Source: Aquificaceae bacterium
GTDB lineage: Bacteria; Aquificota; Aquificia; Aquificales; Aquificaceae
Length of the DNA stretch: 64,000 nucleotides
NCBI GenBank assembly: GCA_027079305.1
Contig: JALWVU010000073.1
Span: 62,001 to 126,000, forward strand
Direction of reading: 5' to 3'
Below, piece after piece: positions 1-64,000 of this stretch (the first letter of the stretch is position 1; the number at the start of each line of letters is the position of its first letter). Under the pieces are notes generated by a model, which was not told where the DNA came from, did not search any database, and worked only from the letters and a program-made list of their open reading frames with translations. The position numbers and the translations under genes are program-made.

Positions 1-2
1 AC

Positions 3-1289
3 GGACTTGAGGATGGCTATAGGTATACTTCCGAGGACGGAGAAGAGAAATATCCTAACGGCTGTTATCTGTGCGGTGAGCTTCCCGCTCTGGCGGTGGA
101 TTGGAAGGAGTTTCTGAAAAAGCTTCCGAAGAAATACAGATATGCCCTTGGAGATAAACCTCTTTGTGGTGTCTGCACTACCAAAAAGATGTTTCCTTTT
201 TATCTTAAGAAAGCTAAAAAGTATAAGGTTCCGACCTTTCCCAGCACGAAGGACCTCGCTTGGGCAAATCTTAAGGAGAATCTAAAAGGTGCTCCTAACG
301 CGGGTGAGATCCTTTATTTAGTAAACACTATAGAGGAAAACTTTGATAGGGAAGACATAAGAGAAATAAACGCAGACTTTCTTGATCCTGAAGATGTAAA
401 GGATATGAAGAAAGAGACAAATCTGGAGGACAAAGAATTTTTTGAAAAACTCCTAATAGAGCTGGAAAAGCTTTACGAAGATTTTGGTTTCAAAAAGCCC
501 AAAAATTCCTATTTCGCCATCCTCATGGCGGACGGGGACAATATGGGAAAGTGGCTCGGTAAAGACGACTCTTTGAGAGGTATGAAGTTAACAGAGAAAT
601 TCCACAGTGAATTTTCGCAGGCGGTTTCAAGCTTTGCCAAAAATGTAAAGGAATACGAAGATAACCTGTGGCTCAGCGTAGTTTATGCGGGTGGGGACGA
701 TGTGCTTGCGGTTATGCATCCTTCAAAGGCTCTGGGGTTTGCGGACTCTATAAGGAGGAAATACAGTGAGTTTATAACGAGCAAAATCAAAGGTCTTGCA
801 AGCGAACCTACCATGAGTGCAGGAATCGTGATAGCCCACGAGAAGGAGAACTTAACTTTTGTCCTTGATGAAGTTAGGAAAGCGGAAAAGCTCGCAAAAG
901 ATAGTGGTAGGAACAGGGTATGCATAAGTGTCATTAAAAGATCGGGTGCTCCGAGGTCTGTGGTCTTGAAATGGAACGAACTTGAAATTGTAAATAGACT
1001 TGTGGAGCTTTTCCCTAAAGAAAAACTTTCCTCTACTCTCGCCTACGCCTTGGGACAAGAGCTTGAAGGTTTGGACCGCAGTGAGGAGCTATTTTTTCCG
1101 GTTGTAGCGGTTATCAGGAGAACGATCCGCAGGAAGAGCACGCTTTCGGAAGGGGAACTAAAGGATCTTATGGATTTGATTGAGCGCTTTATATCTCAAA
1201 GGGATGATTTCGGAGATCTGCTAAACATCCTTTATATAGCCCGCTTCCTGAGTCAGAGGGAGGAAACAAATGAAACTGTATCTGCTTGA
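3..1289 (+). CDS. cmr2: Cmr2/Cas10, type III-B CRISPR large subunit (5' partial)
   Basis: This is the C-terminal part of Cas10, the large subunit of the type III-B effector complex, which makes cyclic oligoadenylate when target RNA is bound. The frame is open from the window edge, so the N-terminal HD region, if present, lies outside. Visible are a zinc-finger pair (CYLCGE near nt 63-80 and CGVC about 33 codons later), a first palm-like segment with DGDNMGKW (nt about 530-555), and the cyclase motif GGDD at nt 690-701 inside YAGGDDVLAV. The last 20 nt overlap cmr3. An apparent GTG start at nt 96 is internal, because the zinc finger is encoded just before it. The intact GGDD predicts second-messenger output, which fits the CARF-like gene five genes downstream. 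Confidence 0.93.
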   Translation, partial: GLEDGYRYTSEDGEEKYPNGCYLCGELPALAVDWKEFLKKLPKKYRYALGDKPLCGVCTTKKMFPFYLKKAKKYKVPTFPSTKDLAWANLKENLKGAPNAGEILYLVNTIEENFDREDIREINADFLDPEDVKDMKKETNLEDKEFFEKLLIELEKLYEDFGFKKPKNSYFAILMADGDNMGKWLGKDDSLRGMKLTEKFHSEFSQAVSSFAKNVKEYEDNLWLSVVYAGGDDVLAVMHPSKALGFADSIRRKYSEFITSKIKGLASEPTMSAGIVIAHEKENLTFVLDEVRKAEKLAKDSGRNRVCISVIKRSGAPRSVVLKWNELEIVNRLVELFPKEKLSSTLAYALGQELEGLDRSEELFFPVVAVIRRTIRRKSTLSEGELKDLMDLIERFISQRDDFGDLLNILYIARFLSQREETNETVSA

Positions 1290-2199
1290 ACCTTACGATG
1301 TTCTGAGCTTCGGAGGGCTTAAGAACTTTTCCGCAGGTGAGAGCCACATTCAAAAAAGCTCCTTCCCCCCGCCGATAATGAGGTTCTTTCCGTATTTTAG
1401 GAAAGTCTATTCGATTCTACTGGTAAAAGGTAATGAAGCCTACCTTCCTGCCCCTGCGGACTGCCTTGTGCCGAGAAAGGGAGAAGAAGGGGATCCGATA
1501 ATAGCACCTCTCAAGTTTCCGCCCGTTCTGGAGGAGGAAAAACCTTACGAGCCTGCAAAGGGGTTTGTTTCTGTAAGAGATTTCGTAGAAAGGTATGCCA
1601 ACGGAAAGGGGAAATTTGCTCTTAAAGAACTGAGTGAGTTCTTAAACACGGAAATGAGGGTTGGGGTAAAGCTGAGCGTTTCCTCAAGAACCTCTGAGGA
1701 GTCAATGCTCTACTCTCAAGACTTTCTGAGGTTTAAGGAAGATACGTTTTTGGGAATACTCGCCTCGGAAGCGGACAGACTAAAAAGCCTTAACAAGATG
1801 GGGGGAGAGGGAAAACTTGCAAAGTTAAAGGGAAAGAAGGACTTGGCGGAGTTCTTTAAGAAGAAGCTGACATTGAAGAAAGGAAATATCTATAAGCTCT
1901 ATCTTCTTTCCCACGCCTTCGTTGAGGGAGGAATTGAAAAGGGGAAAGTGATCAAGATTGAAGGTAAAGAGTTTAAGGTTCTGTGGCTACATAGCGCTGG
2001 TTCGGAGTTCATATCGGGTTTTAGAAAACCTTTTGTGGAAATGCTCAGACCTGCAAGTGTCCTTATTCTTGAAGCTGCGGAAGATGGAGGAATTCCAAGA
2101 GTCTGTCAGATAGATAGTTCTCCGAGCGTTATAGATAGAAAGAAAAGCTTTTTAGAAAGGGGTTGGAATTCGGGAATAATCATGGAGGTGAAGGGATGA
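1270..2199 (+). CDS. cmr3: Cmr3, type III-B RAMP protein (Cas5-like)
   Basis: Cmr3 is the Cas5-like subunit that sits with Cmr2 at the base of the type III-B complex and contacts the crRNA 5' tag. The 309-residue protein starts with the usual Cmr3 opening, YLLEPYDVLSFGGLKNFSAG, in which an LEP/D.lfF.d.rpf-like pattern is recognisable. It has the expected position between cmr2 and cmr4, overlapping cmr2 by 20 nt and sharing an ATGA overlap with cmr4. Family assignment rests on the N-terminal motif and gene order; the rest of the chain is divergent, as is normal for RAMP proteins. Confidence 0.88.
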   Translation: MKLYLLEPYDVLSFGGLKNFSAGESHIQKSSFPPPIMRFFPYFRKVYSILLVKGNEAYLPAPADCLVPRKGEEGDPIIAPLKFPPVLEEEKPYEPAKGFVSVRDFVERYANGKGKFALKELSEFLNTEMRVGVKLSVSSRTSEESMLYSQDFLRFKEDTFLGILASEADRLKSLNKMGGEGKLAKLKGKKDLAEFFKKKLTLKKGNIYKLYLLSHAFVEGGIEKGKVIKIEGKEFKVLWLHSAGSEFISGFRKPFVEMLRPASVLILEAAEDGGIPRVCQIDSSPSVIDRKKSFLERGWNSGIIMEVKG

Positions 2200-3065
2200 A
2201 TAGAGAAACTTATTTCCTGAGGGTGTTATCACCACTCCACGTAGGATCCGGTCAGGGACTTTCTCACATTGACCTGCCCATAGTCAGGGAGGTGCACACA
2301 GGCTTTCCTTACGTTCCCGCAAGTAGCATAAAGGGGGTGGTAAGGGAGTATTACATAAGGGAGGCGTCAAAGCAACCGGACGCTTCTGCTAAGAAAATAG
2401 ACGAGTGGCTATCCAAAGGAGAACTGCCAAAGGACGAGGATCTTAGCGAGAAATTTAAAAAACAATTTGAAAGGCTCAAAAACGTTTTCGGTTCTCAGGA
2501 CAGCGCGGGAAAGGTTTACTTTACCGATGCACGCCTGCTTCTTTTCCCTGTAAAAAGCCTAAAGGGTGTTTTCCAGCTTATAACCTGTCCCTATGCGGTG
2601 AACAGATACATTGAAGATGTAGAGGCGGAAAAGATAGCCCTGAAAGTAGACGAGGCAGAAGCACTCGTGTGCTCCGAGGAATTTACCGTTGACAGCAAAC
2701 TTATGCTTGAAGAGTTCGTTTTCTCCGCAAAACCGGATGATAAACTCAGAAGCTTTGTGGAGAGCTTACCTATTGACGATAAGCTGAAGAAGAGAATAGT
2801 TTGCGTTGATGACTCTGTCTTTAGTGACATGGTAAAGAGCTACACGGAGGTTCAGACGCACATAAAGATAGATCCTGATACGGGAACCGTGAGCGGAACT
2901 GCTCTGTTCACCACAGAATACCTACCTGCGGAGAGCTTGCTTTACTTTAACCTTTTCTGCGATGATGGGATTGAAGGTTTTGATATACCAGACACACTTC
3001 ACATAGGCGGTGATGTAACCACTGGCAAGGGTGTCGTTAAGGTGATAAAAGGAGGGCAAAAATGA
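2196..3065 (+). CDS. cmr4: Cmr4, type III-B backbone RNase (Cas7-like)
   Basis: Cmr4 forms the repeated backbone of the type III-B complex and cuts bound target RNA at 6-nt intervals. I place the start at ATG 2196, which follows a GGAGGTGAAGGG ribosome site and overlaps the cmr3 stop as ATGA; the frame is open further upstream (to 2163), but that extension is unlikely. From this start the protein is 289 residues. It begins with the RAMP pattern LRVLSPLHVGSG, and the catalytic aspartate described for Cmr4 falls exactly at residue 26 in HIDLPIVRE. A glycine-rich loop near the C-terminus (HIGGDVTTGKG) is also typical of the family. Confidence 0.93.
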   Translation: MNRETYFLRVLSPLHVGSGQGLSHIDLPIVREVHTGFPYVPASSIKGVVREYYIREASKQPDASAKKIDEWLSKGELPKDEDLSEKFKKQFERLKNVFGSQDSAGKVYFTDARLLLFPVKSLKGVFQLITCPYAVNRYIEDVEAEKIALKVDEAEALVCSEEFTVDSKLMLEEFVFSAKPDDKLRSFVESLPIDDKLKKRIVCVDDSVFSDMVKSYTEVQTHIKIDPDTGTVSGTALFTTEYLPAESLLYFNLFCDDGIEGFDIPDTLHIGGDVTTGKGVVKVIKGGQK

Positions 3066-3433
3066 AAAGCAGGGTCCAAGAGATCGCCCTACTGGCTTAC
3101 AGCTGTATCAAAGAGGTCAAGGGTAAAGACTTTGAAGGTAAATACTCCTCCCATGCGCGCAAATTGCCCAGTCTGATAACTCAGAATGGTCTCATGACCA
3201 CCATAGCCTTTATGAAGGCTAAGGCAAGCTCCGACGAGGGATGGAAGATTCTTCTTTCCCATATTGAGAGATACATGAGGGAGATAGAAAACAAAGAAAG
3301 TGACAACCTACTTAAGCTGTTCGGGGATATGGATCTTTCCGAATATAGACTTTACACTCAAAAGCTCCTTTACTTTGCCCAGTGGCTGAAAAGAATAGCA
3401 GAAGGGGAGCTGAAAGATGAGCAGGGTTCTTGA
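3062..3433 (+). CDS. cmr5: Cmr5, type III-B small subunit
   Basis: Cmr5 is the small alpha-helical subunit that stacks along the Cmr4 filament opposite the crRNA. The 123-residue product is predicted to be all-helical and includes the family-like segment around residues 25-52 (KYSSHARKLPSLITQNGL), where small-subunit proteins have a conserved 'lp..i..nGL.q.laf' pattern. It starts in an ATGA overlap with cmr4 and overlaps cmr6 by 17 nt, so translation is likely coupled through the operon. Confidence 0.9.
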   Translation: MKSRVQEIALLAYSCIKEVKGKDFEGKYSSHARKLPSLITQNGLMTTIAFMKAKASSDEGWKILLSHIERYMREIENKESDNLLKLFGDMDLSEYRLYTQKLLYFAQWLKRIAEGELKDEQGS

Positions 3434-4337
3434 GACGGTTAGCAGGTTACTTTTTAAGAAAGGTAAGGTAGAGAATACAGCATTGCTTTTTAATAAGCTT
3501 CTTACCTTCTTTCTCGGAGAGAATCTATACCAAGTGCAAAAACCTGAAGACTACAGAGAAAAAGCGTGGGAAGAATTCAAAAAATCCCTCGCCTCTTATA
3601 CAGATTTCCTTCCAGAACGTATGGGAACGCACCTAATGGACATCAAAACTGCCTACCGCCTTGCTATAGGCATGGGACTTCCTTCCCTTTTTGAAAACGG
3701 TCTTTTGTTCCATCACACCTACGGTGTGCCTTACATACCGGGTGAGAGTTTAAAAGGTCTTGCAAGGGCTGTTCTGCTTGTGTCAATTTATGAAAATGAG
3801 GAAGTTAAGAAGAAAGTAGACTCTCTCTCAGACCTTGAGAAATACCTCCTTAACAAGAGAGAAGACTTTGAAAATGACAAGCGTGGGCTAACTCGCATAC
3901 TTGATGAACAGAAAATCAGCTTAATTTTTGATGAAAACAACTTTCAGATTGAGAAAGCCCACAGACTGTTTAGAGACATCTTTGGAACTACCGAGAGAAG
4001 GGGGCAAGTAATATTCTTTGACGCCTTTCCGAAATCGTTTAAACCTAAAGAGCTTCTTGATATAGACATAATGAATGTCCACTACCAAAGCTACTACCAA
4101 AATAAAAAAGAGCCGGGAGACTGGGAGGATCCTAAACCTATAAAGTTTCTTGTAGTTAAGAAAGGAGTAGAGTTCTCTATACACATTGATGTAGCACCAC
4201 TCAGCGGTGATTTTGACGAGCGAAAAGCTATAGATATAGTTAGAAGACTTCTCAAGGTAGGGCTTGAAAACTTCGGACTTGGTGGTAAGAAGAGGAAGGG
4301 GTATGGGTGGTTTGAGGTTACCGAAAAGCGTCTTTGA
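3417..4337 (+). CDS. cmr6: Cmr6, type III-B RAMP protein (Cas7-like)
   Basis: Cmr6 is a Cas7-like subunit that caps the head end of the type III-B complex. The 306-residue protein has the RAMP pattern YGVPYIPGESLKGLARA near residues 102-118, the segment DIFGTTERRGQVIFFDAFP in the middle, and a glycine-rich C-terminal loop (GLGGKKRKGYGWF), all expected for Cmr6. The gene overlaps cmr5 at its start and the CARF-like membrane gene at its end. Cmr1, the other head subunit, is not present downstream and would have to lie before the window edge. Confidence 0.9.
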   Translation: MSRVLETVSRLLFKKGKVENTALLFNKLLTFFLGENLYQVQKPEDYREKAWEEFKKSLASYTDFLPERMGTHLMDIKTAYRLAIGMGLPSLFENGLLFHHTYGVPYIPGESLKGLARAVLLVSIYENEEVKKKVDSLSDLEKYLLNKREDFENDKRGLTRILDEQKISLIFDENNFQIEKAHRLFRDIFGTTERRGQVIFFDAFPKSFKPKELLDIDIMNVHYQSYYQNKKEPGDWEDPKPIKFLVVKKGVEFSIHIDVAPLSGDFDERKAIDIVRRLLKVGLENFGLGGKKRKGYGWFEVTEKRL

Positions 4338-5214
4338 TGAGACAAAACTTATACTGCTCTATGGGCTTGTATCTACCGTAGCGATACTTTGGTGTCCCGC
4401 TTTTATTAGCCCTCTTGTGGCTTTAGCTATGTCGGTTTTCTTTTTAATCAAGCAGATAAATGAGAAACCTGAGGTTGAACTGCGCTCTCTCGTCAGATCC
4501 CTCATCTCTGGTTCAATTCCGGGCTACTCGACTTTCATGATAGTGATCCTCTTTATCGTCTATACCTCTTGGTTTGCAGATTTTTTAGCTCAGGGGAGTT
4601 TCTATAAGGCTCTGGCGAGCTTCCTTTTCACAGCAGGGTTAGCGCCTCTATACGCTATGCATATTGAATATAAGCTGGGAAAAGAGACTGACAGGGTTCC
4701 TAAAAAGATACTCATCTCAGCACTTTCTAAACCAAGCGGAAAAGCAAGTCTTGAGGAACTGAAAGAGGCTTTCACAAAGGGAGAAAAAGCACTGATTGAG
4801 CTTAATAAGGAAAAGTGGCATAACTGGGTTCCTTTTCTAAGGCTATATATCTTCCATAAAGACACCTTACACAGGTGGTTTATGTTGGTCAGTAAAGAAA
4901 GCCAAGAGGAAAAATTTAAGGAAATAATAGGTGAGCAGGAAAAGATAGAAACCTACGAGGCGAATTTTGATAACTACAATGATATAAGCTCCAAGCTCTT
5001 CAGGATCTTGAAAGAGATAAGAAGTGAAGGCTACAGTGATGATGACATATCCGTATATATAAGCGGAGGGACCTCCGCGGTTACACTTGCACTTACACTG
5101 TTTGCGGTAAAAGACGGAAGGCAGGTGGAGTACATAAGGCAAGATACCAAAGAGATCGTAGCGATAAACATAAGCTTTGAAGATCTATACTCCTTCAGTC
5201 CGGAGGAGAGGTAG
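4303..5214 (+). CDS. Membrane-anchored CARF-like protein, predicted type III effector
   Basis: A 303-residue protein encoded directly after cmr6, overlapping it by 35 nt. The frame is open back to a TTG at 4264, but ATG 4303 directly follows the purine-rich GAGGAAGGGG; TTG 4312 is an alternative. The N-terminal third has four hydrophobic segments (about residues 16-32, 34-50, 77-95 and 100-119). The soluble C-terminal part (about 135-292) looks like a CARF Rossmann fold: a first strand and loop KKILISALSKPSG, then ISGGTSAVTLALTLFAVKDG and a VEYI strand, matching the GGT-helix-strand pattern of domains that bind cyclic oligoadenylate. No nuclease domain is visible, so the membrane part is the likely effector. 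Cam1 and Csx23 are known membrane effectors of type III systems; I cannot say whether this belongs to either. CARF assignment is by eye. Confidence 0.72.
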   Translation: MGGLRLPKSVFDETKLILLYGLVSTVAILWCPAFISPLVALAMSVFFLIKQINEKPEVELRSLVRSLISGSIPGYSTFMIVILFIVYTSWFADFLAQGSFYKALASFLFTAGLAPLYAMHIEYKLGKETDRVPKKILISALSKPSGKASLEELKEAFTKGEKALIELNKEKWHNWVPFLRLYIFHKDTLHRWFMLVSKESQEEKFKEIIGEQEKIETYEANFDNYNDISSKLFRILKEIRSEGYSDDDISVYISGGTSAVTLALTLFAVKDGRQVEYIRQDTKEIVAINISFEDLYSFSPEER

Positions 5215-5265
5215 GTGTCAGATTTCTTTTCCCAAAAGCGTTTTACATAAATAAGGAGGTGCAAG

Positions 5266-6285
5266 ATGGGAGGACTAACGCTTACCATCATCACCGCTAA
5301 GGCGACCAGCCTCAACTATGGCGAGAGCGTGGGGAACGTGTCTGTTCTTAAAAAGCTCTCTTTGGGGGACGGCTCTCAAAAGACCTTCGTTTCGGACAAG
5401 GCACTAAAGTATGACATGCGAAGGAAAGGAAGAGATGAAAAGGGCTGGAGACTTCTGGATCAGGAGCTGAAAAAGCATATCACGAATAGTCTGCGCAACG
5501 ACGAGTTTGACGTAGACTCTTTCGGAAAAGCTTTAATCAAGGACTATGAAGAGTTTGACCTTTTCGGAGGATTATTTACAAACTTGAGGACAGAAGACGG
5601 GAGAAAAATAGTGAAAAAAGATAAGAAAAGAAAAAAGGATGAAATACATCTAAGCTACGGAGATAGTGTAAAGAGAACCTGCCCAGTTAAAGTAACCTAT
5701 GCGTTCTCTATCTCTAAGTTTTCAGGGGATATGAATTTCCTCAACAACATAGATGCTTACAATAGATACATAAAGCATGTAGAAGACGAAAAGGAACAAT
5801 CTATACCGACCTCCGAGGAGCACACTTCCCACTACCTCTACACAGTGACCGTTGACCTTGACAGGGTAAGCATGTGGGAAAAGGAAGATGGAACGACCGA
5901 GGAAGTTTTAGACAACAAAGAAAAAGCTAAAAGAGTTCTTGACCTGCTGGACATAATCAAAACGCTCAATCGTCAAATAAAGGGAAGGTGGGAGAACCTT
6001 TCCCCGGTCTTTGTAGTTGGAGGAGTTTTTAGCATCAAGCATCCCTTCTTCATAGAAGGCGTGGAAGCGGTAGAGGACGGGGACAAGCTTTGGCTCAACG
6101 TCCAAAGGCTCAAAGAGAGCTTTGGGTATCTTCCTGACGGTGAGAGTCCTGTCGTGGGCATACTTTCGGGAATTTTCGGAAATGAGGAAGAGATAAGGGA
6201 ATCTCTTGGGGCGGTGTCTGTGGCGGAAGCCTTTGACAAGCTAAAGGAGCAGGTGAGGGAGCACTATGGAGTGTCTGAAGTTTGA
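5266..6285 (+). CDS. cas7: Cas7, type I-B backbone protein (Cst2/DevR family)
   Basis: Cas7 coats the crRNA spacer in the type I-B Cascade complex. The 339-residue protein resembles the Cst2/DevR branch: it opens with LTLTIITAKATSLNYGE, contains FVSDKALKYDMRRKG near residues 43-57, and has SFGKALIKDYEEFDLFGGLF in the region that is 'DlFG' in this family. A strong AAGGAGGTG ribosome site precedes ATG 5266. The 51-nt gap after the CARF-like gene is the largest in the cas region and marks the switch from the type III-B to the type I-B genes, though I see no clear promoter in it. It overlaps cas5 by 20 nt. Confidence 0.88.
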   Translation: MGGLTLTIITAKATSLNYGESVGNVSVLKKLSLGDGSQKTFVSDKALKYDMRRKGRDEKGWRLLDQELKKHITNSLRNDEFDVDSFGKALIKDYEEFDLFGGLFTNLRTEDGRKIVKKDKKRKKDEIHLSYGDSVKRTCPVKVTYAFSISKFSGDMNFLNNIDAYNRYIKHVEDEKEQSIPTSEEHTSHYLYTVTVDLDRVSMWEKEDGTTEEVLDNKEKAKRVLDLLDIIKTLNRQIKGRWENLSPVFVVGGVFSIKHPFFIEGVEAVEDGDKLWLNVQRLKESFGYLPDGESPVVGILSGIFGNEEEIRESLGAVSVAEAFDKLKEQVREHYGVSEV

Positions 6286-6904
6286 ACTCTTCTCTCCCTG
6301 CGCTACCTTTAAAACTCCTTTTTCTTTAAAAGGGATAGAAACCTATCCGCTCCCGCCCTACTCTACCATAATCGGGCTTCTATACACCGCTTTGGGGAGG
6401 AAGTGGGAGGGGGAGGAGTTCTCCATCTCGGTTCAGGGAGATTATGAAGCGATCTTCAGAGACTATATAAGGTTTAGGAAATACAACCGCAAAGATAAGG
6501 AACTGCAGGTTCTCCCTCTTGAGGTGCCGAGGCTTTACAACCTGCGCTGTGTGGTTCATGTCTTGGGGGATGGAAGCCTGATTGACAAGTTTATGAGCGC
6601 TCTACAAGAGCCGAAGGTATACCTCTTCTTAGGGGGAGGTGAGTATCCGGTGCTCGTTAAAAATCCGAGGAAAATTGATGTGGACGAAAGAGAGGTTGAG
6701 CTTGAGACAAAATACTCTGCCTTCGTTCCCGAGTCCAAGGCTTCGCTCTTTGACCAGAGGGGTATCCCTTTCCGCCTGCCGTCTTTCTACGAAGAAGGTG
6801 GGGAAAAGGCTTACCGGTGGGAACAGGTCTACTTCCTGCCTAAGCTCAGCATAGTGGAAGGTCCACTCCTAATGGACAGAGAGGGGGACGTGGTATGGGT
6901 ATAA
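6266..6904 (+). CDS. cas5: Cas5, type I-B (Cas5t-like)
   Basis: Cas5 caps the crRNA 5' handle in type I-B Cascade. The 212-residue protein begins with the Cas5 N-terminal signature (FELFSPCATFKTPFSLKG, then YPLPPYSTIIGLLYTALG), where the aromatic and proline-rich pattern before a helix is diagnostic. The gene overlaps cas7 by 20 nt and cas8 by 10 nt, indicating coupled translation. Confidence 0.9.
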   Translation: MECLKFELFSPCATFKTPFSLKGIETYPLPPYSTIIGLLYTALGRKWEGEEFSISVQGDYEAIFRDYIRFRKYNRKDKELQVLPLEVPRLYNLRCVVHVLGDGSLIDKFMSALQEPKVYLFLGGGEYPVLVKNPRKIDVDEREVELETKYSAFVPESKASLFDQRGIPFRLPSFYEEGGEKAYRWEQVYFLPKLSIVEGPLLMDREGDVVWV

Positions 6905-8358
6905 AGTTCTATGCAGACAGCTGGCTTACAGCTTCCGCAGGTGTGGGGCTTTTGAGGGCTTTGGAGAATGCGGGATACAGGTGGGAGGGTTTTGTAGAGG
7001 GAAATACCGTAGAGCTTGATGAGGGGATTTTTAATAAACTGGGTCAGATTTACAGCCAATATTTGCTCAGAGACTTAAGCCTTGAAGGGTTTAAAAAGAT
7101 CTTGGAAAACAAAAAAGATAAGTTCAACCTTTACAACGTTGTAGTCTATGAAAAGATAAATGACTTTTTCTCCAACAGCCCGCTCACAAATCCTTCGGCA
7201 ACCAAGAAGGTGGGTGAGTCTTTTAACTCTCTACTCGGGCAAGGGGAAAGCGTAGAGAAACTACTTGTTGAAGGCAAAAGGCTGATAAAAGAGTTCATAG
7301 AAGAAAAGTTTTCGGAGATTTTAAGTTATCCGAGGAGCCAAAAGGTTTGCTTTTTTTGTAAAGAGAGACCTGCATACAAGAAAAAGGGCAAGGTAAAAGT
7401 CCTTGACGCTACCAACTTTACACCTCTCGCTGCCAGTCTTGACACAGTAGAAAACTTCTTTTGGGAAGGCAGGAGCAACATGTATCTCTGCCCCGAATGT
7501 GAGATATTTCTATACTTCTCAGCCTTCGGCTTCCACAGAACGCCTATGAGGACTTATCTGTTCGTATATCTGCCGGATCTTGAGAATACCAAGCGAATGA
7601 ACGACCTTCTCACAGATGAACCAGACCTTCGGTCTTTCATGAATAGAACCATAGTTGAAGCATCAAAGAAGCTTGAAGGAAGGAAGGCGGACTGGATTTT
7701 AAGAAATATTTACATTGTTGAAATTGAGAAAGTAGGAGATGCCCAGTCTAATATCTACACGCTCAGCATAAGCCCGAGGCTGGCAAGGGCTATAAGGGAA
7801 AACATTGAACACTATCCTAAAGTCTTTAACGACCTCTTTGGGATCTTCCTTGACTACGTATACTCTGGCAAAAGTCTTTATGAATTCCTCTATAAGATCC
7901 TGTCAGGATTCTTCTTCAAAAGCCGTTATAAGAAGTTGATGAAGGGCATGTATGCTAAGCTTGTAAAAAAAGGCACAAGCTTCAAAGACTTTTTACCTCG
8001 TAATTTGACCTACTTCATCAAATTTCAGGAGGTGCTGGACATGGAGGACAAAGAGAAGGTTAGAAAGCAGATCAACTGGGCTTACAGCGAGGGTTTGGCA
8101 CTTAAGGAGATCTATGAGCAGGGTATGGGAAAAGAGAAGGCAAGCAGAAAGATTGAAGGGATATCCTACAAGCTCCTTGACGCTGTCCGCAGAAGGGACA
8201 CGGATGCCTTCCAGCAGAACCTGATACGGGCTTATCTTGAGGCGGAGAGGGAGATTCCCTACATCTTTGTGGAAGCTCTAAAAGACGGGAGCTTTAACAG
8301 GATAGCTTACGCCTTTTTGATAGGGTTGAATGGGAGAGGTAAGGAGGAAGTGGAGTGA
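6895..8358 (+). CDS. cas8: Cas8 large subunit, Cst1-type CXXC-CXXC protein
   Basis: Large subunit of the type I-B complex, expected to read the PAM and recruit Cas3. The 487-residue protein matches the Cst1 (Tneap-subtype) pattern: it opens with IKFYADSWLTASAGVGLLRA and holds paired cysteine motifs CFFC (about residue 152) and CPEC (about residue 199, in YLCPECEIFLYF), the zinc ribbon for which the family is named. The stop codon overlaps the start of the next gene by one base. Family recognition is by motif and position between cas5 and cas3. Confidence 0.85.
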   Translation: MGIKFYADSWLTASAGVGLLRALENAGYRWEGFVEGNTVELDEGIFNKLGQIYSQYLLRDLSLEGFKKILENKKDKFNLYNVVVYEKINDFFSNSPLTNPSATKKVGESFNSLLGQGESVEKLLVEGKRLIKEFIEEKFSEILSYPRSQKVCFFCKERPAYKKKGKVKVLDATNFTPLAASLDTVENFFWEGRSNMYLCPECEIFLYFSAFGFHRTPMRTYLFVYLPDLENTKRMNDLLTDEPDLRSFMNRTIVEASKKLEGRKADWILRNIYIVEIEKVGDAQSNIYTLSISPRLARAIRENIEHYPKVFNDLFGIFLDYVYSGKSLYEFLYKILSGFFFKSRYKKLMKGMYAKLVKKGTSFKDFLPRNLTYFIKFQEVLDMEDKEKVRKQINWAYSEGLALKEIYEQGMGKEKASRKIEGISYKLLDAVRRRDTDAFQQNLIRAYLEAEREIPYIFVEALKDGSFNRIAYAFLIGLNGRGKEEVE

Positions 8359-8765
8359 TGGTTAGGGCAGTAGTTTTAGTCATCTTAGGTTGGCTTGTTT
8401 TTTCTTTCGGGCAAACTCAAGAGGGAACAGACAATATACAAAGAGCCAAATATTTAGGTAAATGGGTCGGAGATCCAAGAGTTTTTTTAGAGCGAGAGGG
8501 TTTTATCATATTCCCGGTAGGAGGTGATGCCTTCCTTTGCGTTTACGGGGCATGGAACAGTAAGGAGTTCTTAGAGGAGGCGAATAATTGTATAAAGAAA
8601 TTTACTAGCGGGTATGCTCTCTTCTGTGCTCAAAAAGGCTTTACTCACTATGGGATAGCAAACTTCAGAATATCACACAGCAATCTTATAATCGACGCAG
8701 GAAGAAAATATGGGCATTTTATGGTTATATACGGCGACATATTCTGCGCTATGAGGGCAAAATAA
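8358..8765 (+). CDS. Small exported protein embedded in the cas operon, function unknown
   Basis: A 135-residue protein I do not recognise. ATG 8358 overlaps the cas8 stop as TGATG. Residues 1-19 form a signal-peptide-like segment (VRAVVLVILGWLVFSFG then Q), so the mature protein should be periplasmic or secreted. The mature part has four cysteines (FLCVYG, NNCIKKF, LFCAQKG, IFCAMR), an even number that would allow two disulfides. There is no lipobox. It sits between cas8 and cas3 on the same strand, only 16 nt before a second exported protein, so it is almost certainly transcribed with the cas genes. No nuclease, lysin or CRISPR motif is visible. Confidence 0.75.
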   Translation: MVRAVVLVILGWLVFSFGQTQEGTDNIQRAKYLGKWVGDPRVFLEREGFIIFPVGGDAFLCVYGAWNSKEFLEEANNCIKKFTSGYALFCAQKGFTHYGIANFRISHSNLIIDAGRKYGHFMVIYGDIFCAMRAK

Positions 8766-8781
8766 TCGGGAGGTATAGGGT

Positions 8782-9348
8782 ATGAGGCTTTATATCTATG
8801 CGCTTCTGACAATACTCGTAGTTGGAATTTCATTTGCAAAACCTCCGACCCCTTTCGGACTTGAGCTAGGCAAAACTACGGAAAAGGAGTTCTTAAGTTT
8901 AGTGAAGCAAAAGGGCTGGCGGATAGAAAAGTCGGGCTACAGGATAATAGAGGGGGATTTGACGAATCCCGACGTAACCGGATACATAATATCGGGCATC
9001 AATCTGGACAGACTTGAATCCGCAACTTTCTGGTTTTACAAAGGCACGCTCTTTAAGATCGTCTACACACTTTCAGAGAATATGGACAAGAAAACCTTCT
9101 ACCTCTATTTTGATCAGCTGAAAGCTAAATACGGGAAGCCCATATCCTATACCAAACCTTGGCTTGCAAACGGGGAAGCAGTATGGAGATTCGGAAATGT
9201 TAAACTTAGCCTTTACTGCCCGTGGGTGGGAAGGAAAACCTACATAATGTATGTCCATACTGCCCTTGACAGACAGGCGGAAAAAAGCGACGAGGCTTAC
9301 TACAGGAAGTATATAAGGGAAAAGAGCAAGAAGTTAGAGGCTCTTTGA
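8782..9348 (+). CDS. Second exported protein embedded in the cas operon, function unknown
   Basis: A 188-residue protein with a clear signal peptide (YIYALLTILVVGISFA, cleavage likely after residue 19) followed by PPTPFGLELGKTTEKEFLSL. A segment near residues 95-130 (KKTFYLYFDQLKAKYGKP) and the opening 'PFGLELGKTTEKEF' recall small periplasmic proteins of unknown function with a 'fG..lG.s..el...l..kyG.P' pattern, so a housekeeping-like family is possible. A good GGGAGGTATAGGG ribosome site precedes ATG 8782. The gene overlaps the upstream TTG candidate of cas3 and lies a few bases from its ATG. Its presence inside a cas operon is unusual. Confidence 0.78.
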   Translation: MRLYIYALLTILVVGISFAKPPTPFGLELGKTTEKEFLSLVKQKGWRIEKSGYRIIEGDLTNPDVTGYIISGINLDRLESATFWFYKGTLFKIVYTLSENMDKKTFYLYFDQLKAKYGKPISYTKPWLANGEAVWRFGNVKLSLYCPWVGRKTYIMYVHTALDRQAEKSDEAYYRKYIREKSKKLEAL

Positions 9349-9353
9349 TAAAC

Positions 9354-11492
9354 ATGGAAGCTCTCTCCAGGCTCTGGGCTAAGTCCGACGGCACCACCAT
9401 AAGGGAACACACGGATAAACTTCTGGAGAACATGAAACTCTTGCGACAGCTTTACGGCGATCTAATAGAAAATACCCTTGATCCTGAAGAGAGTGAAGCC
9501 TTCTGGAAAGCCCTTGAACTGGCCTGTGAGTATCACGACTACGGGAAGATGCACTGCTGGTTTCAGAAGAAGGTGGGAAATCCTGATTTTAAAAGGGTTA
9601 GAACCTCCCTCCCTGAGGTCAGACATAATCTTTTGTCTCCTGCATTCCTGCCGGATATAGGGGAGAAAGCTCTTAAAACGCTCGTGTCCCTTGCCATACT
9701 CCACCACCACGATCACGAATCCTCAAGGGACAGCGTAGATAAGGTTGAGAAGGTCCTCAAGGAGGAGTTCGGCAAAAGTCTGGACTTGAGCCTCAAGAGA
9801 ATACTGAGACAGTCCGAATGGGAAGCGGTCAAGAAACTGGAGGAAAGGGAAGGTAAAGAGTTCACGCGTTTTTATACGCTCTTGAAGGGATTCCTTCTCA
9901 GAATTGACCACGCCAGCAGTTCAAAGCACGGTGCGAGTGTGGAAAGCAAGCGATTAACGGATAACGAAGAGAGGGTTAAAAACTACCTTGCTGAGAAGAA
10001 AAACAGTCAGCTCAATGATCTTCAGAAGTTCGTCTTAGAAAACAGGGAAAACAATCTGCTGGTGGTCGCATCAACGGGCTATGGGAAGACAGAGGCGGGC
10101 TTTATATTCCTAAAGGACAAGGGATTTTTTACTATCCCTATCAGAACTTCTGCAAACGCTATATTCAGCAGGGCGAGTGAGGTGTTCTCTGAGGAAGATG
10201 TTGGGCTTTTACACTCCACCGCACCTCTCTTTTTGCTTGAGAACTCGGAGAGCAAGAGGAATTTTGATAGGAACACTATTGTAAGCGATATATTCCTTAC
10301 TAGAAATTTTGCAAAGCCTCTGATAGTCTCAACTCCAGACCAGCTCTTTCCCTTTGTCTTCAGACCTAAAGGCTTTGAGAAGTTTCTATCTATGTTCTCC
10401 TACTCAAGGGCGGTGATTGACGAGATCCAGCTCTTTGAACCTCACACGCTCGGGTTTCTGGTAAAGGCGATAGAAAAAGCTCATGAGATAGGCGGAAAGA
10501 TCATGGTGATGACTGCAACACTTCCTTCCTACGTTCGCAGAGACCTGCAGGACATAGAGTTCAGGGAAGGAAGGTTCATAACCGAGAGCACCAGACACAA
10601 CATAAAGCTAATTCCGTCATCTATTACAAGTGAGGGAGGGCTGAGTTTGATAAAGAAACTTTCCGAAAGGGGCAAGGTTCTCGTAATAACAAACACACGG
10701 ACTAAAGCTCTGGGACTGAAGAAAGCTCTCAGGGAGGGAGAAGTTATTCACTCATGGTTTATTCAAAAGGACAGGAAGAAGAGGGAGGAAGATATAAAGG
10801 GCTTCTTTGACTCGGAAGAAAAAGGCTTGTGGATTACCACTCAGATTGCGGAGGTCTCCCTTGACCTTGATGCGGACTTTCTGGTAACGGAACTCTCCAC
10901 CGCAGACTCGCTCTTGCAGAGGATGGGAAGGGTGAACAGGAAGGGATTGAAACCTACGGACGAGCCAAACGTCTTTGTCTTTACCGAAGAGAGTTCAGGG
11001 ATAGGCGGAGTTTACAGAAAGAGCATTCACGAGATAACCAAGGAAAAACTCAGGGAGGGCTTGATTGACGAGGAGTGGAAACTTAGGTTCGTGGAGGAAG
11101 TTTACTCAGCTCTGGAGGAGAGGGATAGAGAATACATCAGCAAATACGAAAAGGCTAAAAGATACATAGACAACCTCTGGATACTGAGGGAAAGGTTCTT
11201 CAACAAGAGGGAAGCTCAGGAGATGTTCCGGGAGATTCTGAGTGAGGTGGTTATCCCTGAAGTCTTCAAAGAGGAAGTAGAGCCTCTGGTAGAGGAATAC
11301 CTACGTGAGAAGGATACAATTAGGAAATTAGAGCTTTTCTCAGAAATACTTGGATACACCTTCAGTTTGCCTTATTATTGGGAGGTTAGGCTCCAACCTG
11401 TAAAGGGTCTTAAAGGAATTTTCTGGGCAAGCGGGGATTACTCATCAGAGACGGGCTTCGTGGAGGGAGCGGGTGGAGGTAATATCCTCTGA
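9354..11492 (+). CDS. cas3: Cas3, HD nuclease-helicase of type I CRISPR
   Basis: Cas3 is recruited by target-bound Cascade and degrades DNA. Numbered from a TTG at 9345, the HD domain spans about residues 15-200 with H22, the H64-D65 pair in CEYHDYGK, H94 and the HHHDH cluster at 120-124. The SF2 helicase follows: Walker A STGYGKTE (243-250), DEIQ (359-362), TATLPS (390-395) and the motif VI region QRMGRVNRKG (525-534). All key residues appear intact. ATG 9354 is my preferred start because it has better spacing from AGAGG at 9336-9340; TTG 9345 would overlap the previous stop. A GTG for cas4 overlaps the 3' end. Confidence 0.94.
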   Translation: MEALSRLWAKSDGTTIREHTDKLLENMKLLRQLYGDLIENTLDPEESEAFWKALELACEYHDYGKMHCWFQKKVGNPDFKRVRTSLPEVRHNLLSPAFLPDIGEKALKTLVSLAILHHHDHESSRDSVDKVEKVLKEEFGKSLDLSLKRILRQSEWEAVKKLEEREGKEFTRFYTLLKGFLLRIDHASSSKHGASVESKRLTDNEERVKNYLAEKKNSQLNDLQKFVLENRENNLLVVASTGYGKTEAGFIFLKDKGFFTIPIRTSANAIFSRASEVFSEEDVGLLHSTAPLFLLENSESKRNFDRNTIVSDIFLTRNFAKPLIVSTPDQLFPFVFRPKGFEKFLSMFSYSRAVIDEIQLFEPHTLGFLVKAIEKAHEIGGKIMVMTATLPSYVRRDLQDIEFREGRFITESTRHNIKLIPSSITSEGGLSLIKKLSERGKVLVITNTRTKALGLKKALREGEVIHSWFIQKDRKKREEDIKGFFDSEEKGLWITTQIAEVSLDLDADFLVTELSTADSLLQRMGRVNRKGLKPTDEPNVFVFTEESSGIGGVYRKSIHEITKEKLREGLIDEEWKLRFVEEVYSALEERDREYISKYEKAKRYIDNLWILRERFFNKREAQEMFREILSEVVIPEVFKEEVEPLVEEYLREKDTIRKLELFSEILGYTFSLPYYWEVRLQPVKGLKGIFWASGDYSSETGFVEGAGGGNIL

Positions 11493-11994
11493 GGAGAAAA
11501 AAGAGCTGAAGTTCAAGGGCACGCAGGTAGCCTACGCTGTGGTCTGTCCGAGGAAGCTCTGGCTATTTTCCAAAGGCATCACGATGGAACATACCTCCGA
11601 TAGGGTGGCTCTGGGAAAGTTCTTGGACGAAGAGAGCTTCAAGCGTGAGGAGGGCTTTTCTGACGAGAACGTGAGTATTGACTTTATAACCTCTGAGGAT
11701 GGTCTGATAGTCCACGAGGTCAAAAGCTCAAAGGCTCTGGAGGAAGCTCACATAATGCAGGTCAAGTATTACATCTTTTATCTCAAGAACAAAGGCGCTC
11801 AGGTTTCCCACGGACTTTTGCACTATCCGAGATTGAGGAAAATAGAGAGGGTGGACTTATCCAAGGAAGACATCAAGGAGCTGGAGAGCGTCCTGTCCCG
11901 TATAGAGGAGGTTCTATCACTTCCTACTCCGCCGAAGGTTATAGACAAGCCTTACTGCAAGAAGTGTGCTTACTACGAGTTTTGCTATGGGTAG
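11473..11994 (+). CDS. cas4: Cas4, adaptation nuclease with iron-sulfur cluster
   Basis: Cas4 trims prespacers and helps select PAM orientation together with Cas1-Cas2. The 173-residue protein has the four cluster cysteines: one in VVCPRKLWL (about residue 25) and three at the C-terminus in YCKKCAYYEFC. The RecB-like nuclease core shows IDFITSEDG and the VHEVKSSK motif with the catalytic lysine. The start is GTG 11473, overlapping cas3 by 20 nt, and the stop overlaps cas1 by 8 nt. Confidence 0.93.
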   Translation: MEVISSEEKKELKFKGTQVAYAVVCPRKLWLFSKGITMEHTSDRVALGKFLDEESFKREEGFSDENVSIDFITSEDGLIVHEVKSSKALEEAHIMQVKYYIFYLKNKGAQVSHGLLHYPRLRKIERVDLSKEDIKELESVLSRIEEVLSLPTPPKVIDKPYCKKCAYYEFCYG

Positions 11995-12937
11995 GAGCTA
12001 CTTTATCCTTAGCGATGGCAGTATAAAGAGGAAGGAAGACACGGTTCTTTTCCAGAACTCCGAGGTCAGAAAGGTTATACCTATTGAGGACATAGATGAG
12101 ATTTTTGTGCTTGGAGAGGTTTCCTTGACCTCTAAGGTTCTAAAGCTGATGTCTCAAAAGGGAGTGGCTCTGCATCTTTTCAACCGCTATGGCTTTTACA
12201 CGGGAAGTTTTTATCCGAGAGAGACTAACGTCTCTGGGTTTCTGATAATCAAGCAGTCCGAACATTACCTTGACCACGAGAAGAGGCTCTTCCTTGCCAA
12301 GTCCTTCGTCCTCGGGGCTATTGAGAATCTGGCTCATGTATACAAACTTGAGGCAAGGGACTACCTTGAGAGGCTATCTGAATGCAAAAGCGTGGAAGAC
12401 GTCATGAGCGTGGAGGGAGACTTCAGGAAGAGGTGCTATGCAGAGCTTGAGAAGATAACGGGCTTAGAGTTTGGCTCAAGAAGTAAAAGACCGCCGCAGA
12501 ATCCGCTCAACGCTCTCATATCCTTTGGGAACTCCCTCGTCTATGCCAAGGTCTTGGGAGAGATATACTTCACTCAGCTCAATCCCACAATCAGCTACCT
12601 GCACGAGCCTTCTACCAAGAGGTTCTCTCTCTCGCTGGACGTGGCAGAGGTATTCAAGCCCATACTTTCGGACGGGCTTATAGTAAGACTCCTGCGAAAC
12701 GGTAAGCTAAGAAAGGAACACTTCGTAAGCGAGTCCAGCATGTGTTATCTGAATAAGGAAGGGGCAAAGATATTCCTCTCCGAATTTGACCAGCTTTTAA
12801 ACAAAACAATAAAACACAAGAAGCTCAAGAGAAAAGTCTCTCACAGGAGCCTGATAAGGCTTGAGCTTTACAAGCTCATAAAACACCTGATAGGAGATGA
12901 AGTCTATAGACCTCTCATATACAGGAGCTTAAGTTGA
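11987..12937 (+). CDS. cas1: Cas1, CRISPR integrase
   Basis: Cas1 catalyses spacer integration as a complex with Cas2. ATG 11987 is chosen over the upstream GTG 11966 because the product then begins MGRSYFILSDGSIKRK, the usual Cas1 start; this gives 316 residues and an 8-nt overlap with cas4. Catalytic metal ligands are visible as the glutamate in VEGDFRKRCY (about 141-150), the histidine in SYLHEPSTKR, and the acidic residue in SLDVAEVFKP. It is the only integrase in the window and probably serves both arrays. Confidence 0.95.
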   Translation: MGRSYFILSDGSIKRKEDTVLFQNSEVRKVIPIEDIDEIFVLGEVSLTSKVLKLMSQKGVALHLFNRYGFYTGSFYPRETNVSGFLIIKQSEHYLDHEKRLFLAKSFVLGAIENLAHVYKLEARDYLERLSECKSVEDVMSVEGDFRKRCYAELEKITGLEFGSRSKRPPQNPLNALISFGNSLVYAKVLGEIYFTQLNPTISYLHEPSTKRFSLSLDVAEVFKPILSDGLIVRLLRNGKLRKEHFVSESSMCYLNKEGAKIFLSEFDQLLNKTIKHKKLKRKVSHRSLIRLELYKLIKHLIGDEVYRPLIYRSLS

Positions 12938-13215
12938 AGGTAATTCTCGTTTACGACATAGCCACGGAGGAGCCTAAAGACCAGCAGAGGCTGAACAAGG
13001 TCAGGAAGATTGTGAGGAAATACATAACTCACGTCCAGAAGTCCGTTTTTGAAGGTGAACTGACCAAGTCCAAATTGGAGAGAATGAAGTTGGAGATACT
13101 GAGGGTGGTGGATAGAGAAAGGGACTCGGTGATTATCTACGTGCTTGAGGACAACGCTAAATACGAGCGCCAGCTACTTACGGATGTGCCGGATCCGACG
13201 GACAATATTTTGTAG
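12934..13215 (+). CDS. cas2: Cas2, adaptation subunit
   Basis: Cas2 forms the central dimer of the integration complex. The 93-residue protein opens with the ferredoxin-like strand KVILVYDIA carrying the conserved aspartate (D8) and contains HVQKSVFEGEL and DSVIIYVL, both typical. The start is a TTG that overlaps the cas1 stop by 4 nt. It is the last rightward cas gene; a small gene on the opposite strand begins its stop codon only 2 nt away. Confidence 0.94.
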   Translation: MKVILVYDIATEEPKDQQRLNKVRKIVRKYITHVQKSVFEGELTKSKLERMKLEILRVVDRERDSVIIYVLEDNAKYERQLLTDVPDPTDNIL

Positions 13216-13217
13216 CT

Positions 13218-13391
13218 TTAGGGATTAACCATGTTAAGCTTTGAGCGAAGGTCCTTCAGTTCCTTTAATTTCCTAGCTATAAGCTCTCCCATGGTGGTTT
13301 TCTTTTTTATGCTTTCTATTCTCAGTTCTTCCCACACGTCCTTGGGTAGGGACACAGTGGTTCTGACGTAGCCTCTTTTCTTTTTCCTCAT
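13218..13391 (-). CDS. Small ribbon-helix-helix (CopG-like) DNA-binding protein
   Basis: A 57-codon gene on the minus strand, convergent with cas2 and reading away from the CRISPR leader. The protein has a basic start (MRKKKRGYVR), a strand RTTVSLPKDVW that matches the DNA-contacting beta-strand of RHH/CopG proteins, then helices around EELRIESIKK and TTMGELIARKLKEL, the normal RHH layout. No toxin partner is adjacent, so it is more likely a lone repressor than an antitoxin. Its own promoter region (13392 onwards) is the distal end of the array 1 leader, which contains palindromes, so it may regulate itself, the leader or the cas genes. That last point is inference. Confidence 0.78.
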   Translation of the reverse strand: MRKKKRGYVRTTVSLPKDVWEELRIESIKKKTTMGELIARKLKELKDLRSKLNMVNP

Positions 13392-13475
13392 ACTAATAAT
13401 GCTATACTATTTCCCAGCAGGACGAAAGGGCCTGCCGGTTCCTTGGCAAGGGAATAGGTAATAGGGCTTTTTGGT

Positions 13476-13503
13476 GCATCAAAATGCCTTGATGTTTTGA
13501 TGC
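13476..13503. repeat. Inverted repeat in leader 1, possible operator
   Basis: Perfect 9-bp arms GCATCAAAA (13476-13484) and TTTTGATGC (13495-13503) with a 10-nt centre that itself contains CTTGATG; a further TTTGATG follows, so TTGATG occurs three times in a row. The same element is unchanged in leader 2 at 60763-60790. It could bind an RHH or other regulator, or an adaptation host factor. Confidence 0.7.
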
Positions 13504-13619
13504 TTTGATGATACTGTTCTGGGCAGGTTGATACACAAGGTTTTAAAGGAGGCAATTTTTAAGGTCTTTTGCAGGACCGGAGATTTTCGGAAATTAACTT
13601 CATTTGCGGAGATAGAGGA

Positions 13620-13648
13620 TTGCATAAGTTATTGAATTGGCTTATATT
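13620..13648 (+). promoter_or_regulatory. Likely pre-crRNA promoter of array 1
   Basis: TTGCAT at 13620-13625, a 17-nt spacer and TATATT at 13643-13648 form a plausible sigma-70-type promoter. Transcription would begin about a dozen bases before the first repeat at 13668. The same arrangement, with the same spacer sequence, is present in front of array 2. Confidence 0.65.
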
Positions 13649-14396
13649 ATTAAACGGCTCGTTTGGGGTTCCTAATGTGCCGTGTGGAGTTGAAAGCGGT
13701 CTTATGTATCAGTGTTCACTGACAAAGGAAGCGTTCCTAATGTGCCGTGTGGAGTTGAAAGATTGTAAAGCCCAGATAGAAACAGGGCACGTTAAAATGT
13801 TCCTAATGTGCCGTGTGGAGTTGAAAGACCTGTATTCTCTTAACGCTCTCCTGCCAAATTTTAGTTCCTAATGTGCCGTGTGGAGTTGAAAGAAAAGTTC
13901 TTAAAGGTAGGGCTAAAAAGCTTCCTTTCGTTCCTAATGTGCCGTGTGGAGTTGAAAGCAAGTGAATATATGGCTGATTTTACAGGCATATAAATGTGTT
14001 CCTAATGTGCCGTGTGGAGTTGAAAGAGTTTTTATTTTGACTATACAAACTTACAGATGCATTAGTTCCTAATGTGCCGTGTGGAGTTGAAAGAGGAAGA
14101 GAGAAGCCGCGGAGTGATACCTAATTACTACAAGTTCCTAATGTGCCGTGTGGAGTTGAAAGGTTTATCGGAAAACACAGGTGATTAGAAAATGAAAAGT
14201 TCCTAATGTGCCGTGTGGAGTTGAAAGAGGTTTTGGAGTTATACCTAACTCTGATGGAACGAAAGTTCCTAATGTGCCGTGTGGAGTTGAAAGGAGCGCA
14301 GATGCGCTCTGGAGAGACATCAGGAGGGCAGGTTCCTAATGTGCCGTGTGGAGTTGAAAGATGATAGTTCCAGCCAGGCCCCAGACACCAGACAAA

Positions 14397-14530
14397 GTTC
14401 CTAATGTGCCGTGTGGAGTTGAAAGTAATGTTTTCCATGCCTTCTAAGGCTGTCCTGATCTTCGTTCCTAATGTGCCGTGTGGAGTTGAAAGTAATGTTT
14501 TCCATGCCTTCTAAGGCTGTCCTGATCTTC
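14397..14530 (+). repeat. Tandem duplication of one repeat-spacer unit
   Basis: The 67-nt unit 14397-14463 (repeat plus spacer 12, which begins TAATGTTTTCC) is repeated exactly at 14464-14530. This is probably recombination or slippage between repeats rather than two acquisitions. Confidence 0.95.
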
Positions 14531-14693
14531 GTTCCTAATGTGCCGTGTGGAGTTGAAAGTAGGGATGCTGGACGAAGCCAAGTCCGCCTTTTCCTGTTCC
14601 TAATGTGCCGTGTGGAGTTGAAAGATAAGCGAATCAACTACATAATCATTAATCCTATTGGTTTCTAATGTGCCGGGTGGAGTTGAAAGTTCT

Positions 14694-14715
14694 CAAGAGC
14701 TTTCTTAAGCTCTTG
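14694..14715. repeat. 9-bp hairpin inside the terminal spacer of array 1
   Basis: CAAGAGCTT at 14694-14702, loop TCTT, and AAGCTCTTG at 14707-14715 pair perfectly. It occupies the last spacer, just before the degenerate final repeat. The terminal spacer of array 2 also carries a 9-bp hairpin of different sequence. Confidence 0.85.
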
Positions 14716-14757
14716 GGATAGTTGCTGTGTTCCTAATGTGCCGGGTGGATCTGAAAG

Positions 14758-14879
14758 GTAAACAAATTAGACAAGTGGATAGCGATTTTGTGCTACCTAA
14801 TCCGCTGTCAATAAATTCCCAGTTGTTCGGTTCAACTTCTTGATGTTCCGCATCCGCCGGGTGATAATACTTAATAGGA
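14758..14879. other. Trailer of array 1 with possible decayed repeats
   Basis: No gene is visible. Two short stretches resemble worn-out repeats: ACCTAATCCGCTG near 14795-14807, and GTTCCGCATCCGCCGGGTG at 14845-14863, which matches the array 2 repeat type at most positions of its first half. They are spaced roughly as repeats would be, which suggests that the array once extended to the tRNA. Weak evidence. Confidence 0.35.
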
Positions 14880-14966
14880 GCGGGTGTGGCGGAACTGGCA
14901 GACGCGCCGGACTCAGGATCCGGTGCCCTTCGGGGCGTGAGGGTTCGACTCCCTCCACCCGCACCA
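14880..14966 (+). tRNA. tRNA-Leu (anticodon CAG)
   Basis: An 87-nt class II tRNA. The acceptor stem GCGGGTG pairs with CACCCGC, followed by A and an encoded CCA. The anticodon stem CCGGA/TCCGG holds the loop CTCAGGA, with anticodon CAG at 14914-14916. A long variable arm (GTGCCCTTCGGGGCGT) and the T-loop GGTTCGACTCC are present. It lies between the CRISPR trailer and the phosphoesterase gene. Confidence 0.97.
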
Positions 14967-14976
14967 TACACGGAAT

Positions 14977-15762
14977 ATGAGATTTTTGATATTTGGAGAT
15001 ATAGTGGGGAAACCGGGTAGAAAGGCGGTAGCCCAGTCTTTGAAAACTCTAAAGGAAAAGGAAGGAGCGGAAGTGGTCATAGCCAACGTAGAGAACTCAG
15101 CGGGGGGGTTCGGGATAACCAGGAAGGTATACGAAGAGCTAAAGTCATACGGGATAGACATATTTACCTCTGGAAATCATATATGGGACAAAAAGGAGGT
15201 GTACGAGTTTATAGACAAAGTGGAGGATCTTCTCAGGCCCGCCAATTACCCGAAGGGAGTTCCCGGAAGGGGATACGGTATATACGAAAGGAGGGGGATT
15301 AGGTTCGCGGTGGTAAACCTTATGGGAAGAATATTCTTAGACCCTAATCTGGACAATCCCTTCAGGGCTTTTGATTCAATATATGAAGAGATCTCAAAAG
15401 AAACTAACATAATCCTCGTAGACTTCCACGCGGAGACAACCTCTGAAAAGTGGGCCTTCGGTATATACGCGGACGGTAGAGCATCGGTCGTTTACGGAAC
15501 ACACACCCACGTCCCGACCGCGGACGAAACTATACTGAAGAAGGGAACCGCTTACATAACGGACGTTGGAATGACCGGGGCCATGTATTCGGTTATAGGT
15601 ATGCATAGCAAAGAACCTATAGAGAGATTCCTCTACGCCCTCCCGAGGAGGTTCAAGGTTGAGGAAAAAGAAGGTGTAGTTCTTAACGCCCTTGTGGTGG
15701 ATATAGATGAAGAGAGCGGAAAGGCAAGAGAGATAAAAAGAGTGAGGGAGTTCCTGACTTGA
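14977..15762 (+). CDS. ymdB: YmdB-family metallophosphoesterase
   Basis: A 261-residue member of the YmdB (TIGR00282-type) calcineurin-like phosphoesterases; characterised relatives hydrolyse 2',3'- or 3',5'-cyclic nucleotides. Metal-binding motifs are visible in order: FGDIVGKPGR (residues 5-14), ENSAGG and SGNHIWDKKE, VDFHAETTSEK with the conserved histidine and glutamate, and the C-terminal GTHTHVPTAD. It starts 10 nt after tRNA-Leu and overlaps the next gene by 4 nt. The physiological substrate here is unknown. Confidence 0.9.
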   Translation: MRFLIFGDIVGKPGRKAVAQSLKTLKEKEGAEVVIANVENSAGGFGITRKVYEELKSYGIDIFTSGNHIWDKKEVYEFIDKVEDLLRPANYPKGVPGRGYGIYERRGIRFAVVNLMGRIFLDPNLDNPFRAFDSIYEEISKETNIILVDFHAETTSEKWAFGIYADGRASVVYGTHTHVPTADETILKKGTAYITDVGMTGAMYSVIGMHSKEPIERFLYALPRRFKVEEKEGVVLNALVVDIDEESGKAREIKRVREFLT

Positions 15763-17387
15763 GCGGGCTTCTCCTGACGATTCTCCTGTTTGTCTGCATA
15801 TCTCTCGCTCAGAATCCGGTAGAGTATGAGCTCCTGAAAAAGTTCAGAAAAACCAAGGACGCGGGTATAGCCCTCTTTCTGCTCGAGAACTACCCGGAAG
15901 CGGTCTTTGGGGACGAGCTCAGAATCGACCTCGCCTCTATACTCCTCGAAAGCGGCGAAAAAGAACGTGCAAGAAAGGTTTTAGCAAAGGTCGATATTGA
16001 AAATGTCAGGGACGAATACGGAGATAAGACCCTGAGACTCTGGAAAGCTCTCGGTTTAGATCCCAAACCTTTCGTGCTGAGATTCCCGGAACTGGCTACA
16101 GATATGCTGGACAAGGTGGATCTGACTCCGGAAAAAGAAGAGAAGGTTTTCAGCAGGCTTATAAGGAAAAGGAAGCTTCAGGAGGTTCTCAGACATTCAA
16201 AGAGCTGTTTCCACAGAGGTCTTGCCCTTTACAGGATGAGGAAATACAAAGAGAGCGTGGAAGAGCTGAAGGAGTGTGAGGATAAGCGTTCGGGTATATA
16301 CGCACTACTTAGCTACGTTCGCCTGAAAGATCTCGATGGAGCGGAGAGGTTCGTAAGGAGCAAGGACGATCCCGAGCTTTACTTCAGGCTGGGCTGGATC
16401 TTTCTGAGTCTGGGAATGTATCCGGAGGCGAGAAAGTATTTCCTGTTCTCTGGACCCGACAGCAGGAGCTACTTCTACGCGGGGGTGGTGGACTTCATAA
16501 AGGGAAGATACCTCCTTGCTTACGAGGGTTTTTCAGAGGCGGAGAAGTTCGCTCGGGGAAATATAGATAGGGCGAGGATATACTTCTGGAAGGCCAAGGT
16601 TTCCGCAAAGCTCGGATTTGAGGACCTTTCCGATCACTATCTCAGGCTGGCTTCCGAGATGGCAGGCTTCTACTCCGCTGTGGCGAGAAGGTTCCTGGGC
16701 AAAGGTGTTTACGAAAAGGTGGACCTCTCCTACCCAGAAACGAACACTGAGCTTGCGGACAGGCTTATAACTATAAGAAGGCTCGGATTTCCCCATTACA
16801 TGAGGCTTGAGGCCTTTAAAAGCTTAGATAAATTTACTCCCGCGGACGTGCTCAAACTGGTAAAGGTAGATCCCTACGTGGCCATAAAAGTGGCTGTGAG
16901 AGCCTTCGGTGCTAACTCGGACGTATACAAAGCTGTCGCCTTCCCTACCCCTTTCGAGGAGATAGTCCGCAGAGTTTCCAAAAAGTTCGGCGTGGAGAGG
17001 GCGCTCATATACGCTGTTATGAGGCAGGAAAGTCTATTCAACGAGAGAGCCTTATCGAGTTCGGAGGCAAAGGGTCTGATGCAACTTATAGACAGAACCG
17101 CGGAATGGCAGGCAAGGAGGCTCCGCATAAAGCTGGAGGACGTCTACGACGTGGAGACAAACATAACCTTGGGAACCGCTTACCTGAGATATTTACTCGA
17201 TTTATGGAAAGGAGATCTCGTGAAGGCGGTGGCCTCCTACAACGCCGGTCAGGGGGCTGTGGGGAAATGGATAGATTACGAGGATGACTTCCTGTTCATA
17301 GAGACTATACCTTACAGCGAAACGAGGGACTACGTTCGAAAGGTCCTCTGGTATTACTATGTTTACTCGGAGAAGCTGTCTAAATGA
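15759..17387 (+). CDS. slt: Soluble lytic murein transglycosylase
   Basis: A periplasmic enzyme that cleaves peptidoglycan glycan strands to 1,6-anhydro ends. The 542-residue protein has an N-terminal signal segment (LLLTILLFVCISLAQ), a long helical repeat region of TPR-like pairs (about 40-330) that would form the Slt superhelix, and a C-terminal SLT domain with YAVMRQESLFNERALSS (catalytic glutamate in RQES), GLMQLIDRTA and VASYNAGQGAV. It starts at TTG, overlapping the previous stop, and its 3' end overlaps the convergent DUF2203 gene by 8 nt. Confidence 0.92.
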   Translation: MSGLLLTILLFVCISLAQNPVEYELLKKFRKTKDAGIALFLLENYPEAVFGDELRIDLASILLESGEKERARKVLAKVDIENVRDEYGDKTLRLWKALGLDPKPFVLRFPELATDMLDKVDLTPEKEEKVFSRLIRKRKLQEVLRHSKSCFHRGLALYRMRKYKESVEELKECEDKRSGIYALLSYVRLKDLDGAERFVRSKDDPELYFRLGWIFLSLGMYPEARKYFLFSGPDSRSYFYAGVVDFIKGRYLLAYEGFSEAEKFARGNIDRARIYFWKAKVSAKLGFEDLSDHYLRLASEMAGFYSAVARRFLGKGVYEKVDLSYPETNTELADRLITIRRLGFPHYMRLEAFKSLDKFTPADVLKLVKVDPYVAIKVAVRAFGANSDVYKAVAFPTPFEEIVRRVSKKFGVERALIYAVMRQESLFNERALSSSEAKGLMQLIDRTAEWQARRLRIKLEDVYDVETNITLGTAYLRYLLDLWKGDLVKAVASYNAGQGAVGKWIDYEDDFLFIETIPYSETRDYVRKVLWYYYVYSEKLSK

Positions 17388-17778
17388 ACTTTTCCTTTTC
17401 CGCGCTGTCCAGAAACTCTATGGGCTTCCTCCCTGCGAACCCGTCGTTCAGCTCGTGCCAGAACATTATGGTCTCCTCGTCCTCCTTCCAGCAGAGCCAT
17501 ATGTATCTGCCCTCGTGGTAGGAGAGGAAGTCTACGAGTATTGGATCCACACCTTTGATTACTCCCCCCAGCTCCTCTATCCTCATAAAGCCCTGCCGGA
17601 CAAGACTCTCAAGCTCCTTCAGTTTGGTCTGGTAATACATCCTCTCGAGGTCGTCTTCCTCCTCTTCAAGGCGAGAGTAGATCTCGAAGAGCTCGTTCTT
17701 TTTCAAGTTTATGTCCTCCACTATCGGTTTTATCTTCACAAGAAGGTTCCTCGCCTCTTCAAGGGTAAAGACCTTCAT
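17380..17778 (-). CDS. DUF2203 family protein
   Basis: A 132-residue protein of the DUF2203 family. It has the usual opening FTLEEARNLL, a charged helical middle, a segment GVDPILVDF, and the C-terminal motif IWLCWKEDEETIMFWHELNDGFAGRKPI, of which WHELNDGFAGR is diagnostic. No biochemical role is established for the family that I know of. It is convergent with slt and stands alone on its strand. Confidence 0.87.
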   Translation of the reverse strand: MKVFTLEEARNLLVKIKPIVEDINLKKNELFEIYSRLEEEEDDLERMYYQTKLKELESLVRQGFMRIEELGGVIKGVDPILVDFLSYHEGRYIWLCWKEDEETIMFWHELNDGFAGRKPIEFLDSAEKEKFI

Positions 17779-17883
17779 GCTCTTAAATATGTTGTCAACA
17801 GGCTGTATGTCAATAACTTTGAACCTGTTGGGAACTCAAGACCCGCTTGAAGGGGAGGCCAACGGCTCTATATTAAATCCGCC

Positions 17884-18384
17884 ATGGTGAGGAAGGCGAG
17901 GCTATCGGATGCGGAAGTTATTCATTCTCTCGTAAACTCTTACGCCCAGAAGGGCCTGCTTCTTCCCAGGAGTATGAGCTCCATATACGAGCACATAAGG
18001 GACTTCTGGGTTTACGAGGAGGAGGGGGAGGTCCTCGGTTGCTGTGCCCTTCAGATAGTCTGGGAGGACCTTGCGGAGATAAGGAGCCTCGCGGTAAGGG
18101 AGGACAGGAAGGGGGAGGGGATAGGCAGAAAGCTGGTGGAGGCCTGTCTTGAGGAGGCGAGGGAGCTGGGGATAGAGAAGGTCTTCTCTCTCACCTACGC
18201 CAAAGACTTTTTCGAGGGTCTTGGCTTCAGCGTGGTGGACAAGAGCGTTCTTCCCCACAAGGTATGGGGAGACTGCGTGAACTGCGTCAAGTTCCCCAAC
18301 TGCGACGAGATAGCGGTTATACTTAGGCTCGATGGGAAAGCCTCTCCTGAGCTTGAGAGGAATCTTCAGGCGGATAGAGGGTGA
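17884..18384 (+). CDS. GNAT acetyltransferase, short N-acetylglutamate synthase-like
   Basis: A 166-residue GNAT protein resembling the short, kinase-less N-acetylglutamate synthases (ArgA-like) that start arginine synthesis. Motifs: RKARLSDAEVIHSLVNSYA at the start, IRSLAVREDRKGEGIGRKLVEA (acetyl-CoA loop), FSLTYAKDFFEGLGF, and a C-terminal cysteine pair CVNCVKFPNCDE seen in this subgroup. ArgD is encoded 5 kb away. The 3' end overlaps lolD by 53 nt, an unusually long overlap. Substrate assignment is from family resemblance. Confidence 0.8.
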   Translation: MVRKARLSDAEVIHSLVNSYAQKGLLLPRSMSSIYEHIRDFWVYEEEGEVLGCCALQIVWEDLAEIRSLAVREDRKGEGIGRKLVEACLEEARELGIEKVFSLTYAKDFFEGLGFSVVDKSVLPHKVWGDCVNCVKFPNCDEIAVILRLDGKASPELERNLQADRG

Positions 18385-18994
18385 GGAAATACTGAGGGGG
18401 ATAGATCTGGACGTCCGCAGGGGAGAGTTCCTGAGCATAGTGGGGGCCTCAGGATCGGGTAAGAGCTCCCTCCTCTACATAATGGGGCTTCTGGACAGGC
18501 CCTCAGAGGGCGAGGTTCTCTTCGAGGGGAGGAGGGTGAACTTCGACAGGGAGGAGGAGATATCCGAGATCAGGAACAGGAAGCTGGGTTTTGTCTTCCA
18601 GTTCCACTACCTCCTTCCCGAGCTGACCGCTTTAGAAAACGTGATGGTCCCCATGCTAAAGCTGGGCATCCCGAGGGGGGAGGCCTCTGAGAGGTCTGCT
18701 CAGCTCCTCGAAAGCGTTGAGCTGAAAGGAAAGGAGGACAGAAAACCCCACCAACTCTCAGGTGGTGAACAGCAGAGGGTGGCTATAGCGAGGGCCCTTG
18801 CCAACGATCCCCTCCTCATCCTCGCGGACGAGCCTACGGGAAATCTGGACTCCAAGAACACGGAGGTAGTTATGGACATATTCACCGAGCTCAACAGAAG
18901 GGGGACGACCATAGTCATGGTAACCCACGAGGAGCACCTGGCCATGAGGACGGACAGGATTATCCAGATGAAGGACGGGAGAGTGGTGGGATGA
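18332..18994 (+). CDS. lolD: LolD-like ABC transporter ATPase
   Basis: ATPase of the MacB/LolD group, which drives lipoprotein release from the inner membrane or related export. The 220-residue protein has Walker A GASGSGKSSL (about 37-46), the Q-loop in FVFQFHYLLPELTALENV, signature LSGGEQQRVAIARAL, Walker B LILADEPTGNLD and switch VTHEEH, all intact. The partner membrane subunits (LolC/E) are not in the window. The start ATG 18332 fits the family N-terminus (KPLLSLRGI) despite lying inside the upstream gene. Confidence 0.86.
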   Translation: MGKPLLSLRGIFRRIEGEEILRGIDLDVRRGEFLSIVGASGSGKSSLLYIMGLLDRPSEGEVLFEGRRVNFDREEEISEIRNRKLGFVFQFHYLLPELTALENVMVPMLKLGIPRGEASERSAQLLESVELKGKEDRKPHQLSGGEQQRVAIARALANDPLLILADEPTGNLDSKNTEVVMDIFTELNRRGTTIVMVTHEEHLAMRTDRIIQMKDGRVVG

Positions 18995-19953
18995 AGAGCT
19001 TCAGGGACTTTATGGAAGAGAAGGTCCTCGAGTACTACAGATCTCCCCGTGAGAAGTTCTCATCGAGGGGGGACTTCTTCACAGCCCCCGAGCTGGACAG
19101 GGCCTTCGGGGAGGCGATAGCGGAGTTCCTGCACCCTTACCTGAAGAATCTGAACGATCCCGTTCTCTTAGAGCTGGGAGCGGGAAGGGGCCTTATGGCG
19201 AGGGACATGCTCTCCTATTACAGGGAGAAGGATCCTGATCTCTTCGGAAGGATCAGATACCTTATCTACGAGGCGAGCCCCTACCTGATCGAAAGGCAGA
19301 GGAAGGTCCTTGAGAAGTTTGAAAAGGTGGACTGGGTGGAGGAGTTTCCCAAAATGGAAGGAGTCATTCTCTCCAACGAGTTCTTCGATGCCCTCCCAGT
19401 TCACGTGGTAAAGGGAGGGAGGGAGCTATACGTGAACGAAAAGGGTGAGGAGGTATGGCTGAGCCTCGAGAACGAAAGTATCAGGGAATTCTTGAGGAGG
19501 ATGGGATACGAGGGGCTCGACCAGAGGATAGAGGTCTGCCTCGACTGTGTGGAGATGCTTAAAAACATAGCGGAGGCTCTCATAAGGGGATACCACCTAG
19601 TCATAGACTACGGCTACACCTCCGAAGAGCTTACCAGATTTCCTGAAGGGACGGTGGTTGGGTATAAAAAGCACACCCTCAGGAACGATATATACGTGGA
19701 GGAGGGTATGGACATAAGCGCCCAGGTGAACTTCTCTGTGCTTATGGAATACGGGAAGGACCTTGGACTTAAGACGATCCTCTACGACTCCCAGAGGAAC
19801 TTCCTCGCCAGCATCCCGGGCTTTCTTAGTAAACTCGAGGAGCTGAGCTTCGATGAAAGTCCAGAGGCGGTAGAGAGACTCTCACGCCTTAAGACCATGC
19901 TCATCAGCATGGGGGACAGGTTCAAGGTTCTCTTCCAGAGCAAGGGCTTGTAA
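18991..19953 (+). CDS. MidA-family SAM-dependent methyltransferase (DUF185)
   Basis: A 320-residue class I methyltransferase of the MidA/NDUFAF7 family; the mitochondrial relative methylates an arginine of complex I subunit NDUFS2. The SAM-binding motif is LLELGAGRGLMARDML (about 51-66); other family marks are YLIYEASPYLIERQR and VILSNEFFDALPVHVV, whose 'sNEfFDAlPv' is diagnostic. It overlaps lolD by 4 nt. The bacterial substrate is not known. Confidence 0.87.
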   Translation: MKSFRDFMEEKVLEYYRSPREKFSSRGDFFTAPELDRAFGEAIAEFLHPYLKNLNDPVLLELGAGRGLMARDMLSYYREKDPDLFGRIRYLIYEASPYLIERQRKVLEKFEKVDWVEEFPKMEGVILSNEFFDALPVHVVKGGRELYVNEKGEEVWLSLENESIREFLRRMGYEGLDQRIEVCLDCVEMLKNIAEALIRGYHLVIDYGYTSEELTRFPEGTVVGYKKHTLRNDIYVEEGMDISAQVNFSVLMEYGKDLGLKTILYDSQRNFLASIPGFLSKLEELSFDESPEAVERLSRLKTMLISMGDRFKVLFQSKGL

Positions 19954-19977
19954 AATAGATACTTCGGAGGAGAGAAG

Positions 19978-20493
19978 ATGGAAGACATAGTTGTGGGCGG
20001 ATACCTGGTAAAGGGGGACAGATACTACACGAAGGATCATGAGTGGGCTTACATAAAGAACGGAAAGGCCCAGGTGGGCATAACGGACTACGCCCAGAAG
20101 ATGCTGGGGGACATAGTCTACGTGGACCTGCCCGAAAAGGAACAGGAGGTAGAGGCCGGGGAGACCCTCGCCAATGTGGAGTCGGTAAAGAACGTAGCTC
20201 CCATCTACAGCCCCGTTACGGGGACGGTGGTGGAGATAAACGAGGACCTGATGGACGAGCCTGCCCTGATGAACGAGGATCCCTACGACGCGGGCTGGGT
20301 GGCGATAGTTGAGATGAAAGATCCCGCGGAGGTGGAGGATCTGATGCCTCCCGAGGACTACGCGGAGCTCCTGAGGGAGATAATAAAAGAGGAACAGGGA
20401 GAGGAGGCCACCGAGGAGATGCCCGTGGAGGGGCTTGAGGAGTCCCTCGAGGGTCTTCCCGAGGAAGAGCTGGGCTACGAAGAGGAAAGGTAA
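19978..20493 (+). CDS. gcvH: Glycine cleavage system H protein
   Basis: H protein carries the lipoyl arm that shuttles the aminomethyl group between P, T and L proteins. Core motifs are clear: DHEWAYIKNGKAQVGITDYA and LANVESVKNVAPIYSP, with the lipoylated lysine in ESVK. At 171 residues it is longer than the usual 125-130; the extra length is an acidic, glutamate-rich C-terminal tail from about residue 130. A GGAGGAGAG ribosome site precedes ATG 19978, and its stop overlaps the gcvPA start as TAATG. Confidence 0.93.
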   Translation: MEDIVVGGYLVKGDRYYTKDHEWAYIKNGKAQVGITDYAQKMLGDIVYVDLPEKEQEVEAGETLANVESVKNVAPIYSPVTGTVVEINEDLMDEPALMNEDPYDAGWVAIVEMKDPAEVEDLMPPEDYAELLREIIKEEQGEEATEEMPVEGLEESLEGLPEEELGYEEER

Positions 20494-21824
20494 TGTTCAT
20501 TCCCCACTCGGAGGAGGAGACAAGGGAGATACTCTCCCTTTTGGGTCTCAAATCCCCGGAAGATCTCTTCTCCCACATCGATCCATCCCTTTTGAATCCC
20601 CCAGAGAACCTGCCAGATCCAAAGTCTGAGGAAGAGCTGAGAAGATATTTCAAGGAGATCGCGGATAAGAACAGAAGACTGGTTTATTTCGCCGGAGCGG
20701 GGAGCTACGACAGGATAATCCCCTCCGCTATCTGGTTCCTGATAGAAAGGGGAGAGTTTCTAACAGCCTACACACCCTACCAGGCGGAAGCCTCACAGGG
20801 GACCCTCCAGGCCATATTCGAGTACCAGACCCTTATAACCCGGCTCACGGGCATGGAGGTGGCCAACGCCTCCATGTATGACGGGGGCTCAGCCCTCGCG
20901 GAAGCGGTTCTGATGGCGAGAGCTGTAAAAGGTAAAGGTAAAAGGGTGGTCCTCTCCTCCTGTGTGAACCCCTTCTACCGGGAGGTGGTTAGAACCTACC
21001 TGAGGGGATACGGGGACGAGATAGAGGAGATCCTATACACAGAAGAAGGCACAACGGACCTGAATGCCCTCGAAGACTCTCTTAAGGACGGAGAAGCCCA
21101 CGCCCTCGCGGTCCAGTATCCCAACTTCTTCGGATACGTTGAGCCTCTCGAAGAAATAGGGGAGCTCGCGAGAAGGTTTGATGTCCCCTTCATCGTTGTG
21201 GCTGATCCCGTCGCCCTCGCCATACTGAGACCTCCCGGCGAGTTCGGGGCTGACATAGTGGTGGGTGAGGGCCAGCAGATGGGGATTCCCATGAACTTCG
21301 GGGGGCCCTACGTGGGCTTCTTCGCCACCAGGGAGAAGTATGTCAGGAAGATGCCCGGAAGGATCGTGGGCCTTGCGGAGGATGTGGAGGGAAGGAGGGC
21401 CTTCACACTCGTCCTTCAGACGAGAGAACAGCACATAAGGAGGGAGAGGGCAACTTCGAACATATGCACAAATCAGAACCTGATGGCTCTGGCCAACCTC
21501 ATCTACCTCTCGCTTTTGGGAAAAGAGGGTCTAAGGGAAGTTGCCAGACAGAGCCTTTCTAAGGCCTTCTATCTAAAGAGGAAGCTCCTCGACCTGGGCT
21601 TCGAGGAGGTCTTTACGGGAAAGCACCTGTGGGAGTTCCCCTTGAAGGTAAAGAATGCACAGGCGGTATGGAAGGGCCTTTTAGAGAAAGGCTACATGCT
21701 CGGTATCCCCCTGGATAGGTTTTACACCAATCTTAACGACACACTCCTGATAGCGGTTACGGAGAAAAGGACCCGTGAAGAGATGGACAACATGACCTAT
21801 ATTTTGGAAAGGGAACTCCTATGA
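20493..21824 (+). CDS. gcvPA: Glycine dehydrogenase (decarboxylating) subunit 1
   Basis: The N-terminal half of a split P protein, which decarboxylates glycine with pyridoxal phosphate and passes the remainder to H protein. The 443-residue product has the family features GAGSYDRIIPSAIW, YTPYQAEASQGTLQAIFEYQT, ANASMYDGGSALAEA and GEGQQMGIPMNFGGPYVGFFA. The PLP lysine lies in subunit 2 (gcvPB), which is not in this window, nor are gcvT or the L protein. It is translationally coupled to gcvH and to the next gene. Confidence 0.93.
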   Translation: MFIPHSEEETREILSLLGLKSPEDLFSHIDPSLLNPPENLPDPKSEEELRRYFKEIADKNRRLVYFAGAGSYDRIIPSAIWFLIERGEFLTAYTPYQAEASQGTLQAIFEYQTLITRLTGMEVANASMYDGGSALAEAVLMARAVKGKGKRVVLSSCVNPFYREVVRTYLRGYGDEIEEILYTEEGTTDLNALEDSLKDGEAHALAVQYPNFFGYVEPLEEIGELARRFDVPFIVVADPVALAILRPPGEFGADIVVGEGQQMGIPMNFGGPYVGFFATREKYVRKMPGRIVGLAEDVEGRRAFTLVLQTREQHIRRERATSNICTNQNLMALANLIYLSLLGKEGLREVARQSLSKAFYLKRKLLDLGFEEVFTGKHLWEFPLKVKNAQAVWKGLLEKGYMLGIPLDRFYTNLNDTLLIAVTEKRTREEMDNMTYILERELL

Positions 21825-22696
21825 CGTCCTCGCCCCTCGTGAAGGAGCTTATGGTCTGCAACCCTATCGTCTGCGGCCTCGATACAAAAGTGAGGGAAGC
21901 CATAAAGATAATGGAGGACCACCACATAGGGAGCGTAATAGTGGTGGATAAGTTCTCCCGCAGGCCTCTGAACATAATCACCCACAAGGACATCATCTCC
22001 GCCATCTACCACAGCATGCTCGACAACACGGTGGAGGAGCTGATCGAACTCCTCCAGAAGAGGGAGCTCATAACCATACGGGAGGACGAGCCGGTAATAG
22101 AGGCCCTGAGGATCTTCGAGGAGAAAGGAATAGAGCACCTGCCTGTAGTGAACTCGGAGGGCTTCCTGGTGGGCATAATCACGGGAACGGATATACTAAA
22201 GGGGCTTCCCAGGTTCGCCCTGATAGATCCTCTCACGGGCCTCGAGAATAGGAGAGTTCTCGACTACCTGAATCACAAGCTGTCTGTCCAGAAGGCGAGG
22301 GAAATTTACGTTTTATTCGTGGATATAGACAACTTCAAGAAGGTAAACGATACCTACGGACATATCTTCGGAGACAAGGTTTTAAAAGAGGTCGCCCAGA
22401 GGATACTCGACTCGGTCAGAACCTACGACAACGTGATCAGATACGGGGGTGAGGAGATAGTAGTGGTGCTCCACAGGGTAGGCGAAGAAGACGCTCTCAA
22501 GATTGCGGAGAGGATAAGGGAGAACATCTCCTCCCTCAGTTTTGAGGAACATCCGGAGGTAAAGATCACCGCAAGTGTAGGTGTGGCGCCTTACAAAGAA
22601 TCCCTCTTCAAGACTATAGAGCTTGCGGACAAGGCCATGTATCTCGCCAAGAAAAGGGGTAAGAACCGGGTAGAGATCCTCAGAGAATCTCCCTGA
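21821..22696 (+). CDS. CBS-pair diguanylate cyclase (GGDEF)
   Basis: A 291-residue signalling protein. Residues 1-125 form two CBS motifs (VREAIKIMEDHHIGSVIVVD and VIEALRIFEEKGIEHLPVVN), which usually bind adenine nucleotides. Residues 130-290 form a GGDEF domain with DPLTGLENRR, FVDIDNFKKVNDTYGH and the active-site variant RYGGEEIVVV (GGEE, catalytically competent in known enzymes). No membrane segment is present. The ATGA overlap with gcvPA suggests joint transcription. The product would be cyclic di-GMP, perhaps gated by nucleotide binding; gating is inference. Confidence 0.89.
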   Translation: MTSSPLVKELMVCNPIVCGLDTKVREAIKIMEDHHIGSVIVVDKFSRRPLNIITHKDIISAIYHSMLDNTVEELIELLQKRELITIREDEPVIEALRIFEEKGIEHLPVVNSEGFLVGIITGTDILKGLPRFALIDPLTGLENRRVLDYLNHKLSVQKAREIYVLFVDIDNFKKVNDTYGHIFGDKVLKEVAQRILDSVRTYDNVIRYGGEEIVVVLHRVGEEDALKIAERIRENISSLSFEEHPEVKITASVGVAPYKESLFKTIELADKAMYLAKKRGKNRVEILRESP

Positions 22697-23807
22697 GCAC
22701 TTCCACGGCCTCCTCCACGTGCTCTCTCTCAACTATCAGAGGAGGGAGGAATCTCAGAACGTTCCCAGCGGTGCAGTTTACGACAAGCCCCCTCTCGAGG
22801 GCTTTCAGGACCGCATTCTTGCACTCCCTCTCCAGCTCAAGGCCGAGCATGAGGCCCCTTCCCTTCACCCTCCCCGCTCCCAGCTCCTCGAGCTTTTCCC
22901 TGAAGAACTCCCCCACCTCCCTGATCTGGGGAAGGAGTTTTTTCACCTCCTCCACCACCACGAAGCCCGCCCGACAGGCCAGGGGGTTCCCCCCGAAGGT
23001 GGAGCCGTGGCTTCCAGGCGTCAGGTGTTGGGCTACCTCCTCCCTCGCGAGCAGGGCACCTATGGGCACACCTCCTCCCAGCCCCTTCGCGAGGGTTATT
23101 ATGTCCGGCTCTATACCGAAATGCTGGTATCCGTAGAACATCCCAGTTCTACCTATACCCGTCTGGACCTCGTCCACTATGAGGAGGAGCCCCTCCTCCC
23201 TGCATAAACTCTGGACCTCTTTCAGGAACTCAGACTCACACTCGTTCACACCGCCCTCTCCCTGGATCACCTCGAGCATGATGCCTGCTGTGTTCCTGTT
23301 TACGAGCTTTATCACCGAGCCTATGTCGTTCAGCTCCGCGTAATCAAAGCCCTCCAGCATAGGCTCAAAGCCCTCGTGGAACTTCTCCTGAGCGGTTGCG
23401 GAAAGGCTCCCGTAGGTCCTTCCGTGAAAGCCCCTTCCGAATGTGATTATCCTGAACCTGTTCTCCCCCCTGTCCCTGAAGAACTTCCTCACAAGCTTTA
23501 TCGCCGCCTCGTTGGCCTCGGTTCCCGAGTTGCAGAAGAAGACCTTCCCGGAAGCCCAGAACTCCTCCACGAGCTTTTGAGCCAGCTCCTCCTGCCATGG
23601 ATTCTCGAACAGGTTGGATACATGGATCAGCTCCCTCACCTGAGAACATATAGCCTCAACGAGCCTGGGATGGGAGTGGCCGAGGGAGCAGACCGCTATC
23701 CCTGAAACGAAGTCCAGATACCTTTTCCCCTCATCGTCATAAAGGTATACACCCTCTCCCTTTACGAAGCGGACGGGAAGTCTGGAGTAGTTTTCGATCA
23801 CATACAT
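22680..23807 (-). CDS. argD: Acetylornithine aminotransferase
   Basis: PLP-dependent transaminase of arginine (and possibly lysine) synthesis. Starting at ATG 23807 it has 375 residues; a TTG two codons upstream (23813) is an alternative. Family motifs: YLDFVSGIAVCSLGHSHP, FFCNSGTEANEAAIKLVRKF, the HGRTYGSLSAT segment, VDEVQTGIGRTG, the PLP lysine in TLAKGLGGGVPIGA, and GSHGSTFGGNPLACRAG. It overlaps the convergent CBS-GGDEF gene by 17 nt. Confidence 0.93.
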   Translation of the reverse strand: MYVIENYSRLPVRFVKGEGVYLYDDEGKRYLDFVSGIAVCSLGHSHPRLVEAICSQVRELIHVSNLFENPWQEELAQKLVEEFWASGKVFFCNSGTEANEAAIKLVRKFFRDRGENRFRIITFGRGFHGRTYGSLSATAQEKFHEGFEPMLEGFDYAELNDIGSVIKLVNRNTAGIMLEVIQGEGGVNECESEFLKEVQSLCREEGLLLIVDEVQTGIGRTGMFYGYQHFGIEPDIITLAKGLGGGVPIGALLAREEVAQHLTPGSHGSTFGGNPLACRAGFVVVEEVKKLLPQIREVGEFFREKLEELGAGRVKGRGLMLGLELERECKNAVLKALERGLVVNCTAGNVLRFLPPLIVEREHVEEAVEVLREIL

Positions 23808-23817
23808 GCTCAATATC

Positions 23818-24558
23818 TTAATCCATGGGAATGGTCTCTCTCACTTCCCTTACCTTTTCAAGATACGCCTCCGCCAGAAGCAGTGTGTCCCCTTTTTCAG
23901 AAAAGGCGAGGACCTCTCCCCACGGAGAGTATATGGCGCTCTGGCCTGCGAACCTCGTCCCCTTGAACTCTCCCCAGGTATCGGAGACGACAGCGTAGCT
24001 CTGAAGCTCAATCGCCCTCGCCCGGGAAAGGGTCTTAAGGTGCTCCCTTCTGGCGTATCCCCACTGGGCGGGGACAAGGAGGATGTCTATGCCTTCCTTC
24101 CTGAGTTCGGAGACCATCTCGGTAAACCTGAGCTCGAAGCATATGAGAACACCCACCCTGCCGAATCCCGTTTCAAAGACGGGATTTCCCTCACCGGGAA
24201 CGAAGTATTTGTCCTCCTCGAAGGGAGAGAAGAGCTTAACCTTTGCCCTCTCTCCCAAAATCCTGCCTTCCTCGATAAGGAAGAAGGCGTTCTGTAAACC
24301 CTTTTCCCCTCTCTTAGGGAGCGTTCCGCAGATGGTTATACCTTTCCTTCTGGATACGTCCTTTAAGGTTTCGAGGACACTCACGGCCATCTTGGAGAAA
24401 TGCTCCATCCTTTCGTAATCAAAACCGCAGAAGAACATCTCGGGCAGAAGGAGTAGCGTGTTCTCCGGGACGTTGTTTGTAAACAGAAGGACCTTTTCAA
24501 GGTTAATATCCGGATCCTCCTCAAGGGATATCTGGAGGGAGGCAAGCCTGAACCTCAT
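23818..24558 (-). CDS. Carbon-nitrogen (nitrilase-superfamily) hydrolase
   Basis: A 246-residue nitrilase-superfamily amidase. The catalytic triad is visible: glutamate in LLLPEMFFCGFD, lysine in GERAKVKLFSPFEE, and cysteine in VGVLICFELRF. The sequence WGYARREHLKTLSRARAIELQSY is also typical. It lies 10 nt upstream of argD on the same strand and is probably co-transcribed. The group includes omega-amidases and deaminated-glutathione amidases; I cannot narrow the substrate. Confidence 0.88.
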   Translation of the reverse strand: MRFRLASLQISLEEDPDINLEKVLLFTNNVPENTLLLLPEMFFCGFDYERMEHFSKMAVSVLETLKDVSRRKGITICGTLPKRGEKGLQNAFFLIEEGRILGERAKVKLFSPFEEDKYFVPGEGNPVFETGFGRVGVLICFELRFTEMVSELRKEGIDILLVPAQWGYARREHLKTLSRARAIELQSYAVVSDTWGEFKGTRFAGQSAIYSPWGEVLAFSEKGDTLLLAEAYLEKVREVRETIPMD

Positions 24559-24582
24559 CCCCTAATATAATAGAGAACCTCC

Positions 24583-25929
24583 ATGGAACGGATCCTGATC
24601 GACCCCTCGGAGCCTAAGATTACAAACGCCAAGAAGATAATCAGACTCGCCTTTCCCATAATAGTGGTTAACCTCCTCTACACGGTCGAGAGCATGTTCT
24701 CCCTGATACTTGTGTCGGGCATATCCGCCTCCGCGGTGGCCGCGGTGGGCTTCAGCTTGTCGCTCCTCTGGTTCATCTACTCGCTCATGGCTCTATCCTA
24801 CACCGGGACGAGCGTCCTCGTGGCCCAGAGGGTTGGGGCGGGCGAGAACCCCTCCCCCGTTCTCTTTACAGGGCTCCTGATCTCCTTCCTGATAGCCCTT
24901 CCCCTGACCTTCTGGGGAAAGGATCTTGTTCTATTTCTGATGGACCTCCTGGGTGCCTCCGAAAGGGTGATCTCCCTCTCGGAGGAATACCTGACACCCA
25001 TATTCTGGTTCATCACCGTGGGGTTCATGACAAACACCTTCTACGGAGCCTTCAACGGAGCGGGAGATACAAGAACACCCATGAAGGTGGCTCTCTTCAT
25101 GAACCTGATAAACATATCCACTGCATACCTGCTCATATACGGGAAGTTCGGACTCCCAAGGCTTGGCGTTCAGGGAGCGGGCTGGGGAATAGTCCTCTCG
25201 GAGCTCTTTGCCTTCCTGGTTTACCTTTATCTGACCCGCTTCAAGGGAAAGCCCTTCAGGCTGGAGATTAAAGTGGACAGAGATCTGCTGTTTAGGTTCC
25301 TCAGGATAGGGACTCCCACAGCGGTGGAGAGGGCCGTAACGAGTCTATCCTTCAACGTCTTCGTGGGGTTTCTGGCCCAGTTCGGGGACAAGGTCCTCGC
25401 AGCCCATCAGATAGGTCTGAGGGTGGAGAGCATCTCCTTCATGATAGGTTTCGGCTTCATGGTGGCGAGCACGGTAATAGCGGGCCAGAACTACGGGGCA
25501 AAAAACCTGCCCGGTCTCCTCTACGGGGTAAGGTTCACCGCCAACCTTACAGCCTTCCTGATGGGAGCGCTCGGCCTGGTTCTCATTTTATTCCCCAGGC
25601 TCCTAACCCTGCCCTTCAGCAGGGATCCTGAGGTGATAGACTGGGCGGTCTACTACCTGGTTATAGTGGGTATCTCTCAGGTTCCCATGGCATACGCGGT
25701 CATATACTCGGGAGCGCTCAAGGGAATGGGAAGGACGACCGTTCCCATGCTCATCAACATACTATCCTTCTGGCTCTTCAGGATAGCTCCCTCATACCTT
25801 CTTCTGAAAACTATCCACTCGCCCCTCGTCCCCTGGATCTTCATGACCGTGGAGATGTTTCTGAGGGCAGGCATGTTCTACATAGCCTTCAAAAAGGTTA
25901 TCTCAAGGGAGGATATCAGAGCCTCATAA
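24583..25929 (+). CDS. MATE-family multidrug/sodium exporter
   Basis: A 448-residue membrane protein with about twelve hydrophobic segments in two homologous halves, the MATE pattern. Recognisable pieces are KIIRLAFPIIVVNLLYTVESM at the start, GTSVLVAQRVGAGE, NTFYGAFNGAGDTRTPMKVALFMNLIN, and AHQIGLRVESISFMIGFGF followed by AGQNYGAKNL in the second half. It would export cationic compounds using a sodium or proton gradient. It is divergent from the nitrilase-family gene, with 24 nt between starts. Confidence 0.91.
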   Translation: MERILIDPSEPKITNAKKIIRLAFPIIVVNLLYTVESMFSLILVSGISASAVAAVGFSLSLLWFIYSLMALSYTGTSVLVAQRVGAGENPSPVLFTGLLISFLIALPLTFWGKDLVLFLMDLLGASERVISLSEEYLTPIFWFITVGFMTNTFYGAFNGAGDTRTPMKVALFMNLINISTAYLLIYGKFGLPRLGVQGAGWGIVLSELFAFLVYLYLTRFKGKPFRLEIKVDRDLLFRFLRIGTPTAVERAVTSLSFNVFVGFLAQFGDKVLAAHQIGLRVESISFMIGFGFMVASTVIAGQNYGAKNLPGLLYGVRFTANLTAFLMGALGLVLILFPRLLTLPFSRDPEVIDWAVYYLVIVGISQVPMAYAVIYSGALKGMGRTTVPMLINILSFWLFRIAPSYLLLKTIHSPLVPWIFMTVEMFLRAGMFYIAFKKVISREDIRAS

Positions 25930-25952
25930 GTTTGTGTTATACTTTACAGGCC

Positions 25953-26348
25953 ATGGTTAAGGTGGAGATAGTCACTCCCAAGGGCCTCGCCTTCTCTAAG
26001 GAGGTGAACTCGGTAAATATACCGACCTCCGAGGGAGAGATAGGGGTCCTCGAGAACCACATGTATCTTATGACACTCCTGAAGCCGGGTCTTGTATACT
26101 TCGACGGGGACGAGAAGAAGGGTATGGCGGTCACATACGGGATAGTGGACGTAACACCCGAGAGGGTCCTCATACTCGCGGAGGAGGCCTACGAGGTGGG
26201 AGAGATAGACGTGGGCAAGGCCAAGAAAGAGTTCGAGGAGGCCATCAAGAAACTCGCCACAGCCCAGACCTTTGAAGAGATAAAAGAGTGGGAGAAGGTC
26301 AAAGAAAAGGCCCAGGCCCTCTTAGAGGTGGTTGAGAGGCTCAGATAA
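25953..26348 (+). CDS. atpC: ATP synthase epsilon subunit
   Basis: The F1 epsilon subunit, part of the rotor stalk and an inhibitor of ATP hydrolysis. I start it at ATG 25953 (131 residues, MVKVEIVTPKGLAFSKE); a GTG seven codons upstream is less likely. The N-terminal beta domain shows VNIPTSEGEIGVLENHM and LKPGLVYF; a C-terminal helical hairpin follows. It stands apart from the other atp genes, none of which are in this window. Confidence 0.92.
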   Translation: MVKVEIVTPKGLAFSKEVNSVNIPTSEGEIGVLENHMYLMTLLKPGLVYFDGDEKKGMAVTYGIVDVTPERVLILAEEAYEVGEIDVGKAKKEFEEAIKKLATAQTFEEIKEWEKVKEKAQALLEVVERLR

Positions 26349-27045
26349 AAGGTTTCCTTTTTTCAGAGGAAAGCTCCAGATAGTTCAGCCCAAAAAGCAC
26401 AGGGTATCGGTAGACCTTGTCCTCTTCCTGTCCAGGATAAAAGGCATAAAAAAGAATTCCAAGGTGGCGGATCTGGGTGCAGGGTTCGGCTTTCTGTCCC
26501 TCGTGGTAGCAAAGAAGTGGGGGTGCGAAGTTCACGCCATAGAGAGGGACGGGGACATGCTCAAACTCCTGAGAGAGAACGTGAAGATAAATGCTCTCGG
26601 AGAAAGGATAAAAATAGTGGAGGGGGATGTAAGGGAGGTAGAGAAGCTATACAGCAGGGGTGTTTTCGATGCGGTAATCTCCAATCCACCCTTCTATCCG
26701 AGGGAATACGGCAAGGAGGACGGGGGTTTCCACTTTGAAGGGGACACGACCCTCGAGGACTTCATCAGAGCAGGATCATACCTTCTCAGGGACGGAGGCT
26801 ACATGAACCTGCTCGTTCCTTCCTTCAGGTTGTTCGAGCTGATGGGGTATCTAAGTAAATACAACCTCCCTCCCAGGTTCCTGAGCGTTATATATCCTAA
26901 TCTACGTAAGGATGGAAAGCTCTGCGTGGTGTCCTCCATAAGGAACGTCCCAGGCCCCCTGAGATTGGAACCGCCCCTTGTGGTGAACCGCGACGACGGA
27001 GGATACACGGAGGAGGTGGAGGCCCTCTTAGAGGGTTTTCTGTGA
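26332..27045 (+). CDS. TrmN6-like SAM-dependent methyltransferase
   Basis: A 237-residue class I methyltransferase resembling TrmN6/YfiC, which methylates N6 of A37 in a valine tRNA. It shows QPKKHRVSVDLVLFLSRI, the SAM motif VADLGAGFGFLSLVVAKK and the N6-adenine catalytic motif NPPFYPRE. It overlaps the end of atpC by 17 nt, starting at TTG. Which RNA it modifies is inferred from family; the NPPF motif makes an adenine or glutamine target likely. Confidence 0.82.
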   Translation: MRGSDKRFPFFRGKLQIVQPKKHRVSVDLVLFLSRIKGIKKNSKVADLGAGFGFLSLVVAKKWGCEVHAIERDGDMLKLLRENVKINALGERIKIVEGDVREVEKLYSRGVFDAVISNPPFYPREYGKEDGGFHFEGDTTLEDFIRAGSYLLRDGGYMNLLVPSFRLFELMGYLSKYNLPPRFLSVIYPNLRKDGKLCVVSSIRNVPGPLRLEPPLVVNRDDGGYTEEVEALLEGFL

Positions 27046-27063
27046 TGTGCTATAATTAGGGGA

Positions 27064-27612
27064 ATGAAACTTCCCGAGAGGCTCGTGGAGAGGATAGCGG
27101 GCAAGATAGTGGAGGACCTTTCAAAGGAAGGGATAATAGAGGCTGAGGATCCTGAACTCTTCAAGAGAAAGATAATAGGTGTGTTCAAGAAGGCGGAGGA
27201 GGAGGAGAGGCTCTTAGACGAAAAGACCAAAGAGATACTTAAGGAGAGAAGGGACCTTCTGGAGGAGACGGATCTCGACTACAGGACCGCCTTCAGGGCG
27301 GTGAAGGCAAAGCTCGCGGAGGAGATGAAGATAAACATAAACAGAAGGGAGAGGATGAACCAGGTGGCCAACATGATAAGGGACCTCATAATGGAGGATG
27401 ACACGGTAGAGATCTACGAAGATCCTCCCATAATAAGAAAGAGGATAGTGGAGATCCTCAGGGAGGCGGTCGAGGAGGAGGAGCGCATCCAGAGGAGGGT
27501 GAGGGAGAGGATAAGGAAGTATTCTAAGAACATCCTCGAGGGCACCCCAGAGTGGAACCTCCTCTACAGGAGGATATACGAGGACGAGCTCCGTCAGAGG
27601 GGGCTCGCCTAA
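27064..27612 (+). CDS. DUF507 family protein
   Basis: A 182-residue, highly charged helical protein of the DUF507 family. The N-terminal half (KLPERLVERIAGKIVEDLSK then EEEERLLDEKTKEILKE) and C-terminal half (NQVANMIRDLIMEDDTVEIYEDPPIIRKRI) are two related copies of the same domain. No function is established that I know of. It starts 19 nt after the methyltransferase, and its stop overlaps the convergent peptidase gene by 4 nt. Confidence 0.85.
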   Translation: MKLPERLVERIAGKIVEDLSKEGIIEAEDPELFKRKIIGVFKKAEEEERLLDEKTKEILKERRDLLEETDLDYRTAFRAVKAKLAEEMKININRRERMNQVANMIRDLIMEDDTVEIYEDPPIIRKRIVEILREAVEEEERIQRRVRERIRKYSKNILEGTPEWNLLYRRIYEDELRQRGLA

Positions 27613-28142
27613 GGCAAATACAGGATAGGATTCTGTCTGATTCCGTATTTTATTACCTCGTAGTGAAGGTGAGGCCCTGTGGTTCTACCGGAAGACCCAA
27701 CATAACCTATGACCCTGTTCTTTGAGACCAGATCTCCCCTCTTCACCGCCACCGAGGACATGTGGGCGTAAAGGGTAGCGTATCCGTATCCGTGATAGAG
27801 AACCACGGTATTGCCGTAGCCCCTCACCCAGCCTGCGAACAGGACGTATCCGGGAGCGGTAGCTACCACCTTGCTCCCGTAGGGTGCTCCTATGTCCACC
27901 CCCGCATGAAATTCCCTTCTCTTCCTTATCCTCCTCCAGCCGTAGTCGGAGGTGATTATCCCCACCACAGGCCAGATGTCGGGCCTCGCTTCCTCGACGG
28001 TTCTTATAGAGAATAGATCCTGCAACTCTTCAGGAACCTCAACCGAGAGAGGCTCCGGGGGAATGGAGGGAATCCCTTCCCTCTTAGAAAAACCCCCTCC
28101 TACTATAAACAGGAGGAGGCTAAGTAGTAGAGCCTTCCTCAT
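27609..28142 (-). CDS. M23-family peptidase, exported
   Basis: A LytM/M23 zinc metallopeptidase domain protein acting in the periplasm on peptidoglycan cross-links, or an EnvC/NlpD-like activator if degenerate. The 177-residue protein has a signal peptide (RKALLLSLLLFIVGGGF), and the catalytic signature appears intact: HAGVDIGAPYGSKV (H..xD) and the HLHYEV motif, with YAHMSS between. The start overlaps the end of bpsA by 23 nt, so the two are probably co-transcribed. Confidence 0.89.
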   Translation of the reverse strand: MRKALLLSLLLFIVGGGFSKREGIPSIPPEPLSVEVPEELQDLFSIRTVEEARPDIWPVVGIITSDYGWRRIRKRREFHAGVDIGAPYGSKVVATAPGYVLFAGWVRGYGNTVVLYHGYGYATLYAHMSSVAVKRGDLVSKNRVIGYVGSSGRTTGPHLHYEVIKYGIRQNPILYLP

Positions 28143-29187
28143 CGAGGTAGAAGACTTCGTCCGAGATGGGTTCGTTCCATCTCTTAAAGCCCGGGAGGGT
28201 CTCTATCCTATACCAGGCGGACCTATACCAGATATCGGTGGGATTCCTCTTCACGGGAGCTATCTGAGCGGCCCTCGTTTCCGGATGGTATTCCCAGTTC
28301 ATGTAGTGGTTGAAGTCTTGGACTATATCCGTTATGACGGTTCCATATTCGTTTATTAGAGTCTCTTGGAACTCCTTCCACCTGAATATGGATGAGTCCC
28401 TGAGTGTAAGACCGAAGTACCCAGAGCATCCTTCCTCCTTAAGGGTGGCTATCCCCCTTCCTATGAAGGCCCTGAAGGCGGCGAAGGTCTCCGGAGGATC
28501 CGTTATGAAGACATCGAACTTCCCGAGCATGTCCTCGGGGAAAGGATTTCTCAGATCCCAGACCATCGCCTCCGCGTTCTCTATTCCAAGCTCCTTGAAT
28601 ATCCTGTTATCGAAGTCGATCAGTCTCTCATCTATGTCTATTACGAGAACTCTTCTGGCCTTCCTCGTGAGGGCCACCGCAAGACCGGTAAGGTCGTCCT
28701 CCGCACCCATCACTATGATGTCCTTTCCTCTCAGATCACCCCTCGAGTCTATGAAGAGAACCCTCGAAATTGTGGTCTCAGGTGTCACGGCCCCCTGATC
28801 GTAATCCCTTATCGCCTTAGGTCTGTCCTTGGCAAGCTCTACGAAAGTTCTGTAGAGCTCCTTGTCCGCGTAGAAAGGATACCCTCTTCCTTCACAGGCC
28901 TGACAGGAGTAATCAACCACCGGCTCCAGTCCGAGCTCCGCCACCAGGTCGTAGCCCTTCTGGGTGAGAAGTATGTCTTCTTTGTCGTTTATGAACAGTA
29001 TGCCCTCCGAAATGAGTTTCTTAACTATCTCTGAAGCCGCCGGAACGGGAAGATCGGAAAGATCCACTATCTTCCAGAAGTCGCCCGTAACGAGAACCGC
29101 GGAGAGAACCCTTTCCACATTCCTTCTGTGTAACCTTACCTCGGTTTCCTTCTGAACCTCTTCCGCAATACGTGAAAGCAGTTCCAA
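28120..29187 (-). CDS. bpsA: Branched-chain polyamine synthase BpsA
   Basis: N4-bis(aminopropyl)spermidine synthase, which adds two aminopropyl groups to spermidine to make branched polyamines that stabilise nucleic acids in hyperthermophiles. The 355-residue protein has an N-terminal winged-helix-like region, the zinc-type cysteines in DYSCQACEGRGYP, VMGAEDDLTGLAVAL and VLVIDIDERLIDF in the Rossmann part, and the catalytic-site motif FITDPPETFAAF. TTG 29187 is supported by GGAGGTG five bases upstream. This is one of the better taxonomic clues in the window. Confidence 0.91.
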   Translation of the reverse strand: MELLSRIAEEVQKETEVRLHRRNVERVLSAVLVTGDFWKIVDLSDLPVPAASEIVKKLISEGILFINDKEDILLTQKGYDLVAELGLEPVVDYSCQACEGRGYPFYADKELYRTFVELAKDRPKAIRDYDQGAVTPETTISRVLFIDSRGDLRGKDIIVMGAEDDLTGLAVALTRKARRVLVIDIDERLIDFDNRIFKELGIENAEAMVWDLRNPFPEDMLGKFDVFITDPPETFAAFRAFIGRGIATLKEEGCSGYFGLTLRDSSIFRWKEFQETLINEYGTVITDIVQDFNHYMNWEYHPETRAAQIAPVKRNPTDIWYRSAWYRIETLPGFKRWNEPISDEVFYLDEEGSTT

Positions 29188-29242
29188 TCCTTCACCTCCG
29201 GGGAAACTTTGGAATCAGCAGGCTTAATATTATAACGCTTCT

Positions 29243-29947
29243 TTAGAAATGATATGTAAATCCAAGAACGAAGGAGCTGTTAGAAAGGTCTATCTCTATT
29301 GTGTCATCTATTCTCTGTGTGGCACTGTTACCGAGAGAATCCACACACTGGGCGTTGCCAGATATATCCATATCGATCTTTCTTACGAACATCTGCTTGT
29401 ATTGGAAAAACAAGCCCCAGTTCCCACCCACATAGGGTATACCGCCAAAGGCATATTCTCCACCTATGAACAGCTGTGCCCCAGGAGCGAATTTTGTTTT
29501 TCCTGTCGCGCTCGCTTCACAATACAATCCATTGGACAGATCAGCGTAGGATAGATACACCTGAGCTTGAGCTATGCTTGCGTTTACACCGCCTCCTGCC
29601 CAAGCGTTAAACTTTCCTGCAGATAAGATGTAAGCCAAGTTGAACTCAAAGGGCAGATGAATGCCAACACCCGTCGCTGTTGCAGCGAAAAAGTTTCCTG
29701 AGTTATCTATACCGCTCGCTCCCTCTACTACCACGTTGGTGTTTGCGGAAAGAGCGTATCCAAAGTAAAGGTTTTGATGTAAAGGAGTTCTGGCAAAGAA
29801 AAAGGACCCCACATTTAAAGGATTGGTTTCTCCATCCTTGTAAGAAGATTGCCCTATCCACACACCACCGAAGGACTTAGGAGGCTGGGCTTGGAGGAGA
29901 GCTGGGATCAAGAAAGAAAATAGCCCAAGGACTACCGCCTTTCTCAT
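29243..29947 (-). CDS. Outer-membrane beta-barrel protein, function unknown
   Basis: A 234-residue exported protein. The signal peptide (LGLFSFLIPALLQAQ) is followed by alternating aromatic strands rich in G, N and Y, ending in SSFVLGFTYHF, a C-terminal aromatic of the kind recognised by the barrel-assembly machinery. Segments such as AGGGVNASIAQAQVYLSY suggest a small OmpW- or OmpA-like barrel, but no family is certain. GGAGGGAAG precedes ATG 29947. A single cysteine pair may form a loop disulfide. Confidence 0.72.
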   Translation of the reverse strand: MRKAVVLGLFSFLIPALLQAQPPKSFGGVWIGQSSYKDGETNPLNVGSFFFARTPLHQNLYFGYALSANTNVVVEGASGIDNSGNFFAATATGVGIHLPFEFNLAYILSAGKFNAWAGGGVNASIAQAQVYLSYADLSNGLYCEASATGKTKFAPGAQLFIGGEYAFGGIPYVGGNWGLFFQYKQMFVRKIDMDISGNAQCVDSLGNSATQRIDDTIEIDLSNSSFVLGFTYHF

Positions 29948-29991
29948 TTGCCTTCCCTCCAGCCTTGTTAGAGAAAAATTATAAGGTTAAG

Positions 29992-30765
29992 ATGAGACTC
30001 GACAAACTCCTCTTCGAAAAAAAGCTGGCTCCTTCAAGGGAGAAGGCGCAGGCTCTCATAATGGCGGGACTTGTCAGGGTGAACGGGAAGATTGTGGACA
30101 AACCGGGCTACAGGGTGAAGGGAGACGAGAAGATAGAGGTTCTCGAGCCACCGAGGTATGTCTCGAGGGGAGGATACAAACTGGAGGGAGCACTGGAGAG
30201 GTTCGGTCTGAACGTGGAGGGGAAGGTTATTCTCGATGTCGGATCTTCAACGGGAGGATTTACCGACTGCTTCCTCCAGCACGGGGCCAAGAAGGTCTAC
30301 GCGGTGGACGTGGGCAGGGGCCAGATGGATCCAAAGCTCCGAAATGACCCGAGAGTGATCCTCTATGAAAAGACGGACGCAAGGAGCCTGACCCAGGAAC
30401 ACATACCGGAGAAGGTGGACATAATCTCCGTGGACGTCTCCTTTATATCAGCTACAAAGGTTCTGCCGAGCGTCCTTCCCTTTTTAAAGGAGGAGGGCCT
30501 TCTTCTCGTTCTCGTGAAACCTCAGTTCGAGCTCTGCCCCAGAGAGGTTAAGAAGGGAGTGGTGAGGGACAGAGAACTCAAGAAGAAAGCTATACTAAAG
30601 GTGGCAGGCTTTCTAAAGGAGATGGGCTTTCGCATAGGGGGAGTCATCAAGGCTTTCCCAAAGGGAACTAAGGGCAACGAAGAGTTCTTTCTGCTTTCAG
30701 GAAAGAAGGTAGAGGATGTAAACATAGAAGAGGAAATAGAAAAGGCTCTCGATTATACTATTTGA
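29992..30765 (+). CDS. tlyA: TlyA-family rRNA 2'-O-methyltransferase
   Basis: TlyA methylates ribose 2'-OH groups of 16S/23S rRNA. ATG 29992 gives 257 residues beginning MRLDKLLFEKKLAPSREKAQ, the usual S4 RNA-binding start; an upstream TTG adds nine unlikely residues. The FtsJ-like domain shows ILDVGSSTGGFTDCFLQHGA (SAM motif), VYAVDVGRGQMDPKLR, and VSFISATKVLPS. It is divergent from the outer-membrane protein gene with a 44-nt gap. Confidence 0.92.
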   Translation: MRLDKLLFEKKLAPSREKAQALIMAGLVRVNGKIVDKPGYRVKGDEKIEVLEPPRYVSRGGYKLEGALERFGLNVEGKVILDVGSSTGGFTDCFLQHGAKKVYAVDVGRGQMDPKLRNDPRVILYEKTDARSLTQEHIPEKVDIISVDVSFISATKVLPSVLPFLKEEGLLLVLVKPQFELCPREVKKGVVRDRELKKKAILKVAGFLKEMGFRIGGVIKAFPKGTKGNEEFFLLSGKKVEDVNIEEEIEKALDYTI

Positions 30766-30774
30766 GGGTGGGAT

Positions 30775-31023
30775 ATGGACACGAGGGAGGAAGCTATAAA
30801 GCTGTCCAGAGAGTTCATACCTAAGATCTTGGAGTGCGGGACGCAGATAGACGAATACTTCAGACGCTTCAGGGAGCTGAGGCTAAAAGAGGACGACCTT
30901 TCCTTTCAGGGAGCACTTCTCAACGTGGAGCACGCTTTCTTCATGGTGGTTCAGTCTATGAACATACTCCGGGAGAACTTAAGGCTTTTAGAAGTTGCAG
31001 TTAAAAAGAAGGAGATAGAGTGA
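30775..31023 (+). CDS. Small helical protein, function unknown
   Basis: An 82-residue, cytoplasmic, almost entirely helical protein with charged ends and a more hydrophobic centre (GALLNVEHAFFMVVQSMNIL). I do not recognise a family. It starts 10 nt after tlyA, and its stop overlaps the next gene's ATG, so it is likely an accessory to the 554-residue protein that follows. A coiled-coil or helical-bundle partner protein is the simplest reading. Confidence 0.7.
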   Translation: MDTREEAIKLSREFIPKILECGTQIDEYFRRFRELRLKEDDLSFQGALLNVEHAFFMVVQSMNILRENLRLLEVAVKKKEIE

Positions 31024-32684
31024 TGGCGATAAAGGCGCTTCTTCTCGACAGGGACAGGGAGGTTTTTCCATTACTGGGAGACATATTCAACGTCACGGGC
31101 CACAAGCTCCTCATAGCGGCGGACGACGACATGTATAGGGATCTCGTCTCCTCCACGGACATAGACATTGTGATACTGAACCATACGGACATAAAGGCCT
31201 GGTTCGACTCCTGGAAGAAGGATAGGGGAACTCTTCCCTTCTTTCTGGTAGACAGGGAAGAGGAAGAGAAACGCCTGCTCAATATGGGCTTTTCCGATCT
31301 TAACTTCGTGAGAAAACCCTTCAACCCTTTAGAGCTTCTGAACAAGTTGAGCTACCTTCACAAACTCGATCCATTCGAAGGGGCTCACCAACTCGGACTT
31401 ATAAACACCCTTGTGAAACTCGCAAACCTTAGGGAGAGCAGAATCGTAGAGATCTCGGACGGTATAAACTGCAATATCCTCATGAGAGAAGGTGTTCTGG
31501 AGGGTATGGACTGCACCCTCGATGAGCTGAGGAACCTCTTAGAGAACGAGAAGCCTATAGTGAAGGTCAAGGACTTTAAGGAGATAGATTTCGAGCAGAG
31601 GTTCGGGGGAACCTTAGAGTTCATAAAAACACTCATAGAGAAGTCCAAACCGGTTCAGGTTGTTCTGTCCGAAGGGGAAAAGATAGTTAAGGAACTAAAA
31701 CCGGTGGAGGAGATCGACGAAGGTCTATACAGAGTTTCCAAGTTCGCGAGTGTCCCCGTGCTTCTGAAGAACGTCTACCTGAGAATATACGAAGGAAGGG
31801 ACAAGAGGGTAGCCTTCCTGATAAACGTGGGATCCCTCGACGAGTGGAGCGGTGTAAGAAATCTGGTAGAGGATGTTCTCTTCAATATGAACGAGCTGGA
31901 CGCGGTTATCTTGCTCACGGGAGATCTCTCGAGCGTTTACAACACCTTCATAATGGTTGAGCAGGAGATAAACGTTCAGTTCATAACCGATTACTCGGTT
32001 AAAAGGGGTCTCTCGGAATCGGGATGCAAGTCCGGCAGGATAAGGACCTTCGAAGACTTCCCCTCCTACTACGTGACGGTCGCGACTGGTCACAGGTTGA
32101 GGTTCATTCCGGTTAACTTCTCGCCCTCTTTGGGGGGCTTCTGTTTATACGAAGAGGATACCGGATACCTCTTTACACCCGAATTCCTAAGCGCCTTCTT
32201 CAACGAGAAGGGGGAGGATCCCATAGATGAGGTAAAGCTTTACCACAGGGTTTACATGCCCTCCGGGGGAGTCCTGAACAACCTGGTGGGCAGGGTGAGT
32301 GATCTTAAGGTCAGCAAGGTCCTCCCCAGATACGGACATCCCTACGAGAACTTCGCAAGGGCACTTACGGAGCTTTCCGGTATGAGGGCGGGCCTCGATT
32401 ACAGCCCTATATCAGAAATGGAGCAGGCCATCGAGGTCCTGAACAGCATAGTTCATTTTGTCATGAACAACGAAGAGAGCGAGGTCACCCACAGGTTCCT
32501 CGAGGAACTGGGCAGATTTGCCACAATAGAGGGCGGAAACGTGACGGATATATACGTGGATCCTCCCTTCACGGTAGAGCTCCTGCTCAACGCTACCATG
32601 CTCGTTCCCGGAATAAAGCCCTCCACCGTGGTGGGCGTCCTGAAGAAGCTGGACGAGGCGGGAGTCTTCATAAATCCCTTCTAA
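31020..32684 (+). CDS. Protein with degenerate receiver and flavodiiron-like (metallo-beta-lactamase fold) domains
   Basis: A 554-residue protein. Residues 5-115 look like a receiver domain, but the usual phospho-acceptor aspartate is N54 (DIVILNHTD), while the KP pair near residue 99 is kept. A middle region (about 120-225) resembles PATAN/DUF4388-type domains. Residues about 235-470 have the layout of a flavodiiron oxygen-binding domain: VAFLINVGSLDEWSGV, FIPVNFSPSLGGFCLYEEDTGYLF and VLPRYGHPYENFARAL match its strand ends. The HxHxDH ligand motif is missing (LLTGDLSSVYN instead). The C-terminus has a helical segment. It looks like a non-enzymatic sensor or scaffold; domain calls are by eye. 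Confidence 0.6.
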   Translation: MMAIKALLLDRDREVFPLLGDIFNVTGHKLLIAADDDMYRDLVSSTDIDIVILNHTDIKAWFDSWKKDRGTLPFFLVDREEEEKRLLNMGFSDLNFVRKPFNPLELLNKLSYLHKLDPFEGAHQLGLINTLVKLANLRESRIVEISDGINCNILMREGVLEGMDCTLDELRNLLENEKPIVKVKDFKEIDFEQRFGGTLEFIKTLIEKSKPVQVVLSEGEKIVKELKPVEEIDEGLYRVSKFASVPVLLKNVYLRIYEGRDKRVAFLINVGSLDEWSGVRNLVEDVLFNMNELDAVILLTGDLSSVYNTFIMVEQEINVQFITDYSVKRGLSESGCKSGRIRTFEDFPSYYVTVATGHRLRFIPVNFSPSLGGFCLYEEDTGYLFTPEFLSAFFNEKGEDPIDEVKLYHRVYMPSGGVLNNLVGRVSDLKVSKVLPRYGHPYENFARALTELSGMRAGLDYSPISEMEQAIEVLNSIVHFVMNNEESEVTHRFLEELGRFATIEGGNVTDIYVDPPFTVELLLNATMLVPGIKPSTVVGVLKKLDEAGVFINPF

Positions 32685-33457
32685 TAGATAAAGAACTTCC
32701 CTATTCTCTCGAACCTCGGGTTCAGCAGGGCGAGAAAGAGCTGTCGGAACCCTGTAAAGGGCGTTACGTCTTCGGGTGTTAGGGGAGGGACCTTCCCTGA
32801 GAAGTATATTACGAAGGCCTTGCCGAGAATGTTCTCCCTCGGGACAAAGCCCCAAAACCTGCTATCCTCACTGTTATCCCTGTTGTCTCCCATAACGAAA
32901 TAGTAGCCCTTTGGAACTCTGAATTTAACGCATATCTCATCTTCCACCTTAAAGCAATCTTTAAAGCTAAAGGCTCTGTTAATAATGGGGCCCCACGCTC
33001 TGAAAGGCTTAGGGCTGAACCAGATTTTGTAAGATAGATTTTCTGAACCTACTTTAATACGTTCTTCAAACTCGTAAACCTCCTCCCCCCGAAAATTCTT
33101 CTCTCCCAAGAAGGAAAGACTAACTTCTTCGCCGTTAATCGAATATGTATATATCCAAAGATCAGCTTCTTCACTGTAGAACTTTCTAAATTCAACTATG
33201 TCACCAGGGCCTGCTATAACCCTCTTTATGTAATCAAGGTTCGGATTTACGGGATACCTGAAGACGACTATATCACCCCTCCTGGGTTCAGATAGCCTGT
33301 AAACGAGCTTGTTCACCAGGATGAAATCTCCTATGAGAAGGGTGGGTTGCATGGAGGCGGAAGGTATGTTGAAGGCCTGAACGAGGGTAGCCCTGATCAG
33401 GAGAACGGCTGCCACTATAAGGGCGAACTCTATCAGCCACTTAGGAACCTGTTTCAT
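32681..33457 (-). CDS. lepB: Signal peptidase I
   Basis: Membrane-bound serine protease that removes signal peptides. The 258-residue protein has one N-terminal membrane segment (IEFALIVAAVLLIRATLVQAF), the serine nucleophile in NIPSASMQPTLLIGD, the lysine base in YIKRVIAGPGD, and box E GDNRDNSEDSRFWG. It overlaps the convergent 554-residue protein gene by 4 nt. Confidence 0.94.
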   Translation of the reverse strand: MKQVPKWLIEFALIVAAVLLIRATLVQAFNIPSASMQPTLLIGDFILVNKLVYRLSEPRRGDIVVFRYPVNPNLDYIKRVIAGPGDIVEFRKFYSEEADLWIYTYSINGEEVSLSFLGEKNFRGEEVYEFEERIKVGSENLSYKIWFSPKPFRAWGPIINRAFSFKDCFKVEDEICVKFRVPKGYYFVMGDNRDNSEDSRFWGFVPRENILGKAFVIYFSGKVPPLTPEDVTPFTGFRQLFLALLNPRFERIGKFFIY

Positions 33458-33484
33458 GTGGGTGAGATTTTAACACAGGGAGGT

Positions 33485-34555
33485 TTAGAGTGATGGAAGG
33501 GGAGCATCATGAAGAGTTCTAATTCCTTCCACCCTTCTGCTCCTCAACTGCCCGCAGGCGCCGAAGACGTCCGCCCCCTTGCTGAACCTTACGAAGGTGG
33601 AGATACCCCTATCCCACAGCTCCCTCTGGAATCTCAGGATCCTATCCATGGAAGGCCTCTCGTATGGCAGGTTGGGGTCCGGGTTGTAAGGTATAAGGTT
33701 GACCTTGAACTTTTTTTTATGAGGGCCTATCAGATCCGCAAGCTGGCGCGCCTCTTTGACGGAATCGTTCACGCCCTTAATGAGTATATACTCCAAGGTT
33801 ATCCTTCTGTATCTGGACAGGGGAAACCTCACCAGCAGGTCCATAAGCTCCGAGAGGGTATTTGTCTTGGTGAGGGGCATGAGTTTTTCTCTAAGATCCT
33901 GTCTGGGCGAGTTTATGGAAACCGCAAGGTTGAGCTCTCTCATGAAGGGATCTTCCGCCATCCTCCTGAGCTGGGAGATAATACCGCTGGAGGAAATGGT
34001 CACCCTCCTCTTGGAGAGATCCAATCCCCAGGGGGAGACCATTATCATGGCTGCCTTCCTTACGTTCTCGTAGTTTGCGAGAGGCTCCCCCATGCCCATG
34101 AAGACCACGTTTCTTATCTTCTCTTTCGTTCTCTGCTGAACCTGAAGGAACTGATCCACTATCTCGGAGGTGGTCAGATTTCTAATGAGGCCGTCTATGG
34201 CGGTTGCACAGAAGGAACATCCGACCGCACACCCGATCTGGGAAGAGACACAGAGGGTAAGGTGATCCCTCTCCCTTATCAGAACCGTTTCCACGAGGTG
34301 GCCGTCCAGGGTTCTGAAGAGGAACTTGGTTGCATCGGGAGCCTCCACCTCACTTTCGAGCTTAAGGGGGTGGGAACTAAACACAGCGGACAACTCTTCT
34401 CTGACCTTCTTGGGAAGGTCGGTCATCAGGGAGAAGTCGGTGGTGAACTTCTTGTATATCCAGGAAAGTATCTGCTTCGCTCTATATGGCTCGAGCCCGA
34501 GGGAAGAGACCTTTTCCTTCAGCTCCTCGAGGGTATAGCCCGTGATGAAGTCCAT
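33485..34555 (-). CDS. rlmN: Dual-specificity 23S rRNA/tRNA methyltransferase RlmN
   Basis: Radical-SAM enzyme that methylates C2 of A2503 in 23S rRNA and A37 in some tRNAs. The 356-residue protein shows the CxxxCxxC cluster in GCAVGCSFCATA (about 113-124), VFMGMGEPLANYENV, and the methyl-carrying C-terminal cysteine in FGACGQL. It lies 27 nt upstream of lepB on the same strand. Confidence 0.95.
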   Translation of the reverse strand: MDFITGYTLEELKEKVSSLGLEPYRAKQILSWIYKKFTTDFSLMTDLPKKVREELSAVFSSHPLKLESEVEAPDATKFLFRTLDGHLVETVLIRERDHLTLCVSSQIGCAVGCSFCATAIDGLIRNLTTSEIVDQFLQVQQRTKEKIRNVVFMGMGEPLANYENVRKAAMIMVSPWGLDLSKRRVTISSSGIISQLRRMAEDPFMRELNLAVSINSPRQDLREKLMPLTKTNTLSELMDLLVRFPLSRYRRITLEYILIKGVNDSVKEARQLADLIGPHKKKFKVNLIPYNPDPNLPYERPSMDRILRFQRELWDRGISTFVRFSKGADVFGACGQLRSRRVEGIRTLHDAPLPSL

Positions 34556-34564
34556 ACCAATAAG

Positions 34565-34771
34565 TTATTCCGCCTTTACCACCTTGACCTTACCGCTCGC
34601 TATGTCCTCTATAGCCTGAAAGGTCTTCTTTATTAGCTCCCTCTCGCCCCTTATGAAGAAGTCCTCTCCCTCTTCGAGGAGTTGTCTCGTTCTCTTTACC
34701 GCAGCGTGGACGAGTTCGTATCTGGAGCTGACCTGTTTAAGGGCATTTTCTATATCAGGCCTCTTTGACAT
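34565..34771 (-). CDS. rpoZ: RNA polymerase omega subunit
   Basis: The 68-residue omega subunit assists assembly of the beta' subunit. It has the family pattern RPDIENALKQVSSRYELVHAAVKRTRQL and then an E(K/L)(K/L)TFQAIEDIASGKV segment. It overlaps gmk by 17 nt; the gmk-rpoZ order is widely conserved. Confidence 0.9.
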   Translation of the reverse strand: MSKRPDIENALKQVSSRYELVHAAVKRTRQLLEEGEDFFIRGERELIKKTFQAIEDIASGKVKVVKAE

Positions 34772-35402
34772 AGCAATCTCCTCCTTCTATAAGGTTTAGT
34801 ATCTCCTCGCTCCTTACCAGGCTCTTTAAGTTGCTCAAAATGCTTTCTCTCTCACACCTGGAGGCGAGGATAACACTTTTTAGCTGCTCCACCGCCTTGT
34901 CCACGAAGTCGTTAATTATAATATAGTCGAACCTTTTGGCACAGGGGATCTCTCCCCTCGCGGTTTCCAGCCGGACCTGGGCGTTCTTGTCCCTGTATCC
35001 CCTCCCTATCATCCTTCTCTTAAGCTCTTCAAGTGATGGGGGAAGCAGAAATACGCTGACCGCGTCCGGATATATGCTCTTCACCTTGAAGGCTCCCTGA
35101 ACGTCTATAACCAGCAGAGAGTCGTAGCCCTCCCTCAGGTTTTTCTCCACCTGATCCCTCGGTGTTCCGTAATAGTTTCCGTATACGTTGGCGTATTCCA
35201 GAAACCTCCCCTCCTCTATTCCCTTTTCGAACTCCTCCTTCGAGAGGAATATGTAGTCCACTCCCGGCTCTTCGCCGGGCCTCGGTTCACGGGTTGTGGC
35301 GGTGACGACCCTCCTTATTCCTTCAAGTTGCTGGAGGAGCTTTCCAGCTACCGTGCTCTTTCCGGTTCCAGAGGGTGCGGAGAGTATGAAGAGCTTTGCC
35401 AT
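34755..35402 (-). CDS. gmk: Guanylate kinase
   Basis: Phosphorylates GMP (and dGMP) with ATP. The 215-residue protein has the P-loop SAPSGTGKSTVAG at residues 8-20, the GMP-binding TTREPRPGEEPGVDYIF, YGNYYGTPRDQVEK, and IDVQGAFKVK. It lies 9 nt after msbA on the same strand. Confidence 0.95.
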   Translation of the reverse strand: MAKLFILSAPSGTGKSTVAGKLLQQLEGIRRVVTATTREPRPGEEPGVDYIFLSKEEFEKGIEEGRFLEYANVYGNYYGTPRDQVEKNLREGYDSLLVIDVQGAFKVKSIYPDAVSVFLLPPSLEELKRRMIGRGYRDKNAQVRLETARGEIPCAKRFDYIIINDFVDKAVEQLKSVILASRCERESILSNLKSLVRSEEILNLIEGGDCYVKEA

Positions 35403-35411
35403 ATATGAAAA

Positions 35412-37109
35412 TTATATCACCTTGCCCTCTCTGAATATTTTGAAGAACTCTCCCTTCTTCTCCACGAGAGTGTAAAAGCTTCCCTCCTCCACAAGCTTCC
35501 CTTCCTTCATGACCACTATCCTGTCACATTCGGTTATGTTGGATAGCCTGTGGGCCACTATGAACATGGTTCTGCCCTCGAAGAAGCTGAAGATGTTTCT
35601 GAGGACCCTCTTCTCCGTGTTCATATCGAGGGCGGAGGTTGCTTCGTCGAGGATCACTATGTCGGGATCCTTCAGAAACAGCCTCGCTATGGCGAGTCTC
35701 TGTCTCTCCCCTCCCGAGAGGGAATACCCCCTTTCTCCCACAAGACCGTCGAGTCCTATCCTCTCCACAAAATCACAGCCAGCGAGTTTCAGTGCCTCCC
35801 AGATCTCCTTCTCTGTGGCGTCCGGGTTGGCTATGAGCAGGTTCTCCCTTACAGAGGCGTTCAGCAGAAAGGTCTCCTGCGTGGCCATGCCTATCCTGTC
35901 CCTCAAACTGCTTAGCTCAAAGTTCTTAAGCTCCTTACCGTCCAGAAGGACAGATCCCTCGTAATCCACGAGCCTGGGGATTATCCTGACGAGAGTGCTC
36001 TTGCCCGACCCGGTGTGCCCCACTATGCCGAGCCTTTCCCCTTTCCATACTGAGAGGCTTATACCGGAAAGTATCTCCCTGCTGTTTACAGAAACGCTTA
36101 CGTTCCTGAACTCTATGCTCTCCTTAAGGCCGGAGAACTTGAGGCTTCCGGATCTTTCCTCCTCAAGGGATAGTAGCTCCCTAACCCTCTCCACCACGGG
36201 AAGGCTACCTTTCAGGTTCATGAGGGCCTTCTGGGTGTTTAGGATAGGTGGCTGGACCATGAAGAGGGCTGTTAGGTAAGAGATGAAGTCCCCGGGTGTA
36301 AGGCTCCCTGAGATTATCCTGAAACCGCCGTAGAAGAGAACTCCCGCGACCACAAGGTATCCGAATATGTAGTTGAGAGCTGTGTTCCCGGTTGTGTAGA
36401 ACTCAGCCTTAACAGAAGATTTAAATATCTTCTCGTTGAACCTTTTGAAGGCCTCCAGCAGTTTACTCTCCGCGGAGAAGACCTTCACGTTCTCTATACC
36501 CTGAAGGGTCTGAGAGAGAACTTGGGTCAGCTGGGCGGTTCCCTCCTGAGTTCGCCTCAGGTGCTTGCCCTTCTTACTGCCGAAGTATTTGACCGTAAAG
36601 CTCATCGCGGGCAGAACCACTACAAGTATCAGGGTGAGCAGAGGATCCCTGTAGAGGAGAACGCCTATAAGGGCTACGCCCACCACAGGCTCTCTTAGCA
36701 GGGTCGGTATATGATCCACAAGTATCTGCCTTATTTTGTCTACGTCGCTCACTATCCTGCTTATAAGGTCCCCGGCGGGATGCCTTATGAAGTAGGTGTA
36801 GGGAACGTAGAGGAGCTTGCTGAATATCTCGAACCTTATCTCCTTAAGAACCTTCTCCGATGCGAGGCTGACCAGATACTTGGAGATAAAAAAACCAGCC
36901 TGCATCAGAAGGGCGGATCCCAAAAGCAAGAGTATTATCCTTATAAGCTTCTCTTGATCTTTAAGGATAAAGACGTCGTCCACCACACCCTTTACAAGGA
37001 GAGTTATGGCGGTGGCCCCCGCGGACTGCATCAGAGATCCGAGGAGGGCAAGGAAGAGAAGAGGGAGGTGAGGCTTTACCTTGCTGAGGATCCATCTTAT
37101 GTTCTCCAT
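35412..37109 (-). CDS. msbA: MsbA-like lipid flippase, ABC exporter
   Basis: A half-size ABC exporter (565 residues), probably flipping lipid A core across the inner membrane. Six hydrophobic segments lie within about residues 15-300. The ATPase has Walker A GHTGSGKSTLV (about 364-374), signature LSGGERQRLAIARLF, Walker B DIVILDEATSALD and the H-loop in IVAHRLSN. Substrate assignment follows from resemblance to MsbA and the diderm context; other lipid or drug exporters in this family look similar. Confidence 0.86.
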   Translation of the reverse strand: MENIRWILSKVKPHLPLLFLALLGSLMQSAGATAITLLVKGVVDDVFILKDQEKLIRIILLLLGSALLMQAGFFISKYLVSLASEKVLKEIRFEIFSKLLYVPYTYFIRHPAGDLISRIVSDVDKIRQILVDHIPTLLREPVVGVALIGVLLYRDPLLTLILVVVLPAMSFTVKYFGSKKGKHLRRTQEGTAQLTQVLSQTLQGIENVKVFSAESKLLEAFKRFNEKIFKSSVKAEFYTTGNTALNYIFGYLVVAGVLFYGGFRIISGSLTPGDFISYLTALFMVQPPILNTQKALMNLKGSLPVVERVRELLSLEEERSGSLKFSGLKESIEFRNVSVSVNSREILSGISLSVWKGERLGIVGHTGSGKSTLVRIIPRLVDYEGSVLLDGKELKNFELSSLRDRIGMATQETFLLNASVRENLLIANPDATEKEIWEALKLAGCDFVERIGLDGLVGERGYSLSGGERQRLAIARLFLKDPDIVILDEATSALDMNTEKRVLRNIFSFFEGRTMFIVAHRLSNITECDRIVVMKEGKLVEEGSFYTLVEKKGEFFKIFREGKVI

Positions 37110-37124
37110 TCTTCAGGGAAATTA

Positions 37125-37151
37125 TAAACATTTGGAGCCTCTGACCGATAA
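37125..37151 (+). promoter_or_regulatory. Sigma-28 (FliA) promoter for flgG-flgA
   Basis: TAAACATT at 37125-37132, exactly 11 nt, then ACCGATAA at 37144-37151. This closely matches the flagellar sigma-28 consensus (TAAA-type -35, 11-nt spacer, GCCGATAA -10). Transcription would start near 37158, about 17 nt before the flgG ATG, leaving room for the GGAAGGAGGTGG ribosome site. Confidence 0.8.
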
Positions 37152-37174
37152 ATCCTCAGGAAGGAGGTGGATAT

Positions 37175-37963
37175 ATGTTCAGAGCGCTCTGGACTTCCGC
37201 GTCCGGAATGACAGCCCAGCAGACTAATCTCGACGTCATATCCCACAACATGGCCAACGTGAACACGGTGGGCTTCAAGAAGATGAGGGCCACCTTCCAG
37301 GACCTTGTCTACCAGACGGTAAGGGAACCGGGTGCTCCCACATCACCAACTACCCGTTCGCCCTCGGGATTTCAGATAGGTCTCGGAACTTACATAGCGG
37401 ATACCTACGGGATATTCACACAGGGGAACATAGTCCAGACGGGGAACACCCTCGACGTGGCCATTCAGGGAGACGGCTTCTTTAAAGTGGTCCTGCCGGA
37501 CGGGACGATAGCCTACACGAGGAACGGCCAGTTCAGGCTCGACAGAGACGGCAGGATAGTGAACAGCGAAGGATATCCCCTCGATCCCGAGATAAGCATA
37601 CCTCCGGATGCCATAAGCATAGGTATAGCAGCGGACGGGACCGTAACCGTCCTAAGGCAGGGAGCTACCACCGTGGAGGAGGTGGGAAGGATAGAGCTTG
37701 CCAAATTTATAAACCCCGCTGGCCTGAGGAGGATAGGGAACAACCTTTATCTACAGACTGACGCCTCGGGAGATCCCCTGATAGACAACCCCGGCAACCA
37801 GGGTATAGGAACGCTCCTTCAGGGATACTTGGAGTCCTCGAACGTGAACATAGTGGAGGAGATGGTAAACTTGATAATAGCCCAGAGGGCTTACGAGTTC
37901 AACACGAAGGGAATAACCGCTGCGGATGAGATGCTCTCCCAGGCCGCTAACCTACGTCGTTAA
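37175..37963 (+). CDS. flgG: Flagellar distal rod protein FlgG
   Basis: FlgG builds the distal rod of the flagellum. The 262-residue protein has the rod-family N-terminus [20 protein letters not shown] with [13 protein letters not shown], the central [18 protein letters not shown] and [15 protein letters not shown], and the C-terminal [18 protein letters not shown] then [12 protein letters not shown]. It is preceded by a strong ribosome site and a sigma-28 promoter and overlaps flgA by 38 nt. Confidence 0.95.
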
Positions 37964-38615
37964 GCTGCTTCTGGTTCTCGCTTTAGTATCCTTCGGGGGG
38001 GTTCTTGACGAGAGAAAGGCCAAGGAGATAGCCCTTAGAAAGGTAGAGGAGGAGCTCGGAAGCAGGATTAAGGTAGAGAGGGTTTCTCTTATCCTGAGTA
38101 GGCCGGTCAGATATAAAAAGATCGAGAGGGTGGATTTGTCCCTCCGGGAAGGTGCTCCGAGGGGTTTCGTTCACATATACCTCCTCACCGATAGAGGTAT
38201 GAGGAGGATAAGCGTGTTTCTGGACGTTCTCTGGAAGTGCAAGGTGCTCACAGCTACGGAGGATATACAGAGAGGGGAAAGGATTTACCCCTGGCAGGTT
38301 AGCCTTGAGAACCTATACATGAAGAGGTGTCCACGGCAGGAGATAGAGAATACGGAAGAGCTTATCAACTACGTCGCTCTGAGGACCATAACAAAGGGGA
38401 GCATTATAAAAAAGATCCTTTTTAAGAGAGAACCTCTCGTGAGGAGAGGAGAACAGGTGAACGTGATATTCAGAAGGGGAAACCTGGAGATAAGCTTCAC
38501 GGGAGAGGCCTTAGAGAACGGCTTCCTCGGAGATGTGATCAGGGTTAAATCCTCCAACACGGGCAAGATACTCAGAGGTAGGGTGGTCTCGGAGGGTAGC
38601 GTCCTCGTAAGGTGA
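37926..38615 (+). CDS. flgA: Flagellar P-ring assembly chaperone FlgA
   Basis: FlgA is the periplasmic chaperone for P-ring formation. The 229-residue protein begins within flgG, has a signal peptide ([15 protein letters not shown]) and a C-terminal SAF domain: [19 protein letters not shown], then [23 protein letters not shown] and [19 protein letters not shown], which is the family hallmark. No P-ring or other flagellar gene follows. Confidence 0.9.
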
Positions 38616-38714
38616 CGTAGCTCTATAAGAAGGCTTCATAAGAGTATTAGAAATTCTTTATATGATTATCGGCATATGAGCGGTGATAAAATACTGGGTT
38701 TAGGAGGTGTCAGG

Positions 38715-39257
38715 ATGGAAGCTTCAAGAAGGGATTTCCTGGGCGTAGCCCTGGGTGGAATGGGCGCTGTAGGAGTTTTGGGAGTTCTCTACCCTATAGT
38801 GAAGACACTCGCACCGAGCGCTGCCTCCACCACCGAGGCCAAGGTGGAGGTTGACATAACCAAGATACCCGAACTCGGAGTAAGGGTAACCTCCTGGAAG
38901 GGGAAGCCCCTCTTCGTCCTGAGGCTTCCGAAGGATCTTACGGAAGATAAATACAACGTTAAGAAGGACTCGGTGAACAAGGCTGGAAAGCTCAACTACG
39001 ATCTCCTGAAGGGACAGGAAGCCTACGCCCTCGTAGGTGTGTGCACACACCTTGGATGCATACCTCTGTGGAAGCCGGAAGGTAGCGATGCGGTAAAGGC
39101 TCCCTATCTCCACTGTCCCTGCCACGGAGGACTTTACACACCTTGGGGGGACAACATAGGAGGTCCTCCTCCCAGACCACTCTTCGTTCCTCCCCAAAAG
39201 AGGGACGGGAACAAGCTGATAGTGGGAGAACCGGGCTTTGTCAAGGAGCTTGTGTAA
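38715..39257 (+). CDS. petA: Rieske iron-sulfur subunit of cytochrome bc1
   Basis: Ubiquinol/menaquinol:cytochrome c reductase Rieske protein. ATG 38715 follows AGGAGGTGTCAGG and gives 180 residues starting MEASRRDFLGVALGG, a Tat-type N-terminus that also anchors the protein; an ATG 13 codons upstream is less likely. The 2Fe-2S ligands are in CTHLGCIPLW and CPCHGGLYTPWG. It heads a three-gene bc1 operon, separated from cytochrome b by 12 nt. Confidence 0.95.
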   Translation: MEASRRDFLGVALGGMGAVGVLGVLYPIVKTLAPSAASTTEAKVEVDITKIPELGVRVTSWKGKPLFVLRLPKDLTEDKYNVKKDSVNKAGKLNYDLLKGQEAYALVGVCTHLGCIPLWKPEGSDAVKAPYLHCPCHGGLYTPWGDNIGGPPPRPLFVPPQKRDGNKLIVGEPGFVKELV

Positions 39258-39269
39258 GGAGGTAGAGGA

Positions 39270-40493
39270 ATGATAAAGAGAATAGTGGACTGGATAGACG
39301 AAAGGACGCACGTGAGGGACCTTTACAGGGAGCAGATGGTAGAGTACAAGGTCCCCAAGAACCTCACCTTTCCTTACGTCTTTGGTGTCCTTGCCCTGAT
39401 AACCTTCGCTATCCAGATCATTTCGGGGATAATCCTGATAATGTATTACAAACCTGTCATAGCCCACGCCTTCGACAGCGCCAACTACACCATAATGAGG
39501 GAGATCTCCTTCGGGTGGCTCTTCAGGCACATCCACGCAGCAGGAGCAAACTTCTTTCTCGCTATTGTATACCTCCACATGTTCACGGGAATATACTACA
39601 ACGCCTACAAAAAGCCCAGAGAACTCGTCTGGATAGTGGGATGGGTGATATACTTCGTTCTCCTCGTTACAGCCCTGACCGGATACCTCCTGCCCTGGGG
39701 CCAGCTCTCCTACTGGGGAACCGTCGTCACTACCGAGATACCTGCATCACTTGCTGACGCTCCCATACTCAAGGGCCTGTTCGGAGCCATCGGTGAAACC
39801 ATATCCATATGGATGAAGGGTGGATATAAGCTCGAGGACCTGGCTCTCGGAAGGTTTTTCGGCCTGCACGTTCTGCTACTCCCCCTCATACTTCTGGCCC
39901 TCGTGAGCATACACCTCTTCCTCGTCAGGGCAGCGGGCATATCCAACCCGGAGGGATACGAGATAGACAAGAAGAACGAACCCGAGAAGGTGGCCCCCTT
40001 CCATCCCTACATGACACTCAAAGAAGGGGCTTTCGCTATGTGGTATCTTGCTATCTTCTTCTTCTTCGTATTCTTCTACATGCATCACTTCCTGCCCGCG
40101 GACAACTTTGAGCCTGCGGATCCTCTAAAAACCCCTCCCCACATAGCTCCCGAGTGGTATCTGCTTGGTTTCTACGAGGTATTTAGATCCATACCCAGCA
40201 AGTTCTGGGGATTCGTAGCCTTCAACCTGATACTCGTTCTCCTGCTACTACTTCCCTTCCTCGACTTCTCCCCTGTTAAGAGCGCGAGGAGAAGGCCCCT
40301 CTTCTTCATAATGTTCCTCGTATTCCTCTTCTCCTCCATGGCTCTTACGGTATTGGGAACTATGGCTCCTACTCCCACGAACGCCAAGCTGGGAATGTTC
40401 TTCACCGCGCTGGTGTTCCTTTTCTTCCTGTCTTTGCCGGTGATATCCTTCCTGGAGTGGGGATGGTATAAAGCGAGAGGAGGTAGAGCATGA
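39270..40493 (+). CDS. petB: Cytochrome b of the bc1 complex
   Basis: The quinone-oxidising, dihaem membrane subunit. The 407-residue protein is a full-length fused cytochrome b (not split b6/subunit IV) with about eight helices. Haem ligands are visible in FRHIHAAGANFFLAIVYLHM and in GLHVLLLPLILLALVSIHLF; the Qo-site PEWY motif is in HIAPEWYLLGFYEVFRS. It overlaps the cytochrome c1 gene as ATGA. Confidence 0.95.
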   Translation: MIKRIVDWIDERTHVRDLYREQMVEYKVPKNLTFPYVFGVLALITFAIQIISGIILIMYYKPVIAHAFDSANYTIMREISFGWLFRHIHAAGANFFLAIVYLHMFTGIYYNAYKKPRELVWIVGWVIYFVLLVTALTGYLLPWGQLSYWGTVVTTEIPASLADAPILKGLFGAIGETISIWMKGGYKLEDLALGRFFGLHVLLLPLILLALVSIHLFLVRAAGISNPEGYEIDKKNEPEKVAPFHPYMTLKEGAFAMWYLAIFFFFVFFYMHHFLPADNFEPADPLKTPPHIAPEWYLLGFYEVFRSIPSKFWGFVAFNLILVLLLLLPFLDFSPVKSARRRPLFFIMFLVFLFSSMALTVLGTMAPTPTNAKLGMFFTALVFLFFLSLPVISFLEWGWYKARGGRA

Positions 40494-41191
40494 GCACCTG
40501 GGGACTTGTAAAAACGGTATTCTTTACCGCGGTCACGGTGATCTTCTTCTTTATAATCTGGATACACAACCCCTTCGCCCCTCACGAGGAGTATGAGCTA
40601 CCGGATGAAGCTGAGAAGATAATAGGGGATCCGAAAGTAGCGATTGAAGGAAGGGAACTCTTCAAGCAGAACTGCACAAGCTGTCATTCTCTCAGATACG
40701 ACGGCATATACCTTATGTCCGTTACCGCAAAGCCCGAATGGTCCGCAATAGAGAAGGCCCACGGCAAACCCATCCTTGAAGAGAAGGACGGCAAAATCCA
40801 GGTAAGGGGATACTTCGTTCCCAGGGACGTCTACGAGGCGGTCGCTCAGGCGGATCTTCAGAACCTGAAGGCTTCCTTCGGTAAGATACCTCCAGATCTC
40901 TCTACCATGTACCTTGCAAGGGGTGCAGGATACCTTTACAACTTCATAATGGATCCTCAGAAGATACTTCCCGGAACCTCCATGCCCAAGCTCTTTTACC
41001 CGGAATACGACAAGGAGGCTCCCCAGAAGGTAGCCAAGATAGTAGCCTACATGAGGTCAGTAAACGAACCCCCTCCCGGTGAAAAGGCCAAAAGGACGTT
41101 GATGGGCATAGTAACCATCGGCTACTTCATAGCTATGGGCGCTCTCCTCTGGATATACAGGAAAAGGCTCCTGGCAAAAATGGGATACTGA
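40490..41191 (+). CDS. petC: Cytochrome c1 subunit of the bc1 complex
   Basis: Monohaem cytochrome c that carries electrons from the Rieske centre to soluble cytochrome c. The 233-residue protein has an N-terminal membrane segment (VFFTAVTVIFFFIIWI), the haem site CTSCHSL (about 60-66), a methionine ligand in PGTSMPKLF, and a C-terminal anchor (GIVTIGYFIAMGALLWIYRK). A terminator-like hairpin follows the stop. Confidence 0.94.
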   Translation: MSTWGLVKTVFFTAVTVIFFFIIWIHNPFAPHEEYELPDEAEKIIGDPKVAIEGRELFKQNCTSCHSLRYDGIYLMSVTAKPEWSAIEKAHGKPILEEKDGKIQVRGYFVPRDVYEAVAQADLQNLKASFGKIPPDLSTMYLARGAGYLYNFIMDPQKILPGTSMPKLFYPEYDKEAPQKVAKIVAYMRSVNEPPPGEKAKRTLMGIVTIGYFIAMGALLWIYRKRLLAKMGY

Positions 41192-41195
41192 TACC

Positions 41196-41213
41196 ACCGC
41201 CCTCCGGGGCGGT
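41196..41213. terminator. Hairpin terminator between petC and the convergent lipoprotein gene
   Basis: ACCGCCC (41196-41202), loop TCCG, GGGCGGT (41207-41213) form a perfect 7-bp GC-rich stem with a stable-looking tetraloop. The T-tract is weak. It lies in a 25-nt gap between convergent genes and may serve both strands. Confidence 0.65.
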
Positions 41214-41216
41214 CCC

Positions 41217-41624
41217 TTATATTCTCTGAACTATCCAGCTTCCCTTTATCCTGACCAGCTTCGCGCTCTCCGTTATGTAGCAAACCCTCTTTTCCTCGAG
41301 GTAGGCCCTCCCGCACCTGCTTACAAGATCGTTCAGCGCTAATATATTCACGAACAGGCTCATGTTCCTGTAAATGTCCGCATTCCTCAGCTTACTGCTC
41401 AGTTCCTTCTCTATCTCGCTCAGGCTTTTCTTAAGACGTATCCCATACTCTATCTGGGCAAAGTAGGTGTTCTCGTCAAGTTTGACCATGTTCAAAACTT
41501 TCACATCTTCAACGTCACCAAAAAGCCTGTATCTGGACTCGAGGCCCTTTTCTATATCCCGCACAGAAGGCTTTTCGGAGCAGGAGAACACAAAAAGCAG
41601 AGCTACCAAGAGAATTCTTATCAT
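41217..41624 (-). CDS. Putative lipoprotein, function unknown
   Basis: A 135-residue protein with a lipoprotein signal (LLVALLFVFSC, lipid-modified cysteine at about residue 15). The mature part is helical and charged, with a cysteine pair near the end (VSRCGRAYL and RVCYITE). No family is recognised. It is alone on its strand, divergent from the binding-protein gene at 41678. Confidence 0.7.
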   Translation of the reverse strand: MIRILLVALLFVFSCSEKPSVRDIEKGLESRYRLFGDVEDVKVLNMVKLDENTYFAQIEYGIRLKKSLSEIEKELSSKLRNADIYRNMSLFVNILALNDLVSRCGRAYLEEKRVCYITESAKLVRIKGSWIVQRI

Positions 41625-41677
41625 GGCAATAAGTGTAATTTATCCTCTCCAACTCAGGGGAAAGATATATTTTCAGT

Positions 41678-42646
41678 ATGATGAAGATCCTTTTGGGACT
41701 GCTTTTGACACTGCTCCTTGCGTCCTGTGAGGGAGAGAAAGCGAAAGAGTTCAGAATAGCGGTCTTTATATCGGGGGAGGGTAGGATGGGAAAGGTAAAG
41801 GGTTTCATGGATGGCCTGAAGGATCTCGGGGTTGAAAAGGTAAGCTATCACTACTTTAAGGGGAACAACACCCTAAGCCTGATGAGGGAGCTGGCCCAGG
41901 AGCTCGCCCTCAATCAGGAGGACTACGATCTGATAGTTACAGGGGGGAGTCTGGAAGCTTACATGGTGAAGAGCGCCAGCGGGAAGCTGAAAACTCCCGT
42001 GGTGATACTCGGGGGAACAAGCATAAGGCAGTGGGGGCTTACCAAGGATCTGGGAAGGCCCTCCGAGGGGATAACCGGTGTAGATAACCTCAACGCGGAG
42101 CTTATGGAGAAGAGGGTGGAGCTTTTCTCCAGGATGTTCCCTCACATAAGGAAGGTCCTCGTTTTTTGCAACCCTCAGTTTGAAGCTTCCAAGAACGCTA
42201 CGAGGATAACCATAAGGGCGGGAAGGAAGTTCGGCATAAAGGTGGTTCCCGTAAATGTAAGGGATGTGAAGGAGCTTGAATACATCATAAGCCACATGAG
42301 GGAGGACGGCTTTGAAGCGATAATAATTACTCCCTGCTTTTACACCGAGAACTTCCTGACCTCCTACATACTCCACTACGCCAACTTCTATCAGATACCC
42401 GTTTTTTGTCACTCTCCAGGGCTCGTTAAGAAGGGCTGTCATGTAGCCTACGGGACCTCAGGATACGAACAGGGCTATCAGGCAGCCCACATAGCTTACA
42501 AGATCCTGAGAGGAACACCCGTAGAGTTCGTCCCCTTCGAGAGGGCCTACTATCCGAGACTGGCGGTGAACGAGAAGGCTCTGGCTGAACTCGGCGTGGA
42601 CTACAACAGAGAGTTCTTCACCTACATAGACGAGGTGGTGAAATGA
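41678..42646 (+). CDS. ABC-type substrate-binding lipoprotein (sensory)
   Basis: A 322-residue periplasmic binding protein of the type usually annotated ABC substrate-binding (PF04392-like). It has a lipoprotein signal ending LLASCEG and two Rossmann-like lobes: FRIAVFISGEGRMGKVKGFM, DLIVTGGSLEAYMV, PVVILGGTS, then RKVLVFCNPQFEASKNATR, and the closing GYQAAHIAYKILRG. No permease or ATPase is nearby. Instead it overlaps a histidine kinase gene by 4 nt, so it probably presents a ligand to that kinase. The ligand is unknown. ATG 41681 is an alternative start. Confidence 0.83.
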   Translation: MMKILLGLLLTLLLASCEGEKAKEFRIAVFISGEGRMGKVKGFMDGLKDLGVEKVSYHYFKGNNTLSLMRELAQELALNQEDYDLIVTGGSLEAYMVKSASGKLKTPVVILGGTSIRQWGLTKDLGRPSEGITGVDNLNAELMEKRVELFSRMFPHIRKVLVFCNPQFEASKNATRITIRAGRKFGIKVVPVNVRDVKELEYIISHMREDGFEAIIITPCFYTENFLTSYILHYANFYQIPVFCHSPGLVKKGCHVAYGTSGYEQGYQAAHIAYKILRGTPVEFVPFERAYYPRLAVNEKALAELGVDYNREFFTYIDEVVK

Positions 42647-44619
42647 GACTCTCCCTCAAGTTCAGGGTAGTTCTCCTGCTCATCCTCCTGACCTTTATTC
42701 CTGTGATCCTCTACTTCTACCACTACTCGGTAATGAGGGAGAAGATCATCGAGGACAGACTGAGGTTCGACAAGCTATACGCCTCATCCATAGTGAGCAG
42801 GATAGAGCTTTTTTTGGAGAGGGTTATGTCCCAAACGGAATCTCTCGTTTATCTATACAGAAACCTGGGCTTTTCGGAGGAGGAGATAATCTGGAGGATC
42901 ACGGGACAGGTAAAGGGCGTTTTCGAAGGGGCCTTCTACTCCCCGGAAGGCATACTCATGGGTTGGGCAAGCAGGGAGAAGATACAACCCAAGTTCGAGA
43001 AGTTTGTGAACTTCAACGGCAAAGAGGGAATTCTTGGAATAGAGTATACAGAATATAAAGAGCCCTTCCTGAGGTTCATGATCAGCGATGTGGAGGACGG
43101 TCTTCTCAAAGGCTACTTCGTTTTCTCACTCGATCTATCCCTCTTCTGGCAGTCGGTGGTCTCCACGAGACCCAATCCCAGCGCGGAGGTATTTCTTGCG
43201 GACAGTAAGGGGAACATCCTTGCCTTCAGCGACATGAGGTTCTCCTCGAGGAAGAAGGTTGAACTGAAGGAAGGTGTTTACAGATCCAGCATCACTGGTG
43301 TGGAAGTGGTGGGGGTCCACAGCTCCAGCGAGGACGGAAAGTGGGTCGTGGTGGTGGAAGAGCCTGTAAGCACTGTTCTGGAGCCTCTCCAGGGTTTCCA
43401 GAAAAAGGCCATGGTCGCGGGATCCGCCTTCGTCCTGAGCGGAGGTCTATTTGCCATTCTCGTCTTTCTGAGGATATTCAAACCTCTCGAAAGTCTGAAG
43501 AACTATATAGTCTCGTGGGAAGAGAAGAACATAAACAAGCCCATAAGAGCGGGAGACGAGGTAAGCGAGCTTTCCCAGGCTTTTGAGAATCTGATAAGGA
43601 GGCTGGAAGAGGAAAGAAAGCTCTACTCCGCCCTATTCGAGAACACCCTCGACGGGATAGTGGTCTTCAACGCCCAGAGGCGTGTGATAGACGTGAACAG
43701 GACGGTCCTGGAGGAGTTCAAGGTCAGCAGGGAGGAGCTGATAGGCAGGTCTATGAAGGATCTGATCGGTGAGGAGCTTCCCCTAACAAGTATGTTCTTC
43801 TCCGAGAAGAAGGTAAAGCTGAGGGAAGAGATCTACTGCCAACTGAGGCAGGAACTTCTCAGGATAGAGGGAAACCTGTATATCCTCTGGAGGCTCAGGG
43901 ACGTCTCTCAGGAGAAGGAGCTGAAGGTCCTTCTCGAGCAAACCGCAAAACTCTCTCTGGCAGGGGAGATAGCCTGCTCGATAGCTCATCAGATAAACAA
44001 CCCTCTCGCCTCAATAATGGGATACGCGGAGAGCATAATCCTTAGCACGGAGGACGAGAAAGTCAGCAAGAAGGCGGAAGTTATAATGAGACAGGCCCAG
44101 AAGTGTGCGGAGACGGTAAGGAAACTCCTCGACATAGGTAAGCCCTTTGAGGGAAAACCCGAATACGTGAAGCCTGAGAACGTAACCATAGAGGTTGTGA
44201 ATATGCTATCCCCCAAGGCTAAAAGAAAGGGAGTGAAGATAGAGTTCAGTTCGAACCTAAACGGAGAGAAGATCTTTACCTTCCCCTGGCAGATAGAGCA
44301 GGTCCTCGCCAACATCATAGACAACGCTATAGACGCATCCCCCGAGAATGGTTCCGTTGAGATTAAACTGGAGCGTGCAAACGGGAACATAGTGTGGAAG
44401 GTTAAAGACAGCGGGCCGGGGATACCCAAGGAGGAGCTGGAGAGAGTATTCAAACCTTTCTACACTACCAAGGACTATGGAACCGGCCTTGGACTTCCCC
44501 TTGCAAGGAGACTTATGAGGAATATGGGAGGAGACGTTAGGATATACAGCGAGCCCGGAAAGGGAACCACGGTGGAGATATACATAAACAGGAGGGAAGA
44601 TGAGAATACTGATAGTTGA
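42643..44619 (+). CDS. Sensor histidine kinase (periplasmic sensor, HAMP, PAS)
   Basis: A 658-residue membrane kinase. One helix lies at about 8-26 and another at about 257-280, enclosing a periplasmic sensor of about 225 residues (Cache-like by length and layout). A HAMP segment follows (to about 330), then a PAS domain (ALFENTLDGIVVFNAQRRVI), and a kinase core with the phospho-acceptor H449 in SIAHQINNPLASIMGY. ATP-site motifs are IIDNAIDASPENG, VKDSGPGIP and TKDYGTGLGLPLARR. It overlaps the regulator gene by 20 nt and is its clear partner. Confidence 0.92.
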   Translation: MRLSLKFRVVLLLILLTFIPVILYFYHYSVMREKIIEDRLRFDKLYASSIVSRIELFLERVMSQTESLVYLYRNLGFSEEEIIWRITGQVKGVFEGAFYSPEGILMGWASREKIQPKFEKFVNFNGKEGILGIEYTEYKEPFLRFMISDVEDGLLKGYFVFSLDLSLFWQSVVSTRPNPSAEVFLADSKGNILAFSDMRFSSRKKVELKEGVYRSSITGVEVVGVHSSSEDGKWVVVVEEPVSTVLEPLQGFQKKAMVAGSAFVLSGGLFAILVFLRIFKPLESLKNYIVSWEEKNINKPIRAGDEVSELSQAFENLIRRLEEERKLYSALFENTLDGIVVFNAQRRVIDVNRTVLEEFKVSREELIGRSMKDLIGEELPLTSMFFSEKKVKLREEIYCQLRQELLRIEGNLYILWRLRDVSQEKELKVLLEQTAKLSLAGEIACSIAHQINNPLASIMGYAESIILSTEDEKVSKKAEVIMRQAQKCAETVRKLLDIGKPFEGKPEYVKPENVTIEVVNMLSPKAKRKGVKIEFSSNLNGEKIFTFPWQIEQVLANIIDNAIDASPENGSVEIKLERANGNIVWKVKDSGPGIPKEELERVFKPFYTTKDYGTGLGLPLARRLMRNMGGDVRIYSEPGKGTTVEIYINRREDENTDS

Positions 44620-45925
44620 AGATGACAGGGATTTTAGGGAACTATTGGTGGATCACCTGAGGGAACAAGGCTATCAGGTGGACAGCGCCTCGGACAGAGA
44701 AGAAGGTTTTGAAGCCTTAGAGGAAAAGGACTACTCGGTGGTAATTCTGGACCTCTTCCTGCCGGACGGGAACGGTATGGATCTGCTCTCATGGATAAAG
44801 GAGAACACACCTCTCACGGAGGTGATAGTGATAACCGGGCACGGAACCATAAAGACCGCGGTGGAGGCGATGAAACTGGGAGCATACGACTTTCTTACCA
44901 AACCCTGTTCCCTGAAAGAGGTTGAGATCCTCGTAAAGAAGGCTCTGGAGTCAAGGGGTATAAAGAGGGAGAACCTCCTATACAAGAAAGAGAAGAGGAT
45001 CAATCTCGATTACGGAGGCTTCGTCTTCGCGAGCCCGGCCATGAAGGAGGTAATGCGCAAGGTAGAGAAGATAGCCTGCTCCGATTGCCCGGTCCTCATA
45101 ACGGGCGAGAGCGGTGTGGGGAAGGAGGTTATAGCCAATCTGATACACAAAAACAGCGACAGATCGGAAAAGCCTATGGTGACTCTGAACGTGGCCTCCG
45201 TTCCCAAGGAGCTTCTCGAAGCGGAACTCTTCGGATACGAAAAGGGGGCCTTCACGGGGGCGGACAAGGGCAGGGCAGGCTTCTTCGAGCTTGCGGACGG
45301 GAGCACCCTATTTCTGGACGAGATAGGAGAGATGGAAACCACACTCCAGGCCAAACTCCTGAGAGCTATAGAGACAAAGAAGTTTTACAGGATAGGTGGC
45401 AGGAGAGAAATAGAGAGCGACGTCAGAATTATAGCGGCCACCAACAGGGATCTTAGGAAGCTTATGGAGGAAGGTAAGTTCAGAGAGGATCTTTACTACA
45501 GGCTGAACGTGGTGGAGATAAAGATACCTCCCCTGAGAGAAAGGAAGGAGGACATACTCCCCTTAGCCTACCACTTCTTGAAGCTGTTCTCAAGGAAATA
45601 CTCTAAGAACATAGAGGGTTTTACCAAACGGGCTGAAAACGCTCTGCTCAGTTACCCTTGGTATGGGAACGTCAGAGAGCTGAGGAACGTGGTGGAGAGA
45701 GCGGTTCTCTTCGCGGAGAGCAAACGCATAGATGAGAGCGATATCTCCTGCCTCTTTGGTGAGAGCAGGAACAGCGGGAGCTTCAAAACTATAAAAGAAC
45801 TTGAAAAAGAATACATCCTTCAAGTTCTGAAAACGGTCAATTTCAACAAGAAGAGGGCTTCCGAAATACTTGGAATACCACTAAGGACCTTTTACAGAAA
45901 GCTGGAGGCCTACGGTATAGAATGA
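44600..45925 (+). CDS. NtrC-family sigma-54 response regulator
   Basis: A 441-residue enhancer-binding protein. Receiver domain: acidic pair EDD (7-9), phospho-acceptor D51 in VVILDLFLPDG, and the lysine in FLTKPCS. AAA+ domain: Walker A TGESGVGKE, the sigma-54 contact loop GAFTGA, and Walker B-like STLFLDEIGEM. C-terminal Fis-type helix-turn-helix: KRASEILGIPLRTFYRKL. Two matching palindromes and a sigma-54 promoter lie directly downstream, so it most likely controls the DsrE-like/porin operon. Confidence 0.94.
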   Translation: MRILIVEDDRDFRELLVDHLREQGYQVDSASDREEGFEALEEKDYSVVILDLFLPDGNGMDLLSWIKENTPLTEVIVITGHGTIKTAVEAMKLGAYDFLTKPCSLKEVEILVKKALESRGIKRENLLYKKEKRINLDYGGFVFASPAMKEVMRKVEKIACSDCPVLITGESGVGKEVIANLIHKNSDRSEKPMVTLNVASVPKELLEAELFGYEKGAFTGADKGRAGFFELADGSTLFLDEIGEMETTLQAKLLRAIETKKFYRIGGRREIESDVRIIAATNRDLRKLMEEGKFREDLYYRLNVVEIKIPPLRERKEDILPLAYHFLKLFSRKYSKNIEGFTKRAENALLSYPWYGNVRELRNVVERAVLFAESKRIDESDISCLFGESRNSGSFKTIKELEKEYILQVLKTVNFNKKRASEILGIPLRTFYRKLEAYGIE

Positions 45926-45960
45926 TTGCCATTTTGGCAAACTCTTTGCCAGTTTGACAA
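45926..45960. promoter_or_regulatory. Tandem palindromic enhancer sites for the NtrC-type regulator
   Basis: Site 1 is TTGCCA-TTT-TGGCAA (45926-45940), a perfect palindrome. Site 2 is TTGCCA-GTT-TGACAA (45946-45960), the same motif with one change. Their centres are 20 nt apart, about two helical turns, and they lie 70-100 nt upstream of the sigma-54 promoter. The layout is typical of paired dimers of an enhancer-binding protein. Which protein binds is inferred from the adjacent gene. Confidence 0.78.
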
Positions 45961-46027
45961 ATAGAAAGAGCGCTCCAGAAAGTTCTCTATCAACTCCAAA
46001 CCTACTTACACAAAGCTCGTATAACTT

Positions 46028-46043
46028 TGGCACACAGCTTGCA
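46028..46043 (+). promoter_or_regulatory. Sigma-54 promoter
   Basis: TGGCAC at 46028-46033, five bases, then TTGCA at 46039-46043: an essentially perfect -24/-12 element. It lies 33 nt before the ATG of the DsrE-like gene at 46076. Confidence 0.9.
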
Positions 46044-46075
46044 GGTGTAAAAACAAAACCTGAGGAGGTACAGAG

Positions 46076-46579
46076 ATGGACAGAAGGGACTTCTTCAAGG
46101 TAGGGGCTGCAGCCATAACGGTTCCGCTTATAGGTTCTGTGGCTTCCGCCAAGAACGTGAGGCTGAGCTTCGAGGACATGAAGAAGGAGGCGAAGGTAAA
46201 CGTCATATACCACGCGGACTTCCCTCAGGAGAAGAGGTTCAAGACCATGCTCAGAAATATCACCAACCACCTGTCCGTTTACGACTTCGATCCTTTCAGG
46301 ATAAAGATAGTGGTAGTCTCCCACGGAGCGGGCGCCAAGTTTATGCTGAAAGATCTGAAAGGGACCAAGTGGGCCAAGGAGCCTATAGATCAGAAGGCCC
46401 TGAGAATAAAGATGGAAGAGCTACTCCAGTATGGTGTAGAGTTCTACGTCTGCGGTATAACGGTTAAGAGGGCAAAGCTCGCAGGCAAGCTCTATGACTT
46501 TGTGAAGATAGTTCCCTCCGGTGTGGGAACGGTAGCCCATCTCCAGACGCTCGGCTACGCCTACATAAAGGTTCAGTAA
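46076..46579 (+). CDS. Tat-exported DsrE-like protein
   Basis: A 167-residue protein with a Tat signal (MDRRDFFKVGAAAITVPL, cleavage near SVASA), followed by a DsrE/F-like alpha/beta domain: VNVIYHADF, FRIKIVVVSHGAGAKFML, and VEFYVCGITVKRAKL. DsrE-like proteins often handle sulfur via a conserved cysteine; here the single cysteine in FYVCGIT is at the expected strand end. Export of such a domain is less common. It is first in a sigma-54-dependent operon with the porin, 21 nt apart, and has a GAGGAGGT ribosome site. Confidence 0.82.
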   Translation: MDRRDFFKVGAAAITVPLIGSVASAKNVRLSFEDMKKEAKVNVIYHADFPQEKRFKTMLRNITNHLSVYDFDPFRIKIVVVSHGAGAKFMLKDLKGTKWAKEPIDQKALRIKMEELLQYGVEFYVCGITVKRAKLAGKLYDFVKIVPSGVGTVAHLQTLGYAYIKVQ

Positions 46580-46600
46580 TTCCATAAAGGAGGGGAAAAG

Positions 46601-48175
46601 ATGAGAAAGCTGGCTCTCGCAGGGACAGCGCTTGGAGCGGTCGCTCTCTTTGCACCGGATACCTCCCACGCCATAAGGATATGGAGCGCTTCCACCCAGC
46701 AGTTTCTCGACATCAACTTTTTGATCCAGACCTGGTTCAGGTATCAGAAGATAAGCGATAAAAACAGGCCCAACTTCGTAAACGCTCCCTCCAACAATTT
46801 CGATGTTTCCTTCAGAAGGATAAGGGTCCGTATGGGAGGAAGTTATAACAAATATTTCAAGTTCAACTTCGTCTTCAGGCTAAACAACACCGGTAGGGAC
46901 GCCTATATAGCCCCCTTCGGAGGACAGCCTCAGGGCTACCTCAGGCAGGGAGGTCTCTTGGGTGGAAGGAACTTCGCCCTTCACGAGCTTGATCTCAAGT
47001 TTGCCTTGCACGAGATGTTTAACGCCAAGGGCTGGATAATCGACGCCCACCTAGGTTTCCCAAGGCTTCCCCTCGGAAGAGAGCAGTATGGGAGGACAGG
47101 ATTTGACAACCTCGAGTCTGACAGGACCTTCGCCACGCTCAGGTGGACACATCTAACGGTGGCAAATGTGACAGGAAGGGCTTACGGTGGATACATACAC
47201 GTGAGAAAGGGTAACAAGGCTAAAGGTTTTAAAAAGATAACCTGGGATGGATTCTTCGGTATCTTCGATGGATTTAAGGGTATAGAACAACCGTGGGATG
47301 AAACCATATCTACGAATTCAGGGCTGGCTTGCCCAAACAACTTCGCCCAGTGTCTTTCTCAGCTAAGAAGTAATTCCACTGACTCCTTTTTATATGTGTT
47401 CAGAACCACGCTCATGTTGGGTAAGCCCGAGGGGAAACCCAAAGGCTTAAACTGGCTATATAGGGATACCTATCTTGGAAAAAGAAAGGGGATTACCCTG
47501 GGTGTATCCTATGCCATCCAAAACGATATAGACCAGGAACTCATAACAGACGTCCAAGGTCCTGCTCCCGGAGTGAGAGGAAACGGTAATTTAGGAAACG
47601 GCTTCGGAACAGTTCAGGTTCGTGTCCCTTACATGATACTTCCCAATCCCTTGGCCAGCCAAACCAACTTCAACAACATAGTTAACAATCCAGTAGACAT
47701 GCAAATGTATGGTGCAGACCTTGCAATTCATTACGGACCTCTTACTCTCATAGGAGAGATCGGCCAGCATCAGTTCAAGAATGTATGGTTGCACTCATCC
47801 AAGCCGAGTGAGGACTTCAAGAACAAGTGGCTCATAGCAAAGGCTGCATGGGTTCTCAATCCGGGAAGTGTTCACCTATGGGAACCTTATGTCAGCTATT
47901 ATGTCTGGAATCCTGATATAAAAGAGGCTCCCTGCGGAGGAGGAAACGTTTGTGCTTACGGTGATGCAGCAAACTTTATAAAGAAAAATAAATGGCCAAA
48001 TAACGCGGCGGAAAGAGCCACCCTCGGAAAGATAAGTGTGACTTCCATCGGAATCAACTACTGGTATGACAAAGCCAAGCTCTTCGGATGGACCTTCGAG
48101 TATCAGATGTATGACGAGGAAAGGAACGAGATAGAAAACGATGCCTTCACGGTCCAGTTCAGGTTTGTCTTCTGA
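46601..48175 (+). CDS. Outer-membrane porin
   Basis: A 524-residue exported beta-barrel. The signal peptide (LALAGTALGAVALFAP, cleavage near SHA) is followed by alternating strands rich in aromatic, R, N and G residues, including FDVSFRRIRVRMGGSYNKYF, and ends in DAFTVQFRFVF with a C-terminal phenylalanine. The FRRiR...G pattern recalls OprO/OprP-like phosphate-selective porins, but ion preference cannot be read from the sequence. A terminator follows. Confidence 0.8.
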   Translation: MRKLALAGTALGAVALFAPDTSHAIRIWSASTQQFLDINFLIQTWFRYQKISDKNRPNFVNAPSNNFDVSFRRIRVRMGGSYNKYFKFNFVFRLNNTGRDAYIAPFGGQPQGYLRQGGLLGGRNFALHELDLKFALHEMFNAKGWIIDAHLGFPRLPLGREQYGRTGFDNLESDRTFATLRWTHLTVANVTGRAYGGYIHVRKGNKAKGFKKITWDGFFGIFDGFKGIEQPWDETISTNSGLACPNNFAQCLSQLRSNSTDSFLYVFRTTLMLGKPEGKPKGLNWLYRDTYLGKRKGITLGVSYAIQNDIDQELITDVQGPAPGVRGNGNLGNGFGTVQVRVPYMILPNPLASQTNFNNIVNNPVDMQMYGADLAIHYGPLTLIGEIGQHQFKNVWLHSSKPSEDFKNKWLIAKAAWVLNPGSVHLWEPYVSYYVWNPDIKEAPCGGGNVCAYGDAANFIKKNKWPNNAAERATLGKISVTSIGINYWYDKAKLFGWTFEYQMYDEERNEIENDAFTVQFRFVF

Positions 48176-48206
48176 GCCCAGCATGGCTGCTTCTGGGTAG
48201 CTTAGA

Positions 48207-48245
48207 GTCCAGCCCCTCTGGACCGCCCCCTTCCTCTTTTTTTTC
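48207..48245 (+). terminator. Rho-independent terminator after the porin gene
   Basis: GTCCAG (48207-48212), loop CCCCT, CTGGAC (48218-48223), then a C/T-rich run with eight or more consecutive T from about 48237. It closes the sigma-54 operon. Confidence 0.75.
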
Positions 48246-48270
48246 TTTTCTCTTATAATTCTTCCCTCCT

Positions 48271-48678
48271 ATGGAGGAGAAAGAGGTTGTCCTCAGGCTT
48301 TCTGAGGAGGGAACCTATACCGCGAATATGCCTTCTGGAAGCATACAGGTCGGCGAGAAAGGACTAAGGCCTATGGAGCTTCTCCTTTCCGCCCTCGGCG
48401 GGTGTTCAGGTGTGGACGTATACACTATTCTAAAGAAGAAAAGACAGCCGGTAGAGAGCATAGAGATAAAGGTGAAAGGTATCAGAAGAGATACACATCC
48501 CAGAACATACGAAAGGATAGAGGTTGTATTTCTTACAAACGAGGAGGTGGATATAAAGGCTCTTGAAAGAGCGGTAAGGCTCTCGGTGGAAAAATACTGC
48601 AGTGTCTACGCCATGCTCAGCGGATCAGCAAGTATAGAGGTAAAATACAGCAATGGGAAGGCTGAAGGAAAGGTTTGA
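48271..48678 (+). CDS. OsmC-family protein
   Basis: A 135-residue OsmC/YhfA-like protein; the better known members reduce organic hydroperoxides with two cysteines. The family motif GLRPMELLLSALGGCSGVDVYTILKKK is present with its cysteine, and a second cysteine is in EKYCSVYAML, so the reactive pair appears intact. The 3' end overlaps trpA by 26 nt. Confidence 0.88.
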   Translation: MEEKEVVLRLSEEGTYTANMPSGSIQVGEKGLRPMELLLSALGGCSGVDVYTILKKKRQPVESIEIKVKGIRRDTHPRTYERIEVVFLTNEEVDIKALERAVRLSVEKYCSVYAMLSGSASIEVKYSNGKAEGKV

Positions 48679-49444
48679 ACATCTGAAATCTAAAGGAGAA
48701 AGAGCTTTAGTCTCATATCTGATGGTAGGATATCCAGATTTTGAGAGCTCCCTCAAGGCTTTTCACGCCGTCTTGGAGAACGGAACGGACATACTTGAGA
48801 TAGGTTTTCCCTTCTCCGATCCGGTAGCGGACGGCCCAACCATACAGCTTGCCCACGAGGTAGCCCTCAGGAACGGAATTAGATCGGAGCATGTATTTCA
48901 GCTCGCAGAAGAACTCAGGCGAAGCTATCCGGACGTTCCCTTCCTGCTGATGACCTACTACAATCCCATATTCAGGATAGGTTTTGAAAAGTTCTGCAAG
49001 CTCGCAAAGGAAAGCGGGGTAGATGGTTTTATAGTTCCCGATCTGCCTCCAGAGGAGTGTGGATCCCTCAAGGAGGTTATGAAAAACTACGATCTCTCCC
49101 TCGTCCTGCTCGCATCTCCCACAAGCACGGAGAAAAGGCTCGAAATCATATGCAGGGAATCGGACGACATGGTTTACTTCGTTTCGGTAACGGGCACAAC
49201 CGGTGCGAGGGGAGAGCTACCTTTAAAAAGTATAAAGGAAAAGATAGAGCTTTACAGAAAGGTATGCTCAAAACCTGTTGTAGTAGGCTTCGGGATTTCG
49301 AAAAGAGAACATTCGGAGCGGATATCAGAGTTTGCGGACGGCGTAGTGGTGGGCAGTTTACTTGTAAAGCTAACCGCGGAAGGGAGGTTGGAGGAACTCG
49401 CCATAAAGGTAAAGGAACTCAAAGAAGGGACTATAATTAAATAA
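48653..49444 (+). CDS. trpA: Tryptophan synthase alpha chain
   Basis: Cleaves indole-3-glycerol phosphate to indole for the beta subunit. The 263-residue TIM barrel shows LVSYLMVGYPDFE, the catalytic-site LEIGFPFSDPVADGPTIQ, LMTYYNPIFRIGFEKF, DGFIVPDLPPEE, VSVTGTTGAR and PVVVGFGISKREH. Other trp genes are absent from the window. Confidence 0.95.
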   Translation: MGRLKERFEHLKSKGERALVSYLMVGYPDFESSLKAFHAVLENGTDILEIGFPFSDPVADGPTIQLAHEVALRNGIRSEHVFQLAEELRRSYPDVPFLLMTYYNPIFRIGFEKFCKLAKESGVDGFIVPDLPPEECGSLKEVMKNYDLSLVLLASPTSTEKRLEIICRESDDMVYFVSVTGTTGARGELPLKSIKEKIELYRKVCSKPVVVGFGISKREHSERISEFADGVVVGSLLVKLTAEGRLEELAIKVKELKEGTIIK

Positions 49445-49447
49445 GCA

Positions 49448-49523
49448 GGGCGGTTAGCTCAGATGGGAGAGCGCCATCCTCACACGATGGAGGTCGGCGG
49501 TTCGAGTCCGCCACCGCCCACCA
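49448..49523 (+). tRNA. tRNA-Val (anticodon CAC)
   Basis: A 76-nt tRNA with acceptor stem GGGCGGT/ACCGCCC, discriminator A and encoded CCA. The anticodon stem CCATC/GATGG holds loop CTCACAC, anticodon CAC at 49481-49483. D-loop AGCTCAGATGGGAGAGC and T-loop GGTTCGAGTCC are standard. It starts 3 nt after the trpA stop. Confidence 0.97.
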
Positions 49524-49585
49524 CTTAATTAAGCCCCTGTCCCTGTTCCTATACATCGCAGCACCCTTTAAAATCTGCTTTAAGC

Positions 49586-50506
49586 ATGGACAAGAAGCTT
49601 CTGGTAATAGGTGGTCCCACCGCGGTGGGGAAATCAGAGATGGCCTGCTGTGTCGCAAAGAGGTTAAATGGTGAAATCATCAGCGCGGATTCGATGGCCG
49701 TCTACAGGGGTATGGACGTGGGAACTGCCAAGCCGAGGGAGTGCATGAAGGAAATCAGACATCACCTTGTGGACATACTGGATCCCGGAGACTACTTCGA
49801 CGCCAAAATCTTTGAGAGTCTCGCCCTAAAAGTTATAGAAGATATACAAAAGAGGGAAAAGGTGCCCTTAGTTGTAGGCGGGACATACCTCTACATACAG
49901 GCTTTCCTGTTCGGTATAGAGGACACACCTGAACCCAACATGTTCTTGAGAAGAAAGCTATACGATCTGGCCCAGAGGAGGGGAAAACTCTTCCTCTACG
50001 AGAAACTTAAAGCAGTGGATCCAGTTTACGCTGAAAAGATCCATCCTAACGACCTTAGGAGGATCGTAAGAGCTTTGGAGGTGTTCATAGAAAGCGGTAG
50101 GCCTTTTTCCTCCTTCCACAGATGGAACAGGCCGAGATTTGAGTATACAGGTGTCTTCTTGAACAGAAGTTGGGGAAACCTTTCAAAAAGAATAGAGCTC
50201 AGGGTAAAAAGGATGATAGAGGAAGGGCTTGTAGAGGAGGTAAGATCCCTTTTGGAGAAAGGATTTGAGAACTTCCTGACAGCCTCTCAGGCGATAGGAT
50301 ACAAGGAGCTTATCCCCTACCTAAAAGGGGAGACCAGCCTTGAGGAAGCTGTGGAGAACATCATCAAGAACACAAAGGACTACGCCAGAAGGCAAATAAG
50401 GTGGTTCAGAAAGCAGGGATGGAGGGAGATAAATCTGGACGAGACCCCGGAGGAGGAGGCCTGCGATCTCATAGTCAAGGAGTATCAACAAACTCCTTTA
50501 TCCTGA
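49586..50506 (+). CDS. miaA: tRNA dimethylallyltransferase
   Basis: Adds the isopentenyl group to N6 of A37 in tRNAs reading UNN codons. The 306-residue protein has the P-loop GGPTAVGKSEMA, SADSMAVYRGMDVGTAKP, RHHLVDILDPGDYFDAKIF, VGGTYLYIQAFLFG and the C-terminal TKDYARRQIRWFRKQ. Its 3' end overlaps the convergent RusA-like gene by 32 nt. Confidence 0.94.
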   Translation: MDKKLLVIGGPTAVGKSEMACCVAKRLNGEIISADSMAVYRGMDVGTAKPRECMKEIRHHLVDILDPGDYFDAKIFESLALKVIEDIQKREKVPLVVGGTYLYIQAFLFGIEDTPEPNMFLRRKLYDLAQRRGKLFLYEKLKAVDPVYAEKIHPNDLRRIVRALEVFIESGRPFSSFHRWNRPRFEYTGVFLNRSWGNLSKRIELRVKRMIEEGLVEEVRSLLEKGFENFLTASQAIGYKELIPYLKGETSLEEAVENIIKNTKDYARRQIRWFRKQGWREINLDETPEEEACDLIVKEYQQTPLS

Positions 50507-50840
50507 TCTCTACACCCTGACTCCCTTTCTCTATCTTCTTTACCGTCCTGACCTCGTAGATCAAATTGTCGTTCTTTATAATCCCCGCCTTTTCGAGAAC
50601 GTCCCACAGGCTCTTGAGCATATTGTCTATGTCCCTCTTTCTATGGTTGGGAAGTATGAGGGTTATATCTACGGAGATCTTTTTATCTATAGGATCTCCC
50701 TTATACTGCTGTTTCAACTCCCAGAGGGCCCTGACCTCCCAGTTTTTTACCCTCGGAGGTTTGAAAACCTTCCCTCCCTTTCTCCTTATATACCTGTTTG
50801 TCTTGGGAACGGGTATTTGAGAGAGCTTAAGAACCAACAT
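50475..50840 (-). CDS. RusA-family Holliday junction resolvase-like protein
   Basis: A 121-residue protein of the RusA nuclease family, which cuts four-way DNA junctions. Evidence: SQIPVPKTNRYIRRKGGK at the start, the metal-binding acidic motif HRKRDIDNMLKSLWDVLEKAGI and KNDNLIYEVRTVKK, matching the 'kpDiDNllK...D.l.g.i..DD' pattern with the two catalytic aspartates kept. It is last in a leftward housekeeping operon and overlaps the gene before it by 14 nt. RusA is usually a phage gene, so it may be a domesticated remnant; no other phage gene is near. Confidence 0.82.
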   Translation of the reverse strand: MLVLKLSQIPVPKTNRYIRRKGGKVFKPPRVKNWEVRALWELKQQYKGDPIDKKISVDITLILPNHRKRDIDNMLKSLWDVLEKAGIIKNDNLIYEVRTVKKIEKGSQGVEIRIKEFVDTP

Positions 50841-51243
50841 CCTTGGTTCTTACTATAAGATACACGATCGCCCCGAAGGCAAGGAACAGAGACACGGTGC
50901 TCATAATAACGGATATGAGATGCATCTTAACGAAATCGGGCGATCCCGCAACCTTTAGTGCATGCGCCTTCGGAAGGACATAAAATTCAAGGGCAAGAAG
51001 AACAAGAAAGTTCACAGCTAAGAGCGTCAGAAGGAATTTTCTCATCTTGGAGGTTATCCCTATAAGCAGGGATATGCCGACCGCCCCGAGACCGACGCCA
51101 AAATAGAGGGGAAATATCTTCTCTACTATACCACCTGCGACGCTCCTCTCCAGACTCTTGAACAGTTCAGGGGCTACGATGAAGCTGAAAAAGGATCCGA
51201 GTCCGAAGTAAAAGGATAGAAGAAATATCATCACCTTATTCAC
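50827..51243 (-). CDS. DUF4149-like four-helix membrane protein
   Basis: A 138-residue inner-membrane protein with four hydrophobic segments (about 4-24, 44-62, 70-92 and 110-131), and the family-like beginning [24 protein letters not shown] then IFPLYFGVG. Some annotations relate this group to TMEM205-like proteins. Function unknown. Start GTG 51243 overlaps the transporter stop by 8 nt. Confidence 0.75.
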
Positions 51244-52780
51244 AGGCTATCTCCTTCGGCCTCCTCTTTTCAGCTATGAACACTAAAAGTGTAAGGAAGA
51301 GGAAGAGACCTATCAGATAGAACCTGGTGACCCATACAGTCCAGTGGGTCTCAGCGACCACCTTGGGAATATACTCCTTGCCCCACGCACCCAGAAGGAT
51401 TAAAAGGAACAGAGGTGTTACGTATCTCATCACGTAGTAGTAAAACTTCGGAACCTTTATTATCCCGCCCCTGTTTATCTCTTCCCAGGCCCTTTGTCCT
51501 CCGAATATCCACATGAAGATTATCATCTCAAGAAGCCCGAAGAAAACCACACCTATGGTGCCGGCCCAAAAGTCCATCTCATCGAGGGACTTGTTCAGAA
51601 AGATAACAAGATGAGCGCTGAAGAAGACTATTCCCGCGGTAATGAGAACGGAGCTTTTCCTCGAAAGGCCGAACTCGTCCTCAAAGAAGGCTATGAGAGG
51701 TTGCATGAGAGCTATGGACGAGGTAAGCCCCGCAAAGAATAGAAGGAAGAACCAGAGGAACCCCAAAAACTCCCCCGCAGGCATGTTGGCAAATATAGCG
51801 GGAAGGCTTATGAAACCCAGATTGAAGGCTCCCGACTTGGCTATGGCTACCGCGTTGGCAACGCCGAAGAAGGCCACAGCAGCGGGGATGGCCAGAGAAC
51901 CTCCCAGAACTACCTCCGCGGTTTCGTTCAAAGAGGCTGCGGTGAGGCCACTAAGAGTAATATCCTGGTTCCTTCTAAGGTAAGATGCGTAGGTTATTAT
52001 GGCCCCGAAGCCCAGGCTGAGGGTGAAGAATATCTGTCCCGAGGCTGCTATCCAGACACCTGGATCGGTAAGCTTGGAGATGTCCGGCTTCCAGAGGAAG
52101 TTGAGCCCCTCGAGGGCAGTCCCGTTGGGAGTCTCTAAAAGGAAGACTCTGACCACAAGCACTACCGCAAGGATAAACAGGGTTGGCATAGCGATCTTTG
52201 CGAAGGCTTCTATTCCCCTGGAAACTCCCCTTATAAGGATCATCACGTTTATAGCCATAGTTATGCAGAAAACCATGTAGGCATACAGGGAGGGAGTTAT
52301 AAAGTCTTGCCCCGACCCAACGTAGCTTACAAGAAACTCTTTAAAAGGTTTCAGGTAGGTATCGGGATCGGTTCCGTTTTCAGGAACGCTCGGAACTAAA
52401 CCGAGTAGAAACTTCACCGCAAAGCCCAGGGTCCAGGACTCTATGTAAACATAGTAGATGATAACCACCAGAGGTATCCAGAGACCGAAGACGCCTATGA
52501 CCTTGGAAATCCTGTTATTCCACAGAAGATAGAATATAGCGGGTGTAGTTCCGTGACCCCTGGCCCCTCCGTATCTTCCTATCGCCCACTCTATCCACAT
52601 AAGAGGTATGCCTATGATCAGGAAGGCTATTATGTATGGGATCATGAAGGCACCGCCCCCGTTCTCCGCCGCCTGAACGGGAAAACGGAGGAAGTTCCCG
52701 AGGCCCACCGCGTTCCCCGCCATAGCGAGGATAAGACCTATCCGGGTAGCCCACCTCTCCCTTCCGTAGTTCTGAACCAT
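51236..52780 (-). CDS. Sodium-dependent transporter of the SNF/NSS family
   Basis: A 514-residue neurotransmitter:sodium symporter homologue with about twelve helices. The start [28 protein letters not shown] is the conserved first helix with the unwound sodium/substrate site, and [11 protein letters not shown] follows. Bacterial members usually import amino acids; the substrate is unknown. It lies 10 nt after the FUN14 gene on the same strand. Confidence 0.92.
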
Positions 52781-52790
52781 AATGCAAATA

Positions 52791-53090
52791 TTATACTTTC
52801 ATGCCTATAGCAAAACCTACAGCGAAGCTACCCCCGAAGGAGACAGTCCGGACCGCGTTCTTTGCGAAGCTTTCGAAGGAAGAGAAGAACTCACCTGCAA
52901 ACCTCTCTACCGCGCCCCACTTAACCACTATTACACCGTTGTCCGCAAGCCATATGAGACTGAGTATGTAAATTCCGAGGATGAAGGCCAGCATTTTGAA
53001 AACTCTCTTCAGCGTGAAGCCGACGAGAAAGCCCAAAGCTCCCCCAAACCCGAGTTCCTTCAGGGCCTCGCTTCCAAAGATCTCTTCCAT
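52791..53090 (-). CDS. FUN14-family membrane protein
   Basis: A 99-residue protein resembling the FUN14 domain: [28 protein letters not shown], then two further hydrophobic stretches ([13 protein letters not shown] and [17 protein letters not shown]) with the glycine-rich helix ends typical of the family. Eukaryotic FUNDC1 is a mitophagy receptor; the bacterial role is unknown. It is 3 nt after mtnP in the leftward operon. Confidence 0.82.
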
Positions 53091-53093
53091 CCT

Positions 53094-53927
53094 TTATACC
53101 TCCGCACCTTCCAGAACTTCTGAGCATCCGCAGGTCTTCTCCTCAGGAAGTCTCCTTGCAAACTCTTTAAGGACTTCCTTTATCTGGGCCTCCTTCTCCG
53201 CCATAAGCTCCAGGACCTCATCGCTCGTCAGTCTGCCAGAGGATATACCCGCGGCGGGATTCGCCACCACGCAGAGGGAGGTGTAGCACATGGTAAGCTC
53301 CCTTGCCAGAACAACCTCAGGATACCCGGTCATGCCAACCACGTCCGCACCGAGAGCGCTCAGAGCCTTTATTTCCGCTGGAGTTTCAAACCTCGGGCCT
53401 TCGGTGCAGGCGTATACGCCAGCGGGATGGTATCTAAGGCCCTTTTCCTGGAGTATCTCCATCAACAGCATCCTCATCTGAGGGCAGTAAGGCTCCGAGA
53501 CATCTATGTGAACAACCTTCCCCGAGTTCAGAAGCCGAGCTACCTTATCGCTTCCTTCCACCTTAACCGAGAACTTACCTTCGTAGAAGGTGGACTTCCT
53601 CCGCTTGGTAAAGTCCAGAAAGCTGTCTATTATCACGAAGTCTCCGGGATTGAAGAGCTTGTTTATTCCCCCTACCGCGGACACCGCAAGAACCCTGTCC
53701 ACTCCCACCTCCCTAAGCGCCCAGAGGTTTGCTCTGTAAGGGACGAGGTGGGGAGGATAGGAGTGGTCCCTTCCGTGCCTTGCAAGGAAGGCGAGTTTTC
53801 TTCCCTCAAGCTCGCCCAGAACTACCGGAGAGGAGGGATCCCCGAAGGGCGTTTTTATGAACTTCTCTTCCAATACACTCAGACCCTCAATTTCATATAG
53901 TCCGCTCCCCCCTATGAAGCCGAGCAT
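53094..53927 (-). CDS. mtnP: 5'-methylthioadenosine phosphorylase
   Basis: Phosphorolysis of methylthioadenosine, a by-product of aminopropyl transfer. The 277-residue protein shows [14 protein letters not shown], the phosphate-binding [37 protein letters not shown] and [18 protein letters not shown]. Because bpsA-type polyamine synthesis releases methylthioadenosine, this enzyme is expected in the same cell. The C-terminal cysteine motif TCGCSE is frequent in thermophilic homologues. Confidence 0.92.
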
Positions 53928-53939
53928 GGAAGAATTTTA

Positions 53940-55241
53940 CTACGAGACCCCTACGAGCTCTTCCGCCTTAACTATCTCCTCCGGATGGGCTATCCTGCCG
54001 AGAACCGCGCTCGCTGCCACCACCGCAGGATTGGCGAGGTAGGATTCGGACTTGGGATGCCCCATCCTTCCGGGGAAGTTCCTGTTGGAGGTGGATATGC
54101 ACCTATCCCCTTCCGCCAGGACTCCCATGTGTCCTCCCAGGCAGGGTCCGCAGGTAGAGGTAGAGACCACACAGCCTGCCTCTATGAATATGTCTATCAG
54201 CCCCTCGTGTAGCGCCTGGTGGTAAACCCTCTTGGAAGCGGGAATAACTATACACCTAACGTAAGGGTGAACCTTCTTACCCTGCTTCATGGCGGACTCG
54301 AAAACCTTGGCCGCTATTCTGAGGTCCTCCAGCCTTCCGTTGGTGCAGGAGCCTATAAAGGCCTGATCTATGCTTATGTGTGTGGATTCGCTGACGGGAT
54401 GAACGTTGGAGGGGAGATACGGCCATGCAACGAGGGGCTCTATCTTGCCTGCATCCCATTCGTAGATGGAGTGGTAATCCGCATCGGGATCGCTCGTGTA
54501 TACCTTCCACTCTTTCTGAGCGCGCTCTTTAACATACTCTATTGTCTTCTCGTCCGGGGCTATTATTCCGCTCTTTCCTCCCGCCTCTATGGCCATATTG
54601 GTTATGGTTAGCCTCTGTTCCATGGAGAGCTCGCGGATGGCCTCCCCTTCGAACTCCATAGCCCTGTAGAGGGCCCCGTCCACACCTATCTGACCTATGG
54701 TGTGCAGGATAAGGTCCTTGCCCATCACCCATGGCTTGGGCTTTCCGTAGAAGATGAACTTCATGGACTCAGGAACTCTGAGCCATATCTCACCGGTCGC
54801 CATGGCGTAGGCTATGTCAGTCGATCCCACACCGGTCGAAAAGGCACCGAGCGCTCCGTAGGTGCACGTGTGGGAGTCCGCTCCTACTACAAGATCCCCC
54901 GGAACTACGATGCCCCTTTCTGGAAGTATTGTATGCTCTATACCTTCTCCCTCTTCAAAGAAATACTTTATCCCGTGCTTTTTAGCAAAATCCCTTACTA
55001 TCTTGGCCTGCTCCGCGGACTTTATATCCTTGGCGGGGACAAAGTGGGATAGAACGAGAGCTATTCTATTGGGATCGAAGACGCTGTCTATACCGTATTT
55101 TTCAAGTATCTTTATGGCCAAGGGCGCGGTCACATCGTTGGCCATGGCGAGGTCTATCTTTGCGGTGATCAGATCCCCGGGTTTTACCTCCTTCCTTCCC
55201 GCGTGGTCCGCAAGGATCTTTTCTGTTATCGTCATACCCAT
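53940..55241 (-). CDS. leuC: 3-isopropylmalate dehydratase large subunit
   Basis: The 4Fe-4S aconitase-family subunit of leucine synthesis. From ATG 55241 it has 433 residues; this ATG overlaps the ftsH TGA by one base and follows AAGGAGGT. Marks: GADSHTCTYGALGAFSTGVGS and IGSCTNGRLEDLRIAAKVF and SCGPCLGGHMG-like STCGPCLGG, giving the three cluster cysteines, and NRNFPGRMGHP. The small subunit leuD is not in the window; leuA is 3.6 kb away on the other strand. Confidence 0.93.
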   Translation of the reverse strand: MGMTITEKILADHAGRKEVKPGDLITAKIDLAMANDVTAPLAIKILEKYGIDSVFDPNRIALVLSHFVPAKDIKSAEQAKIVRDFAKKHGIKYFFEEGEGIEHTILPERGIVVPGDLVVGADSHTCTYGALGAFSTGVGSTDIAYAMATGEIWLRVPESMKFIFYGKPKPWVMGKDLILHTIGQIGVDGALYRAMEFEGEAIRELSMEQRLTITNMAIEAGGKSGIIAPDEKTIEYVKERAQKEWKVYTSDPDADYHSIYEWDAGKIEPLVAWPYLPSNVHPVSESTHISIDQAFIGSCTNGRLEDLRIAAKVFESAMKQGKKVHPYVRCIVIPASKRVYHQALHEGLIDIFIEAGCVVSTSTCGPCLGGHMGVLAEGDRCISTSNRNFPGRMGHPKSESYLANPAVVAASAVLGRIAHPEEIVKAEELVGVS

Positions 55242-57142
55242 CAAACGACCTCCTTCTCGGTTTTTTCTTCTTCAGAGGGTTTTGTATCCTCAAAGGTTTT
55301 GGCTTCGTCCTTCTTACATCCCGTTTTTACTTCCACTCCGTAGAGTTTCAGTATTTCTACGAACTCCTCACAGGTTATGGACTCCTGCTCCAAGAGCTTC
55401 TTTACCACCGCCTTGAGGGGTTCTTTGTGAGCCTCTATGGTAGCCTTCGCCTGCTCGTAGGCTTCTGTGAGGATCCTCTTGACCTCTTCGTCTATCTCCT
55501 TCAGAAGCTCGGGACTTGTATCTATACTGTTGGTCATCCCGCCGATGAAGGGGTTGCTGACCTTTTTTATAGCTATGGGGCCTACCTTGTCGCTCATGCC
55601 CCACATGGACACCATCTTGTAGGCGAGTTCGGTGGCCCTCTGGAGGTCGTTCTCCGCTCCCGTAGTTATCCCTTCCTTACCGTAGAAGACCTCCTCCGCA
55701 GCCCTTCCTCCCATCATAACCAGTATCCTGTTGAACAGGTTCTTCTTGTCGTATATGTGCTTGTCGTCCACCGGGAGCTGTTGGGTGACACCGAGGGCCA
55801 TACCTCTGGGGATTATGGAGACCTTGTGAACCGGATCCGAGTCCTCGGTCATAAATCCCATAAGAGCGTGTCCCGCCTCGTGGTAGGCTATCTTCTCCTT
55901 CTCCTTTGGGGATATAACCATGCCCTTCCTCTCGAGGCCCATCGTTATCCTGTCTATGGCCTCCTCCACCTCTTCCATAGATATGAACTCTTTCCCCTTC
56001 CTCGCGGCGAGCAATGCTGCCTCGTTCAGGAGGTTCTCAAGATCCGCACCGGTAAAGCCCGGTGTAGCCCTCGCCACAAGCTCCAGGTCCACATCGGGGG
56101 CGAGCTTCTTGTTCTTGGCGTGAACTTTCAGTATCTCATACCTGCCCTTGACGTCGGGCCTCGGTATGAATATCTGCCTGTCGAACCTTCCGGGCCTCAG
56201 GAGTGCAGGGTCCAGAATGTCGGGCCTGTTGGTGGCAGCGATGACTATAATCCCCTCGGAGGTATCGAAGCCGTCCATTTCAACGAGGAGCTGGTTCAGG
56301 GTCTGCTCCCTCTCGTCGTGTCCTCCCCCGAGGTTCAGCGCGCCCCTCGTTCTTCCTACCGCGTCTATCTCGTCTATGAAGACTATACACGGAGCGTGTT
56401 TCTTTGCTGTCTCGAACAGATCTCTCACCCTCGCTGCGCCCACGCCCACAAACATCTCCACAAAGTCAGAACCGGATATGGATATGAAGGGGACGTGAGC
56501 CTCTCCCGCTATCGCCTTGGCAAGGAGCGTCTTACCCACTCCGGGCTCACCGTATAGGAGAACTCCTTTGGGGGGTCTTCCTCCAAGCTTCTGGAACTTT
56601 ATGGGATCCTTCAGATACTCGATTATCTCCTTTACCTCCTCCTTCACCTCGTCTATGCCCGCCACGTCGTTGAAGGTGACCTTCGGCTTCTCCTCTATGT
56701 AGACCTTAGCCCTGCTCTTCCCAAAGGAGAAGGCCCTTCCGGGACCTCCCTGGGGACCTCCCCCGCTCATCTGCCTCATCAGGGCTATCCATATTCCGAT
56801 GAACAGCAGGATAGGAAGCCAGGATATGAAGAGGTTCAAGAGCCATCCGGATCCCGCATCCCCCGCGTCCACGTCCACCCTTACACCCTTCTTAACGAGA
56901 TCGTCCACGATGGTAGAGCCCGGGGGGATAACGGTTTCTACCCTCTGGCCTTCCTTTGTGGTAGCTACCATCGTTCTGCCTTTAACGTGAACGCTCTCTA
57001 TCTTTCCTTCCTCGACCAGCTGAACGAAACTGTTCAGCGGTATCTTAGTGGCGAGCTCATGTCTCTGCTCAAATATGTTGAAAGCGATAATAGTCGCTCC
57101 GATTATGAGTATCCACACGAAAAGACTCTTGAACATCTGCAC
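55241..57142 (-). CDS. ftsH: ATP-dependent zinc metalloprotease FtsH
   Basis: Membrane-bound AAA+ protease (633 residues). Two membrane segments (about 5-23 and 105-125) flank a periplasmic region. Walker A is [10 protein letters not shown] (a GE variant of the usual GPPGTGKT), Walker [16 protein letters not shown] region [19 protein letters not shown], and zinc site HEAGHAL. The start is GTG 57142 behind GGAGGA; ATG 57136 is an alternative. It overlaps leuC by one base. Confidence 0.95.
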
Positions 57143-57191
57143 TCTCGCTTCCTCCTAAATGGGTCCGTTAGAAATAGAAGATAGGCTGTCC

Positions 57192-58142
57192 TCAGCCCTT
57201 TTTCAAGCACAGGAGCTTACCCTTCCTGACCGCCCTCAGGCCCTCTCCCAGATCTACCTCACCTCCCCTTTTTAATAATCTCCTCACCTGCTCTATCTTG
57301 GAGAAGTTTAAAACTCCCGTGAACTTAAGAAGAACCCTCCTCTGAAGGGCTACGTGTTCCCTGGAAAGCTCACCTGCCCGCAAGCACCCGCCCTCTAAGA
57401 GCCTTTCCAGAGTTTCCGAGGCAAGTCTTTCCATCAGATCGTTCTCCCGCTTCAGGATCTCCCTCGTCCTGTAGAGAGTCTCCTCGAGGTTAGGGTTTAT
57501 CTCCTTGAGAATGGGGATGATTTCGTTCCTCAGTCTATTCCTAAAGAACCTCGGATCTCTGTTGCTCGTGTCTTCGACCCAATCGAGCCCCTTTGCCTCA
57601 GCGTAATCGAAGATCTCCTTTCTCGTGGCCCTGTAAAGGGGCCTGATTACGTCTCCTTCTTTCGGATCAAAACCTATCAGTCCCTCGAGACCGGCTCCCC
57701 TCACGAGCCATATCAGTGAGGTCTCCACAAGATCGTTAAGGTGGTGGGCGGTCGCTATCAGGTCAAACCCCCTTTCTTCCTTTACCTTCCGGAGAAAGGA
57801 ATACCTCCTCTCCCTCGCCACTTCCTCCAAGTTCCTTTTCTCTTTCTCCGCGGTCTTTCCCACATCTTCCCTCCCCACATAGATCTCGAGACCGAGCCCT
57901 CCCGCAAGCTCTTTGCAGAACTCCTCTTCCTCCGTAGCCTCCTCCCTGAGCATGTGATTGAAGTGGGCAAGGGCGAGATCCTTTATCCTCAAAAAATCTT
58001 TAAGTTCCAGCAAAGCGTGCGTTAAAACGACCGAGTCCACACCTCCGGAGAGGGCCACGAGCACCCTGGATCCGGGAGGGATAAGCTTCTCTTCCTTTTG
58101 GAGGGCTATGACCTTTCTAAGGAGCTTACTGACCTCTTTCAT
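57192..58142 (-). CDS. tilS: tRNA(Ile)-lysidine synthase
   Basis: Modifies C34 of tRNA-Ile(CAU) to lysidine so that it reads AUA. The 316-residue protein has the PP-loop VALSGGVDSVVLTHAL (about 28-43), AHFNHMLREEATEEEEFC, TAHHLNDLVETSLIWLVRGAG and NRLRNEIIPIL, all diagnostic. It starts within the end of the upstream TPR-like gene (17-nt overlap). Confidence 0.94.
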   Translation of the reverse strand: MKEVSKLLRKVIALQKEEKLIPPGSRVLVALSGGVDSVVLTHALLELKDFLRIKDLALAHFNHMLREEATEEEEFCKELAGGLGLEIYVGREDVGKTAEKEKRNLEEVARERRYSFLRKVKEERGFDLIATAHHLNDLVETSLIWLVRGAGLEGLIGFDPKEGDVIRPLYRATRKEIFDYAEAKGLDWVEDTSNRDPRFFRNRLRNEIIPILKEINPNLEETLYRTREILKRENDLMERLASETLERLLEGGCLRAGELSREHVALQRRVLLKFTGVLNFSKIEQVRRLLKRGGEVDLGEGLRAVRKGKLLCLKKG

Positions 58143-58752
58143 TCTTCAGCTTCTCTTGGAGTCTCTTTTTTACCTCCTTGTAGTAAGGATAAGCTATCCC
58201 TTCCCTCTTTATAAACTCGACCAGATCGAGGGCCTCTTCTATCCTACCTTCCCTCTCAAGGAGGTATACCATCACCTCAAAGGCGTTTATCTGGGGAAGC
58301 TGACCTCCCGATCTCTCCCTGAGGGCTTCCTTGTATTCTGGGTAGAGTCTTACATCCTCTTCGCAGTATTTCTTTATCTTTTCAAAGTCCTTCAGCTTCT
58401 GGGCAAGGAGGACGAGGTCGTTAAGGATCAGGTGGGCTTCGAGGGGAGTTCCTTCCATTTTAAGAGCCTCGTTGTAAAGCCACTCCGCAGTCTCGTAGTC
58501 TCCTTCGAGCAGGGCGGTCTGGGCTATGGTAGCCAGGAAGGTTCTTTTAGTGTAAAGGGGATTCTCTATCTCCCCGCTGTCGAAGTGCTTTGCCTTGTAT
58601 GGGAAGCTCAGGTTCTTGATGACCTTTATAGAGTAATACTTCTTTATCGCCTTCTGCTGGCGGGCATCTAAAGACTCATACCAGTCCCACAGATCGAGGG
58701 CCTTGAGGAGCCCTCCTTTCTCACGAAATATCTGAAATACTTTTCCGATCAT
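58126..58752 (-). CDS. TPR-like helical protein, function unknown
   Basis: A 208-residue cytoplasmic, all-helical protein. One clear TPR-type pair is TFLATIAQTALLEGDYETAEWLYNEALKMEG (helix A/B spacing as in TPRs; two fragments shown in sequence around residues 71-101), followed by further helical pairs to residue 190. It is first in the tilS-ftsH transcription unit. No catalytic motif is visible; a scaffold role is likely. Confidence 0.72.
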   Translation of the reverse strand: MIGKVFQIFREKGGLLKALDLWDWYESLDARQQKAIKKYYSIKVIKNLSFPYKAKHFDSGEIENPLYTKRTFLATIAQTALLEGDYETAEWLYNEALKMEGTPLEAHLILNDLVLLAQKLKDFEKIKKYCEEDVRLYPEYKEALRERSGGQLPQINAFEVMVYLLEREGRIEEALDLVEFIKREGIAYPYYKEVKKRLQEKLKNERGQ

Positions 58753-58805
58753 ATTTCTTAAAATTAAAGCTTAAAAGCTCGAGGTGGAGTTGACATTTTA
58801 GTAAT

Positions 58806-58820
58806 TGAGAATAGTTTTCA
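58806..58820. promoter_or_regulatory. Fur/PerR-like palindrome upstream of leuA
   Basis: TGAGAAT-A-GTTTTCA at 58806-58820 fits the 7-1-7 Fur-type pattern (TGATAAT-N-ATTATCA) at most positions. It follows TTGACA at 58790-58795 by 10 nt, so it would overlap the -10 region of a leuA promoter. Weak, pattern-only evidence. Confidence 0.35.
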
Positions 58821-58838
58821 ATTAACCGGAGGTAAAGG

Positions 58839-60404
58839 ATGGACAAGAGGGTTTACATCTTCGACACAACGCTGAGAGACGGAGAACAGGCACCGGGCTT
58901 TTCCATGACCACCGAAGAAAAGCTCCAGATGGCCCAACAGCTTGCGAGACTTGGTGTGGATGTGATAGAGGCGGGTTTTGCTGTAGCCTCCAAGGGGGAC
59001 TTTGAGGCTGTGAACAGAATAGCCCAGGAGGTAGAGGGACCCGTCATATGCTCCCTCGCGAGGGCGGTCGACAAGGACATAGAGGTAGCCGCTCAGGCCC
59101 TCGAGCCCGCGGAGAGAAAGCGCATACACACCTTTATAGCTACTTCCGAGATACACATGAAGTATAAGCTCCGGATGGAACCCAAAGAGGTTCTGGAAAG
59201 GGCCGTTAAGGCGGTAAAGCTGGCCAGAAACTTCACCGATGATGTGGAGTTCTCCTGTGAGGACGCTACCAGAAGCCAGAGGGAGTTCCTATACAGGATC
59301 ATCGAGGAGGTCATAAAAGCGGGAGCGACGGTTATAAACATACCGGACACGGTCGGCTACGCCATACCGGAAGAGTTCGGAGAGCTCATAAGCGACATAA
59401 TGAATAACGTTCCCAACATAGACAAGGTCATCCTCAGTGTCCACTGCCACGACGATCTGGGTCTCGCGGTTGCAAACTCGCTGACCGCGGTAAAGCACGG
59501 AGCCCGTCAGGTAGAGTGCACCATAAACGGAATAGGAGAAAGAGCAGGCAACGCAGCACTGGAAGAGATAGTTATGGCCTTAAAGGTCAGAAAGGACTAC
59601 TTTGGGGATCTATACACCAACATAAACACCAAAGAGATATACAAGAGTTCCAGACTCCTGTGCAGGATTACGGGTTCCTTCGTTCCGCCCAATAAGGCTA
59701 TCGTTGGAGACAACGCCTTTGCCCACGAATCGGGCATACACCAGCACGGTGTCCTGAGCCACAGACTCACATATGAGATAATGAACCCTGAAGATGTAGG
59801 GTTCCCCGCCAGCAGGAGGATAGTGCTTGGTAAACACTCAGGTAGGCACGCCTTGAAGCAGAAGCTGGAGGAATACGGTATCAAATACACCGATGAGGAT
59901 GTGGAGCGCATATACGAAAAGCTGAAGGAACTCGCTGATAAGAAAAAGGAGATCTACGACGAGGATGTGGAAGCCCTAATATATCAAGAATTTATGAAAG
60001 TAGAGGACGAGGAACCTGTTAAGGTAGAACACTTCCAGGTCCAGAGCGGGGACAACCTCATGCCCACAGCTACCGTAAAGCTTTACTACAAAGGAGAGGA
60101 GAGAACGGCTACAGCTACAGGGAACGGGCCCGTAGACGCCACCATAAAGGCTATCCAGAAGGCGCTGGATCTCAGCCCCAGGCTTCTTGATTACTCTATC
60201 AAGGCTCTGACACCCAACACGGACGCTCAGGCTGAGGCGAGGGTAGTTTTAGAGCTCGATGGTGTCAAGGCCTCCGGGAGAGGTGTGGACACAGATATAA
60301 TAAAGGCGAGCGTGAGCGCTTTCGTAGACGCCCTGAACAGGGCAATAATGAGGAAGGAATACATACTCCAGAGAAGCTCCCTCAGGGAAGAGGGCACGGT
60401 CTAA
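58839..60404 (+). CDS. leuA: 2-isopropylmalate synthase
   Basis: First committed enzyme of leucine synthesis. The 521-residue protein has the catalytic start FDTTLRDGEQAPGFSM, the metal site SVHCHDDLGLAVANSL, GERAGNAALEEIVMAL, HESGIHQHGVL, and a C-terminal regulatory domain (about 390-515; the DVEALIYQEF through TATATGNGPVDATIKAI region) that mediates leucine feedback. CCGGAGGTAAAGG precedes ATG 58839. Confidence 0.95.
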   Translation: MDKRVYIFDTTLRDGEQAPGFSMTTEEKLQMAQQLARLGVDVIEAGFAVASKGDFEAVNRIAQEVEGPVICSLARAVDKDIEVAAQALEPAERKRIHTFIATSEIHMKYKLRMEPKEVLERAVKAVKLARNFTDDVEFSCEDATRSQREFLYRIIEEVIKAGATVINIPDTVGYAIPEEFGELISDIMNNVPNIDKVILSVHCHDDLGLAVANSLTAVKHGARQVECTINGIGERAGNAALEEIVMALKVRKDYFGDLYTNINTKEIYKSSRLLCRITGSFVPPNKAIVGDNAFAHESGIHQHGVLSHRLTYEIMNPEDVGFPASRRIVLGKHSGRHALKQKLEEYGIKYTDEDVERIYEKLKELADKKKEIYDEDVEALIYQEFMKVEDEEPVKVEHFQVQSGDNLMPTATVKLYYKGEERTATATGNGPVDATIKAIQKALDLSPRLLDYSIKALTPNTDAQAEARVVLELDGVKASGRGVDTDIIKASVSAFVDALNRAIMRKEYILQRSSLREEGTV

Positions 60405-60674
60405 TTGCTGGGCCTTCTGTTAAGACTTAGGTTTGTTCTTCTACTGCTACGCTTCCTCATAGTTCCTGTTCTTGCCTTTTCTTTGGCCTTCTTTGTGTTC
60501 TTTCTGATAGGCTGGAGTCTATACGCCCTGATAATTGCCAAAACACTTAAGAAGCTCTTAGAAAATCCGTATCTATACGGACCACTCTTGATCCTCGAAG
60601 TGATGGTAGTCGTCCTCCTCCTATATTTCTCGGTTGTGTATGTGAATAGGATCAGGAGGAAATACCTAAAGTGA
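60405..60674 (+). CDS. Small membrane protein after leuA, function unknown
   Basis: An 89-residue protein that begins at a TTG directly after the leuA stop. Two long hydrophobic segments (about 9-42 and 57-77) are flanked by basic residues, and the C-terminus is basic (NRIRRKYLK). No family is recognised. It ends 6 nt before the homologous part of the array 2 leader. Unusual initiation and low complexity leave some doubt that it is expressed. Confidence 0.6.
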   Translation: MLGLLLRLRFVLLLLRFLIVPVLAFSLAFFVFFLIGWSLYALIIAKTLKKLLENPYLYGPLLILEVMVVVLLLYFSVVYVNRIRRKYLK

Positions 60675-60680
60675 AAGGTG

Positions 60681-60954
60681 CTATACTATTCTCGAAAACT
60701 GAGCAGGACGAAAGGGCCTGCCGGCTCCTTGGCAAGTGAATAGGGGGAGAGTTGTTTAAGATGCATCAAAATGCCTTGATGTTTTGATGCTTTGATGATA
60801 CTGTTCTGGGCAGGTTGATACACAAGGTTTAAAATGGGCTAAATTTCGAGGTCTTCTGCAGGACCGGCGATTTCCGGAAATTAACTTCATTTGCTGATAC
60901 AGGGAGTTGCATAAGTTATTGAATTGGCTTATATTATTAAACGGCTTGTTTGGG
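60681..60954 (+). promoter_or_regulatory. CRISPR array 2 leader
   Basis: About 274 nt, strongly similar to leader 1 from GCTATACTAT to the first repeat, including the GCATCAAAA/TTTTGATGC palindrome at 60763-60790 and the identical block that follows. Differences are concentrated in the linker between the GC-rich hairpins and the palindrome. No cas or RHH gene is adjacent, so this is a duplicated array that relies on the adaptation genes 47 kb to the left. Confidence 0.88.
60907..60935 (+). promoter_or_regulatory. Likely pre-crRNA promoter of array 2
   Basis: TTGCAT (60907-60912), the same 17-nt spacer as in leader 1, and TATATT (60930-60935). The first repeat begins 19 nt after the -10 element. 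Confidence 0.65.
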
Positions 60955-62041
60955 GTTCCTAATGTGCCGGGTGGAGTTGAAAGTTTATTTCCAATGCTTT
61001 TTCTGAATAATCGTGTTTTGGAGCAGTTCCTAATGTGCCGGGTGGAGTTGAAAGAGGTCTTAATTTTGTGGAGTATAGTTCTTCTGGACAGTTCCTAATG
61101 TGCCGGGTGGAGTTGAAAGTATAGTCAAAAGGTGGTATCACGAAAACGTCTTCCATGTTCCTAATGTGCCGGGTGGAGTTGAAAGTTTGCAGGGATTTTG
61201 AAACTTATAGTATCCAAGGCAGTTCCTAATGTGCCGGGTGGAGTTGAAAGTATGGATGCTAATGAACACAGGTATTTTGTAACTAAGTTCCTAATGTGCC
61301 GGGTGGAGTTGAAAGTGCTGATATAATTGTCAATGTTTTCTATATGAGTTTGTTCCTAATGTGCCGGGTGGAGTTGAAAGTGTGGTTATCTTTGTATCCC
61401 AACCTTTGGAGTTCTTATGTTCCTAATGTGCCGGGTGGAGTTGAAAGTCAGAGGTTGTTAAGTCTATTGAACAAAACTTTGTTAGTTCCTAATGTGCCGG
61501 GTGGAGTTGAAAGTTTTTTATAAAATTTAGAGTGATTGTAAACAACGGCGTTCCTAATGTGCCGGGTGGAGTTGAAAGTAAACTTTATGAGATGCTTAAA
61601 GATTACAATCCTCTCGTTCCTAATGTGCCGGGTGGAGTTGAAAGTCAGGGAGTTATCTATACTCATACTGAAGGAACGATGAGTTCCTAATGTGCCGGGT
61701 GGAGTTGAAAGTAGCTCCTGAGAACATCTGTATATAATTGACTTAAAGTTCCTAATGTGCCGGGTGGAGTTGAAAGTTGGGGATAAACTCTTTTACCATG
61801 AAAGGTTCTAATGATGTTCCTAATGTGCCGGGTGGAGTTGAAAGCCTACTGCCACCGCTTCTGATAAGGAAAGGGCTGAAGTTCCTAATGTGCCGGGTGG
61901 AGTTGAAAGTCAAAGAATTTGGTGGTAAGAAAGTTTTGTATGTTAGTTCCTAATGTGCCGGGTGGAGTTGAAAGCTTAAGTTGAGGATCATTAACGATCC
62001 TCAATCTTGCTAGTTACTAATGCGCCGGGTGGAATTCGAAA
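60955..62041 (+). CRISPR. CRISPR array 2: 17 repeats, 16 spacers
   Basis: The 29-nt repeat starts GTTCCTAATGTGCC, has GGGTGG in the middle (array 1 has GTGTGG) and ends GAGTTGAAAG. Repeats start at 60955, 61026, 61091, 61157, 61222, 61287, 61352, 61419, 61485, 61550, 61616, 61683, 61748, 61816, 61881, 61946 and 62013. The last is degenerate (GTTACTAATGCG, GGAATTCGAAA). The first spacer is 42 nt, others about 35-39. Thirteen of sixteen spacers begin with T. The leader is on the left. Confidence 0.98.
61981..62004. repeat. 9-bp hairpin inside the terminal spacer of array 2
   Basis: TTGAGGATC (61981-61989), loop ATTAAC, GATCCTCAA (61996-62004), a perfect palindrome within the final spacer, immediately before the degenerate terminal repeat. 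It parallels the hairpin in the final spacer of array 1. Confidence 0.85.
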
Positions 62042-62237
62042 CCCTGAGAGCAAACTTTGACTTGCTCCGAATTCATACATCTGCTCTTAATCCGCTGAGG
62101 GAAAGGATATCCCCATGGAGTCATATTTAGGAAATCCGCGAACCTGAAGCTATCTACCCTTTACAGACCTTTGAACACTTCTATGTCTTTCCGGTGGTGT
62201 ATATTAAATAAGACTATAAAGAAAACGGAGGTAAGGG
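62042..62237. other. Trailer of array 2
   Basis: No gene is visible. A small hairpin GAGCAA (62048-62053)/TTGCTC (62062-62067) lies just after the last repeat and could end the pre-crRNA, but it lacks a T-tract. The AT-rich TATATTAAATAAG near 62201-62213 may hold the promoter of the next gene; I see no convincing -35. Confidence 0.4.
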
Positions 62238-62978
62238 ATGAGGAAATCTCTTCTCGTTCTCACAGCGGTTGGTGCGCTTATTTACTCTTGCGGGACCGCC
62301 CAGAGCGGTTCCTGTCCGGGAGAGGGAGAGGTAAAGCAGAGCCTCAGCAAGCTCATAAACAGGGATTTTGAGGTAGAGAAGGTAAAGCCTATGGAATCTG
62401 CTAAAGGAATCTGTGAAGTGGTGGTAAAGGTTGGTCTAAGGCCCGTCGTCCTTTACACAGACTCACAGGCAAAAGTTGTAATAGCGGGGAATGCCTTTAA
62501 GGTGGACACGAGGGAAAACCTCACCCAGAAAACTATGAGCGAATACATGACCGTCTCGAAAGAGATCCTTCAGAAGTTGGAAGGGCTTGTAAACATGACC
62601 TACGGTAAAGGGGACAAATACATATACTACATCACCGACCCAGATTGTCCCTTCTGCAGGAGATTCTCTCCTATACTGAAAGACTGGGCGGACAAGAACA
62701 AGGTCCAGATAAAGGTAATTCTGTATCCCCTCCCCATACATCCCCAAGCAAAGCCCAAGGCTATAGCTATGGTTTGCGACAAAAAGGGATACGATTCTAT
62801 CCACAAAAACGTGAACACCAAGAATCAGTGTGAGGAGGGCAAGAAGGCCATCGAGAACAACCTGAAGTTTCTCCAAGAGATAGGTGTTTCCGGAACTCCC
62901 ACGGTTATAGGAATGAACGGTAAATACATAGTGGGGCTCCCCCGCTCCCCTGAAGAGCTGAATTCCCTCGTTCAGTGA
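62238..62978 (+). CDS. Lipoprotein thiol:disulfide isomerase (DsbC/DsbG-like)
   Basis: A 246-residue envelope protein with a lipoprotein signal (VGALIYSCG, modified cysteine about residue 18). An N-terminal domain (about 30-115) resembles the DsbC dimerisation region; the thioredoxin fold carries the active site DPDCPFCRRF (CPFC) and cis-proline loop SGTPTVIG. A second cysteine pair (VCDKKG and NQCEEG) is also present as in DsbC. It would reshuffle disulfides in exported proteins. CGGAGGTAAGG precedes ATG 62238. Convergent with der. Confidence 0.87.
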   Translation: MRKSLLVLTAVGALIYSCGTAQSGSCPGEGEVKQSLSKLINRDFEVEKVKPMESAKGICEVVVKVGLRPVVLYTDSQAKVVIAGNAFKVDTRENLTQKTMSEYMTVSKEILQKLEGLVNMTYGKGDKYIYYITDPDCPFCRRFSPILKDWADKNKVQIKVILYPLPIHPQAKPKAIAMVCDKKGYDSIHKNVNTKNQCEEGKKAIENNLKFLQEIGVSGTPTVIGMNGKYIVGLPRSPEELNSLVQ

Positions 62979-64000
62979 TCAGTCCCTTCCTCTTAGGATC
63001 AGCTTAAGAGGGGAGTGCCTTATTTTAAGGTGCTCCCTGAGGCGCTTTATAAAGAATCTCTTGTAGCTTTCCTTCCATCCTTCGGGATCGTTGGTTATTA
63101 CCACGATCGTTGGAGGCTTTATATCCTCTTGAAAGGCGTAGTATACCTTTATCTCTTTGCCCTTATAGGGGGGAGGAGGTTTTTCCCTTATTATCCTCTC
63201 TACAGCCCTGTTCACGAAGGAGGTTTTATGTTTCTTTGTATAGTCTTCGTATACGAGCAGTGTTTTCTCAAGAAGATCTTCCACACCCTTTCCTTCGGTC
63301 GCGACAGTAAAAGCGATCGGGGCAAAGTCGAGGAAAAAAAGATCTTTGCGGATGAGCTCTTCTACCTCTTCTTCAGAAAGGGGGCAGAGGTCCATCTTGT
63401 TCGCCACTATCACACATCCTTTAAATCTCCTCTCTATTAGGCCTCCGAGCCTCTTGTCCTGCCTCGTCACACCTTCGCTCGCATCGACTATTAAGCAGAC
63501 CACATCGGAGATATCTATAGCTTTGAGCGTCCTCCCTACGGAGAAAAACTCCACGCCGTATTCAACTCTGGAAGGCCTTCTCACGCCTGCGGTGTCTATA
63601 AGAACAAAATTCTTATCCTTCCACTTGAAGGGCACCTCAACCGTATCCCTCGTCGTCCCCGCAACGGGGGAAACTATCACTCTCTCTTCCCTCAAAAGAG
63701 CGTTCAGTAGAGAGGACTTACCCACGTTGGGCCTTCCCACGAAAGCGATCCGCACACCCTCATAATTCAGGTCTACCTTTTCCTCTTTTAACCTCTTCAC
63801 GATCTCGTCGAGTAACTCCCCCACACCTCTGCCGTGGACCGCGGAAATCGGGAATAGATTTTCAAAACCGAGGGAGTAAAACTCGAGAACATTTTTCTCG
63901 TCCTTCTCCGTATCCACCTTGTTCACAACGAGGAGGACCTTCTCCTTTTCTGGATACAGAAGCTTTGCTATCTCCTCGTCTAAAGGAGTTATACCGTCCC
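62979..64000 (-). CDS. der: GTPase Der/EngA (5' part outside window)
   Basis: Ribosome-assembly GTPase with two G domains. The frame stays open to the window edge, where the end of the first G domain is read (DEEIAKLLYPEKEKVLLVV then NKVD, the G4 motif). The second G domain is complete: AFVGRPNVGKSSLLNALL, VAGTTRDTVEVPF, DTAGVRR and NKMD. The C-terminal KH-like domain ends in PLKLILRGRD. The ATG at 63926 is internal, not the real start. It adjoins the disulfide isomerase gene tail to tail. Confidence 0.95.
   Translation of the reverse strand, partial: DGITPLDEEIAKLLYPEKEKVLLVVNKVDTEKDEKNVLEFYSLGFENLFPISAVHGRGVGELLDEIVKRLKEEKVDLNYEGVRIAFVGRPNVGKSSLLNALLREERVIVSPVAGTTRDTVEVPFKWKDKNFVLIDTAGVRRPSRVEYGVEFFSVGRTLKAIDISDVVCLIVDASEGVTRQDKRLGGLIERRFKGCVIVANKMDLCPLSEEEVEELIRKDLFFLDFAPIAFTVATEGKGVEDLLEKTLLVYEDYTKKHKTSFVNRAVERIIREKPPPPYKGKEIKVYYAFQEDIKPPTIVVITNDPEGWKESYKRFFIKRLREHLKIRHSPLKLILRGRD

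Follow-up and report, generated by a model that had tools for sequence, protein, structure and literature searches.

What role might two apparently exported proteins play inside a CRISPR-cas operon? Wholly exported proteins are unusual within such operons, yet the window analysed here, a 64,000-nucleotide stretch of DNA from an Aquificaceae bacterium, carries genes for two of them, ORF1 and ORF2, at the junction between cas8 and cas3 (Table 1). None of the 16 insert-free loci that we compared encodes an exported protein between cas8 and cas3, and none is described in the limited literature that we searched.

Table 1. Features of the type I-B locus and its surroundings. Coordinates are window positions, except for the last row.
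Feature	Position	Strand	Description
Membrane CARF protein, CARF8/CARF_TM kind	4315-5214	+	Adjoins Cmr module; proposed partner in the original prediction
cas7	5266-6285	+	Upstream part of I-B operon
cas5	6266-6904	+	Upstream part of I-B operon
cas8b1 (Cst1)	6895-8358	+	TIGR01908, E 2.2e-45; upstream neighbour, stop codon overlaps ORF1 start
ORF1	8358-8765	+	Predicted exported 135-aa protein, four invariant cysteines; signal peptide ~residues 1-18, predicted cleavage between SFG and Q
ORF2	8782-9348	+	Predicted exported 188-aa protein, phylum-wide Aquificota periplasmic family; signal peptide ~residues 1-19, predicted cleavage between SFA and K
cas3 (HD + helicase)	9354-11492	+	TIGR01587, E 1.7e-68; downstream neighbour
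cas4, cas1, cas2	11473-13215	+	Downstream part of I-B operon
CRISPR array, 17 repeats (GTTCCTAATGTGCCGTGTGGAGTTGAAAG)	13655-14758	+	
G063 slot gene, 163 aa	L063 6280-6771	minus	Unrelated to ORF1 and ORF2

The locus reads cas7-cas5-cas8b1-[ORF1-ORF2]-cas3-cas4-cas1-cas2-CRISPR array, with ORF1 and ORF2 on the cas strand. All seven cas genes expected of a type I-B system are present, in order and above the curated cut-offs tested, together with an array. A Cmr (type III-B) module also lies in the window, alongside the membrane CARF gene and the type I-B operon. The ORF1 ATG (8358) shares one base with the cas8 TGA (TGATG), with a GTG at 8355 as an alternative start. The gap between ORF1 and ORF2 is 16 nt, GGAGG precedes the ORF2 ATG, and 5 nt separate the ORF2 stop from the cas3 ATG (9354), for which a TTG at 9345 that overlaps the ORF2 stop is an alternative. 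A search for a promoter belonging to ORF2 returned one 10/12 match (8664-8692), and promoter-like sites numbered 3, against 2.4 expected by chance. Five weak terminator-like sites (1.1 expected), with stems of 5-6 bp, were not counted as evidence. Homologous genes in the same slot of two other genomes, together with purifying selection, argue against chance open reading frames. Within the array, one spacer is duplicated, two adjacent repeat-spacer units (14397-14530) sharing 100% identity over 67 nt.

Signal peptides of the Sec type were assessed by eye and by hydropathy. The N-terminal ten-residue hydropathy maximum is 3.1 for ORF1 and 2.9 for ORF2; the soluble Cas and Cmr proteins of the operon all score 1.8 or less, and the membrane CARF protein reaches 2.3 by the same measure. 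Beyond the signal peptide, we found no hydrophobic segment in either protein (rest-of-protein maxima 1.8 and 1.2). The cleavage motif, [SA]FG followed by Q, is kept in three close ORF1 proteins, and in the ORF2 family cleavage is mostly predicted after xFA or xFAQ. The mature part of ORF1 has exactly four cysteines, which are invariant in four homologues, including one that is only 23% identical. The original prediction had described two co-directional, exported proteins embedded between cas8 and cas3 and overlapping or nearly touching their cas neighbours, one of them with four cysteines in its mature part. We verified coordinates and strand; given the tight packing, the hydrophobic N-termini and the cleavage motifs kept in homologues, this observation is confirmed. 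Hydropathy and the signal peptides conserved in relatives support the predicted export, and the four-cysteine protein is ORF1.

A Cas8b1 search detected the system in 22 of 64 Aquificaceae genomes, and 20 loci, our own among them, had a readable cas8-cas3 junction. In 16 of the 20 there is no inserted gene, and cas8 abuts or nearly abuts cas3; the junction holds an insert in the other four, of which ours has both ORF1 and ORF2. The locus of G061 has ORF1 and an ORF2 broken by a 62-bp out-of-frame deletion. Since this assembly also has one-base frameshifts in cas5 and cas3, the break may be due to an assembly error or to a locus that is decaying as a whole. The slot of G058 contains ORF2 alone, which starts (GTGATGTTTCGG...) at the position of ORF1, as if ORF1 had been deleted. 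That of G063 is filled by an unrelated, apparently non-exported gene whose first nine bases (ATGGTTAGG) equal those of ORF1. The sole relative that we found of this gene is in G004 (L135), between an N6-methylase-like gene and a gene for an SNF2 helicase. Recurrence beside cas8 and cas3 elsewhere had been proposed as a check, and the arrangement is indeed present in another genus. In a tree of concatenated Cas7-Cas5-Cas8-Cas3 sequences, the four occupied loci and that of G015 form one clade (UFBoot 100, SH support 1.0). The 20-locus count leaves out G015, whose Cas proteins make it our closest relative, because its contig breaks off within cas8; no cas3 was detected there. On the simplest history, a single capture would have taken place in the ancestor of this clade, after which G058 lost ORF1, the ORF2 of G061 was broken and both genes were replaced in G063. 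The start of ORF2 at the place of ORF1 in G058 and the nine shared bases in G063 fit loss from a shared ancestor. In G057, extra partial copies of the 3' part of cas8, with stops, lie between cas8 and cas3 (L069 7753-9773).

Differences among ORF1 and ORF2 homologues are concentrated at third codon positions. Comparing our locus with G058, we obtained dN 0.18, dS 1.06 and omega 0.17 for ORF2, with omega at 0.13 for cas8 and cas3 and 0.09 for cas7; comparing it with G061, omega was 0.16 for ORF1 (cas8 0.10) and 0.14 for the intact part of ORF2, all of these values being approximate because dS is high, near saturation. ORF1 and ORF2 are under purifying selection, near the level of their cas neighbours (0.09-0.13). 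That the genes have been lost repeatedly points to their being dispensable in the longer term.

Neither protein matched Pfam, NCBIfam or PADLOC, including any cas or CRISPR-accessory model, and a PDB sequence search with the family profiles gave nothing credible. Searches of 50,697 phage records and 72,556 plasmid records gave no hit to either protein, and IMG/VR likewise yielded none for ORF1. Viruses of Aquificota are poorly sampled.

ORF1 is the rarer of the two: in addition to the copies in two cas loci, it has one relative in G013 and one in G012. The G013 relative, 42% identical and with the same four cysteines, lies between atpG and atpD, as named from sequence (L031 4132-4551, minus strand); that of G012 is remote (23% identity) and away from cas genes. 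A structural model of ORF1 based on four sequences (pLDDT 77) predicts an alpha/beta domain made up of a strand, a long helix and two further strands, and the best fold matches of this medium-confidence model are YbjQ/UPF0145 and DUF74 structures (3qkb and 1y2i; TM 0.39-0.52). We rejected assignment of ORF1 to YbjQ_1 (PF01906) by sequence, there being no Pfam match and an hhalign probability of 0.1-1.5%; sequence profiles therefore leave the likeness to YbjQ as a lead on fold only. The source genome does have a match to PF01906, in another, membrane-anchored gene outside the window. The YbjQ/DUF74 fold has been grouped with DUF1471 and with RcsF, an envelope protein whose disulfides are redox-active (PMC4092069). 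ORF1 resembles RcsF in being a probable envelope protein with cysteines that may form disulfides, although RcsF itself is not among the listed fold matches.

Members of the ORF2 family occur in 27 of 136 Aquificota genomes, spread over 13 of 30 genera. ORF2 belongs to this Sel1-associated family by a profile match over the whole mature protein, the family model having been seeded with ORF2; we found no Pfam or NCBIfam model for the domain. In Aquificaceae, ORF2-type genes are free-standing, and in several genomes they lie next to a TPR or TPR-Ppx/GppA gene. No match to the TPR-Ppx partner was detected in the source genome at E 1e-20. In other families, the domain is also found as the C-terminal part of Sel1-repeat proteins (L090, L092, L094, L097). 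The cas-linked copies group with the Sel1-fused and free forms of these other families (95% support, ~48-54% identity) and are mostly 37-44% identical to the free copies of Aquificaceae; to judge by this grouping, the cas locus may have acquired the domain from outside Aquificaceae. In the high-confidence ORF2 model (pLDDT 92), the protein is predicted to consist of two alpha/beta halves together with a long helix at the C-terminus. Its nearest solved fold is DUF4309 (B. subtilis YjgB, PDB 4ygt; Foldseek probability 1.00, E 2.4e-3), with TM scores that are low (0.42/0.51), and no Pfam sequence match to DUF4309 (PF14172) was detected.

Are ORF1 and ORF2 tied to CRISPR function? The original prediction suggested that they might be partners of the membrane CARF protein, a specific connection that our comparison does not support, CARF-TM genes being present without ORF1 or ORF2 in G009, G020 and G063. 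The CARF-TM proteins of our locus, G058 and G061 are of the closest type (61-69% identity) and that of G063 is divergent (28%); in G063 the flanking cas genes are ~82-96% identical despite the swapped CARF gene. PADLOC searches with ORF1 and ORF2 gave no match to a CARF or SAVED sensor, and we found no transmembrane helices after the signal peptides. Two relatives of ORF2 outside the slot have cas neighbours. That of G097 (L144 10715-11284, minus strand) follows a type III-C operon (Cmr6, Csx11, Cmr4, Cmr5, Cmr3) on the same strand at a distance of 83 nt, and has one in-frame TGA where its relatives have Trp. A distant relative in G010 (L145 3746-11385) adjoins a CRISPR array and a cas2-cas1-cas2 cluster. 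The G010 neighbourhood further includes cas6 and a protein in which a region weakly matching SAVED is joined to a STIV_B116-like domain. Non-cas genes flank most of the ORF2 relatives. By our own estimate, which assumes that 2.5% of the DNA is cas DNA, two cas-adjacent cases among ~19 independent loci outside the discovery locus correspond to P ~0.08, so an excess of cas neighbours is not established. Scattered homologues with no link to cas genes had been named as evidence against a CRISPR connection; the ORF2 homologues do mostly lie away from cas genes, as do the two ORF1 homologues located elsewhere than in the slot (G013 and G012), but the slot itself recurs.

We favour, with a probability of roughly 0.55, the explanation that periplasmic cargo genes were captured once into the cas8-cas3 junction, selected there, and later eroded or swapped, their function being independent of interference. 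The two genes, both for periplasmic proteins, would have entered the junction on a single occasion, in the common ancestor of an Aquificaceae lineage of type I-B systems, within one branch of heat-loving Aquificota. They are probably transcribed together with the cas genes, their translation being coupled to that of cas8 and cas3, and their products would leave the cytoplasm by Sec; such export would mean that they do not work inside Cascade (the I-B complex) or with Cas3. Judging from its fold and domain company, ORF2 is most likely a binding domain of the periplasm, with a double alpha/beta architecture like that at the C-termini of Sel1-repeat proteins. ORF1 may be a small envelope domain stabilised by disulfides. 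The selected role would most plausibly be related to envelope stress or to entry, gaining from, or tolerating, expression with defence genes. Because they are absent from most other lineages of the system, ORF1 and ORF2 probably represent useful cargo or a local addition, and not a standard CRISPR part. A function tied to CRISPR could explain their long-term retention in the operon equally well, and an anti-phage role in the envelope (surface defence or receptor masking) is possible.

Such retention under selection is what would be expected if the two were dedicated CRISPR accessory proteins in the envelope, acting as partners of the membrane CARF effector or as blockers of phage DNA entry. 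This explanation also draws on the shared CARF-TM type of the loci that have ORF1, ORF2 or both, from which G063, having lost both, differs, and on the cas-adjacent relatives in G097 and G010. We nevertheless consider it unlikely, since the loci have a common descent that accounts for the CARF correlation, CARF-TM stands without either gene in G009 and G020, the mostly non-cas company of ORF2 relatives shows no significant excess of cas neighbours on the assumed background, and the G097 copy has an internal TGA. We give somewhat less credence to the idea that ORF1 and ORF2 together form a periplasmic arm of the CRISPR locus that guards or remodels the envelope, blocking DNA entry or gating the CARF membrane effector; if true, this arm would give the CRISPR-Cas system an extracytoplasmic layer. 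The original prediction also allowed for neutral passengers, inserted without breaking the operon. If so, they would now be decaying, and such decay could account for the missing ORF1 of G058, the broken ORF2 of G061, the replacement of both in G063 and their absence from 16 other loci; however, omega of 0.14-0.17 for both genes across two genera disfavours neutrality, and conserved cleavage motifs and four conserved cysteines are not expected of neutral genes at such dS, making this explanation as improbable as a periplasmic arm. Least likely is that cargo of a virus or mobile element, such as an exported moron or exclusion-type protein, was dropped into the cas locus. The unrelated slot gene of G063, with its relative in G004 beside methylase-like and helicase genes, would fit such an origin, but the phage and plasmid records lack ORF1 and ORF2, IMG/VR lacks ORF1, and the relatives of ORF2 are ordinary chromosomal genes across the phylum.

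Whichever explanation holds, these loci range from both genes present, through one gene broken, one deleted or both replaced, to neither ever present. This natural series lends itself to asking by what route non-cas genes come to sit in a defence operon, and whether it is for immunity or for something else that selection retains them. The locus also outlines an unnamed periplasmic domain family of Aquificota. Sel1-repeat proteins of this phylum, themselves exported, have a C-terminal domain that is the same as ORF2 (52-54% identical), whereas the domain in the cas locus stands alone, with its own signal peptide and without Sel1 repeats. Type III membrane effectors (Cam1, Csx23 and CARF-TM) likewise act in the envelope and are encoded in cas loci; they carry a nucleotide-sensing domain and transmembrane helices, whereas ORF1 and ORF2, which are predicted to be wholly exported, have neither feature. 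Compared with type I-B systems that have Cas8b1/Cst1, our operon has the same seven cas genes in the same order, and adds two apparently exported non-cas genes between cas8 and cas3.
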